From Branchiostoma floridae (lineage: Eukaryota > Chordata > Leptocardii > Amphioxiformes > Branchiostomatidae): a stretch of 64,000 bases of DNA. The notes under the pieces were generated by a model that saw nothing but the letters and a program-made list of their open reading frames with translations, searched no databases and was not told the DNA's origin. This document shows, piece by piece, positions 1-64,000 of this stretch. The stretch spans positions 499,613-563,612 of the forward strand of contig NC_049992.1 in NCBI RefSeq assembly GCF_000003815.2, in the 5' to 3' direction. The translations under genes were made by a program, and so were the position numbers. Each line of letters opens with the position of its first letter. Position 1 is the first letter of the stretch.

Positions 1-316
1 GCTCCCCTATTTTCGTTATCACAGACACACTTTGAGCAGTTAAAGAACCCACCACACTTATCAATAAGAGTAGGGTTCCTTCCCGATCATCATCATTATC
101 ATCATCATCCTATAGCTGATTAATCAGCCGTAAGGGCAGCACAACATGTCATGCTGACTCAACAGGCTTTTAGTCCCCTAACGGCGCCTATCTCCTCTCC
201 GGGGCAATCCTTGCCGGTGTGAGTGGACCAAATAAATCTGTCGGGATATTCAGCTTATGCTGTTCAGTACAAACCCTGTGTGTTACGCCAAAAGCCGATT
301 TACAGGGTATGCAATG

Positions 317-357
317 GAAACAAACAAACAAACAAACAAACAAACAAACAAACAAAC
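317..357. repeat. (CAAA)n microsatellite
   Basis: About ten CAAA units. The preceding 50 bp (GTACAAACCCTG, TTTACAGGGTATGCAA) resemble 9933-9980. Confidence 0.95.
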
Positions 358-1359
358 GAACTTATTTTGTGAGAGGAACGGACATCTTTTCTATAGCCGG
401 CTACCATCGCTGATAGAATATTTAAAACAACCTTCCTGGTGAAGGTAAAAATTCAAATTTCAGTACTCTATTTGGCAAATGTCTGCTAATGTTTCAGCGG
501 AAGGGATAGGCGTCTAACTCTTCTGACAAAATATACTTGCATCTTATCCAAAATCTTCTACCCATTCAGCAGCCCCATGCGTATAACAGAGACTTCTCGC
601 CCTCTCCGCCCTTCAAAAGACGTCAGCAATAAAAATCGAAGCGCTAAAATATTTATAGGTTCGTCGCCATGACGATAAAGTCGTCTGCGGACGTTTGCCT
701 CAGTTCACCCCGGCTGGGATATTTGAGGGTCTGCATGTTACAATTCGCCGTTTTTCGTAGCCAATCCCGCTCGACTTCAACGTTAAGCATTGTGGATTTT
801 TTTTCAATCAATAAATAAATTTGAACTACTTGTGAAGCGTTATTCATCACACTGAAGTTGTACAAAGTACGATATTTACTAATTAATTAATCGTTTATCG
901 TGAATGCAATAGAGCTAGAGCAATCAAATGAACTCGTTTCTACCAAAACCCTTGAAGAACGTTACCGGTCATCCTGAATCCCCCATGCATACCCTCTTGG
1001 ATGTTTCATCTATTCTGAACCACGCGCAGTGTGACGTCATGGTCACGCCTGTGTCACGCTCAAGCAAGGACTCTGGCGCATCTCCAAGCGTATCTCCAAG
1101 CAGATGTAACAAGCATTATTCTCAATCTTTTACACCCGTTTTTTTTTCTAGTATTGTATTTCTCAAAGTTGCTCATATATCAGAACAAGGACGTCAACCT
1201 CCCTGATCAGAAGATGCATCGGGACCGGCGCCCATCTCTGCTTCTGGGCCCTGGGCCACACATAGGTGCAAGCACTACAACAGGGACAATACGGCTACAG
1301 CTAGTCTACTGGTAGTGTAGTGTGCTTAGCTTCCATACTCTTCCCCTTAGCAGAGGAAG
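358..1359. other. No recognised gene
   Basis: Only short frames. A minus-strand frame at 865-653 has protein-like composition (ERDWLRKTANCN) but no known family. Confidence 0.5.
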
Positions 1360-1740
1360 AAGTATGTACCATTTTAATAATCACCAGGTGTATTTTGCAG
1401 CCAGTAGGTACCCATTATGAGTAATGAGGCTGATTAACGTGGTCGAGGCACCTCCTCGAGCACGGGACCCCCGTTTTACGTCCCTCCCGGAAGACGATTT
1501 CGTGTAAAGCTTCGTGAGGCTACAGCGTATTTAGTATGACCCGGTTACATACAACATCCCGCGGGAGCTCAGGAAGCTGGCAATGAATAGGACCCAGTGG
1601 AGAAAGATGAAGAAAGACTGATTGCTGATGCAGAGTGTCCAGACCACTGCATCAGCAGAATACAGTGGACTACTACTACATACAGCATCCAGGCTTCCTT
1701 GGTGTTCTCTCGTCCAAGTACTGACCCGTTAAGGTTGTGT
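1360..1740 (-). mobile_element. 5S rRNA-headed SINE (SINE3-type)
   Basis: Minus strand 1740-1675 reads GTCAGTACTTGGACGAGAG then GATGCTGTATG, aligning with the 3' half of 5S rRNA (TTAGTACTTGGATGGGAG ... GTGCTGTAGG). It is followed by a body with GTCTTCCGGGAGGGACGTAA and GGGTCCCGTG, which I recall as a conserved central domain shared by many animal SINEs (recollection, unverified). The 5' part of the 5S head is poorly conserved. Confidence 0.65.
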
Positions 1741-1858
1741 AGAACGCCATGGGTCAGGGGGGTTGTTATCCGCTGTGTCTAGCGCATGGTACTGGCAGGT
1801 GAAGCCAATCCCTCTGTTTCACTGCCTCTTTCGATCTCTCTCTGTTTCAGAAAGAAAA

Positions 1859-2575
1859 GATCGCACTCAACTAGATCAAACACTGACGAATTATTCTACA
1901 GGCCAATTAAAACCGCACAGAACATAAAAGATGCGTCTGTGTGTTTGTGTGTGTGTGTGTGTGTGTGTCTCTATCTCTCTGTCTCTCTCACTGCCTCAGT
2001 CGATATCTCTCTGTTCCAGAAAGAGTATTGAACCCGTGAAGCAATTCCACGAGTATTTCTCTTCAATGAAAAATATCGCACTCGACTAGATCAAACTCTG
2101 ACAGATGATTCCACGGGCCAATTAAAACCGCACAGACCATGAAAGATGCGTCTCTCTGTGAGTGTGTCTCTGTCTCTCTCTGCCTCTTTCGATCTCTCTC
2201 TGTGTCCTTCATAACAGAAAGTACATTGAACCCGTTTAGTAATTCCACGAAAATTTCCTTTAAATGACAAAGATCGCACTCAACTAGATCAAACACCTGA
2301 CGAATTATTCTACAGGCCAATTAAAACCACACAGACCATGAAAGATGCGTCTCTCTCTCTCTCTCTCTCTCAGTCCCCTTCTCTCGCTGCCTCTTTCGAT
2401 CTCTCTCTCTCTCTCAATTTCAGGAAGAGTATTGAACCCGTGGAGTAATTCCACGAATATTTCTTTATCGCACTCGACTAGATCAAACTCTGACAAATGA
2501 TTCCACGGGCCAATTAAAACCGCGCAGAACATGAAGGATGAGTCAGTTCTGCATGCCGACGGGTTGTCTGATCGG
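1859..2575. repeat. Four-unit ~200-bp tandem array with embedded CT/GT microsatellites
   Basis: Units begin ATCGCACTC(A/G)ACTAGATCAAAC at 1859, 2073, 2272 and 2466 (spacing 214, 199, 194). Each holds GGCCAATTAAAACCGCACAG, AAAGATGCGTCT and a variable CT or GT run. Confidence 0.85.
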
Positions 2576-2736
2576 TTCTGCATCTTCTGAAGGAAGTTTT
2601 ATAAGACGTCCTTGATCGTCTTTAGTGAAACGTCACGTGACGTAGCCATGAACTCGCGATGAGGACGATGTATTCTTGGTGAGAGGTCGCAGCCTCCAAG
2701 CAGATGCTGGGAGATTTTTTTCATCTTTCTTTTTAA

Positions 2737-2783
2737 CTCACACACGCACGCACGCACACACACACACACACACTCACACACAA

Positions 2784-2814
<31 letters not shown>

Positions 2815-2835
2815 CACACATACATACACACACAC

Positions 2836-2873
<38 letters not shown>

Positions 2874-3103
2874 CCACACCCACACATACAAACACACATA
2901 CATACACACAAACATATACACAAACATACACACACACACACACAAACACACACACAAATACACACAGACACACACACGCCGTCACTCACACAGAAACACG
3001 CATATACAAACACACATACATACATACACACACAAACACACGTACAAACACACAGACACACATATACACACACAAACACACACACAGACACACGCACGCA
3101 CAT
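2737..3103. repeat. Long interrupted (CA)n microsatellite
   Basis: About 365 bp of CA/CACACAAA/CATA variants. Apparent open frames on both strands are translations of the repeat. Confidence 0.97.
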
Positions 3104-3561
3104 TTCCGCATTGTAAAGAAGACTTCACAAAACTATCAAAGCTTGGAATAAATGAATAATTACGATCTGTATGTTACACAACCGAGCGGCATCAACCTGT
3201 CAACTTTTCAGCAGTCCTTCCGACGCATTTTTATCTCTTCCCCAGGGCAAAACTACTATATCCCCTCCCAAGGAGGTTAAAAAGACCTAAAAAGAACCTC
3301 CTTGCTGCTCCTGACTACTATTGTTAGAGATATGGATACCCTGGGGTGTCGGTAAGCTGATGATACAGTGGTCGAGACTATGGGATTTCCCGGGTAAGCT
3401 TTTGCCGCCCGTGGAAAAAAATGATCATGAGCGGCTTTTCGGTTCAGAGAAAGGTTCGTCTGAGGACAACTTGCAGGGGAAGATACTGTATACACAGCCT
3501 TGGCCTTAGCTAAGACGAATACGTTTTTGGTTCTTCGTGAATTGAAGATGATAACTGGCGT

Positions 3562-3780
3562 CGGGCGTGGCGTAACTGGTAGAGCGTTCGGCTCGGAATC
3601 TAGAGGTCCTGAGTTCGATCCCCGCCGTGCTCTCGACGTTGTGCCCTTGGGAAAGGCACTTCACACGTCGAGCTTCCTGACTTTACCCAGGTGTAAAAAT
3701 GGGTACCTGACTTCGGTTGGGGACGTAAAAGAAAAGACTACCTTTACCTTCTGTCTGTACCGTAATATATAAGTCACAAA
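3562..3780 (+). mobile_element. tRNA-headed SINE
   Basis: 3562-3634 folds like a tRNA, with A-box-like TGGCGTAACTGG and B-box GAGTTCGATCC. The anticodon stem has mismatches. The body has GTGCCCTTGGGAAAGGCAC and ACCCAGGTGTAAAAATGG. Body fragments recur at 21210-21260, 27318-27390 and 41265-41390, the last with its own tRNA-like head in reverse orientation. Confidence 0.75.
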
Positions 3781-4456
3781 TCTCGTCTGTCCAAAAAGCA
3801 AATAGAAAAAGAAGAAGATGATAACTAATACTTAGTAATTGACAGTTAGTGATGGGGTTTCGTGATTTAGGTGGTTGACAGACTATGATGTACGGTTTAC
3901 GGTGAGGACTGACATGGCTTGGTCTTTGTAGGAAAAGTAGTGATTAACTTTTCGGATTCTTCTGCGTAGAGATGCAAATTTATTTTCTTCAAGATTCGAT
4001 GAGAATCAAATTGAAAGTCTTAGATTGCTTCGGTTACGCAAGCGGGGGCAACGTTCGCTAGGATGTTGACAGGATACGGGCCTGTAATCTCCGAGCAGAT
4101 GTAGGGTGTGACTTCCAGTAGTCTGTGTTTCTTAGATCCTTCTTCTCTCCAAGCAGAGGTTAGGCTCCGATTGTTTTGAGTTTTTAAGGCGTGTTTATCT
4201 TGCTTTCTACTTTGTACTAAGGGCTTTTAGACCAAGTTTGACCGTAGAAGCTTGGTAAAAGTAACTATCAACTCCCCTAAACTCCGCACTTGTTCTTTTC
4301 TTGGACATGGAAGCCCCAAAACATGTGAACGCCTGTCAATATGATCTGTTCGTTTTCGAATCGGTCCAACATCCGGTTTTACCAGTAGCCACCCTTATTT
4401 TGTAACGTTTTCTTTATCAAAGTTTACTACTAGTATATCTGGCGGCATCTTCACCT

Positions 4457-4693
4457 TTTTTTTTTATTTACTTAAAGTTCACCGCAAAACAAGGCTGTTG
4501 GAGCCACTTAGACGTTTTGGGTTACAATACTGTATAGTGAAGAAAGATGTGCGTTAACCCTTGACTTAAACAGTTGTAGATTGTATCCTATGGTAAAGCA
4601 GGTCCGTGGAAGCTCATTCCATAGCGAAGTTGTTCTTGGAAAAAAGCTCTGAGCGTGGAACTTCCTCCTAGAAGGAGGATTGTGGAGGAAAAA
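4457..4693 (-). mobile_element. Non-LTR retrotransposon 3' end, shorter copy
   Basis: Over 90 percent alike by eye to 8930-9150 (AACAAGGCTGTTGGAGC, GTCCGTGGAAGCTCATTCC), with an A-rich tail at 4457. More severely 5'-truncated. Confidence 0.8.
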
Positions 4694-4706
4694 AAACTGC
4701 TCCTTA

Positions 4707-4805
4707 ACCTAAGAGCACAACCCGCCGCACGTGCGATTTGTCCCTACGTTATTTTGGGGAGGCCACGTCCGCCACGTATTTCACGTACGGCGGGTTGTGC
4801 CCTTA
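4707..4805. mobile_element. 97-bp internally deleted copy of the 5782 MITE
   Basis: CTAAGAGCACAACCCGCCG to CGTACGGCGGGTTGTGCCC. Shares GAGGCCACGTCCGCCACGTA with the longer copy. Confidence 0.78.
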
Positions 4806-4811
4806 AGTAGC

Positions 4812-5339
4812 TTAAGGCCACAGCAAGTAAATTCTATGGATGACATCCGCGCGCTCATTAATTTTCGCCTGATTTCAGAAAAAAAAACAAGATTTTTTTC
4901 CTGCTTTCAGGGATGGCCAAATATACCAAAATGGGTAAATAAGTTGGGCTGGAGGCTAATAATTGGTTGTAAAAACCGACTCTAGAGTGGGTACCCTTGA
5001 CCTGTAGCTTGCCGAAAATGAAACTTTTCTGGATAAGTTGCTAAAAGTGGCCCCCAANNNNNNNNNNNNNNNNNNNNNNNNNNNNNNNNNNNNNNNNNNN
5101 NNNNNNNNNNNNNNNNNNNNNNNNNNNNNNNNNNNNNNNNNNNNNNNNNNNNNNNNNAGGAACGAATGCCTTGTTGGCTGTGATGCCTTTTTTTGTCACT
5201 TTGAGTCTTGATACAATGTTTGTAGTGTCTGTTTTGCCATCTTGTTTGTTTTACCCATCTTGTTTTTTTTTTCGCGCTATCTCATTATTTTTTAGGTCTG
5301 CAGAGCATGTCATCCATAAAATTTACTTGCTGTGGCCTA
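4812..5339. mobile_element. TIR element containing an assembly gap
   Basis: AGGCCACAGCAAGTAAATTC at the left and AATTTACTTGCTGTGGCC at the right. The interior past the gap (5160-5320) is the reverse complement of 8285-8470. The N run 5058-5157 lies inside. Confidence 0.7.
5058..5157. other. Assembly gap (100 N)
   Basis: Exactly 100 N, the conventional unknown-size gap. It falls inside a TIR element. Confidence 1.
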
Positions 5340-5781
5340 AGTGGATATCAGACAGAGCGGCGGCAGGCTTACCGCTAGTGAGACCTCCGCATTTTCTTCT
5401 GCCCACAGCTACAGGTCTTAAAGTCTCAGCGCGTCAACAGTGATACACAGGATAGGGAGGCCCACACCCAAATTTTATCACAATTACCATTTTTGAAAGG
5501 CTGGAATTTCTATTTTTGACATCTATTTGTCATTTTGTGTGGATTTCCTGGTAGTACTAAGTAAGTTTAGTATGTCCTGAAAATTTCAACCTTCTACGAT
5601 ATCGGGAAGGTCAAAAACTTGGTCATCGAACATGCTTCCGAGAGCATTTTTGCCCCATAGTTAAGCATTGAATTGACAGTGTCAATGACAGGAGCGGGGT
5701 TTCACACATCAGTGTGAAAGGTTCATCTAAGGACGACATCAGTTCACTACACGCTCAAGATACCCAGGAGATTGCCTAAAG

Positions 5782-6090
5782 CTAAGGGCACAACCCGCCG
5801 TACGTGCACTAAGTTTGTCCGTACGTATTTTGGGAGGCCACGTCCGCCACGTACTTTTTGAAAACGTTCAGGCTGTACAGGGCACGCGCATCGCCCGTAC
5901 CGGTAGCGAATCCGTAGCCCGATGGCACACAAAGTTATGCCTGCATGTAAAGTTCTACGGCGTGTCTGCGTCCTCCAAAATCCGTCGGATTCCCTACGTG
6001 TTCGTACGGAGGCGGTACGTACCACTTACGGATCCCAAAAGATTGTCACGTAGACAGCACGTATTTGCACGTACGGCGGGTTGTGCCCTT
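5782..6090. mobile_element. ~309-bp MITE with AAGGGCACAACCCGCCGTAC ends
   Basis: 24-bp perfect inverted ends (5782-5805, 6067-6090). Interior CpG-rich with GTCCGCCACGTAC blocks. Confidence 0.82.
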
Positions 6091-7360
6091 CTCAGACAGA
6101 GCGGCGGCAGGCTTACCGCCAGTGAGACCTCCCCATTTTCTTCTGCCTACAGCTACAGGTCTTAAAGTCTCAGCGTGTCAACAGTGAAGTACACGTACGC
6201 GCGGAGTTTCAGCGCAGTGAAAGGTTCATCTAAGGACGACGCCGGTTCAACACACGCTCAAGATATGCAGGAACCTGCCTTAGAAGTTAAGACGGAGACG
6301 TTTTTCGTTGAAGAGATTTATTAGTCACGTAGGAGTACAGTTCATGTATAACAAAACGTTTTGCTTGAGCGCGAAGGGAGAACTCCGTAACTGATAAACT
6401 TTCCTAATTTAGGACTAGATTTGTAGGCCTTAGGCTAAGTAAATGAAGGGTTCATCTAAGGACGACTTCAGTTCACTACACGCTCAAGATATGCAGGGAC
6501 CTGTCTTAGTTAAGACGGAGACGTTTCTGCATGATGATGACCGCGAATAGGGAAAACTCCATCACCAATGAGCTTTCATGATTTAGAACCGGATTGGCAG
6601 GTCTTGGCCTCTTTGAGTTTGAAAAAAAAAAGAACTTGAATTTTTAGATTATTTTGGGTACAGATTCAAATTCCTTAATTCAAGAAGAGTTAAAGCGCCT
6701 CAAAAGTCTTAGATTACTTTTCCTAATCTCCTGTTACGCAAGCGGCCTCGGGGGCAACGCTCTCAAGGTTGACAAGGCGACTCAGTAACAGGTCTTACAG
6801 GTCGGCTTTTGAGATTAGGGAATAGGGTGCCGGATTGGCAGGGCTTGGCCTCTCTATATAAAGAAGACAAGAGAATTTCTTAAAGGGTCAAGGATCCTCA
6901 AATCGTCTCTAAAAGTACTTTAAGGTTTCGGTTATGCAAGAGGTGACATTTTAAGCGTGTTTGTGGCATGTTGTGCGTTTCTAGGAGTGGATGCAGAGAC
7001 GCTTGCCTGAGGACGACTTAGACTACACAATCAAGTCATGGTAGAGCTTGTCTTATAGACTTTATAACAGATAAGACGGATACACTTTTGCATTCATGAA
7101 CGCGAAGAGGATACCTCGCGTTACTAACGAAGTTTCGTAATTCAGGGTTGGGATTGAAAGGGTTCGACCTCTGTAGAAGAAGAAGAAATTAGATTTTCGG
7201 ATTCTGTTGTGCAGAGATTCAAAAGACTTAGATTGGTTCGGTTACGCAAGACGGGGCAACGTTCTCTAGGACGTTGACTTAAAACGCTTCAGTAATTTCC
7301 AAGCAGATGTAAGGTTTGGCTAGCTATTTTTCTCTCCGTGTTATGGCCGCTTTTGGTAAA

Positions 7361-7572
7361 GCTAGTTGATCTTAATCCGTGGGGTAACCTTTATCCGTTG
7401 TTCTTAACAACAATTTTTAGGGATATCAAGTCAATGGACGGTGGTATCAAACTGTAATATTGTGAAAGTACTGCAAATTCAAACACCGTCCGTCCACTTG
7501 TTATCCCTGAATACCCTGGGTTATTTTAAACAACGGATATAGGTTACCCCACGGATAAAGGTGAACTAACAT
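7361..7572. mobile_element. MITE, TTCACCTTTATCCGTGGGG family (copy 1)
   Basis: TAATCCGTGGGGTAACC at the left and CCCCACGGATAAAGGTGAAC at the right, with GGATATCAAGTC and complement nested inside. A partial copy follows at about 7731-7890. Confidence 0.75.
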
Positions 7573-8280
7573 TACGTACTTCTTGAGAAGTCGGTGTCTC
7601 GTCCTCGTGAAGCCATGTCACGGATATCTTCACACGAATCAAAACCGAAACGCTTCGAGTAGCACTACCTCCCTCATACCTCCATGAAAAGCGGCCTGCA
7701 GACCGATTTGAGCTTCTCATGAATAAATCAAGGTTTACCTTTACCCGCGGCGCAACCTATAACCGTTTGTTTAAACAGGGTATGCAGAGATATCAAGTCA
7801 ACGAGCGGTTGTTTCCGAATTTTAAATTACGTTATTTTCAAACCCCAGTCCGCCCATTTCATGCAATTCATACTCTGTAACAACAACGAATGAGTAGTAC
7901 GAATGCGTTACTGAGTATTTCCTGTAGATTTTGTTCGAGAGAAAATTATCCGTGAAAACTATCTCAGCTTTGTTCTGTTACCTCTGCAGCTCGCGCTATA
8001 AGTATAACGTAAACCTAGATAGGCAACATCTTTTTTTTGCAAAAATGCAGAATGTCTTCCTTCTGGCCTTGTGTCGAGCTACTCGCACACAATACTGTAC
8101 CATTAGGCTCGCCCCAAAGTAGTGTGTGCGAAGGGAAAAACATTGGGGCTATGAATGGGGTATCTGAGTAGCTTGACGTGATAGCCAGTCCAGGTAGACA
8201 GCCCAGCCTTTTCCGTAAGCCTTTTCTGCTGGGAGGGAGAAAGTAAAAACACGCACCAGCAAAAACAATGTTTTCTCCTT

Positions 8281-8775
8281 AGGCCACAGCAAGTAAATTT
8301 TATGGATGACATCCTCTGCAGACTGCAAAAATAATGAGATAGGGCGAAAAAAAAAACAAGATGGGTAAAAAAAAAACAAGATGGCAAATTTTCAAAATAG
8401 ACATTGTAACAAGACTTAAAGTAACAAAATATTGCATCACAGCCAACAAGGCATTCATTTCTGTATTTAAGATGTGCACCAGTGTAGTTAAAGTGACACT
8501 AGTGTGGTAGACTGGTATCATTAACCATGTTGGCAACTACACTCATAGCTTCCATAGTTGTGCCACTTTTACAACTATCTATCAAGTTGCACCTCTGCAA
8601 CTACAGTCAATGCTACAGAGTCTCTAGTGTCAATTCTACATTCAATGATTAGGTTACAACACAACCTTTACCCATTTTCGTCTATCTATTATCTAATTCT
8701 TGTTTGTTTTTTTGAAATCAGGCGAAAATTAATGAGCGCGCGGATGTCATCCATAAAATTTACTTGCTCTGGCCT
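8281..8775. mobile_element. TIR element, AGGCCACAGCAAGTAAATT family
   Basis: ~35-bp inverted ends including TTTATGGATGACATCC and ATGTCATCCATAAAATTTAC. Fuller copy of the family at 4812. Confidence 0.75.
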
Positions 8776-8924
8776 TGGGTAGAACAAAACTACCAGAGAA
8801 AGCGACCGTGTTGTTGTCTTTGCCTCCTCAGCCGAAGCGACCTCCCGTATCGCGATCCTTATCTGCACATATGGTCATCAATCTCCTGAACATAGCCCAA
8901 TTACCGATATTTATGTTTTTTATT

Positions 8925-9320
8925 TTTATTTACTTAGAATTCACCGCAAAACAAGGCTGTTGGAGCTACTGAGACGTTTTGGGTTACAGTACTGTATAGT
9001 GAAGAAAGATGTGTGTTAACCCTTGACTTAAACAGTTGTAGATTGTATCCCATGGGAAAGCAGGTCCGTGGAAGCTCATTCCATAGCGAAGTTGTTCTTG
9101 GAAAAAAGCTCTGAGCGTGGAACTTCCTCCTAGAAGGAGGATTGTGGAGGAAAAAAGGATGATTTGCTTCCATGGAAGTGGCTAAACGGGTTCTTGCAGT
9201 GAAGGTTCGTATTGGAGGCACAGATGAGTGAAGTTCTGCCGAGCATTTACCATGGAAGCAGCGATAGAATAGTGCTAGGCTAGCTACATCACGCCTTTGG
9301 GACAATGGTTGTAGGTTTCC
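8925..9320 (-). mobile_element. Non-LTR retrotransposon 3' end
   Basis: A minus-strand frame (9305-8934) contains SFFPRTTSLWNELPRTCFP and LQLFKSRVNTHL, typical of the C-terminus after the reverse transcriptase domain of CR1/Jockey-like LINEs. An A-rich AAATA tail follows at 8905-8935. RT and endonuclease domains are missing: a 5'-truncated copy. Confidence 0.8.
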
Positions 9321-9720
9321 CCGATAAGATGTAAAAACATAATTTTTGTTTTGGTGTTCTTTTTCCTTCTTCTTCCGCCAGTAGCCAATCAGAGCTTAGA
9401 TTGAATATTAGCTATTATTGTTGATACGAGCGTTGAGCCAATTAGTATGATTTTTATCTTCATGACCTGATCAAAAACAAAATAGATAGAATTTTTTTTT
9501 TTCCAAAATTGCACACCATACCTACTATAGGGCGAACCTAATGGCAAAGTTAAGTACTGTGTGCGAATAGCTTGACAAAAGGATACGGGGAAAACATTCT
9601 GCATTTTCGCGAGAATGTCGTCTTTCCGGTTCTCTTCTACTTCCGTCGAACTTGAAGTAAAAGAACCCACAACACGTATCGAAGGGGCCCTTCCTGGTCT
9701 ATCTGGATATGCAGCTAGTA

Positions 9721-9933
9721 CTGTAAATGCAGAAATTTTCGCGGTGGTTTAATATTCGCGGTTTTCGCGTTGCAAATTTACCCCAAACTTAAAACCACCG
9801 CGAACATTTTTCCATGCCAGTAAGAGACTATAGCCTACAGGGAATGGTGCTACCGCGAATTTAAAACCACCGCGAACAGTCCTTTTCTCGCTACCGCGAA
9901 ATTAAATCCCAGCGAATCTAAATGTATCTACAG
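9721..9933 (+). mobile_element. 213-bp palindromic MITE, CTGTAAATGC family (copy 1)
   Basis: Same structure as the copy at 20062. TA at 9719-9720 and 9934-9935. The right terminus has diverged to ATCTACAG. Downstream of Ski. Confidence 0.85.
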
Positions 9934-10962
9934 TACAAACCTGATGTGTCACGCCATGATTCGGTTTACAGGGTATGCAAAACGAATAAACAACCAGGAA
10001 CCATATTGATAAAAAAACGCCAGACTACAAGAAAATCCGTTCAGACCGACTCTTGTTTTTATTCCGTACTGCACAGACCATCACACCCACTGGCAGTTCT
10101 GTAACTCCACCGGAAAACATGTCATACAGTCATACTAATTAATGCCATTATAGAAACAGCCAATTACAAGCAGCGTGCATAGAAATGTCTTAATTAATTA
10201 ATTAAGCAGGGACTCTGTACAGGTATGATTATAATAAACAGTCGTAAGGTGCTTTTCCAGTCGACGTAACAGTAAAAACGTCCGAAGACACAAATGAAAT
10301 TCTGATTCCCTCGCATCATCCTTCGTTCCTGAGATACTTTTGCCCACTTTTCATACCATCGTTCCGACAGCATCCAAACGATAACGGCCTGTGAGCGTTT
10401 GGATGTTATCCTGTCGTTTGCCACTCACACACTGTGGTCACACCGTCCCACAAATTCAATTTTTTGGCTCACGGATTTAAAAAAAAATGCTGAACAGTAA
10501 GATCAATGGAAAGGAGTATTCTGTACCTTGGTACACATTTTCGGGAAGTGAGTGAAGTCAAGATAAAATTTAAAACAATTCCTCCGTCTTCGTTTCCATC
10601 TACCCTTTTTGCTGAATCTTATCCCCTAAAGTCCAAAAGAGAACCAAGAGCAAACTTGGTGTGGTTTTGGGTAAATATTACTTTCTGCTACAAGTCCAGG
10701 TACGATCATACATGTAGACCTCTGAAGCAAGTCCACACAACATTCTTCACTTCTGTTTCACCAGAGATGCGTGATACTGCACCAATATGATGCACTTTTC
10801 CTGTCTATATGGAAAAAAAAAACTTGACTGTAATTTTCAAAGCTTTACTAGTCAGTATATATTAGTACTTTGTCCGTTTCAAGAGGAATGGGGCAGCAAA
10901 TTGTGAAACGAATTCCAAGTTCAATGCAGCTCTTATGTATTCTGTGTTCTTACATGGGCAAA

Positions 10963-11139
10963 TACCCTGGGAGCCAGACAGGACCGGGTAGCTAGCGAGG
11001 TTTGTTCGGGGAGCCAAGGCAGTCAGCCCGACAATCTCACATTAGCACTCTGGGGGAGTTTAAGCCCAAAGGAGTTATCGCTACCCTTTTTTATAAAGGG
11101 TAGGTCCTAGCTGCCCGATCCCGGATGGCCTCCAGGGTA
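10963..11139. mobile_element. 177-bp MITE with 9-bp TSD
   Basis: TACCCTGGGAGCC and GGCCTCCAGGGTA termini (imperfect ~40-bp TIR). ATGGGCAAA at 10954-10962 and 11140-11148. Confidence 0.82.
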
Positions 11140-13100
11140 ATGGGCAAACTGAGGAACAGCCTTGTCAGTCAACCAAGTTTAACTAGTTCCTCCAGGCCAT
11201 ATCAAGGTGTTTTTGTTTCTTGGGTTGAGAGTAAAAAAATAACTCGAAGACCAACATGAACACAGAGCCTTCAACTTTGATAAAAACGTGTTTCTTCAGT
11301 TCTTTACTGGATAAAGTTGAGGTAAATTCTGCTCGGAGGCTTATGTTTTCATCTTAGCTAAAATTTCTTGAGAACCAAAAAAAAATAAAAAACTAAACTT
11401 GACGTGGCCTTAAGCAACCATCAGATCCAACTTACAATCGCCAAACTTCAGAGAAGCGTAGAAATCATAACAATTTAAAACAGACGATAGCCAAAACATG
11501 CTTAGTTCAGCTCTTTATATACAAAATGCTTAACTTTAGAACTTGCTGTCAAATAATTATGCAATATTAAAAAGCATACTGTGATTGTTTGGCGGCGAGA
11601 TACAGCCACCGTTCACCAACACAATTCAGCAGAAATGAGACCAAGTAAATGTCGAAATACATTCTGTGCCAGTTACAGATATAGATATATATATAGCTAT
11701 GTATATATATGTTCTTTGAATATCACTGTATGCAGTACATAACACATTTCTGCAAAACATTGACCATAATTTTTACCTTAAGTTTCTTACCCTGCCCTTA
11801 ACAGTAGATCGAGTCAGCGTTTAAAATTTATGTTTCAGACAGGCGAGTAGTTCTAAACTGACCGTGATTGCAGTGAAAAATCATGCAGTACAGTATCATC
11901 AACCGTCTATCCATGTACACTAATCCTCTTTACGAGTCTATAAAAAATTCAAACAAATTAAAAGAAACTTGTGACAAGTCTGACTGATATACAGTATAGG
12001 CTTCGAACCCTCCATTCCTTAATACCTAGGGTATACAAACGAAATTATTACATTTTTTTATAACTAAGCCAGAAAAGCTACACAAAATTGGTGGCAGTAA
12101 CTGCCATACACTCACTCCTGCGCACGTCAGAGGAATTGCGAACAATCATACAAGCATCCTTTTTTACTTTAATTCTTCAATTTATCCAAGTCACAGTCAA
12201 GAAGGCGCTGTCACCCCCGGCAACAAGTGTTGTCTGACAAAGCTGTCAATCATCTTTCTAGAGTAGGGGATTCCTACTGTGGTCATCAGGGGGTAACCCC
12301 ACAATGCATTGCACACGGTAACCCATGGCAACCATATTTGTTTACAGGAAGAGAGGTGCCAAAAAAATATAGGGTATGAAGTTTGATTACAAAGTTCCAA
12401 GAAGTGTGAGAATGATTTGAGAAATTGCACAGTGATCTTTTTTTTTTTTTCAATTTTTGCCTGGGTTGATTCGAACTGGACAATTTGCCACTTGAACCCG
12501 GGCTGACAGCATTGCGAGAGGAGAGCTGATTTATACAATCGTTACCTACGATCTAGAACAACTGGAAGTACATCTCACCCCGGTGGGCTCAATGTCAAGT
12601 TTGAAAGCAGTTACATCATACAATATCCCCTGAGCATAGCTAGCTGCATGTGGTGTCAGTTGCAAAACACTGAAGTTTAAGTGGGTCAATACTTAAAAAA
12701 TTAACAATTACTTTTAACATCCAACACTCAAGAATGCAAATGTCAAATGTGGGGGGCATACAGTCGGCATTTTCAAACTTAAAACTTTACAATCATTATC
12801 CACAAATAATTAAAAAAGAAAAAAACCTTTCCTTCAGACAGTGATGCTTTGAAAGTGCCAGGCCGTAAGCCCCCCACCCCCATCACCACTTGGTGTTAAC
12901 ATTGATAAGTGCGCCTAACAAACAAAAACACTTTCAATGTTTTGCAACTTTCCACCGAAGTAACACACACACACGCACACCATGGTTGGAGGGACCTGTA
13001 CCCTGCGACCTCTGAACTTTCACCTTTGAACTGCTGAACACTGTTTCTTTCATGGAGTCTTTTAATGTTGGGGACCATTCTGGGTAGTTTTGAACACACT
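11140..13100. other. AT-rich sequence downstream of Ski, no gene seen
   Basis: Mostly unique by eye, with a TATATA tract near 11685-11710. It could be an extension of the Ski 3' UTR or intergenic. Confidence 0.5.
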
Positions 13101-13106
13101 TTTATT
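13101..13106 (-). promoter_or_regulatory. Candidate polyadenylation signal AATAAA
   Basis: Minus-strand AATAAA about 2.2 kb after the Ski stop, followed by a short GT-containing stretch. Nearby ATTAAA variants and another AATAAA near 10038 are alternatives. No transcript evidence is available. Confidence 0.3.
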
Positions 13107-13882
13107 ACATAATGTTGGTACAAGCATACAAGAGGTACCGGTCCTAGAGAGATGGTATCTAGACCTTGGTCCTGGGTAATGCTAGTTCACCTTTATCCGT
13201 GGGGTAACCTATATCCATTCTTTTTAAAAACGAGGTATCTAGGGATATCAAGTTTCAAACTGAAACATTTTGAAATAATTTTAAAATTAAATTTGTGAAA
13301 ATAAATGACCCACTCCCAGTTGTTGTTTTTTTTGTAGGAAATTTCACTTGTTAGATGACATGTTTCTATCGGTAACAAACTTCTTTTCATTGGTGAACTT
13401 TCAACAGTTTCTCTTTTCCAGCTGCTAGATGAGGTACGATCGAAGAGCCAGTTGAGGACTGCGCGATCGTTAGAATAACGAACATGTTCTTAAAGAGATT
13501 TCTGTATGACTACTTTTCCATTTAACAATGTGGAACGGAACTTGGCCCATTCTTAGCCTTCTGTGTCAAGTTTTGCTTCTCTAGGTTTGTTTCTCTAGAA
13601 AACAACAAACTGAAAGTGGTTGGAAAAATTTTCTCAACTGTCCTCGACTACTGTCTAACAATTTAAGCTAGGAATGACGAACAAGCTCACAACTTGCATG
13701 GCTGTTTAACTAACTGTAACCTGAGACTGGGTTTGGATTCTGTTTGATTGTAGCGAAAGAACAGCGGACACACGAGAGGCGTCCGCTAGTCTTGAACGTC
13801 TTTGACAACTTCATGTACACTGTGTTGTTTTAAACCTTTCAACCTTCGAAAAGAAACAACTTTGAAAATGATCCCTGCCGAT

Positions 13883-13913
<31 letters not shown>

Positions 13914-15309
13914 TCAACGCACGTGCATCCACAATCATACACGCACGCACGCACTGGAGGTAATGAGGACTTGGGGTGCTCGTTGATTAATTAACACTAA
14001 CGACCACACAGGGCACAGTACCCCACCAATCATAGCGGACAATGTGGATCGGCAACATGAATTATACACATCATCATCGTCATACAAAATACACTTTCTC
14101 CAACCCTACCACACACTACATTAAGATAAATCCTCTGATAGCCTATTAATTTACACATAGCTAATTACTGTTCATGTTAATTGTCATTATTAGAGTTTAC
14201 ATACAATATCTGTTGTATGGCATTTCTATCATACCTTACAGTTAGTGCCTAGCATCTCTTTATACAAGGGGAAATCGAGGGAAATTTTTCCAACGAAATA
14301 ACAACTCAAAATCTTTCTACATAATTCATCTTCCTGATTTCTTCTCTTGTAACCGAAACCCCAAAAAAGGCATATCTTAATATTATTTCTCCTTGCTGTG
14401 GACTATACCATTATTGAGACGGGGGTGGTAAGGTTCCCCACGAAGCGAGTTATCATACAGCACTTGCGGCATCCTAACACATACATTAACGGTATCGTAT
14501 TCCGAGCTATGGCAGTGTTACAAGTATATCAGCAGAGAGCTTCTAGTAGTTTTCGAGACCCGACTTATTTACTGACCTTTCTTTTATAAGAAACTATCAG
14601 AATGGAACGGTCCAACTGTGGCACTGCTATACTTTACCACGTTCATGCACGTACAGGTAGAGGGCAGTGTGGGTATTTCAAGTCCACCACTTCCCAGGGT
14701 GCATTTCCCTGAGTTCGACGAATGGAAGATCACATGTGTCATAACTGGAATGTGATAACCCATAATAGCCTGGCCAGATCATGTTGCGCTTCACAACAAC
14801 AACAACAACTAGGTGGGTTGTCTGAGACAAAATTTACAAAACGCTATTATTATCATAGAAAACGGTGATTGAGTTTTCCACATTGAGGGTGTGGAAATTG
14901 TCTATATATAGAGAGAGAGGGAGAGAGAGAGTTCGGTCACTCGAAAAAAGCTGCGTCGGTTTATATCAAAACACCATGACTTAGGCTAGCACCAAGTACG
15001 AACAGAAGCGTTTAGAGCACACCATTCATGCAAACTGTCCAACACAACTGGTCTCTACTGTCAACAGTTTAGCACACCCGTAATCCTGTATCTCTCTTTC
15101 TGGAGGAGATCAGTTCGTTCAGTCTTTTCTAGCACCGGAGCGCGGCGAACGGGGAACGACGCCATGCCGTGTTTTTTTTTCCCCGCGCCCGCCGCGTTTA
15201 TACCTTACCCTACAATTGTAACGTTGACACTGGACACAAAACACCCGCGTCTACTCTCAGGCTCGGAGCGAAAATTCAGGGGTCGCCGGAACTTTCGTCC
15301 GAGTTTGAC
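13101..15309 (-). other. SKI: Probable Ski 3' UTR
   Basis: Follows the stop codon directly. The first ~200 bases are GC-rich and the rest is AT-rich with no open frame of note. It contains a CA microsatellite near 13882-13915 and a GA run near 14908-14930. The far end is set at a candidate AATAAA and is uncertain; the UTR could be shorter or run further. Long 3' UTRs are usual for SKI genes. Confidence 0.4.
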
Positions 15310-15768
15310 CTACGACTCGGCGGAGGGTGACGACACGCTGTCCTCTACCTTTTCGTTCTTAAGCTCGACATTGACAGATTCGCTCTCTGCGTTGGACTGG
15401 TTTTCGACTACGCTATCTGACTCGCTCTGTCCTTGCGGCAACTGCGCGGCCTCTTTACTACCACCATTCCCCTCGAGTTCGTGCCGAAGTTGTTGGTTCT
15501 CCGCGTCCAACGCCGCCATTCTCTCCTTCAATTCTTCGATTTGCGCTCGGAGCTTCGTCTTCGACTTGTTGACGTCTCCGAACTTCTCGAGCCGCTTGCT
15601 CCGGACTAATTCCAGCTCCCGCTTCAACCGTTGTTTCGACTCGTTGGTCTCGCGTAGCTTCCTCTCGTGCTCGACCCGTAACCGCTCGATCTCCTTACGA
15701 AGGTTTCTCTTCGCCTCCGCTGCTTCACGAAGCTTCTCTTTCTTAGCAACTCGGAGGAAGTCAAGCTC
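15310..15768 (-). CDS. SKI: Ski exon f, coiled coil and C-terminal tail
   Basis: 459 nt including the TAG stop. The acceptor is CTTCTCCAG. It encodes 152 residues: [20 protein letters not shown], then [20 protein letters not shown] and further heptad-like Glu/Lys/Leu coiled coil to about residue 110 ([15 protein letters not shown]), then a hydrophilic Ser/Glu/Asn-rich tail ending SSPSAES. The coiled-coil core is nearly collinear with vertebrate SKI; the tail is not recognisably conserved. A minus-strand reading that starts at 15798 includes intronic sequence, because the AG at 15770-15769 and continuity from SLQQ fix the exon start. Confidence 0.96.
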   Translation of the reverse strand, partial: ELDFLRVAKKEKLREAAEAKRNLRKEIERLRVEHERKLRETNESKQRLKRELELVRSKRLEKFGDVNKSKTKLRAQIEELKERMAALDAENQQLRHELEGNGGSKEAAQLPQGQSESDSVVENQSNAESESVNVELKNEKVEDSVSSPSAES

Positions 15769-18700
15769 CTGGAGAAGAGGATTCCAAGAAAAAAACAAGT
15801 TAAAGCTTTTTTTTCTCTCTTTTTTTTCAGTACTTGAGAACTGAAAATCAAATGGGTGTGGCCTAACAAAACACAGAAGTATAAAACTCTATCCTAATAA
15901 CTGCTACCAAAGTTGAACATCAAAATTCTAGAAATGTTTTATGAGCTTCTCTCCAGATATAGTTTAGGTCGATATTTCTATCTTAAAAAGACTGAAGAAA
16001 TAACGATGATTTTGACAAATGAGTAAAAAAATGACTGACAAGTACAGTTAACACGTTCTCTTTGTTTCGAGTAAATCTTAGCCAACTTGTGAAGGACTTC
16101 CTTTAAACCATCAGTCTTGAAGAAGACTTAGGCCCACCTGTTGCAGACTCTTCTTGGCCTGGAGAGCGCTGCTAAGACGCTCCTCCTGTCGCATGCGGAT
16201 CTTGGCCAGCTCGTGGAGGAGTTTCTCCTTCGCCTCCTTACTCTCGCAGCCTCCGTCGAGCGCGCTCCGCACCAGCTCAAGCTCCTGCTCCACGGAGCTG
16301 CAGGGATAAACAAGTCCATTAGCCCGATTGTCCCGGACAAGTAAAAGTGCTGTTCGGGCAAGCAGAAGTGCTTCCCCACGTCAGGCAAGTAAGAATTTCC
16401 AGATGTGACCCGCTCAAATTACCACTGAGTGTGACAGCACATGGGGCTGAATGCCTGCCTATATTGACCATGTCATTTTTAAGCCAGTAGAGACATAGAC
16501 TTTGTTGTTGTTGTCCTCGTTTAACGTCTATTATTTCGCTAGACATGGTCTCTTAACAAAAGTGAAAATTTATGAAAGTGAAAACACATAGAAAAATGTA
16601 ATTTAAATGTCGGGCAAGTGAAAATTTGGTTCGGGCAAGTAAATTTTTTATGTACTTGCCCGATAGGACAAGAGAATTTTTGAAAACTTGTCTTACCCAG
16701 AGCTGTCCAGTTCGCTCCCTGACTCCTTCCCCGAAATCGTGCCGACGGGAATCGTGGCCGCGGGAGGATTCGCCGCGGCGCTGAGCGCTGACATGTCGAC
16801 CTCGGCCGCCATGTTCTGATCTGGCTGTCTCGTCTCGGTCGTCTCGGGCTGAGATGCTGGGGGGAAAGATTAAAGATATTTGATGTAAGATTTCAATTTC
16901 AGCGTTAAGTTTAACGGACAAGTTTTGCTTCGGCCGTTTTCTCTCGCTTGTTTCTGGCTGGGATAGTGTGAGGAAATATTAAATTCTGTCTATCTCCTAA
17001 ATAATGTGTGGAAGACATTCATTTCGTGTGAGATTGCGTCTCGATTTAATCGGACAATACTGCGAAGAAAGATGAATTCTGTCAGTGAATCTTCTAGAAA
17101 ATGTATTAAAGACATTCCATGTAAGATTTTGTATAGACTTTATCAGATTTTCTGCTCCAGTTGTCTGGTCTCGCTTGTCCCTGGCTGGGATGCTGTGAGC
17201 AGAGATTAAATTCTGTTAGTGTCGAGATAATGTATCAGAGACATACGGTGTGAGATTTCAGGTCATGTTCAAGGTCTCATTACACAATTAGATCGCCCCA
17301 TTGAATTCAATGCTTTAACACACAACTTCTATGTCCGCAAATCCAATTAAAACACAGTCTATTTGGAGATGTTTTGCTTTCTATTGTAAGCACACACGTT
17401 TGTTAGACAATCAAAAAATTTTCACCCAAATCTAGCCGACGCAACGATTTCTATCACATTTCAAAATGCACCTCGCCACTATCCGCTAGAGGTCGTCTTC
17501 AATACCCGGAGCCTGACCGGAGCACTCAGTACAAATAAATGTAAACGTCCGAGGATCGATCGGGTCACGAAACTTTCGTGCATGATCATGCCAGTAATAC
17601 ACAAGCTTTCATCGAAATTCCTTTTCATATCAGTTATGGTTTATTAATGGGAATTTATGGTCCACCTAAAACCACGCTTTGAGGGCCAGATAATTTTTTC
17701 GCCCGGATTCCTTTAGACACTACACTCGGAGTAATACAGGAATGAGACCTTCAATGTCAGTATCAACTTTAACAGACCTGTTTTGCTCTGGCTGGGATCG
17801 ATGTGGAGAGATCCATAACTGTTTTTTGATCTTGTAGATATTTTGCCAAAAATAACTTTAAAAAGATAATCCATACCTACCAACCCTAATTTTTTTCAGG
17901 ACAGGAAACAAAACTTACTTTTTCAGCGGCCTTAAGGTATGCATCTTTTATGTGCCATGATAAAACAAGGGGACCTCAGCTTGCACACGTGACAACCCTC
18001 CCAATGATATAAATGTCTCCAATTGGGATACACCAGCTTAAAAGCCTCAGACCTCAGAATCGGTCCTCTAATTTGCGCCCCGTCAGGACTCGCCCAAACA
18101 ATGACAGATCGCCTTGTCTCTGGTATCACAAAGGACCAAGGTTGAAACCATCAGTCACATTCCTACACTATCAGGGTGGAGACACAACAGGAGCCAATAC
18201 TTCTGATGGTTTTCCTTTTTGTCATCAGATACAGGACACAAGTACTGTTCACAACGGGCCACACCAGTTGAATTATGTGGTTCTGGACATTTTGGGGTAC
18301 AAATTCCTACACCATCAGGGATGATAAGGGAACAGGGGCCAATATTTCTGATGTTTTCTTTTTTGTTGTTATCTGATACATTCACCACTGGCCACATCAA
18401 TTTAATTTCTTGGTTCTCGACTAAAAGTACAAAAGTTAAAAAGTACAAATTCCTACACTATTCACTCCCATTTCTGGCTGTCATTCTCGAAAACAGAACT
18501 AATGGAGCTTAGATTACAATCATCAACCGATCCACACTGAAGTGACGCTACACGAATCTAACTTGTTGGTTCTACATGTATGTATGTAAAAGAAATATCT
18601 GCACCGGAAGGACAATTTGACAGGGGGAAAGTCCGCCCTCCCCATTTGCTCTATTTTTGCTCTCAAATATCAGAAAACCACAGAAAGAAATTAGGCCACA

Positions 18701-21700
18701 CCAATTTAATCTCTTGGTTCACGGATTCGCTCGCTCCTATTTTTTGGAAATAAAAATAAAACTTACCAATCAGCAAATTTTCACCATTAATGAAACCATT
18801 CACCAATTTCTGGTGTAGCAAATTGGCCTTTATATTACAAGCTCCTTAAAGTGTGGGTACAGGTGCTTTTACTGTACAGTAATAGTGTTTTTGTACTTTT
18901 TTCAAGCTGAAAACTTTTTATTCTTTATGTTTTGGATTAGCCCTTACCTTTACCCCAACCATATTACAATTTTTATATTTATTTCGCCCTCTTGCTCCAT
19001 ATTTTTTATGAAAAAATCCGTGAACCAAGAAATCAAATTGGTGTGGCCTAAGTGCCCTTCCTTCAGCTCAACTACAGGAAGTAGCCAGTATATTTCACGA
19101 CGTTTCGTCCTCAGCACACTCTTGGCAAACTCGGAGAGTCCATTAGCAAGTATCTAATATTTCCATCTCCAGGAGAAATCGACAGTGCCTGTGGATATTA
19201 CTGACATTTCGTGACAGTCCTCCTAGACTCAGTACAGCCAGGCATGTGACTCCTCCTGTGGGGTTTTACCCACTCCCACGTTCCTGAGATATTGACTCCT
19301 GGTCCCTGCCTGAAAGCGATGAAACGTCAAGATTGTGGGAGTAAATCTCACTGCACCTCGTTAATAACGTCTGCTGTGCGAAAATCAATCTCAGCAGTAG
19401 ATAGAGTCGAAAAGCCATCAAAGAATCCTTTCAGAGATGCATAGCACCTCGATTTTTGTAACGTCTGCGGTGCAAAAATTCATTAACACAGAGTTGAAAC
19501 CATCTAAGAATCTTTTCAGACACGTCAGCAGCACAGAAATTTTATCATTGTATTGCTATAAATCAGTGGAAAGCAGACTCGCTGCTGTAGAAATTAACTC
19601 TTTCTTTGAAGATGAAATCATGACGAATATCTATAATTCGATTTTCTTATTTGAAATGTCAAAATTCGGAAGCAGAAATCTGCCAGTTTTCTGAGGCCCT
19701 GGGGCTTTCTAATTCTACATATCATCTGCTCGATCATGGGGTGAGAAGAAAGTAATTTGCTTGCAGCTGAGAAGGGTTATACACTACAACGATCCTTAGG
19801 GTATACAGTATACAGGCAGTGACAGCTTTCTAGTTAGTCTTGTGGCATCACTGCAGATCTCCGGCAATACTAATTCCATTCTTCGGTTCTCGTACACATT
19901 CTAGAGAAAACTGAGCAAGAGGTTGGGATAAAACCAAAAGACAGCAAGTGGCAGGCCAGAGCTGGAGGGGCTGGTCAACATATACATGTATGTGTAGGAA
20001 GTAGGAATAAACACAGCAGCTGTTCGTAAGGCTAGACCATCTTATGGTTGAACATCATGTACTGTAAATGCAGAAACTTTCGTGGTGGTTTAATGTTCGC
20101 ATTTTTTCGCGGTGGCTGCTTCACCGCAAACTTAAAACCACTGCGAACATTTTTCCATTGCAGTAAGAGACTATAGGTAGTGCATGTTGCTACCGCGAAC
20201 TTGAAACCACTGCGAAAAGTCCTTTTTCCCGCTACCACAAAATTAAATTCCTGCGAACTTAAATGCATTTACAGTATTTGCTAGCAAAGGTTTCCTTTCT
20301 TGTAGTTTTCCCCTTGACTGAATTTCTCCCTCAAAAGTTCCAAGCACCGTGGAATCGACTTGGTACAGCCTAAGAGAAAGATTTGTGAGAGCTTCCAGCT
20401 GGAATAAGTCTCTTCTCATTAAAGCCCTCCTTGGGCAGATCACATGACTGCTTCTCATCAATCTTCCTTCCTTAAGACATTACAAGGTGTGAAGGCAATA
20501 CGTCTTCAGGTACCTTAAAAACTCATTTTGGGACTAGGTGCACTGGTGTTTCTACGATAAAAATCTCAATGCACAGAAAAAAATCTAATTTCACAATTTA
20601 CTTTTAGTTGACACTTGAACCTCAAGAATATACTGTATACTAGTGTACAATAAAACTATTACGTACGTAACCCCACACTTCTAGGTGCAACAGCGAACGA
20701 AAAGTCAAAAGTTAGGCGTAAAGTTCCAATTTTTGTGTGCGCACATAAGTGCGAATTTTGTACCCAATATCTCCAGCCATGCAGACTACAAAATTAGTTT
20801 TCTGGGAATCTAATTCCTGGGTGAGAGCGACGTAGGCGTTCCGAGCGCAAGATGGATAAACGTAGCCGGCTGCGTTGGCATTGATATACGACTACCAGCA
20901 GTTCTGTTACCTCTGCACACCTGAGATATACAGGTACCTCGTCCATCACTGCCTCACCTGCGACAGGTGATTAATGAACCAGGGCACGCCTGTGCAGGTA
21001 TGGACTTTCTGCCGATCTGTGACTTGTCAGGAGACAAGTATCTGTATTATTGGCTGTCTGCAAGGGGTGGATTTTCTTTGTCATTTTTCAAAACTCGTTT
21101 TGTAACACCTCCGGTCTCATTTTCTTGATTCTATTGACATTTTATTTTCAGAACAAAAAGAAATCAAGACGTTTAAAGAATTCTAGATAGTTTAAGGTCA
21201 CTTGCCTCACTCCACCCAGGTGTAAAAATCGGAACCTGACTTTGGTTAGGGAGTTAAGGGAGAGGAAAGAGAGGGTTTGGCTCCACCTTCCAATACCGTG
21301 CCTTTGACAAAGTGGGTAACAACCCACTGCCCTTACATAAGGCTATTCATTTATTGGTTTGGGTGTTCATCACACACAGCCAGAGCTGCCCAACTAGCTT
21401 GTGGCTATTAGAAAGGGCTAGCCATGATGACAGAGACAATGACAATACAGACTTTGACATGGACAGCACAATAAAACAATTCTTAGTACATGAAAAAAAA
21501 CTAATAGTAATGAGACTATCTTTTTAGAGATGCCTCACCTGCTTGCTCTGTCTAAATTCTTAAGGAGACTTAAGAAGTACATCTAAGATGCCTCACCTGT
21601 CTGCTCCGTCTCCTCTGAGCATCCTCCCTCCGTCTCCATCACTTCTCTCTTTATCATCTGCTGATGCTTCTCCTCACCTGTGGAGGTCGCGACCTCTGAC

Positions 21701-24700
21701 CCTTCCTCGACCTTCGCGACCTCTGACCCTTCCTCGACCTTCACGGCCGTCTGCGCGCTGCCAGACAGCTGGCTGCTCGTCGGGGCCAGGGCAACGTTGG
21801 GCGGAACATAGTTGTCGTATCTGCAACACAGAAAAATTCCTGTTTAATATTCAAATCTAACATTAACTACACCCAGGGCTCGAAATTCATTTTTGGGATT
21901 AGGTGCACTGCTGAAAATTGGGTGCACCAAAAAATGTTTGGGTGCACCACATAAAATAAAATAAAATATCACAACAGTTTTGGGGCATTGAAAAGATCGA
22001 TGAACACAAATTCCAACTTCAAATTCTTAAACAAGTACTATGACAGACATTCTATTATGTTTTTATGTTGATGTCAAGAATATGGTGTTTAATAGTATAT
22101 TGACATCTTTACATACATAGGCCTAAGAAAATATTTGGGTGCACCCTGTGCACCCACAGAAAAAAATTGGGTGCACAGCTCCAATTTTGGGTGCACCTGG
22201 GTGCACATGCACCCAGTATTTCGAGCCCTGTACACGTGTAGTCCAGAACATACATTGTAGTTCTTGTATCTGAAACAATGCAAAACTGACTTTCTTATTG
22301 CTGGCCCAATATTTTAGAAAGCAATTCCCCACATTTATCAACAACAAAAAAAAAGCCCCAAATATTGATGAACTGAAAGGAGAAGAAAAACAGAAAATTG
22401 TGGTGTGATGGTTTTCATGTCACTCCTTCAACTTGTGTATTCACATGTTGTGTATCTTTTTAAATTTCAATTATTCCATACATGCAAATAAACAACTCAA
22501 TCTAATAAAAATATTAATCATTATGCACCAATTTCTCCTCAAAATCAGTTTTCATGCCAATCCTCCAGTTCGTTCCACATTAATTTTTGTCAAATCTGAC
22601 AACCGAGTGATGTTCGAATCAGGGCCAGCCTCGTTTTGGTGCAATGACCTAGATGACCACGTAAAATCCAGAATGGCCACCGTAACTGGATCGGGGTCTA
22701 CTGGTACCTAATATTGGGTCAGTAAGGAGAAATTCATTACCAAAATATGCGCAGTTTTCTCCTCACACCTGTTTTTATCCCCATCTTCCAGTTCCATATT
22801 GATTTTTGTCAAATCCAAAAACCGACCAATCGACTAGGCCGCGCCCTGATCCCAACATCACTCTTCTGACAGAATGGGGCTTCCCGGCAGCCGTTGCCAT
22901 GGGAACGGGAACATTAGGCCCGCCCGAATAACGAGGCTGTCTGCTGAATGTCTGGTGATGGTCGTAAATTGATCCCCGCGGGGAGTAACCGGGCGGGGTG
23001 TAACCGGGCGCTGATGCACGGAAGGTTCACGCAGAGTTCGGCCGTTACTCACGAACCGCGCCGCAGCCATCGTTCATACCGCCCGCGTCCGAAATTCGTA
23101 ACGCTGAAAATTTCTGGAGCGTGACGTTATTACTGGAAATTCACTTACTACTTCAAGATGGGTTTTATTTCGCAGTAGGAGGGAAAATTAAACAAGGTTT
23201 TTGATTCATGTTTGAAACTATTCTACAGCCACACATGGGACACATATTCATGGTTTCCACATTGCAATGGAATGCTCTAGATACGCTGTCTTGTATAATA
23301 AATTTTTCCCATTATTCACATTTCTTTGCCTAAATATAACAGATTTTAAAAGACAGGTTTGGATATACATGTAGAAGTGACAACTCTTCCGATGCAAAAA
23401 TGATACATAAAAGATCACCTTGTTATTAACAAAGACACCGAAAGCAATGATTTGCCTCTTTTGATGTTTGCCTTTACTATTTAGTTTAGGCATAGAATTT
23501 AAGAATGTAAGATTTACTTTTGGATTCCTATTTTGTAGTTTTGCATCAAAAGAGGTCGATGTACTTTTGTTACATTTGCCCACACCCTAAATATGCCCAC
23601 ACACCCGTGATTGAAATTCGTAATGCAGCAATTTCGGAAACATGACGCACTATGCACATTCATAAGGCTTAGGCCTAGAAAAAAATGGTGTGTTTCGTGT
23701 TTCAGTCCTGAAAAAAATAGGGTCAGTAGGTAGGGATTATCTTTTTTTTTATTCTTGTAATTTTTTCGGGGCTGGCCAAAACAAAGGGATACATATTACA
23801 ATACAGTTGAACAAAGTAAACTGAAAGGCATGAGGTCTTTCAATGTCAAACTTTAATTTTGTGCATAATAGAAACATTTATCCTTCATTAGATAGGACAG
23901 GCAGTGTTTTTACTTCAAAAGGAAGCAGGCTGAATAAAAATTCTAACTAGAAGCTTTGTGACCCCACTGCACTAACCCAAAAAAAGGCTAGGGTCGGCAG
24001 GTTTTTCTAGGGTCGGTCGGGAAACAGGAAACACAACATTTTTTTCCCTAGGCCTTAGAACAATTGCAGTCACGAGGGGTTCCAAACGAGCGACGGCCGG
24101 CTCGGAAAACTGGGACGAGATAACGGCTTGTAGACGGAGCCTCTGATTGGTTGAGATGGATGCTATGGCGGAAATTTGCAGGCCAGGAATTCTAATCAAT
24201 ATCGAGGGGATGGAGGTCATTGCACGGTCATATTGTTGCCTGGAAAGAAGTGAAAATGGGGACGTCGAATACGCTGCTAGCGGTAAAATCTGGCACAAGC
24301 AATGCTGCTGAATGTTCCATCTTCCACTTTTGTATTCTGGAATATATAACGCTAGTTCACCTTTATCCGTTGGGTAACCTACATCCGTTGCTTTTAAAAA
24401 CGTGGTATTTGGGGATATCGACAGACGTTATTCTAAATTGCGATATTTTCAGTACATTGCAGCTTAAAACTACCACCCGTCGACTTGATGTGCCTAAATG
24501 CACTGTTTTGAAAAACAACGGATATATCTTACCCCGCGGATAAAGGTGAACTAGTGTTAACCTGCCCAAATAAGCAGCACCTGAGCATAAGAAAAACCTG
24601 TTCAGCTCCAATTCTACTCACACTAATTTTTTTCTTTGAGGACACAATCTTTTCTCAACTTCTGGTCTCATTCCGGACTTTTGCTGTCTCATTTAAAACA

Positions 24701-27700
24701 ACGTATTATTATGCAACTTTAATGGGCGAAAATCCAATAAAGAAACAGTTCTGCTGGAGATGTTTTAATTTCTATTACAAGAGCACTTATCCAGTAATCA
24801 ATAAAAAAAATACCCTCAAAATCTGACCGATGGATCGATTTTTATAATATCTATAACTGCACAGAAATACTACCCAGAAAGTGGGGCTTTCCTTCAGTGA
24901 CCCGCTTACCGCATTACTCAGGACAAACAAACGTACACGTCCGAGAATCGCCCGAATGCCGAAACTTTTCCACCCTATCCTGTCAGAAATACACAACCTT
25001 TCATCTCAAATCCTTCGATATGACATGGGAGCGATAAAAGGCATTTTATCATCTACATAAACACACGATTTTGGGGCCCCATTCATATTTCGGAGGGAAT
25101 ACGTTTGCGTGCCCACCCGCGGAGTAATACCGGAACGAGACCTTCTGATGCATTTCGCATCGAAATATGTGTTTTCTCAGGTGAGCCGGTCCCAGCCTTC
25201 CCGCGGATCAGATCACCCTCCGGCCTTCGGGCGACCCGCCCCGCGGTCTGGCTTGTAACTCGGGTGATACGGACCACACCTTGTTGTATTCTCTATTTAT
25301 CTACCTGTACAGCGTGGTTGTTTGGACTCACCTGCCCATGCCCGTATAAGGCACCACTCTCTCTGGATGGAGCAGAACCGGAGGTCCTGAACTCAGCAGA
25401 GGGGGCGGCAGCCTGGAAAAAACACAACCAAACATGAATATGTAACATTACAATGTGTAACATTACATGTAAGTTTTATTGCGAATTCTTGCCCGAGGGC
25501 TAATTACAAGTGGCAAACATGACATACAAATAATGGTAAACAGTATAGTAAACGACTTCTCTAGTCTAACTTAAACTAGTTGTAACTTATTGGGTTTGAC
25601 TTCTTTTTCTGAGACAGTGGAAGACGAAAGATCCCACTTTTTCTGTAATGTGTGGTTCTGCGATGTTAAAAGGAGAGTAGTTTTCTTTTTGTAAACGTGG
25701 AGAGATTAGGATAGAATTTGGTGGCTTCTTTTAAGAGCTCTTTTCTCTCTTGATCATAGAAGGGGCAGTTTGAGATAAAACATGTTTTGTGCTACAACTA
25801 TGTTCTAACGGCTAAATTCCCTTTTTGTGCCTTCTACTGTGCAACTCAACTGTTACGTCTGCCCGATACACAGTTTTCAGGTGGTTCAACTTGCTTTATT
25901 CTTGCTCCAAAATGTAAAAAAAAAAAAAAAAGAATTGGACTGGCCTGAGGTATACTTTGCTGATTTAATTTCTCTACAAATATGCCGTGAACGGAGGGAA
26001 TAACTTTGTTTGGCCCAATCAGGGAACAATCTGACTATCTTCTCTGCACTAATCTGCCCATGTTGTCTGAAGGTCGGTTTACATTCCACACGACCTTGCT
26101 CCCATTCCAACAATTTTTTTTGCTAACCTCCAAAGTACCAAGGCCCAGGGAAAAAATGTAACAGTTGTGTTTTCAGTCCTGAAAAAGGTAGATATATACA
26201 TCTGGATTTTTTTCTTGTAATTTTTTTTCAGGCTGGCCAACAAAACTCTAGTGAGACATATTACAACACAGTTGAACAAAGTAAACTGAAATGCATGAGG
26301 TCACTTTAAGTGTCTTTCAATGTCAAACTTTAATTTTGTGCATGATAGATACATTTATCCTTCATTAGATAGGACTAGCAGTGTTTTTACTTCAATAGGA
26401 AGCAGGCTGAATAAAAATTCTATCTGGAAGCTATGTGACTCCACTGCCCACCCACCCAAAAAGTCTAGGGTTTGGCAGGTTTTTCTAGGGTAGGTAGGGA
26501 AACAGGGAACACAACATTTTTTTCCTAGGCCTAACCTCCAAAGTGAAAGGCTTACTCTTTATAACAAATGTAAAGGGAGGGGAGCTTTTGTGACTAAGTG
26601 GATCGGAATACCGAAGCACGGCGATAGTCAAAACAACCCACTCCAAGACTCAACAATTATCAAAAGTCTGCGAAGTTCCTTGACAGAAGAATTAGGCCAC
26701 GGCATGCTATCGCTACCAGGAAGCTGGTACAGGCTATTATGACTACAGAGATTACACGGAGACAAAACATAGACACCAGCTAGACAAAATGCTCACGCAA
26801 ACATGTATCGGATAAGATACGCCGTGTGTGTCAAGATTTTCCACATTTTTTAGAGCATGTCTGTCAAGGTTTTATGTAACGGTAAAATCAACACTTGTAA
26901 TATATAATACTGTATAGCTGACAGTGTTTTCTAGTAAATAGTGGTAAGACTAAGAGATTGTATCTGCTTATTTCTGAATTTATCTAAGGATTTTGTAATA
27001 CAGAAATCATGTAGACTTTGACATCGTTTTTTGGTTGAAATCTCAATTTTCAATAGGAAAACGTCTTAGGTATGACACATTTTCATTAGTTGTGGTTGTA
27101 AAACATCAGGTAAAAAAAAGACAGGTTCGTTTGGATGCTATCTTTTAGCAGAGTGACATCATCACTTCCCGTGCACGACTGGCTGTGTGACCTAGTTACC
27201 AGCTAATTAACAAGAGTTGTGGGTTTTGTAATCTAAAACTGCTAATTAGGTTATCTCTATAGGCAAACACACTTGTGTAAGCTTTCTCTTTCCCAGACAA
27301 GCAAGGTACTCATTTTCACCCAGTGAGGAAAGTGCCTTTCCCAAGGGCACGACATTGTCAGGGACTCAAACCAAGAAGTTTTAACTTTGAGTCAACATTT
27401 TATATGAAACTATTAAGACCTCCTGAAGAATCTGTAAGACGTTTTAAAAGCATCTTTGCGATGTTACCGTTACATAAGGACCTTTGAGATGACATGTAAC
27501 AATATCTAAGACATTTTATATAGAATCTTGCAGAGTGAGACATTTATAAAAATCTTTTAAGACATCCTAAAAGAATCAGACATCTATTAGGAATCGTTAA
27601 GACATTTTACTTCAAATCTTCAAGACTTTATGCAAGAATCTTTAAGACATTATAGAACAATCTTAAGACGTTTTGTAAGAATCTTTAAGACATCATGTAA

Positions 27701-28032
27701 GAGACTTTAAGACATTATAGAAGACTCTTTAGATGGTTTAAAAGAATCTTTAAGATATCATACCAGAATCTTAAGATGTTTCATAAGAATCTTTAAGACA
27801 TCATGCACAAGTCTTTAAGACGTTACCTCATGGCGACTCGTCCGTAGAGGTCCTTCGCCTCTGCCATGGATGACGGAGACCAGGGTCTGAAGGCAGACAG
27901 CCGTTGGATGGGGGTCAGGTGACCATGGAGGGCGGTCCATGACGATGTGATCATGGCGTCGTGTCCCATCGCGAACTTCATCGCCTCGTCACTGCGCGCC
28001 CGCTTGCTCGCAACCTCGTCTTGGGAACCCGA
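15310..28032 (-). CDS. SKI: Ski/SnoN transcriptional corepressor, C-terminal 429 residues in six exons (5' partial)
   Basis: Ski and SnoN are nuclear corepressors that bind SMADs and NCoR and restrain TGF-beta/BMP signalling; this role is known for the family and not visible here. Exons, in transcript order, are 28032-27827, 25412-25332, 21820-21597, 16856-16697, 16297-16138 and 15768-15310. Every intron starts GT and ends AG, and the codons split across junctions (AGG, AGA, GCA, GGC) keep one open frame to a TAG at 15310-15312. Family landmarks are LSAFRPWSP in the first exon, NVALAP in the third, and [22 protein letters not shown] and [11 protein letters not shown] in the C-terminal coiled coil. 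These match the vertebrate SKI/SKIL order. The DHD and SAND domains must lie upstream, beyond 64000 or in exons I failed to see. One lancelet gene would represent both vertebrate paralogs. The fourth intron appears to be a transposon. Confidence 0.95.
16138..16297 (-). CDS. SKI: Ski exon e, start of C-terminal coiled coil
   Basis: 160 nt, acceptor TATCCCTGCAG, donor CAG/GTGGGC. It reads [16 protein letters not shown], then [20 protein letters not shown], then [15 protein letters not shown], closely matching the SKI coiled-coil segment around KEAKEKFLHE and SAALQAKRSL. This region mediates Ski/SnoN homo- and heterodimerisation in vertebrates (established for the family). The phase 0 exit after SLQQ joins ELDFLR in the last exon. 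The acceptor AG is in the duplicated target site of the transposon-derived intron. Confidence 0.95.
16301..16700 (-). mobile_element. MITE that forms the fourth visible Ski intron (introner-like)
   Basis: 400-bp element flanked by a perfect 5-bp target-site duplication AGCTG (16296-16300 and 16701-16705). Termini on the minus strand are CTGGGTAAGACAAGTTTTC and ACTTGTTTATCCCTG. About 50-90 bp at each end match the element at 37368-37681, including ACTTGCCCGAAC repeats and CTTGTCCTATCGGGCAAG. The Ski intron is 16696-16298, so donor GTAAGA lies five bases inside one end. Acceptor CAG is the first three bases of the target duplication after the other end. A CTAAT branch-point-like motif and a T/C-rich stretch precede it. 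Net effect on the message is +6 nt (two residues), frame preserved. Confidence 0.9.
16697..16856 (-). CDS. SKI: Ski exon d
   Basis: 160 nt, acceptor TTTCCCCCCAG, donor TCTGG/GTAAGA. It reads (A)[18 protein letters not shown], then an Ala/Ser-rich low-complexity stretch ending [12 protein letters not shown], a disordered linker before the coiled coil. Phase 1 entry and phase 2 exit agree with both neighbours. The last four exon bases and the donor belong to the terminus of the transposon occupying the next intron. Diverged copies of this exon's acceptor and 5' end lie in the preceding intron at about 16925-16985 and 17150-17215. Confidence 0.92.
16857..17260 (-). repeat. Tandem partial duplications of Ski exon d acceptor region
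   Basis: Units of roughly 95-150 bp share AGATTTCAATTTCAGCG-like, TTTAACGGACAAG-like and GGCTGGGAT-like blocks. At 17192 a minus-strand acceptor CTCACAG is followed by an exon-like stretch translating (A)[15 protein letters not shown] then stop, parallel to exon d's (A)[16 protein letters not shown] second copy at about 16965 translates [14 protein letters not shown] but its acceptor AG is lost. A more distant relative lies near 17770-17815. Confidence 0.75.
17290..17760. repeat. Diverged block paralogous to 24660-25145
   Basis: Shares ordered landmarks with 24660-25145: GGAGATGTTTT, AAACGTACACGTCCGAG-like, ACACAA(G/C)CTTTCATC and GGAGTAATAC(A/C)GGAA. One copy sits in each of two adjacent Ski introns, same orientation. 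It is an old repeat or a local duplication; no coding frame is recognised. Confidence 0.6.
18148..18430. repeat. Two-copy ~135-bp tandem repeat
   Basis: Units at about 18148-18290 and 18291-18430 share ATTCCTACACYATCAGGG, GCCAATAYTTCTGATG and GGCCACACCAG/GGCCACATCAA ends. Intronic. The unit ends resemble the GGCCACACC-terminated element family. Confidence 0.6.
18692..19051. mobile_element. MITE with GGCCACACC termini
   Basis: Terminal inverted repeats of ~35 bp: TTAGGCCACACCAATTTAAT with CTTGGTTCACGGATT at the left, and the complement ending GGTGTGGCCTAA at the right. TA on both sides suggests a TA target duplication (Tc1/mariner type). Degraded ends of the same family occur at 15850-15870, 10450-10485 and 42240-42275. 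Confidence 0.7.
20062..20274 (+). mobile_element. 213-bp palindromic MITE, CTGTAAATGC family (copy 2)
   Basis: Ends CTGTAAATGCAG and TGCATTTACAG, flanked by TA on both sides. Internal CGCGG/CCGCG-rich inverted subrepeats. In the exon c/d intron of Ski. Same orientation as the copies at 9721, 38878 and 57768. Confidence 0.88.
21597..21820 (-). CDS. SKI: Ski exon c, acidic linker with duplicated KVEEGSEVA unit
   Basis: 224 nt, acceptor TGTGTTGCAG, donor ACAG/GTGAGG. It starts by completing Arg and reads [20 protein letters not shown], matching the NVALAP block of vertebrate SKI. A perfect 27-bp tandem duplication (21688-21714 and 21715-21741) gives two KVEEGSEVA units. Three psi-K-x-E motifs are visible (VKVE, AKVE, IKRE), the consensus for SUMO attachment; SnoN is a known SUMO target, but modification of these lysines is inference. 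The exon ends SEETEQT plus one base of a split Ala codon. A diverged copy of its donor lies 58 bp further into the intron. Confidence 0.92.
21874..22230 (+). mobile_element. MITE, CAGGGCTCGAAAT family
   Basis: CAGGGCTCGAAATTC at the left, ATTTCGAGCCCTG at the right; TACAC at 22231-22235 and at 21868-21872 with one extra C before the left end. Interior repeats TTGGGTGCACC. In the intron just upstream of Ski exon c. Confidence 0.8.
22858..23110. other. GC/CpG-rich patch in Ski intron b/c
   Basis: Dense CpG, including CCCGCGGGG and GCCGCAGCC. Minus strand has ATGGCTGCGGCGCGGTTC directly before a GTGAGT donor-like site (23070-23047). The phase would not join exon c in frame. It could be an internal promoter or a GC-rich repeat; no direct support. 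Confidence 0.25.
23669..24058. mobile_element. TIR element, TTAGGCCTAGGGAAAAAAATG family (copy 1)
   Basis: Inverted ends CTTAGGCCTAGAAAAAAATG and CATTTTTTTCCCTAGGCC. Interior contains TTCAGTCCTGAAAAA and CAATGTCAAACTTTAATTTT, shared with the copy at 26137. Confidence 0.75.
24347..24560. mobile_element. MITE, TTCACCTTTATCCG family (copy in Ski intron b/c)
   Basis: TAACGCTAGTTCACC at the left and GGTGAACTAGTGTTA at the right. TIR similarity extends ~80 bp inward. Another full copy at 54706 and a left-end fragment at 13181-13250. Confidence 0.8.
24660..25145. repeat. Diverged block paralogous to 17290-17760
   Basis: Second copy of the block, in the intron between exons b and c. Downstream to about 25310 the sequence becomes GC- and CpG-rich without a recognised gene. 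Confidence 0.6.
25332..25412 (-). CDS. SKI: Ski exon b
   Basis: 81 nt between acceptor TTTTTTCCAG and donor CAG/GTGAGT. The first base completes an Arg codon begun in exon a, and the last two bases (AG) start the Arg completed by exon c. It encodes [20 protein letters not shown] and then PYTGMG, a proline-rich linker between the two conserved middle blocks of Ski. Both phases fit only this reading. No domain is recognised; its identity rests on position, splice sites and continuity into the [13 protein letters not shown] segment. Confidence 0.88.
26137..26530. mobile_element. TIR element, TTAGGCCTAGGGAAAAAAATG family (copy 2)
   Basis: Same interior as copy 1. Flanked by a 14-bp direct repeat CTAACCTCCAAAGT (26123-26136 and 26531-26544). 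Degraded ends of the family at 17880-17920 and 52100-52160. Confidence 0.75.
27318..27390 (-). mobile_element. SINE fragment
   Basis: Minus strand: GGTTTGAGTCCCTGACAAT then TGCCCTTGGGAAAGGCAC, the same head/body junction as at 3620-3665. Intron a/b of Ski. Confidence 0.5.
27410..27826. repeat. AATCTTTAAGACAT minisatellite abutting Ski exon a donor
   Basis: Around fifteen degenerate ~20-25-bp units (AAGAATCTTTAAGACATYWT) running up to the donor of exon a. The last unit, CTTTAAGACGTTAC, includes the donor bases. Confidence 0.75.
27827..28032 (-). CDS. SKI: Ski exon a (first visible exon)
   Basis: 206 nt. It begins in phase 0 after an acceptor reading TTTCCGCAG and ends with two bases of a split Arg codon before donor GTAACG. 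It encodes 68 residues starting [16 protein letters not shown], then [16 protein letters not shown] and a tail ending GRVAM. The LSAFRPWSP block is the diagnostic vertebrate SKI segment just after the SAND region. KRAR could be a short basic nuclear signal (inference). The donor abuts a run of degenerate AATCTTTAAGACAT-like repeats (27410-27826), and the acceptor with the first ~30 exon bases has a diverged copy about 130 bp upstream (28133-28180). Confidence 0.93.
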
Positions 28033-28132
28033 CTGCGGAAACACGACAGGAAGAAAGTACATAAGAATCTTTCATGAACAATGTGTCCTACTGGCTGTTA
28101 GTGTAACGCACAAGAATTAAATATATATATAA

Positions 28133-28180
28133 ATTGCTTGCCACCTGGTCCTGGGAACCAGACTGTGGGAACAAGAAAAT
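28133..28180 (-). repeat. Partial duplicate of Ski exon a acceptor and 5' end
   Basis: Minus strand TTGTTCCCACAG then SGSQDQVASN in translation, against the true exon start [10 protein letters not shown]. The exon-like match ends after ~30 nt in an AT run, and its frame meets a stop in 24 codons. Confidence 0.75.
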
Positions 28181-28189
28181 AAGGAAATT

Positions 28190-28420
28190 AAGTTAGACTC
28201 TAGACGTTTTCTAAGAATTCTTTCAGACATTGTCTCAGAATGTCCAAGAGTCAAGTCGTTTTCTAAGAATTCTTTCAGACATTGTCTCAGAATGTCCAAG
28301 ACGTTTTTGAATATTTCTTTCAGACATTTTTTAGGAACATGAAAGATGTTTTCTATTTAAGAATCTCTCTGACATTGTACAATAATTACTGCAAGACTTA
28401 CAAATTAGAGAATTAAATAT
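28190..28420. repeat. TTCTTTCAGACATTGTCTCAGAA tandem units
   Basis: Three to four ~60-bp units with TAAGAATTCTTTCAGACATT and GAATGTCCAAGA. Related in composition to the repeat on the other side of exon a. Confidence 0.65.
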
Positions 28421-28555
28421 TGACTTAGTCCCAGAAAAAAAGGCATGTGACAGAGGGGAAAGAACTGTAGTGTAAAAACAGGAGAAAAAGATATGTGCAA
28501 ACACACACAGACACACACACAATGTGTGCTTCATTATAAAAAGCCTATGAAATCT

Positions 28556-29779
28556 TAGCCTCCTTCACCGGCCTCTCTGGGAAGCTTGGCAATTTTTTTG
28601 GTGGGGGGGGGGGGGGGTGGCGGTAGGTCGATTCGCGATTTTTAACCGGGAATATGCCGGGAAACGAAATATGCCGGGAAAGGAATATACACCGGAAAGC
28701 TTGTACGGGCTAGGCGAAATCGGCTTCCCAGTAGGCCTGCTACTCTTCGGTATCTACAAAGCCCTATTAAAAAACACTTATCACCATTTGGTATGGATGT
28801 GCGAACTTCCCGTCATAAACGCGTCCAGCACTGGCAGCCCGGCACACACCCCGTCGCGCGATGACCGTAACTTTGTAACGGTCGTCGGGTCACGCATTTC
28901 AAAACACGGCTCATTTGAAAACGAGTACTTACCGTAGAAAAACTCCGCTGAAACTTCCCATCATGTACGAAAGAGCTTCCCCGAGTTGAGGGAAGGACAA
29001 TCCCTGGCCATTGCTGCGGTCTGCGAAGGCAATGATTGTTTTCTTGGCCTTGCTACAGACCAAGGCAAGTCGCTCTGCTATCAGATTTTGCCGTCGATTG
29101 CCAGAGAACTCACCATGGTCATCGTCATCTCGCCATTTCATGCCCTTGTTGCTGATCAGGCAAGGCTTGTTTGCACTACGTGTGGGAAATCGTTTTTTGT
29201 ATTTTTCGAGATCGAGCGACCGTCTTTTTACGTAACTCTCGCCCCCCTCCCCATTCAGATTGCCAGTCGGATCATCGATGGTGTCTGAAAGTATGTTTTA
29301 AACCCACTGGAAAAAATGTTTTACACTGATCTGAAATGTAAGTTTTGCACGTGTATCAATTATTCAAACCCGTTGTATCAATTATTGTAACTCTGGAAGT
29401 GACAAAGGCAGGCAGTCTGTGCACGGTTTCCGGTAACGTTACGTAGGTTTGTGGCACGCTTCGGGGTGGCCGTGCACTATTAACGTTGAAGTGTGAATTA
29501 CTTCTCGCGGCAGTGTGAATAACTTCTCGCGAATACATTAATTGGCCGTCTGAAAGGCATTCTTAATCTTTATTGCCTTTGTAGATACCGAAGAGTAGCA
29601 GGCCTACTGGGAAGCCGATTTCGCCTAGCCCGTACAAGCTTTCCGGTGTATATTCCTTTCCCGGCATATTTCGTTTCCCGGCATATTCCCGGTTAAAAAT
29701 CGCGAATCGACCTACCGCCACCCCCCCCCCCCCCAAAAAAAATTGCCAAGCTTCCCAGAGAGGCCGGTGAAGGAGGCTA
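28556..29779 (+). mobile_element. TIR transposon with 9-bp TSD carrying a RecQ-like helicase fragment
   Basis: Terminal inverted repeats of ~205 bp (28556-28761 and 29577-29779) starting TAGCCTCCTTCACCGGCC. They are nearly identical apart from the length of a G/C homopolymer. The target duplication ATGAAATCT is at 28547-28555 and 29780-29788. Long inverted repeats with a 9-bp duplication resemble Mutator-like (MULE) elements. No transposase is visible, so it is non-autonomous. The ~815-bp interior contains a helicase-like fragment. Confidence 0.85.
28941..29230 (+). pseudogene. RecQ-like helicase N-terminal fragment inside a TIR element
   Basis: A plus-strand frame reads SFPELREGQSLAIAAVC, then EGNDCFLGLATDQGKSLCYQ, then MVIVISPFHALVADQ. 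This matches the order motif 0, motif I (normally TGxGKS) and motif Ia of RecQ-family DNA helicases. The Walker A first glycine is Asp here (TDQGKS). Similarity stops soon after motif Ia; motifs II-VI, the RQC and the HRDC regions are absent. It is therefore a captured or decayed piece and not a working enzyme. Placement between the inverted repeats suggests mobilisation with the element. Confidence 0.65.
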
Positions 29780-29806
29780 ATGAAATCTCCAAATTGCATG
29801 CCATTC

Positions 29807-30106
29807 CATGGCTCGAAATACTGGGTGCACGTGCACCCAGGTGCACCCAAAATTGGAGCTGTGCACCCAATTATTTTCTTAGGTTTATGTATGTAAAGAT
29901 ATAAAAGTATACTAGTATACATCATATTCTTGACATCTAAGTTAGAAAGATGATGGAAATGTCTGTCATGGTACTTGACTTAAGAATTTGATATAAGAAG
30001 TTTTATTACTAGGTTAATACTTAAATTTAAGTGGTGCACCCAAATTTTTTTTAGTGCACCCAATTTGTTTAGTGCACCTAATCCCAAAAATGAATTTCGA
30101 GCCCTG
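29807..30106 (-). mobile_element. MITE, CAGGGCTCGAAAT family, 5-bp TSD CATTC
   Basis: Termini CATGGCTCGAAAT (left, one substitution) and ATTTCGAGCCCTG (right). CATTC at 29802-29806 and 30107-30111. Interior has GGGTGCACC repeats also present in the element at 21874. Termini of the form CAGGG with 5-bp duplications suggest a hAT-type family (inference). It lies 27 bp from the RecQ-bearing element. Confidence 0.82.
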
Positions 30107-30972
30107 CATTCATAATCACATATATACTTTTCATGTCTCTTCTGCAGTGGTCTTTTGAACCCCTGTAGGAGAACCTTTCCCAACACATGCCAGCTGTGTC
30201 CCAGTGAGTCACAGGTATGCTCCCAACCTTACATAAACAAACATGCCACCCTTCCCATTACTGGGGACAACCTTCCCAATCCTCCCTAAAACCCTGTGTG
30301 TCACATGATCGGAGTCAACGACCTGTAATCTCCATGTTTAGACTAAGATGAAGGGATCTCCAAGGAAAGGCAAGACTGTTTTAATGTTCCTAAGAAGGAT
30401 TATATTTCAGGTGAAAGGTGTTCCTCCTAGAATAAGACAAACACCTCTCCTAAAAAACTTGTCTTACATTCGCTCTTAACTCCAAGAACAAATATTTAAG
30501 AAGTTCTCCTGAGAAGCCTTAAGAATAATACAAAACCAATACGTGATAAATTTTCTTGCAAATAACTACTTTGAACAACTACCTTTCCTAAAGAAAGTAA
30601 TCTTACATTTGCTCTAAGAATAAAAGAAAAAATATAAAAGGGGGTAATATGACAAGCCTTATGAATAATACTATTAGCCAATGTTATTAATACGTGATCA
30701 ATTTTTCTTGCTAACAGCTACCTTGAACAACTGTCTCTACAAGAAAATGCTGTCTTATATCAGCCAGGACACACAGGTAAATGATATTACACTTACAGTG
30801 GAGTTATCAAAATGTAATAAATTTTCTTGTCACTGCCAAGCATATGCATGGTGCACTTTATGGCCCTGTAAGAAAAATAATATTTCTGTATCCAGGCAGC
30901 CGAGCCGTTATCATCCTTAAAGTTGTTACTGTGTTTTGGACCTGTCCTTCAATGTGGCTCACTAGGGCAAGG

Positions 30973-32207
30973 TTCAGGGACATTAGGTACGGGTAAGGTT
31001 ACAAGAACAGGTACGGGTAAGGTTACAAGAACAGGTACGGGTAAGGTTACAAGAACAGGTATGGGTAAGGTTACAAGAACAGGTATGGGTAAGGTTACAA
31101 GAACAGGGACCTTAGGTATGGGTAAGGTTACAAGAACAGGTATGGGTAAGGTTACAAGAACAGGTATGGGTAAGGTTACAAGAACAGGTACGGGTAAGGT
31201 TACAAGAACAGGTATGGGTAAGGTTACAAGAACAGGTATGGGTAAGGTTACAAGAACAGGTATGGGTAAGGTTACAAGAACAGGGACCTTAGGTATGGGT
31301 AAGGTTACAAGAACAGGTATGGGTAAGGTTACAAGAACAGGTATGGGTAAGGTTACAAGAACAGGTATGGGTAAGGTTACAAGAACAGGTATGGGTAAGG
31401 TTACAAGAACAGGTATGGGTAAGGTTACAAGAACAGGGACCTTAGGTATGGGTAAGGTTACAAGAACAGGTATGGGTAAGGTTACAAGAACAGGTATGGG
31501 TAAGGTTACAAGAACAGGTATGGGTAAGGTTACAAGAACAGGTATGGGTAAGGTTACAAGAACAGGGACGTTAGGTATGGGTAAGGTTACAAGAACAGGT
31601 ATGGGTAAGGTTACAAGAACAGGTATGGGTAAGGTTACAAGAACAGGTATGGGTAAGGTTACAAGAACAGGTATGGGTAAGGTTACAAGAACAGGTATGG
31701 GTAAGGTTACAAGAACAGGTATGGGTAAGGTTACAAGAACAGGGACGTTAGGTATGGGTAAGGTTACAAGAACAGGTATGGGTAAGGTTACAAGAACAGG
31801 TATGGGTAAGGTTACAAGAACAGGTATGGGTAAGGTTACAAGAACAGGTATGGGTAAGGTTACAAGAACAGGTATGGGTAAGGTTACAAGAACAGGGACG
31901 TTAGGTATGGGTAAGGTTACAAGAACAGGTATGGGTAAGGTTACAAGAACAGGTATGGGTAAGGTTACAAGAACAGGTATGGGTAAGGTTACAAGAACAG
32001 GGACGTTAGGTATGGGTAAGGTTACAAGAACAGGTATGGGTAAGGTTACAAGAACAGGTATGGGTAAGGTTACAAGAACAGGTATGGGTAAGGTTACAAG
32101 AACAGGTATGGGTAAGGTTACAAGAACAGGTAAGGGTAAGGTTACAAGAACAGGTAAGGGTAAGGTTACAAGAACAGGGATGGGTAAGGTTACAAGAACA
32201 GGGAAAG
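30973..32207. repeat. Nested 24/33/459-bp minisatellite
   Basis: Basic unit GGTATGGGTAAGGTTACAAG plus AACA (24 bp). 33-bp variants with an extra GGGAC(C/G)TTA block start at 30977, 31106, 31283, 31436, 31565, 31742, 31895 and 32000. The spacings 129, 177, 153, 129, 177, 153, 105 show a 459-bp higher-order period. All lengths are multiples of three, so both strands stay open as artefactual (GMGKVTRT)n and (PVLVTLPI)n proteins. Confidence 0.97.
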
Positions 32208-32705
32208 CAGTAAGGCAATACCCGCCATACCACTGCTTACCCATCTCCCATCAAGTTCTGTGTATCTGTGGGCCCATGTTCGATCCTAACGTCAGCTCCA
32301 ACTAGGACATGAAAGGGATTGCATTCATCATTTCAGAGAGCCGTAGCAAAAACCCATATATACAGCCTTATATGCAGGTGGTATTTCTAGCCAGTATAGG
32401 CAGACATCAGAAACACCTGAACAGCTCCATTGTACCTGCACTTACCTGTATATACCCAGTACTAGGACCTGTACAAGTTTACCACATGTACCTGTGTACT
32501 TTTGTAAAATTTCTGGGGCTCAACTTAACCTTCAACTCCACACACCCCTGTATGTTTCTCCTGGGTAACACTGGGGTAAAGTTCAGGTACGCAAAGCTGA
32601 CGGCAACAACAACACCTGTCGGAGGTTGTTTTTCACACCTGGACAATAAAGCTCTTGACCCGGGCAAGCAGGTACGGTCAACACCCAACCCCTGTGGTCC
32701 CTAGG

Positions 32706-32945
32706 CAGGGCTCCAAATACACCTGTTTATACAGGTACATGTAGTAAAGTTGTACAGGTCCATGTACTGGGTATATACAGGTTAGTGCAGGTAAAATTGG
32801 AGCTGTGCAGGTATTTCTGGTGTCTACACCTGCACCTAACCTGCACTGGTCCATGTACTGGGTATATACAGGTAAGTGCAGGTAAAATGGAGCTGTTCAG
32901 GTGTTTCTGATGTCTACCTGCAGTGGTTAAAAATACCACCTGCAT
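32706..32945. mobile_element. Rearranged CAGGGCTCGAAAT-family copy
   Basis: Begins CAGGGCTCCAAATAC and contains two TGCAGGTAAAAT(T)GGAGCTG blocks and GGGTATATACAGGT repeats. 32400-32480 carries an inverted piece of the same material. Ends are unclear. Confidence 0.55.
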
Positions 32946-33889
32946 ATCAAGCTGAATATATGCTAATAGGATCAGAGATGTACAAGTAAAACTGGAACAG
33001 GTGATTCAAACATCACATCACCTGCTCAGGTATGATCAAACATCACCTGTGCAGGTATGAAGGGAGCAGCATTTCCATCCCCGCACCCAGTGTTTGGCGT
33101 GTTTGTATTTGGAACGAGAGTGGTGTCACAACACCCGACGTTTCTTGCCAAACAGCTTCAAAGCCAGGAGACGTGGCCGCGCTTTTGTCGCACGCCGTGT
33201 TTACACTGGCCATCCAAGACGTGCCCATTGTAGCCGGCTTTGATGTAATCCAGGTGAGGTTAACGAACGCTGTGACAGGCTTAACGACCCTTCTCCCTAA
33301 CGAGGCCTGTCATTTACACGCAGGGTGCGGTTCGACTGGTGACCCCTGTGTTCCCAACATCTAGAATTTCCACCCAGACAAACGTCGTCATCGTTTAAAC
33401 CTTGTTTTGTCTAACGTGCCCTCCAGCTGTTTTTATATCTCTTACATTCTAATCTCTCTTTCCCAAAACAAACCCAACTCTATTAAAATCAGACATGCAC
33501 TTAACATCGCTGAAGTCTAATTCAAGCTACGGTTTATAATAGAAGTCAGATACTTAGAAGACATACCCACATACCAAATATCGTGTCAATCCATTCAGAC
33601 CTTCTGGTGTTATTATGTTCACAGTCACACACAAAGAGGCATGCGATACAACTTCTTTTTTCATACGTGGATAATTGAAAAATGTCTAATATTTTCCAAT
33701 ATGAATATTTTCTGATCAGAAGGGGACTAAAATTTTCGTTATCGTACATTTTGTCTCGTTTTGGAAATGTATTTTCTTTGCAATACATATATTTATTATG
33801 AATACTGTGCCTTTGCTATGGTCCTTTGTCATTTTTGATTTCAAAACTGAATAAAAATTACGTGGAAAAGAGTCTGAAAGAATCGTCGC

Positions 33890-35010
33890 ATGTGTGGCCA
33901 AGTGCACACAAGAATTTATGGTTTGCAACAAGCCACACGAATGGCTAAACTGCACGACACACCCTATCCATTCCCAGAGTTTTAACCTGCGCTGCCACGT
34001 TTGGTTAGAGTACAAATGTACGTACGCACAGGTCTTTACATCTTGCAGTAACAGGCCTGACATTTGCAGCATCCACTAGCCTAAATGTGGGACGGGAGAC
34101 AGACCAAAACTAACTCCATGTCCTTTTCCAGAACTTTTGGTTAGAGTACGCACAAGGATTTATGATTTGTACGCCGCCTGAACCCTGGTAACGACTGACA
34201 CTTGGAGTATCCAAATGTGGAAGAAAGACAGACCAAAACTAACTCCATGTCCTTTTCCAGAACTTTTGGTTAGAGTACGCACATGGCTTTACAACTCGCA
34301 CACCACCTGAACCCTGGTAGCCGACCGACATTTGGAGTATCCGTTGACTTAAATGTGGACGGGAGACAGACCAAAAGAAACACCCTGTGTCCTTTCCCAA
34401 GGCTTTTACGTGCGCTGCCAGGTTTGGTTAGAGTACGTACGCACGAGTCTTTACGACTGGCACGCTGTATGAACCCTGGTAACCGGCTTGACATTAGAGC
34501 ATCCGTCGACCTGAGTGTACCAGTGTGGAAGGAAGGCACTACCAAAAGAAACACCGTATCCTTTCCCAGAACTTTAATGTAAGCTGCCACGTTTAGTTAG
34601 AGTAGTCTTTACCACTCGCACCTCGCCTGAACCCTGGTAACCAGTTTGACATTTGCAACGTCCATTGACCTGAATGTACCAATGTGGAAGGAACAGACAG
34701 ACCAAAAGAAACGCCGTATTCTTTCCCAGAACTTTAACATAAGCTGCCGCGTTTGGTTAGAGTAGTCTTTGCGACTCGCACGCCGCATGAACTCTGGTAA
34801 CCAGTTTGACATTTGCAACGTCCATAGACCTGAATTGTACTAGAGTGGAAAGAACAGACAGACCAAAAGAAACACCGTAACCTTTCCCAGAACTTTAACA
34901 TAACCGTGTTTGGTTAGAGTAGTCTTTACAACTCGCACGCCGCATGAACCCTGGTAACCAGATTGACATTTGCAGCATCCATTGACCTGAGTGTACTAGA
35001 ATGGAAGGGA
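33890..35010. repeat. Seven-unit ~130-167-bp tandem array
   Basis: TTAGAGTA landmarks at about 34005, 34140, 34271, 34427, 34594, 34756 and 34912. Units share CCTGAACCCTGGTAACC, TGACATTTG, GACAGACCAAAA and CCTTTCCCAGAACTTT. Adjacent units differ by scattered substitutions. Confidence 0.85.
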
Positions 35011-35257
35011 AAGCCACACCACAACAACAAGAAACATGCGTCACACCGACCCCTCCCTCCCTGCCCTGGAGCCATGGCTGCACAGATTTTTGGCCTGAAG
35101 CCAGCAAGTGGAGGCTATACCCTGCCAAAAACAACCTTCAGTTGGAAAACACATTCTTGTGGGGGCAGCTGAGGTGGCCTGGGTTCTGGAAGGTTCGTTG
35201 GCAGTCTAACATAACTTGCTGCTATGTTTATAGCCATGGACAAGGGCCCTGCATACC

Positions 35258-35726
35258 CAGGGATCGAAATACTTTTTTTTGCTACATGCAAAATTGCAAG
35301 TTGGCAAAAATTTTACGTGCAATTTGAAAAATTTACATGCAAAATACTGCAATGTTCTAGCCAGCATCTATCATTCCGTCCTTTGGCAGAATTTTGTTGC
35401 TCAAGACAGGTAAGAATTTTGCCCATTCTGTCGCTTTTGGTTGACAGAAATTGGCGCATGAAAGTATAGACAGAACTTGAAATTTTGGAAAGATATCCAC
35501 ATAATCAGCATGTAAGTTTGCAGCAAAGCCAAATTTGATCATTTATAACACCTACTGACGACCAGTGACGATCCCCGTCAGACAAACATAGGAACCATGG
35601 CCTCAGTATTTTTACTATAGGCCAGGTATTTTCAACATGCAATATTGCAAGTTCAGAATATTTTTACATGTAAATCTCAAAAATTATGTGCAAATTGCAA
35701 GTTAAGTATGTGTATTTCGACCCCTG
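35258..35726 (+). mobile_element. 469-bp MITE, CAGGG(A)TCGAAAT type, TSD ATACC
   Basis: CAGGGATCGAAAT and ATTTCGACCCCTG termini. ATACC at 35253-35257 and 35727-35731. Interior contains ATGCAAAATTGCAAGTT-type inverted subrepeats. Confidence 0.82.
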
Positions 35727-36162
35727 ATACCACACAATCTCATCTTCATAGGGCTTGTGCAGGTTGCACTGCAGACATTGTATGAAGCATCTTTTTAAAT
35801 GTAGCAAATATTGTGAAAACTTTAACTTGCTTGTTTTTGGACATTCAGACAAGCTTCACCCTTCCCATACCTACGTCACTATAAAACTCTCAATTTCTCA
35901 GGATAGCACTTGATGGAGATATGTGGACAGCCGCAAAGCCCTTAACACTCATCGCTGGTAAAAAAAATACAATTTGCTAATTTCATCAATACAAGCTTGA
36001 TTTTTTGGGCCTATTTTCACAAACATACAAATCCCTCCCCAAACCTACCCCCAAGCCCTAACCTCTCTACTCCTGATAGATAAAAAATCTGCTTCGTTTT
36101 GTCCTGAATCTTTTTACCGATAGACTTCAGTAACATATCAGAAACCACTGCAGCATCAACAC

Positions 36163-36262
36163 NNNNNNNNNNNNNNNNNNNNNNNNNNNNNNNNNNNNNN
36201 NNNNNNNNNNNNNNNNNNNNNNNNNNNNNNNNNNNNNNNNNNNNNNNNNNNNNNNNNNNNNN
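36163..36262. other. Assembly gap (100 N)
   Basis: Exactly 100 N, removing the left end of a MITE. Confidence 1.
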
Positions 36263-36475
36263 ACGGAATTTTGAAGCTGGGGTCAGAAAAAATCTTTGCC
36301 CATTCCGTCCTCTGTGAGCAAAATCGAACCCTCAAAATATAGGAAATAGCCTTCCAGATGGTCTAGATTTCAAAATTTTCCTTAGGAGTCTGCTCCCAGA
36401 CCCCCTAGGAACACTGCGCCAAAGCCATTCAAAATCGAGGGGCCGGAAAATGATTTGGGGCTGGCTACAACCCTG
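36263..36475. mobile_element. Right part of a CAGGGTTGTAGCC-family MITE, cut by an assembly gap
   Basis: Shares CATTCCGTCC, CAAAATCRAGGGG and the terminal GGCTGGCTACAACCCTG with the element at 49410. The left part lies in or before the N run. Confidence 0.7.
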
Positions 36476-37367
36476 GTCCTGACCACTCTAAAACCCGCGC
36501 CTGCTGGCCAGCCCCCAACACAAAGACACCTGTTGGACGGGGTCTGCCCTGACCCGCATACCAGCGCCCCAGCCAACCCAGCTCTGGTAAACAACACAGG
36601 TCTGGGGAGGGACGGCCGGTAAACGGAACAGCCCACAGGCCTGGAATAGATCGGGAGGGGGGCCTCCATGTGAAGCAGTCTTTCGTGCACTGTGCCCTCA
36701 GACTGTGTAACAATTCTGCATAGCACATAGTGTGTATGTTAAACGTTTCGACTATGACTGTTTAGTAAAATTATTGTACATATTGTACCTAATTCAGGGA
36801 GGCTTGTATAGCTCCCCCTGCCTATGTACTTTTGAGGAATGATAATAAATAAATCTACAATGTTTTAACATCCCTGCCTATGATGGAGGACTGGACACTC
36901 ACTGGACATCATGAATGCATCTTTGGTCATTTCTGCTTCATGAAGAAACATGTCAAGCTATACCTTTTTCCAAAGCAGCGTGATTTGTTGGTTTTAAGAC
37001 TTAAAAGCAATTAAGTTGAAGAGGAAAATTAACATGAAAACAGAGGGGAGGGAAAGTCTGTGCCTTGGTACACATGGTTTCAGATAACAAATAGTATCAG
37101 ATTATTGTTTTCCTCCAAGATCTCTGTTTCAGGCTTATTTTTAACCCCTAAATGTGGCCCTAAGTTGGGGTACAGACAGTTATCATAGGTTCCACCTTGT
37201 GTGGCCCCTCTCCATCTACAGTGGCCAACCATCATTTAGGCAGACAGACTTCACTGTAAAATATCAAACTGTGGCAGACAAGGGGCTTCATTGGGGTAGT
37301 CTGCTTCTATGTTGTAATAAAAGATATCACAGGTTTGTTGGCAGAATTCTCTGTGTTCAGGGTTGAA

Positions 37368-37681
37368 CAAGTTTTCTAAAATCCACTTGTCCTATCGGGC
37401 AAGCACAGAAAAAATGTACTTGCCCGAACCAATTTTTCACTTGCCCAAAATTCAAATGTCACTGTTACTAGTATATGCATTTTCACTTCCAGCAATGGAA
37501 TTCTCTGTAGACAATTGCTTGATGTCATGACTGTAAAAAGTAACAAGTATACCAAAATTGCACTAAAATCAATGGAAAAATCTTACTTGCCCGATCGGAC
37601 AAGTGGGGTAGGACATGCACTTGCCCGAACAGCACTTTCACTTGCCCTGGACAATAGGGCTAGTGGACTTGTTTATCCCTG
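37368..37681 (+). mobile_element. 314-bp MITE, relative of the Ski intron element, TSD GTGTT
   Basis: CAGGGTTGAACAAG at the left, CTTGTTTATCCCTG at the right. GTGTT at 37363-37367 and 37682-37686. Multiple ACTTGCCCGA motifs. It defines the true ends of the family that makes up the Ski intron at 16301-16700. Confidence 0.88.
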
Positions 37682-37981
37682 GTGTTTGTGTTTACCGGTA
37701 TTACTGAGCTCTCCTGTGTACTACTGAATGTATGTGATTCTGCACGTGTCTTTTACAAACTGCATATGAATAGATAAATGTGAAATTTCTTTCCCCGTAC
37801 TGGCAAACTATGAAACTCTCTCGACAACAACTGTTTCTCTCCTGTCTACAACTTATCAGCCTTCAAAACAAGTGTCCACAGCTATCTCCTTGTACAATGT
37901 ACTAATTCCAACTTCTTAGTTCATTGCCTTGAAGTGGTCTAATGACCTTGCTTTGAACAATCTCCTTTAAAAAATGCCAAT

Positions 37982-38157
37982 ACAGTAGAAGCCAGTTAAT
38001 TGCACAACGGATTAACGCACACTTCTGTTAACTGCACGGAATCCCGAAATCCCAAACCGGTGCGGTCCAGCTAGATAACTTCACATTATTGCACCAGCTG
38101 GATAATTGCACGAAATTCACTGGCAAATAGGCCGTGCAATTAAGCAGCTTCTACTGT
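37982..38157. mobile_element. 176-bp palindromic MITE
   Basis: TACAGTAGAAGCC at the left and GCTTCTACTGTA at the right. TA at each border suggests a TA target duplication. Confidence 0.78.
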
Positions 38158-38269
38158 ATTCCATTTTTAAGAAACGGAAAATAACAATTTCTAGCACACA
38201 TATCTACGCAGACTTAAGATTTGTAGTGTTTACCACCCCCTACTTGAGACCATATTGAACAAACTTGTA

Positions 38270-38430
38270 CTTAAGCAGGCCAGGGGGTGTTTGCGCCGAG
38301 ATAAGCCGTGTTTGTCGACCGCCGCTCCGAATACGCGCCCGCTCACCTGCGGGAACTTTCGCGATAATCCCGCGGGCAAGGGTCGACGTGCGAAAACAGG
38401 GTCTCCTGTTTGTTGGCGGCACACTAAATG
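38270..38430. other. CpG-rich patch with minus-strand CCCGCAG/GTGAGC donor-like site
   Basis: About 160 bp of CpG-rich sequence in the presumed large Ski intron. An exon-like reading between a TTTAG acceptor (near 38431) and the donor gives no recognisable Ski protein in any frame. Alternative exon, regulatory island or repeat are all possible. Confidence 0.2.
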
Positions 38431-38441
38431 TTTTCATACTA

Positions 38442-38756
38442 CAGGGTTCTAGCTAACTTGCATTTTGGCGTAGGGGGCCCCTACGCTAAAATTTGTGACC
38501 ACTACGCTAAAATATGGGCCACTACGCTAATTTTTCACTAGTGTAGTGGTGCTTTGCTATCATTTGCTTGTTCAATAATGTCTGATCAATGTCTGAACAA
38601 TGAAAAATGATGATATGCCATTCAAAACTGACCAAAAAATCCTTCAAATTACTTAACTTTTAACTCTACATTGTCTTCCACACCAATCTCCTGATTGGTC
38701 GCTTCGCTACCATACCATTCCCACTACGCTAAATTGAAATTCTGGCTAGAACCCTG
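38442..38756. mobile_element. MITE with CAGGGTTCTAGC termini
   Basis: CAGGGTTCTAGCTA at the left, GGCTAGAACCCTG at the right. CACTACGCTAA repeated inside. No clean target duplication is seen. Confidence 0.7.
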
Positions 38757-38877
38757 CATAGATTGTCTTTGACTTCATTTGGCTAGATTTCAACCTACAG
38801 CCAAACCTGCCCAAGAGGGCCATTTAGGGGACCTACACATACAGACAAACTGTCTACTAAGACCACTTAGGGAATTA

Positions 38878-39085
38878 CTGTAAATGCAGAAATGTTCGCG
38901 GTGGATTAATGTTCGCGGTTTTCGCGGTGACCACTTCACCGCGAATTTAAAACCACCGCGAACATTTTTCTACTATGATATTAGATTGCAGTCTATGGTG
39001 TTGCCGCGAACTTAAATCCACCGCGAAAAGTCCTTTTTCCCGCTACCGCGAAATTAAATCCCTGTGAACTTAAAAACATTTACAG
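38878..39085 (+). mobile_element. 208-bp palindromic MITE, CTGTAAATGC family (copy 3)
   Basis: CTGTAAATGCAG to CATTTACAG with TA on both sides. Contains GTTCGCGG and CCACCGCGAA blocks as in the other copies. Confidence 0.88.
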
Positions 39086-39535
39086 TAATGTATTGACAGT
39101 CAAACCTGAAAAAAAAACTTAGAAAACTCATACATACAGTTACACCTGTCTAAAAAGACCACTCAGGGACCAATACAGACATACACTGTGATACAGTCAA
39201 ACCTTACAAAGAATACCACCAAGGAATCCAGTGACATCTAACCTATGTGGGCAGGTGGTCACTACAGACTGTGTCAATGGGCAAATCTTCTAATGGCTAG
39301 ATGACCAGGTGGTATGTACAGGTCATCACTTGTACATATTTTTCACAGTACATATTTTCCAACCCTGGACAATCTCTCTGTATATTGCCATCATTGTAGA
39401 AGAGCTTTTGTAACAGTTGTTTAAACTCAAAACAGGCGCACACTGCAGTTATGCAACCTGAGAGACTCCCACGCACTCGCCCTCCCTTTGGAGGAGGCAC
39501 TGCCAACTCCTTCAAGTCTCAAAACCTGGAATCCC

Positions 39536-39900
39536 GCCAAGAAGCATGTCTTAAAAACCTGGAGCGTCTCCAAGACGCAAGGCAGGTTCATTGAGGGCAG
39601 TAACTGAAGGCTTTGGACTTTCCTGTAATCTCTCCAAGAAGCATGTCTTAAAAACCTGGAATCTTTCCAAGAAGCATGTCTTAAAAACCTGGAGCGTCTC
39701 CAAGACGCCAGGCTGGTTCATTGAGGGCAGTAACTGAAGGCTTTGGACTTTCCTGTAATCTCTCCAAGAAGCATGTCTTAAAACCTGGAATCCTTCCAAG
39801 AAGCATGTCTTAAAACCTGGAATCTTTCCAAGAAGCATGTCTTAAAACCTGGAATCTTTCCAAGAAGCATGTCTTAAAAACCTGGAGCGTCTCCAAGGCG
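39536..39900. repeat. ~30-bp tandem array
   Basis: Units CCAAGAAGCATGTCTTAAAA plus ACCTGGA, with longer ~115-bp composite units (GGTTCATTGAGGGCAGTAAC) repeated twice. Confidence 0.88.
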
Positions 39901-40498
39901 CGAGGCCAGTTCATTAGGGGCACCAACTGAAGGCTTTCGACTTTCCTGTTTACTGCATTCCTGGTGCACTCCCGGGGCGTGGCACCCTGACCTCTGACCT
40001 CCTGTTCTACCCTTGTCTCAGGTGCAGACAGAGAAACGACCTTGTTTTCGCTGTCGGGGAGGGTTTTTCTAAGAACGAACTTGGCTCCTTTCCCAGGGAA
40101 AGAGTGGCGGTTGTGTCTGTGTCTTTGACTGCTGACGTTTCTTGAAAGCCAGGGAGGCTGATTCTTGAGATAAGACAGTGACAAGGTCAAGGAGGCTTCT
40201 AGAATCTGAAGAGAGAAACCAGCATCTTGACAACTACATACAAAAAAGACCGCTCAGGGGACTGATAAAATCTGGTCTTCGTAAATAAGTGGTTAAGGAT
40301 TTGGGGAAGATCATCTAAGTAAGGGCCCGCCAGAAAGTTGATATTCCAATTAATTACATATCTTAATCAGAATATCATCAGAATGGTGACTCAGTTGCTG
40401 AAATATCACAGAGCCAGACAAACAGCAAAGGGTTGTGCTATTCAAAAATGCATGCTGATTTGGTTGTCAAAAGCAGTCTTATCCTTTTCTGCTTACTT

Positions 40499-40526
40499 AC
40501 AAGACAAGACAAGACAAGACAAGACA
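40499..40526. repeat. (ACAAG)n microsatellite
   Basis: Five perfect ACAAG units. Confidence 0.95.
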
Positions 40527-41264
40527 ATAAATATCATTACATTCTGAAGGAGCGAAAACCAACAACTTGACTTGTTGTGGCTGAAGCGGGAGGGGGGCAT
40601 ACCCTGTGACCTCCTCGACCTTGAGACAGGTCTTGACATTGTGCCAGCTGATTCTTCCTCCTTATCTTCATCATAAGACAGTTTGAGGTTAGCCGCATCT
40701 TAAGTTGCCAGGCACGGCTTCCCGTCGTCTTGTGTCCTGGTCAAAACAGCCCCCACTGGCAGACCAAACATGCAACAACAGACTAAACACCACCTCCCAG
40801 TACAGACCCGGGATGGAGCCGCTCTGGACGGTCTTTCACAACCAGACCTCATCTCTGGTGATGAACACTTTCTCTCCACTCAAACTAATGCTGTCTCCAA
40901 GACCTTAGCCTGGTATCCTGCCGTTATATAGCTCCTGAGTCTCTTCTGTAGCGCAATTTTCTCATATAGCACAATTTTCCAAATGGCGTTATTTGCTAAT
41001 GAGCCTTCCCGAAGTCGGGAAGCATCTACACGCGCGCGAAGCTGTCGGGGACCCCTGCGAAGCTATCGGTAAAAAAAGCTGTCGGCGACAGGTTGTAGGC
41101 TTGCCGATATTGGGAAAAACTATGTGTAGAACGTGCCTTAGATGAGACTGTAAGGTTTGATCCACTCACACCGAGATGGACACCTACGTGTGTCTCTCCT
41201 CAAACACTGGACATCTGAGGGACATCCCTACTCAAAACTAGGTACTCATTTTTGACTTTAAGTG

Positions 41265-41390
41265 AGGAAATAGGTGTAAAGAGCCTTTCCCACAGACACC
41301 ACATTGTGGCTTGCTAGGGAGTCTAACCCAAAACCTTTCGATTCTCAGCCTTACCACGAGACCAAGTCGCCCTGCACCACTTGCCCACCG
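41265..41390 (-). mobile_element. tRNA-headed SINE fragment
   Basis: Minus strand from 41390: tRNA-like head with GGGTTAGACTCCC (B-box-like), then the CACAATGTGG and GGGAAAGGCTC portion of the body. Confidence 0.55.
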
Positions 41391-43504
41391 TAAGGCCCTT
41401 CACCCCTGTACAGCATTCCAAGTTCAAGTGCTCGTTGTTGCCAATACAGCACCTTCTGGAAACCCCAGCTCAGCACAAGAAAGCCATCACTTGCACTTGA
41501 AAATAGCTCGTGTTTCCGTCAACAACACATCTGCCCCGCTTGGAACTAGTCCAACGCTGAAACCCCAACAGGGAAATCTACCACTGCTGACTGGTATCTG
41601 AGGGACCGCTGATGTTGCGACAACCTCGCGAGCCCCGTCTTTCTGGCGCCAGAATCGGTCCGATTCGCCCTCCTGTTTTGAGGTTAAGGCCCTAACGTGA
41701 CTAGGGGACCCCACCGAACGTGTCAGATGTAAAAACTGCTTCAACTCTTATCCCTTCACTCTCCCTGCGTACTATGTTGAACCTAAAAATACTTCTGTGA
41801 CAAACGTTACCAGATGTTCCTTGGTAGAAAATGAACTCTCAAAGCAAAAACATACGAAAAGAAAACACTGAGTGGTGTACAACTTTAAGCACTGGAGAAT
41901 TCAGAGAGAACAAAGATGTTTATCAAACATGGAGGACCAACACCAGAGTCTACAGTTCCTATCTCTACTCTATATCTATTTCTCAACTGTACTGTACTGT
42001 ACTCACTAGACACACACACACTTTACTATACTCTCCTTCACACTACACTGTATTCTCTTCTGTACTTAAATGTACTCTAGTCTACTCTACTACCTTATCT
42101 TATCTACTCATTACATTCCCTTATGAATGATTCTAATTCATTCTGTTCTTTTTCAGATAGACATTATAAATTTCTCCATCCATCCCAACAAGCAAATTTC
42201 CATTTCAAGACCAAGAAAGTGTCTTGAAGATTGAAGGAGTAGAAAGAAATCAAATCGGTGTGGCTCAACCAACTGCCTTTTACGTAGGATCTAAAAATGA
42301 ATGTTCCATATGCAGCAGTGTTTGCTGTACGAAGGACAGCTGGACCTTAAATGCCCTGGCTGACTGTACAGTTTGACTATTGACTAAACAGTGACAGGGT
42401 AGCCACCTTTTGCCTTTTACCCACATGTAACTGGCAGGGACCGAGGCATGCGTGTTCGCTACAATCTGGCCACAGTCAGGGGAAGGGAACTAGGAAGTGT
42501 GCCAAGTTGGGCTCAACTTTGGCAATAACAATGAATGAACTTCAGCTCACGACAAGAGTCCGTAAGACAGGATACTCCGTAAAGTGGTTATAGCATTTGC
42601 AGTGTGGCAAAGGTGTTTGATATCTCTTAAACTACTGATATGCCAAATGTAGACTAAGTCATCAAATGGATCTTGACTTTTGGTCCAAAGACACTTTACA
42701 GACCAAGAGTACAGACAAAAATAAGTTGTTCACGTTAAGACTCATCTCAGCAAAAAAAGCTGTTATTGAATTTGCTCAGAAATTATGTAAATGAGGCAAT
42801 AATTTACATGATTTACATCTAGCAACAATGAAATTCAAAAAGTACAAAGTCTGCTTCTACCATTTGCATTTCTCTGGTATGCAAAGCAAGACTTGTAGTT
42901 GGGTGTGGAGACACTGTAGACAAAACATGGGCCTTATTCCTTACATCAACGTCAGGCAAGACAAATTCATTTTCTGGATTCTCATATATCTCAGGGTAGA
43001 CGTTCAGCAAGGCAACAAGATGTATACCAAGGTGCAGACAAAATTCTCTCTGATTCTGATTGTCATATTAAAGTTCCAGTTTGGCTATTTTTTTCCAAGT
43101 CAGTGAACAACAAATTCCATAGCTCTGGCCTCAAATTCAAGTCAACCGCTACATTCTAACTCCAGCCCTGGCCCTTTGGAAAGAGACCTGAAGTCTACTC
43201 TATCCAGAACTTTGGTGATGAAACGAGATGTCTTAAAATCCGTTCCTTCGTAGTCAGCTTGTCTCTGATCATGATCCCAAGATCTTCTCTGCCCTCGTTA
43301 GCCGCTGCGCTCGTTAGGCGGGGTAACGATGGCAGTGGCCTTGGCGGGAGAGGATGACTGACGGCCTGGCTGACTGGGGATAATTGGTGCAGCCTGGCAC
43401 CGTCACTTAAGGTCGGGCAGGGGTCGCCAGGAAGGGTCACGGGCGCCAAGAAGAAACACATCAGCAAGGAAACTTCCACACCAACTGACAAGACTTATTA
43501 TGTC

Positions 43505-43765
43505 TAGATATTGGATTTAGCTTCTGACACTTTGATAGCATGGGTTCGAAGTTTGTGATACAAGAAATAAGAATGTTGTATTTTGTTTCTAACACTTAGA
43601 GGGCAATGGTTCAAAGCTTGCACTATACAAGAAATATAAATATTGTATTTTGTTTCTAACACTTAGAAAGCAAGGGTTCAAAGTTTGTCGTACAAGAAAT
43701 ATAAACTTTATATTATTTCTAACACTTGCAAGGTTTCAAAGTTTGTGATACAAGAAATGTAAAAT
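43505..43765. repeat. Four-unit ~60-85-bp tandem array
   Basis: Units share TTTCTAACACTTAGA, GGGTTCAAAGTTTG and TACAAGAAATATAAA. Confidence 0.8.
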
Positions 43766-44371
43766 ATCTATTATACTTAATTCCCACCATTTACACCGTA
43801 TGAAAACAAGATTTTGTTTCAGTACAACTGACAAAGTACTGTATTGTAAAACTCACTGTCCCCAATATTCTGTCTCTAATATTCATCTTAGAAATACTTG
43901 TCACTAAAACATACTGTAAAGCAATGATCCTTATGTACCGTAAAAAAAGATTTTCTTTTACTAAAATGTAAAACAGATTTTAGGCTAGATCGCCCCCCCC
44001 CCTTCTAGGCCCCCCATGTTGTCCCCCCTGCCCCCCCCCCCCTACCCTTGCGTGACAGCCCAGTCCCAATGCTAGTCAGCAGGAAGCAGTGGTCAAGGTT
44101 ACAAGCCAAGCAAATCTCCAGACGTTTTAGCACATAATTTGGGCCGCAACAATGCATATTCTGGGTTCTCATAATCTGCCATTTTAGTGTAAACATTCAG
44201 GCCTCAACCATTCCCACATTTGGGGATAAACTCCAGCAAGAGACAAGGTGAAGACTTGAATATGACTACATTCACTAATCTCCAAGCAGATCCTACAGTA
44301 GCATAAGATAGTATCAAATGCTAGGATATGAGAATTCTTGTACACAACCAAAATTAAACTTACTTGCTTAT

Positions 44372-44401
44372 GTTTCGGTGTCTATCAGACACCTTCCTCA
44401 G
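44372..44401 (-). other. Hammerhead-ribozyme-like core (unproven)
   Basis: Minus strand CTGAGGA, one A, a 6-bp hairpin (GGTGTC/GACACC), then GAAAC. This is the order of the hammerhead core CUGANGA-stem II-GAAA but with an extra A before stem II. Similar arrangement at 52836-52806; no stem I/III partner was established. Confidence 0.25.
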
Positions 44402-45302
44402 AGCTTCTGACTGGAGTTCTGCTTCAAATGCTGCCAGAGGAGTGAAGCCGGACTAGGAGATTGTTTGGCTACCGAAAAAGACTGCCTTTGGCCAGCCATA
44501 CATACTAATTAGTCAGGAACCAACAATATAAATTGGTCTGGCCCAAACCTGCCTGGCACCACAGTGATTCCCTGATAAACTAGGATGTTCCGAGGCCAGG
44601 AAAGGGGGACAGGTTTTCTGGGTTTCCTTCATGCCTTCATACAAATATGAGAATGAATATCAACACTAGATCTTTTACATTCACTGTAAAAAAAAAGATA
44701 TAATACAAATTGCTCACAAATAAGTTCCAAACCACGTCTGAAACCTTCAATGAACCTTGCCTGTGACAAGATTTTTTTTCTCCTAATTTTATTTTGGGTT
44801 TGTGTCAGGGGAGTGCGAGCTGATTGGCTAGACAGGCATGCCATGGCTGTTCCGGGAGGCGTTCACCCTCCCCCCGAAGTGGGCGGCTGCCATGCTGGAT
44901 TGAGAGGAGACAGCTGTGCAGCTTCTGATGCCTTTCACTTCCAGTTGGGTCCTGTTTGCGTGACCAACGCAGACAGACCCAGCCTAACTTGAAAGGCGTT
45001 CAATAATAAGACCATAAACTTCGTAGACGACGGCAAGATAATTCTAAGAAGCTCCCCCAAGAGGTCACTCAGGGTGAAGTGAGCAGGGATTCCTCCCGCA
45101 TTCCTTAGTATGACACATGGGTTACGCATTTCCTTGCCAGACAGGGCAGTCCCGAGGTCTACACCGAATTTCTGTAGGTTGGGTTGGCTGGACAGGATGC
45201 AGACAATTATCAGACATTTCTGGTTGCGGGGAATTTTGTGGCCCGGAGTCATGTCAGGTAGACAAGTCGGGAGACACAGCATCCTTCCTGACTGGATGCC
45301 AC

Positions 45303-46960
45303 CATAATTAGCAGTTTCCGTCGGTTTCCGTTTGGTCTGCAGCCACACCAATCTGACCTATGGACTCTAACTTAGTCTAAGATTGTAAGATACAATAATG
45401 AAGAACTAGAATACAGTGAAATTGTCCAAAAAGGAGATTGATAATAACTTTGGATAATTAGCAGTTTCCGTCGGTTTCCGTTTGGTCTGAAGCCACACCA
45501 ATCTGACCTATGGACTCTAACTGAGACCCCGTTCACATGGGAAAAAAGCAAGTGAGTTAAACGAGGAATCCGATTAAAATGACCAATCCAAAGCCATGTG
45601 AACAGAACTAATCCGATTGGATTGCCCATTTTGGATTGGATTGACTTGGATTGCAATCCACCTCGGGAGGTGGATTCAGCGCGCGCAATCCGATTGGCGC
45701 GCAATCCGATTGACCGAAATCGGCCATGTGAACACAATTGGATTGGATTCGGGCTTGTTTCATGGTTTTTACGTCATACATACGGGCACAGTGGACATTA
45801 GATATACAACCATACCTACAACATGGCAAAAAAAGTATGATACACGGATTAGAAAAGAAGTTTATGGGCAAGTTTGCTTGCAAAATCATCTTACCGCTAT
45901 GGTTAACAACCGGACGCCGCAAGATTCGCCGGAACATGTGCACCGGTTCTTTCCAAAAATCGGCAGTGTGGCAGAAGACCAACTGGTTAATTTTGGCAAT
46001 ATTGCCCATGAAAATAACATGTATGGTTTCGTTTCTCTCCTGTTGTTGGAGCCAATGTCCCAACACCACCAAAAAAGCAAATATTCTACGAGAAAAACAG
46101 TCGGAAGCGTGTCTAAACAGAAATTTCGAGCTTGGGTCACTTCACTGCATGCAAGCATGGGCGAGCAGTTTTTTTAAACGAAACACAGACTTTTATTTCA
46201 GATAAATACGTGATGAAGTCAAATGTTTTGGTAGCAGTTTGCCTTATTTATGCAACTTCTGCAACAGATACATTTTATATAGTTAAATGTAGAGTATAAT
46301 CACACCGCGCGTAACATTTCCACCCCCAGTCTAATAGACTATCCCAATGACCCCGTATGACCCAGAGGCCGCCACTTTCGTCAGTGTGTGTTGCGGACCA
46401 TCGACGCGTCAAAATCTGACCAAAGCCGGCCGATTTCTCAAGTTATAATCAATTATATCAATGTCGCTACATCCTTCAAAATTATGAGGTAGTCTGGCAA
46501 CATTTTGGAAAAACTACGCGTGCCCGCGGTGGTCGTTGGAAACACGACGCGTGCCGCGGTAAAGAGTTTAATCCGATTGTGTGGTCGCGGTCGTAAGTTT
46601 GAGTTTAATCCGATTGTATAAAACTCATGTGAACACATTTTTTTTAATCCGATAGAAAATTTCAATCGGATTCCTTGTTTAACTCACTTGCAATTTTTTC
46701 ATGTGAACAGGGTCTTAGTCTAAGATTGTAAGATACAATAATGAAGACCTAGAAGTCAGTCAAATTGCCCAAAAAGAACACACAAGGGAATGATAACAAC
46801 TTTGGATAATTAGCAGTTTCCGTTGGTTTCCGTTTGGTCTGAAGCCATGACAATCTGATCTATTCACTCTAATTTGTAAGACAGTTTCTGTCCATTTCCA
46901 TTTTGTCTAAAGACAAACCAATCTCACCTCTTGGCTCTCCGATTGTAAGAAACAATAAGA
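45303..46960. repeat. ~150-bp tandem repeat interrupted by the Harbinger-like element
   Basis: Units at 45306, 45459 and 46809 start TTAGCAGTTTCCGTCGGTTT and include CCAATCTGACCTATGGACTC and AAGATTGTAAGATACAATAA. A fourth diverged unit is at ~46880. The second unit is split by the insertion at 45525-46714. Confidence 0.85.
45525..46714. mobile_element. 1.19-kb Harbinger-like TIR element
   Basis: Left end GACCCCGTTCACATG, right end CATGTGAACAGGGTC, with inverted similarity continuing through AAGTGAGTTAAAC and ATCCGATT. TTA at 46715-46717 and TGA at 45522-45524 are read as a 3-bp duplication with one substitution. The local tandem repeat supplies an empty site at 45369-45379. Interior frames on both strands of up to 186 codons (45617-46177 plus strand) show no recognised domain. 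Confidence 0.78.
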
Positions 46961-47389
46961 GGACCTTAGGGGACCGATAAAATCTGGTCTTTATGTACAG
47001 GTGGTCACTACAGACAGAATTCTTACTGTTTGTGTTGCACGCGGCGCAGCAGCAGCTGGTTATATTACACTATCTACATCAATGGGAAAAATTATCTAGA
47101 GGAAATCTATCATTTTGCCATTTGGTCCTTCTGTAGAGGTTGTCACTTGTACAAGTTGCCATACACTGTATCCTCAACAGTTGTCATGCAATAAAGTTCT
47201 TCTTCTGTACAGGTTTAACGAAATAATGCTAAAGTGGAATAACGGCTTGAAAGCAGAGAAGATCTTTCACATTTTCCTAGTGTTTATAATATAGAAGTAT
47301 TACACAAAACATATTTACTCTACATTTGCGAAACATGTACCAGCAAAAGCCTGGGAGTCATCAGGCATTCCCACACAGCTACAGATTCA

Positions 47390-47747
47390 GGCACGATCTA
47401 CACACAGTTTTTCCCGATATCGGCGAGCCTACAACCTCTCGCCGACAGCTTTTTTTCATCGTCTATATGGAACTACTATATCGCCATTACGATATCGGGA
47501 AAATTTCTCCCGAAAGGTCCGGACCATTCGTACGATACCTTACCGATAGCTTAGCAGGGGTCCCCGACAGCTTCGCGCACGTGTAGATGCTTCCCGACTT
47601 CGGGAAGGCTCATTAGCATATAACGCCATTTGCAAAATCGCCCTATATTTTTATGACTGCAAGCGGCATGGGTGTCCGGCCCCCTACGTTCTAGATCCCT
47701 CCCGACATCTCCACAGATATCGGTAAAAACTGTGTGTAGATTGGGCC
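47390..47747. mobile_element. TIR element, ATCTACACACAGTTTTT family
   Basis: Inverted ends around GATCTACACACAGTTTTT and the complement at 47725-47747, flanked by TCA on both sides. A partial inverted relative is at 40985-41145 (shared GAAGTCGGGAAGCATCTACA and CGACAGC blocks). Confidence 0.65.
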
Positions 47748-47966
47748 TCAGTCACCTCAGCTGACCTGTCTAACACATGCACAGGGGAATGCTGACACCC
47801 AGTGCAGGAATGCAGTCCAGAGCACAGACACCCCATAAATTATAACAGTCACAACAGATTGTGTCAGGAGCGATGCTACATACACACACGCATGTATGAC
47901 TGCAACCACAAAAAGATACAGCCACACCCGAAACCAATGTTATATATACCACACCCAAACCAATGC

Positions 47967-48306
47967 CAGGGCTCGAAATACCACCTGCATATGCAGGTTA
48001 GTGCAGGTAAAATTGGAGCTGTGCAGGTATTTTTGGTGTCTACCTGAACCTAACCTGCACTGGTCTACGTACTGGGTTTTACACATAAATGCCCTATGAT
48101 GTAGGTGTATGTGGATTGTTATTAGCTGCATTGACTGCTACCATCTATTAAGTATAAAAGAAAAATAGCAATGGTTCCTGAACACTTTTAGTACAATCCA
48201 TACTTTTCAAATTCAGAATGGTGCAGGTAAAATTTGTCTGTTGCAGGTAAATTTCAGTGTTACCTGCACCAGTGCAGGTATGCAGAAAAAAGTATTTTGA
48301 GCCCTG
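47967..48306 (+). mobile_element. 340-bp MITE, CAGGGCTCGAAAT family, TSD AATGC
   Basis: CAGGGCTCGAAATACC and TATTTTGAGCCCTG ends. AATGC at 47962-47966 and 48307-48311. Interior consists of inverted TGCAGGTA/TACCTGCA units. Confidence 0.83.
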
Positions 48307-49409
48307 AATGCTGAATAATAATAAAAACCTAGTCATTTTAGACTTGCACATAAGAATGTTACAGGTTGCCACTGCACAACAAGACCAGTCTGGGAACTGG
48401 TCTGTGTAGACAGGTCGTCAGTATAGACAGATTCTTAGGCTTGTCAATGGGGAAAAATTATGTAAGAGACCATCAAAACAAACCATTGATCATAAAACAT
48501 ATCTGTATCTCCACTGTAACTGAAAAGCGAGGAGTTGAAGTTATTTATGAACAATAGTTTCATGTTGTATCTGTTAACTCTATTTCTTCAACATGTCTTG
48601 TTGTGACCTGTACTTAGCCCAGTGTGGCAAAAATGTGCAAGAAAGGCATTCATTCATTAAACATGTGAAGGTGGTCACCATATCTATTGCAGAGTTTGTA
48701 TAACTTTGCTTGACTGGAAACTTTGATCCCTGCGGACTTGCGCTGATGCAATGACGTTGACTCTACGGGCAATGCACCAGTCCAAGTTCTGGGCCAAAGC
48801 AATACGTTACATCGCTATAAATACACTTTAGTTTACACAGACTGATCGAAAAGTTACAACTCAAGATAAGATTGTATGTGTGTCCTTTTAACAGTGTTTA
48901 TTTCTAGCTTTACAACGTTCGATCCACGACTGTTTGGCATGATTTAACACACAACATTCTTCCGCACAAAACAACATGTTTGAACGACATATATACACTC
49001 TAGTTTGCACAGTATTTCAAGCACACTTCAGACAGTGTACCTTAAGATAGAACCTAATGCGTATTCCATTCCGGTTCAGGATTGTTTAGCACGGTTTAAC
49101 GCGCAGCATTTTTCAGAAGGCATACGTGACCAGGCATAGAACAGTGCGCAACCGCTCGACAATGAACGACCTTGGCATGATTGACCTTGACATGATTGAC
49201 GCGAACCCGCCGTGTCGTCACGTTACCAGGTTTTCTTAACGCGCCGCGGAGCAAACACTGCTGCAGGCGACAGAGCTAGTCAATGATTTACCACGAGGCA
49301 CCTGCCTGGATCAAAACATGTTTGTTTACCCTGTTCTTTTTACAGTGTTTTTGGGTGTCTTTTTAATCAGGGGCTGGATTTTTCTGGCTCCTGTCCAGAG
49401 GGGGACAAC

Positions 49410-49773
49410 CAGGGTTGTAGCCAGCACCCGTCCTTCAGTCCTTTGAAGGAATTTTGCAGCAGAGGACTGAAAAAAAATTTCCCCATTCCGTCCCCTGGGA
49501 CAGACAAAAATTGATATGTAAAGATATAAAAAAAACTGAAACCCATGTGTTCTTCTTCACCAAACAGATGCCATTGAACATCTACGTCTACAAGCAAAAT
49601 TTGCACCTCAAAATGCAGGAAATAGTGGTTCAGAGGGTCTTGATTTAAAAAGTTTCTGGGACCCAGACCCCCTAGAAATGATGCGCAACGTCACGCCATG
49701 CCTTCGGTGCTCGATAGGATTCCCATTCAAAATCAAGGGGACTGAAAATGATTTCAGGCTGGCTACAACCCTG
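49410..49773. mobile_element. 364-bp hAT-like MITE with 8-bp TSD
   Basis: CAGGGTTGTAGCCAG and CTGGCTACAACCCTG termini. GGGACAAC at 49402-49409 and 49774-49781. An 8-bp duplication with CAGGG ends is typical of hAT elements. Confidence 0.88.
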
Positions 49774-50319
49774 GGGACAACATTCCTGTGCTGGTGTAGT
49801 CACGGAAAAACCTCGGGAACGTAACGAACAAATTCTTGCGGTTTGATGGCATTTCTTTTGTGTAGATTCTTGGTTATGCAACCACAAGAGGGTGAAAAAA
49901 TCAGACAAATGTTTCAAGTCTGAATTTTTCCCAGCTTTATGTGAAGATGCAAAGTGTTCAGAAACCCCCCGCCAGAGCCCCAAGGAAGAAATGTCTTGAA
50001 AATCAACCCGCTTGAAGTAAAAGAAAATTTAAACAACATTACAGGAAACCAAATGACATTTTCACGTTGGAACCACTTCCAAATGTCCCCCAACACTAAA
50101 GCTGCTCAACCCCGCTGCATGAAACAAGACTCTTCTCTCTGTCCACCACTCCAAACTTGGACAATGGTCCTCTGGTCACTCTGGGGGCCAAAACTGGGGC
50201 AAGCTTTCGGGTGCCCCGCCCTGTCGATGACGTCACAGGTCATGTGACCAGTCTAGACCCTGTCTCTTCGGTACCCAAATCAGGTGTCTGGGCCCCTGGC
50301 TCGCTGGCCGAGTGTTACA

Positions 50320-51345
50320 TCATCATCACCCTATAAGGGGCCCTGCGGAATTCCTGCACTACTCAGGGCTTGGTGCATCTTTTACTACGGCTCGTTTTGT
50401 AAGATTTTCTAGAGGAAATTTTTTTACAGGAAATTTTTACAGTACTTTTACAGAAACACAGGAATATTTTTACTGATGACAATGATACCAATTGTTTTTG
50501 TATGGAGCGTTCCCACATCACCCTGTAAGGGGCCCTCCTGAATTCCTACACAGCCTCTCTATTCTGGGGTGGTTGGATCTTTTTACTATAGATTCTTTTG
50601 TAAGATTTTTAAGAGGAAAATAAGAAAAAACAGAAACATTTTAACTGGTAACTTGATGACAAATTGTTTTTGTGTGGAACATTATATCACCACCATGTAA
50701 GGGGCCCTCCCCAATTCCCACACTGCCTATCTATTCTGGGGTGGTTGGATCTTTTACTATGGCTCCTTTTGTGAGATTTTCAAGAGGGAAATAAGAAAAA
50801 ACAGGAACATTTTAACTGGTAACTTGATGACAAATTGTTTTTGTGTGTAACATTATATCACCACCATGTAAGGGGCCCTCCTGAATTCCCACACTGCCCA
50901 TCTATTCTGGGGTGGTTGGATCTGTTACTATGGCTCCTTTTGTGAGATTTTCAAGAGGAAAATAAGAAAACAGGGACATTTTTACTGGTTACTTGATGCC
51001 CAATTGTTTTTGTGTGGAACATTTTATCATTATCATTATTATTTAAGGGGCCCTCCAGAATTCCTATATTGCCTACCTTAGTAGTGTCTATTCAGGGCTT
51101 GGTGGATCTTTTAGTAAGTTTTACTATGGCTCTTTTTGTAAGATTTTCAAGAGGATATCGACAATAAGAAAAAAAACAGGGACATTTTTACTGGTTACTT
51201 GATGACAATACTACCAATTGTTTTTGTGTGGAGGTTTGACATCACCCTGTGAGGGGCCCACTGAAATTCCTTCACTGCCATCTTGTCAGGGCTTGCTGGA
51301 TCTTTTATGAAGACTCCTTTTGTAAGATTGTGGAGGAAATTAGTA
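50320..51345. repeat. Six-unit ~170-210-bp tandem array
   Basis: AAGGGGCCCTCC landmarks at about 50334, 50526, 50699, 50870, 51044 and 51252. Units share GGGGTGGTTGGATCTTTTAC, TTTTGTAAGATTTTC and CAATTGTTTTTGTGTGGA. Confidence 0.9.
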
Positions 51346-51782
51346 CCTGAACTATTTTGTAAATTTTGTTAATATTGTTATTTTTGGTTGGCTACTTGAT
51401 GAAAATTTTACCAACTGTTCTTGCACAAGCAGTTGAATTACTATTTTTTTCATAACTACACCAAGGTTTCAACATTTTGGTGATTTTTTTTAGCTTTTAT
51501 TTTAATACTTTAACAACTTTCGTGCTCTTTTTCACAAAAAATGGAAGACAAAACAAAATGCTTCACATAATACACATGTGTCAGCACTGAATACACACTT
51601 GTGTTCACACCACGACCAATTCAAACCTAGGTGAGAAACAATCCTACCAACAAGAGGACCTAACACGTGTGAAAAACTCACAGCTCGGACAATAAGAGTG
51701 ATTTATTGTATATTTTATGACTCCAAAGCAATACACATCCATCAGTCCAGTCAGTGTATAAGGACATGCACAACATCCAGGC

Positions 51783-52030
51783 CAGGGCTTGACATACCAT
51801 TTTCTGCATACCTGCACTGGTGCAGGTAACATTGAAAATTACCTGCACCAGACAAATTTTACCTGCACCACTCTGAATTTAGAAAGTATGGATCATACTA
51901 AAATGGTTCAGGAACCATTACTATTTTTTCTTCTATACTTTATAGGTGGTAACAGTCAATGCAGATTTGTAATCATTCTGCACAAAATTAAAGTCCTCGT
52001 GCATTTCAGTTTTAACCTACAGATGGACCA
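51783..52030 (-). mobile_element. MITE fragment, CAGGGCTCGAAAT family
   Basis: Starts CAGGGCTTGACATACC and continues as the reverse complement of 48140-48306. The opposite end is not found. Confidence 0.65.
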
Positions 52031-52805
52031 CTAGAGTTTTGACAAGAGTAAAAAAATTGAAGAAGAAAAATATACAATCCCTATAATCTCTTAATTACCT
52101 ACCGATCCTAATTTTTTCAGGACTGAAACAGAAAAACACAACATTTTTTTCCTATGCCTGTTCCTGCTACACACTAGTCTAGGTTACAGAATTTGAAAAC
52201 TCCAAAGGAGCAGACGGCATGAGGGGGCTTAAGTCTCTCCCCACATCTTTCCCTTTCAGGGGAGCTATCCACAAATATTTACTGTAAGGAAACCGAATCC
52301 GTCCATGGCAACCCAACCTCACCTGTGTGAGGCTTCAGCTTTTGTTGGAAAAACAATTCCCTGACCCAGATGCTAACCTGTTTTTGTGACCTGCAGGTCG
52401 AAATATTCAATAAAACCACCAAAAAAATTCTATCAACAAAAATCCCAACAGAAACGCTTCACTTACTGAAGTATTTACAGATACAGAATTAGCAAAAGCC
52501 GCTACAATGGAATGCACCTGACGTAAAAAGAAAGCTTTGCTTTTTTGTCCGACTGTGTTCGTTGTGGGGTCAATAACCGGACGTTTGAGTGATTGACCCT
52601 GCTTCGGTTAAAGTAAACCCGCCTTGATGAAAAGGAGCTTGACAAGTCTTTTATGTTGACGTTTTAACCTGCCTCTTTCTGTACATAGGAATGCATGACA
52701 CAAACCACCTTTCCACCAACAGCCGAACATAGCTATGTCTTACAATTCTGATGGTAAGACATCCAGGTAAACAATATTCAAATCTCTACAGAATTACTTC
52801 TGGAC

Positions 52806-52836
52806 GTTTCGAGTGACATCCATCACTCTTCTTCAG
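52806..52836 (-). other. Hammerhead-ribozyme-like core (unproven)
   Basis: Minus strand CTGAAGA, one A, hairpin GAGTGA/TCACTC, then GAAAC. Same layout as at 44401-44372. Confidence 0.25.
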
Positions 52837-53569
52837 CGTCACTAGAATGAACCACGGCAGAAATAATTCAATACAAGTGCAGATAACGAGCAGAACTGGT
52901 TGAACTGAAAGGACCCTGTTTCTAAATTTCTACACACAAAATCTAGGGTAACGTTTCATTTTTCACACCAAGAAGCCAACTCGGAAGAATGAAAATCTTA
53001 GCTACACCACTTTACAGATATACCAAGACTGTATGCACATGGCTAGACACCCTGGAAACACACAAATACGTAACTCGTTCTGTCTACCTTTAAAAAACAG
53101 CTGTATTTGCTTTCTCTATCTATCTGATTTAGGAAACGATTAATTAACAACTCTTTGCTGGGCATTGCTGGGCATTGTATAAGAGAGTTCTGTTTTGTGT
53201 GTAGTTGCTAAATATAGCTTTCACTACCCTGGATGTACAACATGTATGAGGTACTTATGTAATATTTCGTATCACCTTTTACTTATCCATCATTGCACTA
53301 CAAAAGAATTGTTTTGTTTCAACACTTTTAGACAATATCACCAACCAAAAAACAGTCCCTTTCTCTTCAACTTTTGCATACATGGTACAGTACTGTGAAG
53401 CCAAGAGAGTTCAGCATTTTTGCTTGGTTGCAGTATTTTCTTGGTAAAAAGTGTATCTTGTTGTTTGAGTGGTCATATGCCAGCTACATGTAAAAGGATG
53501 ACACTGCTAATAACTTTTACAAAAGATGAACCAAAATCTGCCTCTTTTTCCTTCATATTTTGCATATAA

Positions 53570-53700
53570 TAAGAAGTTTATTGCAAGTTCTTACCCAAGG
53601 GCTAATTGGAAGTGACAAAAAATGTTAAACAGTACAGTAAGCGACTACTCTAAAGTCTAGCACTAAACTGTAACTTATTGGGTTTGACTTCTTTTTCAGT
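53570..53700. repeat. Dispersed repeat, second copy at 25465-25620
   Basis: Both share TTTATTGC(A/G)A(A/G)TTCTT, CC(C/A)GAGGGCTAATT and AACTTATTGGGTTTGACTTC. Probably the 3' end of a retroelement; the family is not identified. Confidence 0.65.
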
Positions 53701-53924
53701 TAACACACAGTAAGGTCCAGGAGAACCTACTATTGTTATCCCAGGTGTAGTGTTGTGGCGTGCGGTCGAGCGAGAGAGCTCTTGTTGTTGAATGGTCTGT
53801 TGCCTCCCTATATCCGGTGGATCTCGTCCGCACACAAAAGAGAAAGGATTCATTTGCATCTCAAAGAAAGTGGTGTCTAGAACCGCTGGGAGTAAACCCA
53901 GCGCCAACCCCTTACCAACCACTC

Positions 53925-54032
53925 ACACATACACAAAGACACACACATGTAGCCACACACACGCACACAAACACGCACATAGCCGCCACACTCACAGACA
54001 CACAGACACAGTTACACACAAACAAACACACG
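53925..54032. repeat. Interrupted (CA)n microsatellite
   Basis: CACACA with CACG/CATA interruptions. Confidence 0.92.
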
Positions 54033-54705
54033 ATGACAGGCACATTTTGTAAATTGTAGCACAATTTAGGCTGCTTCAGCCTGCGATATTGTGAATCAAA
54101 TAATGTTCAAACCCGCCATGTCATTCCAAAAATTCCCTCTACACCAGGCACCCAGACGATCCTACACGTACGCGAAAACCCGTGACGCAATTCCCGTCAG
54201 CCACCTGTCGACCCTTGCGCGAGCGCACGTGACTCGCTTTTCACACAAAAAATCAAAGCGTATTCGTGGAGCCCCAGGGCCTGTGTGTTGGTGTGTGTTG
54301 GAATGTTGCCAGACGGCCTGCTTGGGTTGGTCCTATATCATCTGTCCCTCAGGCTTTCAGCTATCAGCCTGCCTACTCTGTAGGGTTCCCTCTTCTACTG
54401 GGGGATTACCGCTCACTATCTGATGTATCTAAGCAGCCTATCTGGTGTATACAGTCCTCTGGGAGTCTCCTCTCCATCTTGTACATATGTATGTGTGCTT
54501 GCAGGAAAAAAGGGTAAAATTTAGCCAAATGGGAAGAATCATCGGGAATCATTTGTCCACAAATTTTGTTTACGTTTACGTTTCCCTTTATGTAGGCTGA
54601 CTCTCCTGGCAAATTATTCTCAGTATTTTTGCCAAATGTTACTCTAAACAACCCCTGAGAAAGCCCTGGTAGAGGCTGGGGACTTATGGAAAATGTTACA
54701 GGAGG

Positions 54706-54916
54706 GTTAATCGCGGGGTGACCTAAATCCGTTGTGTTGCTTAACAATAACAGGGTATCCAGGGATATCAAGTCGATGGACAGTAGTTTCAAATTGTTTA
54801 CTATTTTCAAAATATTGCGGTTTGAAAACATCATCTGTCGACTTGATATCCCTACATACATTGTTTTCAAAAAGAACGGATAAAGGTTACCCTACGGATA
54901 AAGGTGAACCGGTGTT
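54706..54916. mobile_element. MITE, TTCACCTTTATCCG family (copy in upstream intron)
   Basis: GGGGTGACCTAAATCCG at the left and CGGATAAAGGTGAACC at the right. Shares GGGATATCAAGTCGATGGAC with the other copies. Confidence 0.78.
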
Positions 54917-55082
54917 ATTTCTTGGGCAGGAAAATTGCTGTGGTGTATGAGCCCCAGCCAACTGACCTACACAGACCACACCCTAAACCAGTAACAGCCC
55001 TCCCAAGCTGCGGATCATACCATTGTTGTGACCACAGGGCAAAGTCTGGCAGTCCTCTATACCAAAACAAATCAGTCTAACA

Positions 55083-55170
55083 CAAGAACACACACACACA
55101 TACACATACACAGACACACACACACACACAGACACACACACACACACACATACACACACACACACACATC
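55083..55170. repeat. (CA)n microsatellite
   Basis: CA run with TACACA and GACACA interruptions. Confidence 0.95.
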
Positions 55171-56104
55171 AGTGATACACAAAATCTTCTGACCCAAAAC
55201 AAGTGTTTAGATAGGATGCTAAAAATAGAACAAAAAGACTACAAGATAGCTATTAAACTGCTTTTCAGTTTTCTTAGCTTTTGTCTCCAGTCACCCCTGG
55301 CCTGGCCTGTCTCAAGCATTTAATTTTTACATCTGCCTTGCTGACTGTTTGGGAGCCCGTTTTGCTAGTTTTCTTAGATAAATATCTCATTTTAAGCATA
55401 ACGAAATATATTTTCATTATATAATCTGAAAAAAAAAACCATTCATTGGAAGGAAGGGGGTGAAATTTCTGTCTGTCCCAACGAAGAAATTTCTATACAT
55501 GGGACGGAAGGGCAGGTTCTAGAGACAGAATCACAACACAAAACTGGGAAGACTCCCACAAATATTCACCATTATCTTCCATAGACAAGATAATATTGTA
55601 CAGTGCGTAACAGTCACGACCAAAGCAGCTCAGAACAGGCACCATCTTGTACACAGTCATGACAAAAGAACCCCCCCCCCCCATATGATATGATCAATAA
55701 TCCCCTACCCAGTGCCTAGCTGCCCCTCCGAGCGTCAATAATTCACACCCTGTCACCTGTAATGGGGAGGTCACCAGCCAGGCAGTCTGTCCAGTCTGGA
55801 TACACAACTCCATATCCTACTAACATCACAAAACCCACTTAGTTTGAAATCACAAGAAGGATTCAAACCCCTAGGAACATACGTAGAAACATAAGCTTTA
55901 GGCTGTTTAGCTTCGACAGTTTTAGCTTTTTACCTTTCATATCTGTGCATTATCTTGCAATCAGCTTCTAGGCATGAGTTTGTAAACAAAGATTATCTCA
56001 GGGTTGTGTACCAAGAAAGTACAGGGCAGCAGACTCTTCGTCTGAACAACACTCGGTTATATAGTCAACCAACAGTCTGTCTTTCTTTGGGGTGATTTGC
56101 TATA

Positions 56105-56284
56105 CAGTCAAAACTGTCTATAGCGGCCACTCAAGGGACCGGACAAATTTGGCCACTATAGACAGGTGGCCTCTGTATAGAGGTGGCAACTTGTAGATAA
56201 AATACCTAAGGGACCGACAAAAAGTGGCCACTATGGACAGGTGGCCCCTCTGTAGAGGTGGCCCCTAATACAGGTTTGACTGTA
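56105..56284. mobile_element. MITE with TACAGTCAAA termini
   Basis: TACAGTCAAAACTGTC at the left and CAGGTTTGACTGTA at the right, TA borders. Interior repeats GGCCACTATRGACAGGTGGC. Fragments of related AAACCTGTCTA/ACCACTCAGGGACC material occur at 38795-38875, 39094-39300, 40240-40330, 46960-47180 and 62575-62690. Confidence 0.72.
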
Positions 56285-57183
56285 TTTGTATGAGCATCTG
56301 CAAATTTTCTAAGAGCTTCATTCTTGAAATTGTCTAATCAAATAAATCAATAGTATGGGATATACAGGTCCCATGATCCAAAACAAAAATTCTATGCCCC
56401 CCTCCCCCTTGTCGTGACCTCTATGCCCCCCTCCCCCTTACACGACCTCCACCATCAGTACCCAATCAGTCTCCCATTGTTACCAGAAGGGACCTTGAGG
56501 AAACCTCTGGCACTCCGCAAATGCAGACAACTCCCCAGGCAGCCGTAAAGTCACATACCAAACGCCATAAAACAAACTTCTTCTGCACGTCTGGTCCATT
56601 TTTCAACTAAAATTACACTTTTTTATATCTCTTTATTTTTTTCAAAACCTAATGTACCATAGCGTGAGACATACTCTCATCATATCCTCACAGACAAAAT
56701 ATCCGTAGACAACGTTGAGTCAACCTTCAAGATACTGCAAACTCTTATTTTTGTGGCAGTTTCGTATTCCGAAGAAGAGTATAAAAAAGTTCGGAAGTTA
56801 AGAATATCTCTGTAACAGCAGAAATTGAAAAAAAAAAATATTAGAGGTGTCATAATTTCGCCAAAAAAAAAATGAGATAATAGAACCGCTGCGAACATTT
56901 CACGACTTACAGTAGCCAGGGCATAGACCGTGCCACTCCCTCCCCTCATTAATAATGAATCACCCCCGTCCTTTCGGTGGTCCTTCTGAATTTTTCATCG
57001 CATTAACGTTTCTGTCGCCACTTCTTGCGGCACTCCCAACCAGTGAATTATTCAGCGAGCGTACAAAGAAGGGTTGAACCAAGAGCGATTCCTCATAATC
57101 AGGGAATAACACATAGTAGTACTCATACATCAAGAAAGACTTTTCTGGGACAAGGCATCGGACTGAAAAACGGGCTTCCAACA

Positions 57184-57484
57184 CAGGGCTCGAAATACCA
57201 CCTGCATTTGCAGGTTAGTGCAGGTAAAATTGGAGCTGTGCAGGTATTTCTGGTCTCTACCTGCACCTATTAGGCTATTCTGCACTGGTCCATGTACTGG
57301 GTTTTATACATAAATGTCCTATAATGTAGGTGTATGTCACTATGTGGATTATTATTAGCTGCATTGACTGTTACTATTGCCTATAAAGTATAAAAGAAAA
57401 AATAGCAATTTTAGTATGATCCATACTTTCTAAATTCACAGACTGAGGTGAAATTTGTCTGGTGCAGGTAATTTTCAATATAGC
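57184..57484 (+). mobile_element. MITE, CAGGGCTCGAAAT family, right end lost
   Basis: The left end and TGCAGGTAAAATTGGAGC block match the copy at 47967. Similarity breaks at about 57484, inside the TGCAGGTAATTTTCAATA block. Confidence 0.72.
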
Positions 57485-57767
57485 CTTGATCATTATTTTG
57501 CTTTAAGTTGACCTCAGTTGTGATGGGCCGTCACGTTTCAACCTCTAACCCCTAACATCAAACCATGCATACCCTGCAATCCTACAGTCTTGCTATTTTG
57601 GTCACGTTTGCCACACGCAGGAGTTTGGTTATCATAGAGGCAAACCAAGCTTGGTACGGCAATGAAAAGAATACAAATCAGGCCTGCCTATGCAAAGTAT
57701 CTGATCCCTGACATGCAAATCTCTTTCCCTACGCTACTTCTACTGCATTCTAATCCTGATCAATATA

Positions 57768-57975
57768 CTGTAAATGCAGAAATGTTCGCGGTGGATTAAT
57801 GTTCGCGGTTTTCGCGGCAGCCGTTTCACCGCAAATTTAAAACCACCGCGAACATTTTTCCATAACAATAAGAGACTACAGTGTATGGTGCTAACGCGAA
57901 ATTAAAACCACCGCGGAAAGTCCATTTTCCCGCTACCACGAAATTAAATCCCCGCGAACTTAAATGCATTTACAG
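57768..57975 (+). mobile_element. 208-bp palindromic MITE, CTGTAAATGC family (copy 4)
   Basis: CTGTAAATGCAG to TGCATTTACAG with TA on both sides. Very similar to copy 3, including GTTCGCGGTGGATTAATG. Confidence 0.88.
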
Positions 57976-60900
57976 TATGTTTACGTTCAGAATCTTATTT
58001 TTCTATGTACATGTGCACCTCCTGTGTTGTCATGGCTAGCCCTTTGCAACAGTTACAGCATAGTTCGGCAGCCCTGGCTTTCACAATAAATAAATAAATA
58101 AAAAAAACAATCGTTAGACCAGTTGTCTGTCTCAAAAATGCCGGCATCAGAATTTTAATGTCTGCACAAAACTTGGCGATTCTTTAGCAATAGCATTGCA
58201 GACATTAGCAGCTTTGCACATGTTCCTAGCCTCACACTAATAACGGAAAAAGCAGGATTATTTTCGAAGCACCGTTGCACATTTTAAACATCGCCACTGT
58301 ATGGTAATGAACACAGTTACGCAACGGACTGAGCATGCAACAAATGTGTTACCGGGGCATTTTACATATCCACACGTCCAGTGAGTCTTTGTCAAAGGCC
58401 CCAGACCATAACACAGCAGCTTTAGACCATGAAACTGAGGATTTTGAGGCATCATCTCGTAGTTAAATCATCACCGCTGTATGGTAATGTACGGTTACGC
58501 AAGCGACAGACGAAGTGTTGCGTATTCTCTCGGATAAAGCCTCCCCTGCGGCGTGACCGCCGTACCGTGCCGTCCCAAGGACGAACCTCGCCCCCCCGCC
58601 CTTTCTCTTCGCTGTCAGAGCCTTCATTAATTTCAACGTTAGAGAAAGGCGGTGTGTACACTGCCACAACAAAAAGACACAGTAGTAGCTAGTGGGCCAT
58701 GTTATAACTTACTACACTGTGCACAATGCAAGGATCAAGCCACCAAGTCAATTTTTCCTCCATTTTTCTTTTTCCTCACTCGCTTTCACAGTACTGGAAG
58801 TTAATTCTTGGGTTGGGGCATGGACGAAAGAAATGTTCGCACAACTGTAGTCTGTAGTTCTCACTTGATATTAGCTTAGATATTTAACCTCCTTGGCCAG
58901 TGTTACATTTTACTACACTTTTCCCAATTGCAGGATAAAACTTCTATTTTTCACCCGTTTTTTCTTTCAAACTTTCAAACCAGCTTGACAATACCAGCCG
59001 CATCCTAGGCGCAAAGACAATAGAATTGTTCCCTCAATTTTTCCAGTTTTGCCTGATTACCCTGGCTGAATTCTGGTGCAGCGAGGGTCCCTAAGGGGGC
59101 GAGAGAGAGCCACATCTAAGAACAATCCTGCATATTGATGAGCCCCATGCGCATAAGAATAGGCAGACCGGTGTTCGCGCATTTTCATGAGTCAGACTCA
59201 GAGCCCTATCTTCTGCTCTCATTTACACGTCTGGAAGTTTCCCTTTCAGTTTTGTTATTCCATTCCAAACAGCATTTTGGACAAACTACATATTTTAAAT
59301 TTGGAGCTTCCTATTTCAAAATCTATGTAGAGGACAGTTGGGATTATTTCTTCGCCCCCCTCCCCCCTTTCACATCGTCTCAGTATCTCTCTATTCATAA
59401 GACAATTCTTGATCACAACCACGCACATATCTGCTCAGTTTAAAACCCTCCCTCCTTTAGTTCTTGAATGGTATATCCTAAATTCCTTGCACATTTTACG
59501 ATGCCTTTCCTGGAACTACCCGGCCATAAAACAATTCAATCTCATGATTAATACCACAGAATTCCTTGAAGCATTCCTTTCTCTGTCTAAGATAATTGTT
59601 TTATGAACTCTGTCAGGACTAAACCTTACCGGCCTCAAAACAATACAAGTAAACAGAGGGAGGGAAACCCTATATGCTATATAATACGTCCTGATTAGTT
59701 CATTGGCCCAATTCAGTTCTGAAGCAGACTGGCTCCAAATGCAGTCAGAAGAAAAAAAATTTATTTTTTGTTTTCTGCTCAACTCCGGTACCTTTTTAGT
59801 TCCTTTCTTTTGTTGAAAGATTTCAGACTGTGCCACGGAACCAACAGCATTCAAGAACACACTGAAATGATAGTAATTTTGTGCAAATCTCCCTAAAAAT
59901 CAGAGCACTTACAGGCAGTACAAATCAAATTCGTGTGGCCAAAACAATAAAGGTGAAAAACAGAACTAAACCGTAAACGTGTCATATTGTTGTTTTTTTT
60001 ATCCTTATTTTCTTAGACGAAGGTCTCTTGGTGCTGGATGACAGACTGACACATGGTTCATTATCGAGTCAATTGTCTCTCATCTCAAGGAGCTTCGGAG
60101 TTGCTGAAAGTGTGTCTAGTAAGAAGTATGTTGAATTTTTTTCAACCTTTATCTAACCTTGATACATCATTCGGCCTGAGCCGTTTTTCAAGATTTCAAG
60201 GGTGGAGGAGGTCAGAGGTCTAAATACCTTCTAAATACAATGCAGTACAGAAAAGAATTAGATACAATTCAACATTCCATAGATACTTTCGTATTCAACA
60301 TAATATCAGTCCATCTCATAGTCCATAGTTACATAATTTCTCGTCAAGTTCTTGAAAGACGATAAAGAGGGCGCCTGCCTCTGTGCGTGAATCTGTGCGT
60401 ACTCGATGTACTGGGAGAAGGCTATGTAAGAGCAGGAAAGCACGGCACACTCTCTCCCATTAACACGCCCCCCTCCCCCCATGGTCCTAATCCTATTTTC
60501 CAGTCTGTGCAAACACAATTGTCTGGAGATGCAAATTCCTCCTCAGAAGCTCCACCTGCACCTAGGCACACACACACCACAAATACTGTGCCTGATCAAC
60601 GCTGGCCAAAAACATGCACATTTCCAAAGATGATCCAAGCCAAGAAATGTTGGGACTTCACAAAACACTGAACATAGGTGGAAGAAGCATAATTGTCTGT
60701 TAAATTTTTCTAGCTTTTGTTCAAAACCCAAGAAACTGCTAGGATAGAATATTCCAAAATTTCTAGATACAATTTCTATTGTCGTCCTCTTAGCATTACC
60801 CTTCAAACATCAGATTCAAAATAACAGACAGAACACAACCACAGTATTCCTTACATGAACCCTACAAACTTCCTCAAGAAATATCAATATTCTAAGACCT

Positions 60901-61349
60901 GTACTATCTTCAAATGCCATATGGTCCTTCAGGCCAAAGCATGGCATTTTTCTGACCATTTCCTTCCAGCATTTTCTTCAAGAACACTCCTAACAGAAAA
61001 CCCATAAAGGAAGGAATCCACATAAAACAGTTTTATCCCCAAGCAATTTTCCACGGCTTGCTATCACCCCATCTGCTTTTGGACGGCAGGACAAAAAAAC
61101 TTCTCATAAAAAGCAATTTCAAAGCTCGGTTCTATACAGGATATCGGCGACCGCGTGACCCACATGCTTATTGGCCAGTGGAAAACAGATAAATCCTAGA
61201 TGGGCGCTCTATTCATCAATGGTCTGAGGCCTGGGCTGGGCTGAAAGGCCCTCCTCGGGTGGTCACCAGGCTAAAGGATTTCCCTGTTCCCGAGCCATCT
61301 GGGTCTTCTTGCTGTCAAACAATTGACAGAGTCTCTACTAGACTTCTTG

Positions 61350-61488
61350 TAATCTCCAACCAGATCCACGGTGCGTAATGTATAGTATCAAACTTCCCTC
61401 CGGTGCCCGTTTGACTCCCTTAGCCGGCTATACTCCTTGGCCAGCTTTGATACTATCTTATGGCACCGTAGGATCTGCTTGGAGATTA
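61350..61488. mobile_element. 139-bp MITE with 9-bp TSD inside a tandem repeat
   Basis: TAATCTCCAACCAGATCC and GGATCTGCTTGGAGATTA termini. GACTTCTTG at 61341-61349 and 61489-61497. Neighbouring repeat units (near 61560-61575) show the uninterrupted target. A single end of the same family is at 44278-44325. Confidence 0.85.
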
Positions 61489-61489
61489 G

Positions 61490-61830
61490 ACTTCTTGGGC
61501 TGACTGCAAAATGGTTAATGTTGTCCACAAAGGCTGAAGACTTTGTCTGAGTCTCTACTACACTTCTTGGGCTGACTGCAAAATGGTTAATGTTGTATCT
61601 GGACCGTCTTGCATTCCAACAATGGACAGAGTAGAGTCTACAATACGAGTACTAGACTTCTTCTTGGGCTGATGGCAAAATGGTTCATGTTATGTCTGGA
61701 TTTTCATGCTGTTAAACAATCCACAGAGACTATGCTAAACTCCTTGTTGGGTTGGTGGCAAAATGGTTTATGTAATATGTTGTATCTGGATCATCTTTGC
61801 TGTTAAACAATTGACAGAATCTCTACTGGA
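61490..61830. repeat. ~70-bp tandem array
   Basis: Units share TCTCTACTAGACTTCTTGGG, CTGACTGCAAAATGGTTAAT and AACAATTGACAGAGT. It extends left of the 61350 MITE to ~61300. Confidence 0.8.
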
Positions 61831-64000
61831 CTTCTTCAAGGCTTCTGTCTGAAACATCTGACCGTTTCCAAAATCATATTCTTTGGGTTTACAGTAAAAT
61901 GGTTAATTTTGTCCATAGATCTAGGGCTGAAACCCTAATAAGCCTACCAAAGGAGGTATCCAAGCAACCAGTCCTACCAGTTTTACTAGTATCATGTCAT
62001 TTTTGGTATCCAGTTTTGTCATAATGCTAAATATATCAGAAGTCCTCAAATCTGCATAATTTCTGATAGACTTATCGAGTACTCTACTTGCTATTTTGAG
62101 AACATGGACAAAAGTGGTACAAAAAAAATACACTTCTGAATGAACTAATTGGCAAAGTAGTATCCAATATAATCATATGACATCAATAACTGCCGCCCTT
62201 TCTAAGGCTAGAGTTACAAAGGACAATTTTATCTATCTATATATAGATATGTAGCAATTTCTGTGGCTAATTTGAGCAAGATCCATATATCGCATACAAA
62301 CACACACTCTTGCCATGGCTCAGCATCAAAAACATCAACTAGTCAGATAGGGAGGGGTAACGAAAGGGTCAGTGGTGTTTGAAGGACGTATTTGCTGGGG
62401 CATTAGCTAACACAAAGGGCTGTCCGCCGGTCGGACTTTGGTTTGAACACGTCGCAAACACGGCTAGCCAGAATTCCTCCCAGGCCTGAGTGAGTTGTTG
62501 CTTTTAATAGCTGTTACTAGAGCAAGAATAGTTGTCCTACGGAAATGCGATGGCTCTTTTGTGACTGATATATAATTAAACCTGTACAGGTGACCGCCTC
62601 TACATAAGGACCACCTGACCAATGCAGCAGTCCCTTACGTAATTTTCCCATTGAATCCTGTCTTTAGTGAACACCTGTCCATATAGACAAGATTTTTTTG
62701 TCTCCTGATCAATTTTCTTGTGCAGTTTTACTTTTAACTTCCCACAATTCTGTTTTATTCAATATTGTGATTCATGATATCTACACAGAGCCCGAATTCT
62801 TTTTGCTTGTCAAAATTATGAAGTTGTTTACATCTTTTCCAACAAAATTCTTCTTTAAATAACAGGCTACATAAGTTTTTGCTAGGCACTTATACAACCT
62901 CCTTGGTTTTTCCAGCCCCAGCCCCTGACAAGACTAGGCACACACAATAGACAAGTGTCCCTGTAAAGAGTCCAGTTGGGCTAAAAACGGCCTTCCGCCC
63001 TGCGAGTTTGGAGAATGTCACGCGGGCGGCAGACGTGCCGTGCGAACAGACACTTGTTGCGTCTGTCCGACCTGCCTACCTAATCAAGCATGCAGCGTGA
63101 CTCGCCACAAATTTCTCTGTCCCTACAAATGCTACAAATTTCTCTGTTGCTACGTTAGCTTGTTGATGAATTTTTTCTTCTCCTTACTTTAAGACCAACA
63201 ACGTCTAGAAGAAAACAGTTCCTTTCATATTGGGTTGAATAAAGTAGGATATAGTCGCTGGCATTGAATTAGTTCAAATGACAGCAGACATACAAATTTC
63301 TCCATCTCTCTGCTACATGCTTGAAAATTGTGGCAAAAAAACAACCCTTACAACTCACAAGGAAAGCATCTATCCCTCTTGGTGCGTTAAGGTGTTTTCA
63401 ACCCTTTGAGGTGTTGATTTAGCTTACGAGACCTTTAGTAAACAAAGTTCACAGCCTGTCCACTACAATCAGTTTGTCCCTTTCTCGTGGGCTAGAAAAA
63501 CCCAGACATCCATCCCTCTTACTGGGTTTGTGGGTTAAGGTCTTCTTAGCGCGTCTCTCAGCCCTTAAAGATGTTGATTTGGGTTAAGAGACTGTCTGCA
63601 GACTTGTATCCGGTCAGACACTTGTGTCCGGCACACCCTAGACAGGCCACTAGCCGGACAGACTGACTGGCACCACCGGCCATACCAACATAATAGATAT
63701 CCATAAAAACAGGTCAATGAGAGGGGGGGGAGGCAAATACACGTCACACCCACCCGGGTCGACACCCGACGGCAACAACAAGCCGCCGGCCACAGGACAG
63801 GCAGACGTGAGAGTACGCACACGCGGCGATCCGATCCTTTTAATCGTCTGTTGACGTCACAGGCTCGCCGGTTGACCCCAAGTTACCCCGGGCTCGTTAC
63901 GCATACCGGCCCCTCCTACATTGTGTTTGTAGGAACCACAGATCAGGGAACGGGCAGTCTATACACCCGGCAAACCGCAACCGCACAACGCATAAATCCA

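Follow-up and report, generated by a model that had tools for sequence, protein, structure and literature searches.

The predicted intron at 16298-16696 in the conserved signalling gene Ski of the lancelet Branchiostoma floridae was very probably made by the insertion of a DNA transposon. New introns whose origin can be read are rare in animals, and the Ski case offers the element, its target, the ancestral protein and a single change in the donor together. The mechanism is already known from introners; a clean case in a chordate is unusual. What appears to be new here is the presence in the element's subfamily of a latent donor (CAGG/GTTAGA) and a branch-point-like CTAAT motif, and of GTA in place of GTT in the Ski copy.

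In the proposed mechanism, a short non-autonomous cut-and-paste DNA transposon would have inserted, in the lineage leading to this lancelet, into a Ski exon that was still uninterrupted, with CAGCT being duplicated in the process. The spliceosome would remove the insert as a U2-type GT-AG intron, with the donor taken from 4 nt within the element, the branch point and T-rich tract from the opposite element end, and the acceptor AG from the target duplication. The weak GTTAGA would have become GTAAGA through replacement of T by A at donor position +3, a change that no other copy shows; better splicing is probably why it was favoured. For the protein, the price would be two residues (4 element nt plus 5 duplicated nt minus 3 spliced nt, or 6 nt), just ahead of the coiled coil. 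The features discussed below are given as positions in the window, i.e. the whole stretch of 64,000 nt that was analysed.

15310..15768, minus strand: Ski exon f, the last coding exon, from exon joining and orthologue comparison
16138..16297, minus strand: Ski exon e (160 nt), from exon joining and orthologue comparison
16296..16300, no strand: target-site duplication on the 3' side of the intron, AGCTG on the plus strand and CAGCT in the Ski sense
16298..16696, minus strand: predicted new GT-AG Ski intron d/e, 399 nt, from frame and orthologues
16301..16700, minus strand: non-autonomous DNA transposon (MITE), 400 bp, in the Ski sense CTGGGTAAGACAAG...TTTATCCCTG, from ends, flanks and genomic family
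16319, minus strand: branch-point-like A of CTAAT, the 22nd nt from the intron end (-22)
16694, minus strand: element position 7, equal to donor +3, A in the Ski copy
16697..16856, minus strand: Ski exon d (160 nt), whose final 4 nt (CTGG) are element-derived
16701..16705, no strand: target-site duplication on the 5' side of the intron, exonic, AGCTG, a perfect match
21597..21820, minus strand: Ski exon c, from exon joining and orthologue comparison
~27826..28035, minus strand: Ski exon b, borders approximate, placed by tblastn
37358..37681, plus strand: second copy in the window, of another subfamily, 324 bp, with GTGTT at 37353-37357 and 37682-37686

Intron borders and the Ski proteins of relatives

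The first-pass annotation had proposed that a 399-nt intron coincides with a 400-bp element flanked by AGCTG, with the donor inside one terminus and the acceptor CAG supplied by the duplicated target past the other, and the sequence bears this out at 16298-16696, 16301-16700 and 16296-16300/16701-16705. The intron equals the element minus 4 nt at one end plus 3 target nt at the other: the donor GG/GTAAGA sits four nt inside one element end, and the acceptor CAG is the first three Ski-sense nucleotides of the duplication at 16296..16300. The element has terminal inverted repeats (CAGGGATAAACAAG against CTGGGTAAGACAAG). Matching 5-bp flanks were found in 233 of 200000 random 400-bp intervals of the window, intervals containing N being counted as non-matching, and the AGCTG duplication is thus more than chance. 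As had also been claimed, removal of the element and one target copy restores the frame: translation of the empty site gives SELDSSVEQ, whereas the predicted spliced form, SELDSSGSVEQ, has two residues more. The unspliced reading meets an immediate in-frame stop (SSG*). At the level of sequence, the insertion, its ends, the duplication and the family are established, as is the in-frame gain of 6 nt if splicing proceeds as predicted. The predicted fold of the intron RNA was mildly stable relative to shuffles (z -2.6) and was left unused as evidence.

The two window copies are similar at both ends, with 89% identity over 91 nt starting at nt 10 and 80% over 105 columns that reach the last nt, and this similarity stops at the element borders, their 60-nt flanks matching at 15/60 and 9/60 positions. 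The sister copy has the GTGTT duplication that was described for it, except that its start lies at 37358 rather than 37368.

When exons c, d, e and f are joined, the frame is open down to the stop codon. A search of the 64,000-nt window for short motifs of the Ski/Sno domain found none, so the first Ski coding exon probably lies outside it. A genome search gave a single Ski locus in the assembly, and a second genome search agrees, although element copies crowd its list. Exon c contains an exact 27-bp tandem duplication at 21688-21741 (KVEEGSEVA twice), which is absent from the two other lancelet proteins introduced below. The acceptor region and start of exon d exist in three copies (16814-16880, 16923-16989 and 17150-17216), two of them upstream in the intron, with 66% and 78% identity to the middle copy (16923-16989). 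The farther repeat keeps a CACAG acceptor, would encode 16 residues before a stop, and resembles a decayed duplicate exon.

A protein search scored 7988 candidates, and the best 120 of its 430 matches were listed. Among the matches listed, the only lancelet entries were SKI of B. lanceolatum (P0001) and, from a B. floridae x belcheri hybrid, a ski oncogene-like protein (P0002), each one representative of clusters of 3 and 4 sequences; a second protein search returned no further lancelet Ski. At the junction, P0001 reads SELDGTVEQ and P0002 SELDSTVEQ, the rest of the junction aligns, and among the three lancelet proteins (P0001 and P0002 being protein models) the two extra residues are present only in the window. 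The comparison with other Branchiostoma Ski genes suggested in the first-pass annotation therefore came out in its favour at the protein level, both relatives lacking exactly the two residues that the element and duplication should add. Pairwise identities over the shared part are 268/317, 267/320 and 268/314, so that no two of the three are clearly closer to each other than to the third; with the window from B. floridae, P0002 should represent the belcheri allele. In three acorn worms the corresponding residues are DSTVEQ, ESSLEQ and ESSVEQ. In the rows printed, vertebrates mostly have SSGLEAEL or similar, which superficially resembles SSGSVEQEL and is one residue out of register, and pairs of vertebrate Ski isoforms differ elsewhere than at this junction. 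Vertebrate Ski is not known to have an intron at this place, and the proteins suggest that it is absent here from other deuterostomes.

The element family and its latent splice signals

The genome searched was the window's own (G000), comprising 513,431,437 bases in 431 contigs. A similarity search with the element gave 47 match rows, with 40 of 1865 first-look candidates scored. In all, 107 regions were fetched: 38 from the similarity list, 29 in which the right end is followed by NAG, and 40 matches to the left terminus. The NAG group represents 29 of 35 genomic copies with NAG directly beyond the right end (control 0), the remaining six being Ski and five already in hand; the left-terminus group consists of 40 further regions from 74 matches, at least one having been left out. 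Together with the two window copies this made 109 sequences, of which 26 were dropped and 83, at different places, have both ends (34/38, 27/29 and 20/40 by source, plus both window copies). Exact 5-bp target duplications flank 53 of these 83, a further 17 have duplications with a slip of 1-2 nt, and 13 have none. The family ends correspond to those of the Ski element, which confirms the borders independently of the window sister, and no family consensus with ends outside the intron borders appeared. With these ends in agreement, and with two lancelet proteins that lack the two residues, the originally proposed gain of an intron from a DNA transposon is supported. A scan of viral contigs, from which records near the window's genome were possibly left out, gave 0 matches to the element.

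At least two subfamilies can be distinguished: copies of about 400 bp have GTTAGA and CTAAT, whereas those of about 324 bp have GTTGAA or GTTGGA and, in most cases, CTAGT; CTAAT occurs in 47 and CTAGT in 34 of the 83 two-ended copies. The window sister (37358-37681; GTTGAA, CTAGT) belongs to a different subfamily from the Ski copy and is therefore a poor guide to which Ski bases are derived. From comparison with this sister alone, three bases of the donor and the A of the branch point had been regarded as Ski-specific; CTAAT and the bases at donor +4 and +5 proved to be those of the subfamily. In the family alignment, the only private Ski bases near the donor are A2T and T7A, the former a silent change in the mRNA (TCA to TCT, determined by hand).

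The consensus of the Ski subfamily starts CAGG/GTTAGA and ends CTAAT...TTTATCCCTG. The donor (latent and weak), the branch-point-like motif and the T-rich tract would thus all come with the element, and only the AG would be missing. Donor +3 is T in all 42 other copies of a 43-copy alignment. Among 74 genomic matches to GGGTNAGACAAGTTTT, this position is T in 72, C in 1 and A in 1, the last being Ski, and GGGTAAGACAAGTTTT occurs a single time in the genome; since controls with the patterns read backward gave 2 matches for the GGGTAAGACAAGTTTT search and 3 for the GGGTNAGACAAGTTTT search, a small number of the 74 could be fortuitous and not represent copies. By a rough matrix, the Ski element donor scores 7.3 bits. 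The c/d and e/f donors of Ski reach 10.9 and 8.1, the subfamily consensus 4.6 and the window sister -1.5. With the same rough matrix, 15 of the 786 GTs across the Ski stretch score at least as high, so the element donor appears good though not exceptional.

In the opposite orientation the terminus reads GGGATAAA and offers no GT. With a target of the form NAGNN, 4 + 5 - 3 = 6 nt are gained and the frame is kept, other placements of AG in the duplication leading to a frameshift; the element can therefore use an AG internal to the duplication without a frameshift solely at NAGNN targets. Such five-mers make up 147 of 1203 in the Ski coding pieces.

Age of the insertion and alternative explanations

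The Ski copy differs from the consensus by 2.75%, the median of 43 aligned copies being 3.42%. In this alignment it has six private substitutions in 400 nt (1.5%; positions 2, 7, 28, 92, 201 and 321), five substitutions common to other copies, and 9 nt deleted. The small number of private changes suggests that the insertion is recent. The nucleotide diversity of B. floridae is high and exceeds the 1.5% private divergence of the Ski copy, so the insert may still be polymorphic. The chance that six random changes would give a purine at +3 is about 1% (6 x 2/1200), a figure obtained by hand, post hoc and for one copy, and survival may simply have favoured an insert that already bore the +3 A. The Ski intron looks young enough for fixation and selection on splicing to be studied in living populations. 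We would advance only tentatively, as somewhat doubtful, the stronger proposal that a chordate intron has been caught at birth from an ordinary MITE family, not specialised in making introns, with ends that happen to be one base short of a good donor, and that empty, weak-donor and strong-donor alleles may segregate with +3 under selection.

The youth of the copy (2.75% from the consensus, six private substitutions in 400 nt), its divergence within the high diversity of the species, and the single Ski haplotype in the assembly are also what would be expected if the insert were a recent disruptive allele of the sequenced animal, unspliced or poorly spliced, and no established intron. We regard this as quite improbable: the predicted join is in frame, exons c to f are open to the stop with the insert spliced out, and the donor is fairly strong and altered relative to other copies. 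Transposable elements commonly insert into existing introns, and the element could have landed in an older intron, the remainder of which was then lost; however, the duplication is coding on both sides, no intronic base lies outside the element and the duplication, and the flanks, once joined, encode a sequence like that of the relatives' proteins, which makes this explanation extremely unlikely. Insertion into a continuous exon remains the preferred explanation, and it leaves room for a broader one, in which the family is a true introner that made many introns in this genome, with Ski among them. The Ski subfamily combines the latent donor and branch-point-like motif with an end ready for an acceptor, and it needs just a NAG at the target, which the 35 NAG copies possess. 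In addition, an open-frame test was applied to the 83 two-ended copies, allowing any AG within 30 nt and with no annotation behind it; judged by the shorter side, L064 ranked above Ski (73 versus 58 codons), and another 10 copies have at least 38. This crude test, in which Ski's own best frame was not its true one, gave at least 38 open codons on the shorter side in 12 of 83 copies. Fairly long open frames are also present in the NAG copies L060 (44 and 54 codons on the two sides), L068 (38 and 80) and L048 (101 and 26, with tandem repeats on its left side). Nevertheless, of the 34 NAG copies besides Ski, two have no clear left end, and inspection by eye of the 32 two-ended ones picked out no case with coding sequence on both sides. 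The EGF-like exon at L064, whose Pfam matches fall below the curated cut-off, ends at its own CAG/GT donor upstream of the element, and Pfam found nothing in the other five frames tested. A family of this kind is unlikely. The suggested genome search for copies that coincide with introns yielded the 83 two-ended copies, and by the crude open-frame test no second element-made intron was recognised among them.

Two individual copies lie close to apparent donors. L064 (G000:C13:3541710-3542930) is a short copy of 224 bp with an exact CAGTA duplication, located about 36 nt downstream of the apparent donor of the EGF-like exon. The copy nearest to the Ski one, L028 (G000:C2:24012088-24013080; 2.3% different), directly follows GTAAG. 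This is apparently its duplicated target, slipped by one base, and the copy looks as though it had inserted just within an existing donor.

Relation to known introners and transposon superfamilies

With borders that coincide with element ends, a target duplication and terminal inverted repeats, the predicted Ski intron shows several features of an introner-type intron. It is established that DNA transposons become introns, and elements that carry a donor and co-opt an acceptor, as well as elements that add codons, have been described in protists (PMC9860276). The introners of Chrysochromulina sp. are like Ski in taking the 5' splice site from the element and the 3' splice site from the insertion site (Gozashti et al. 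2022, PMC9860276). They have 4-bp duplications, no terminal inverted repeats and a multi-copy intron family, whereas the Ski element has a 5-bp duplication, terminal inverted repeats and one recognised intron, in a chordate. In Aureococcus sp., whole extra codons are likewise gained from element and duplicated nucleotides (4 + 8 = 12, as against 4 + 5 - 3 = 6 in Ski); unlike Ski, those introners carry both splice sites and make an 8-bp duplication (PMC9860276). Closer in taxonomy, one sentence in PMC5802833 reports an intron gain in amphioxus PRHOXNB with the MITE LanceletTn-2 detected. As in Ski, an intron was gained in a lancelet gene and a MITE detected; that sentence leaves unstated whether the MITE is the whole intron, and the reference given there is, to judge from its title, on another gene. 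In the open-licence literature, no paper on this Ski intron was found by title or abstract start, and none on Ski gene structure.

As to the superfamily of the element, the ends of the family are of CAGGG type (CAGGGTTAGACAAG...TTTATCCCTG), and ends of the form CAGGG...CCCTG are a habit of hAT elements. Transib-like elements also make 5-bp duplications, and Transib or CMC-type ends are CAC; the family has the 5-bp duplication and CA..TG, but its ends read CAGGG rather than CAC. Our guess is that the family belongs to hAT, in which groups with 5-bp target duplications like that of the Ski family exist (hAT5-type; PMC12730594).
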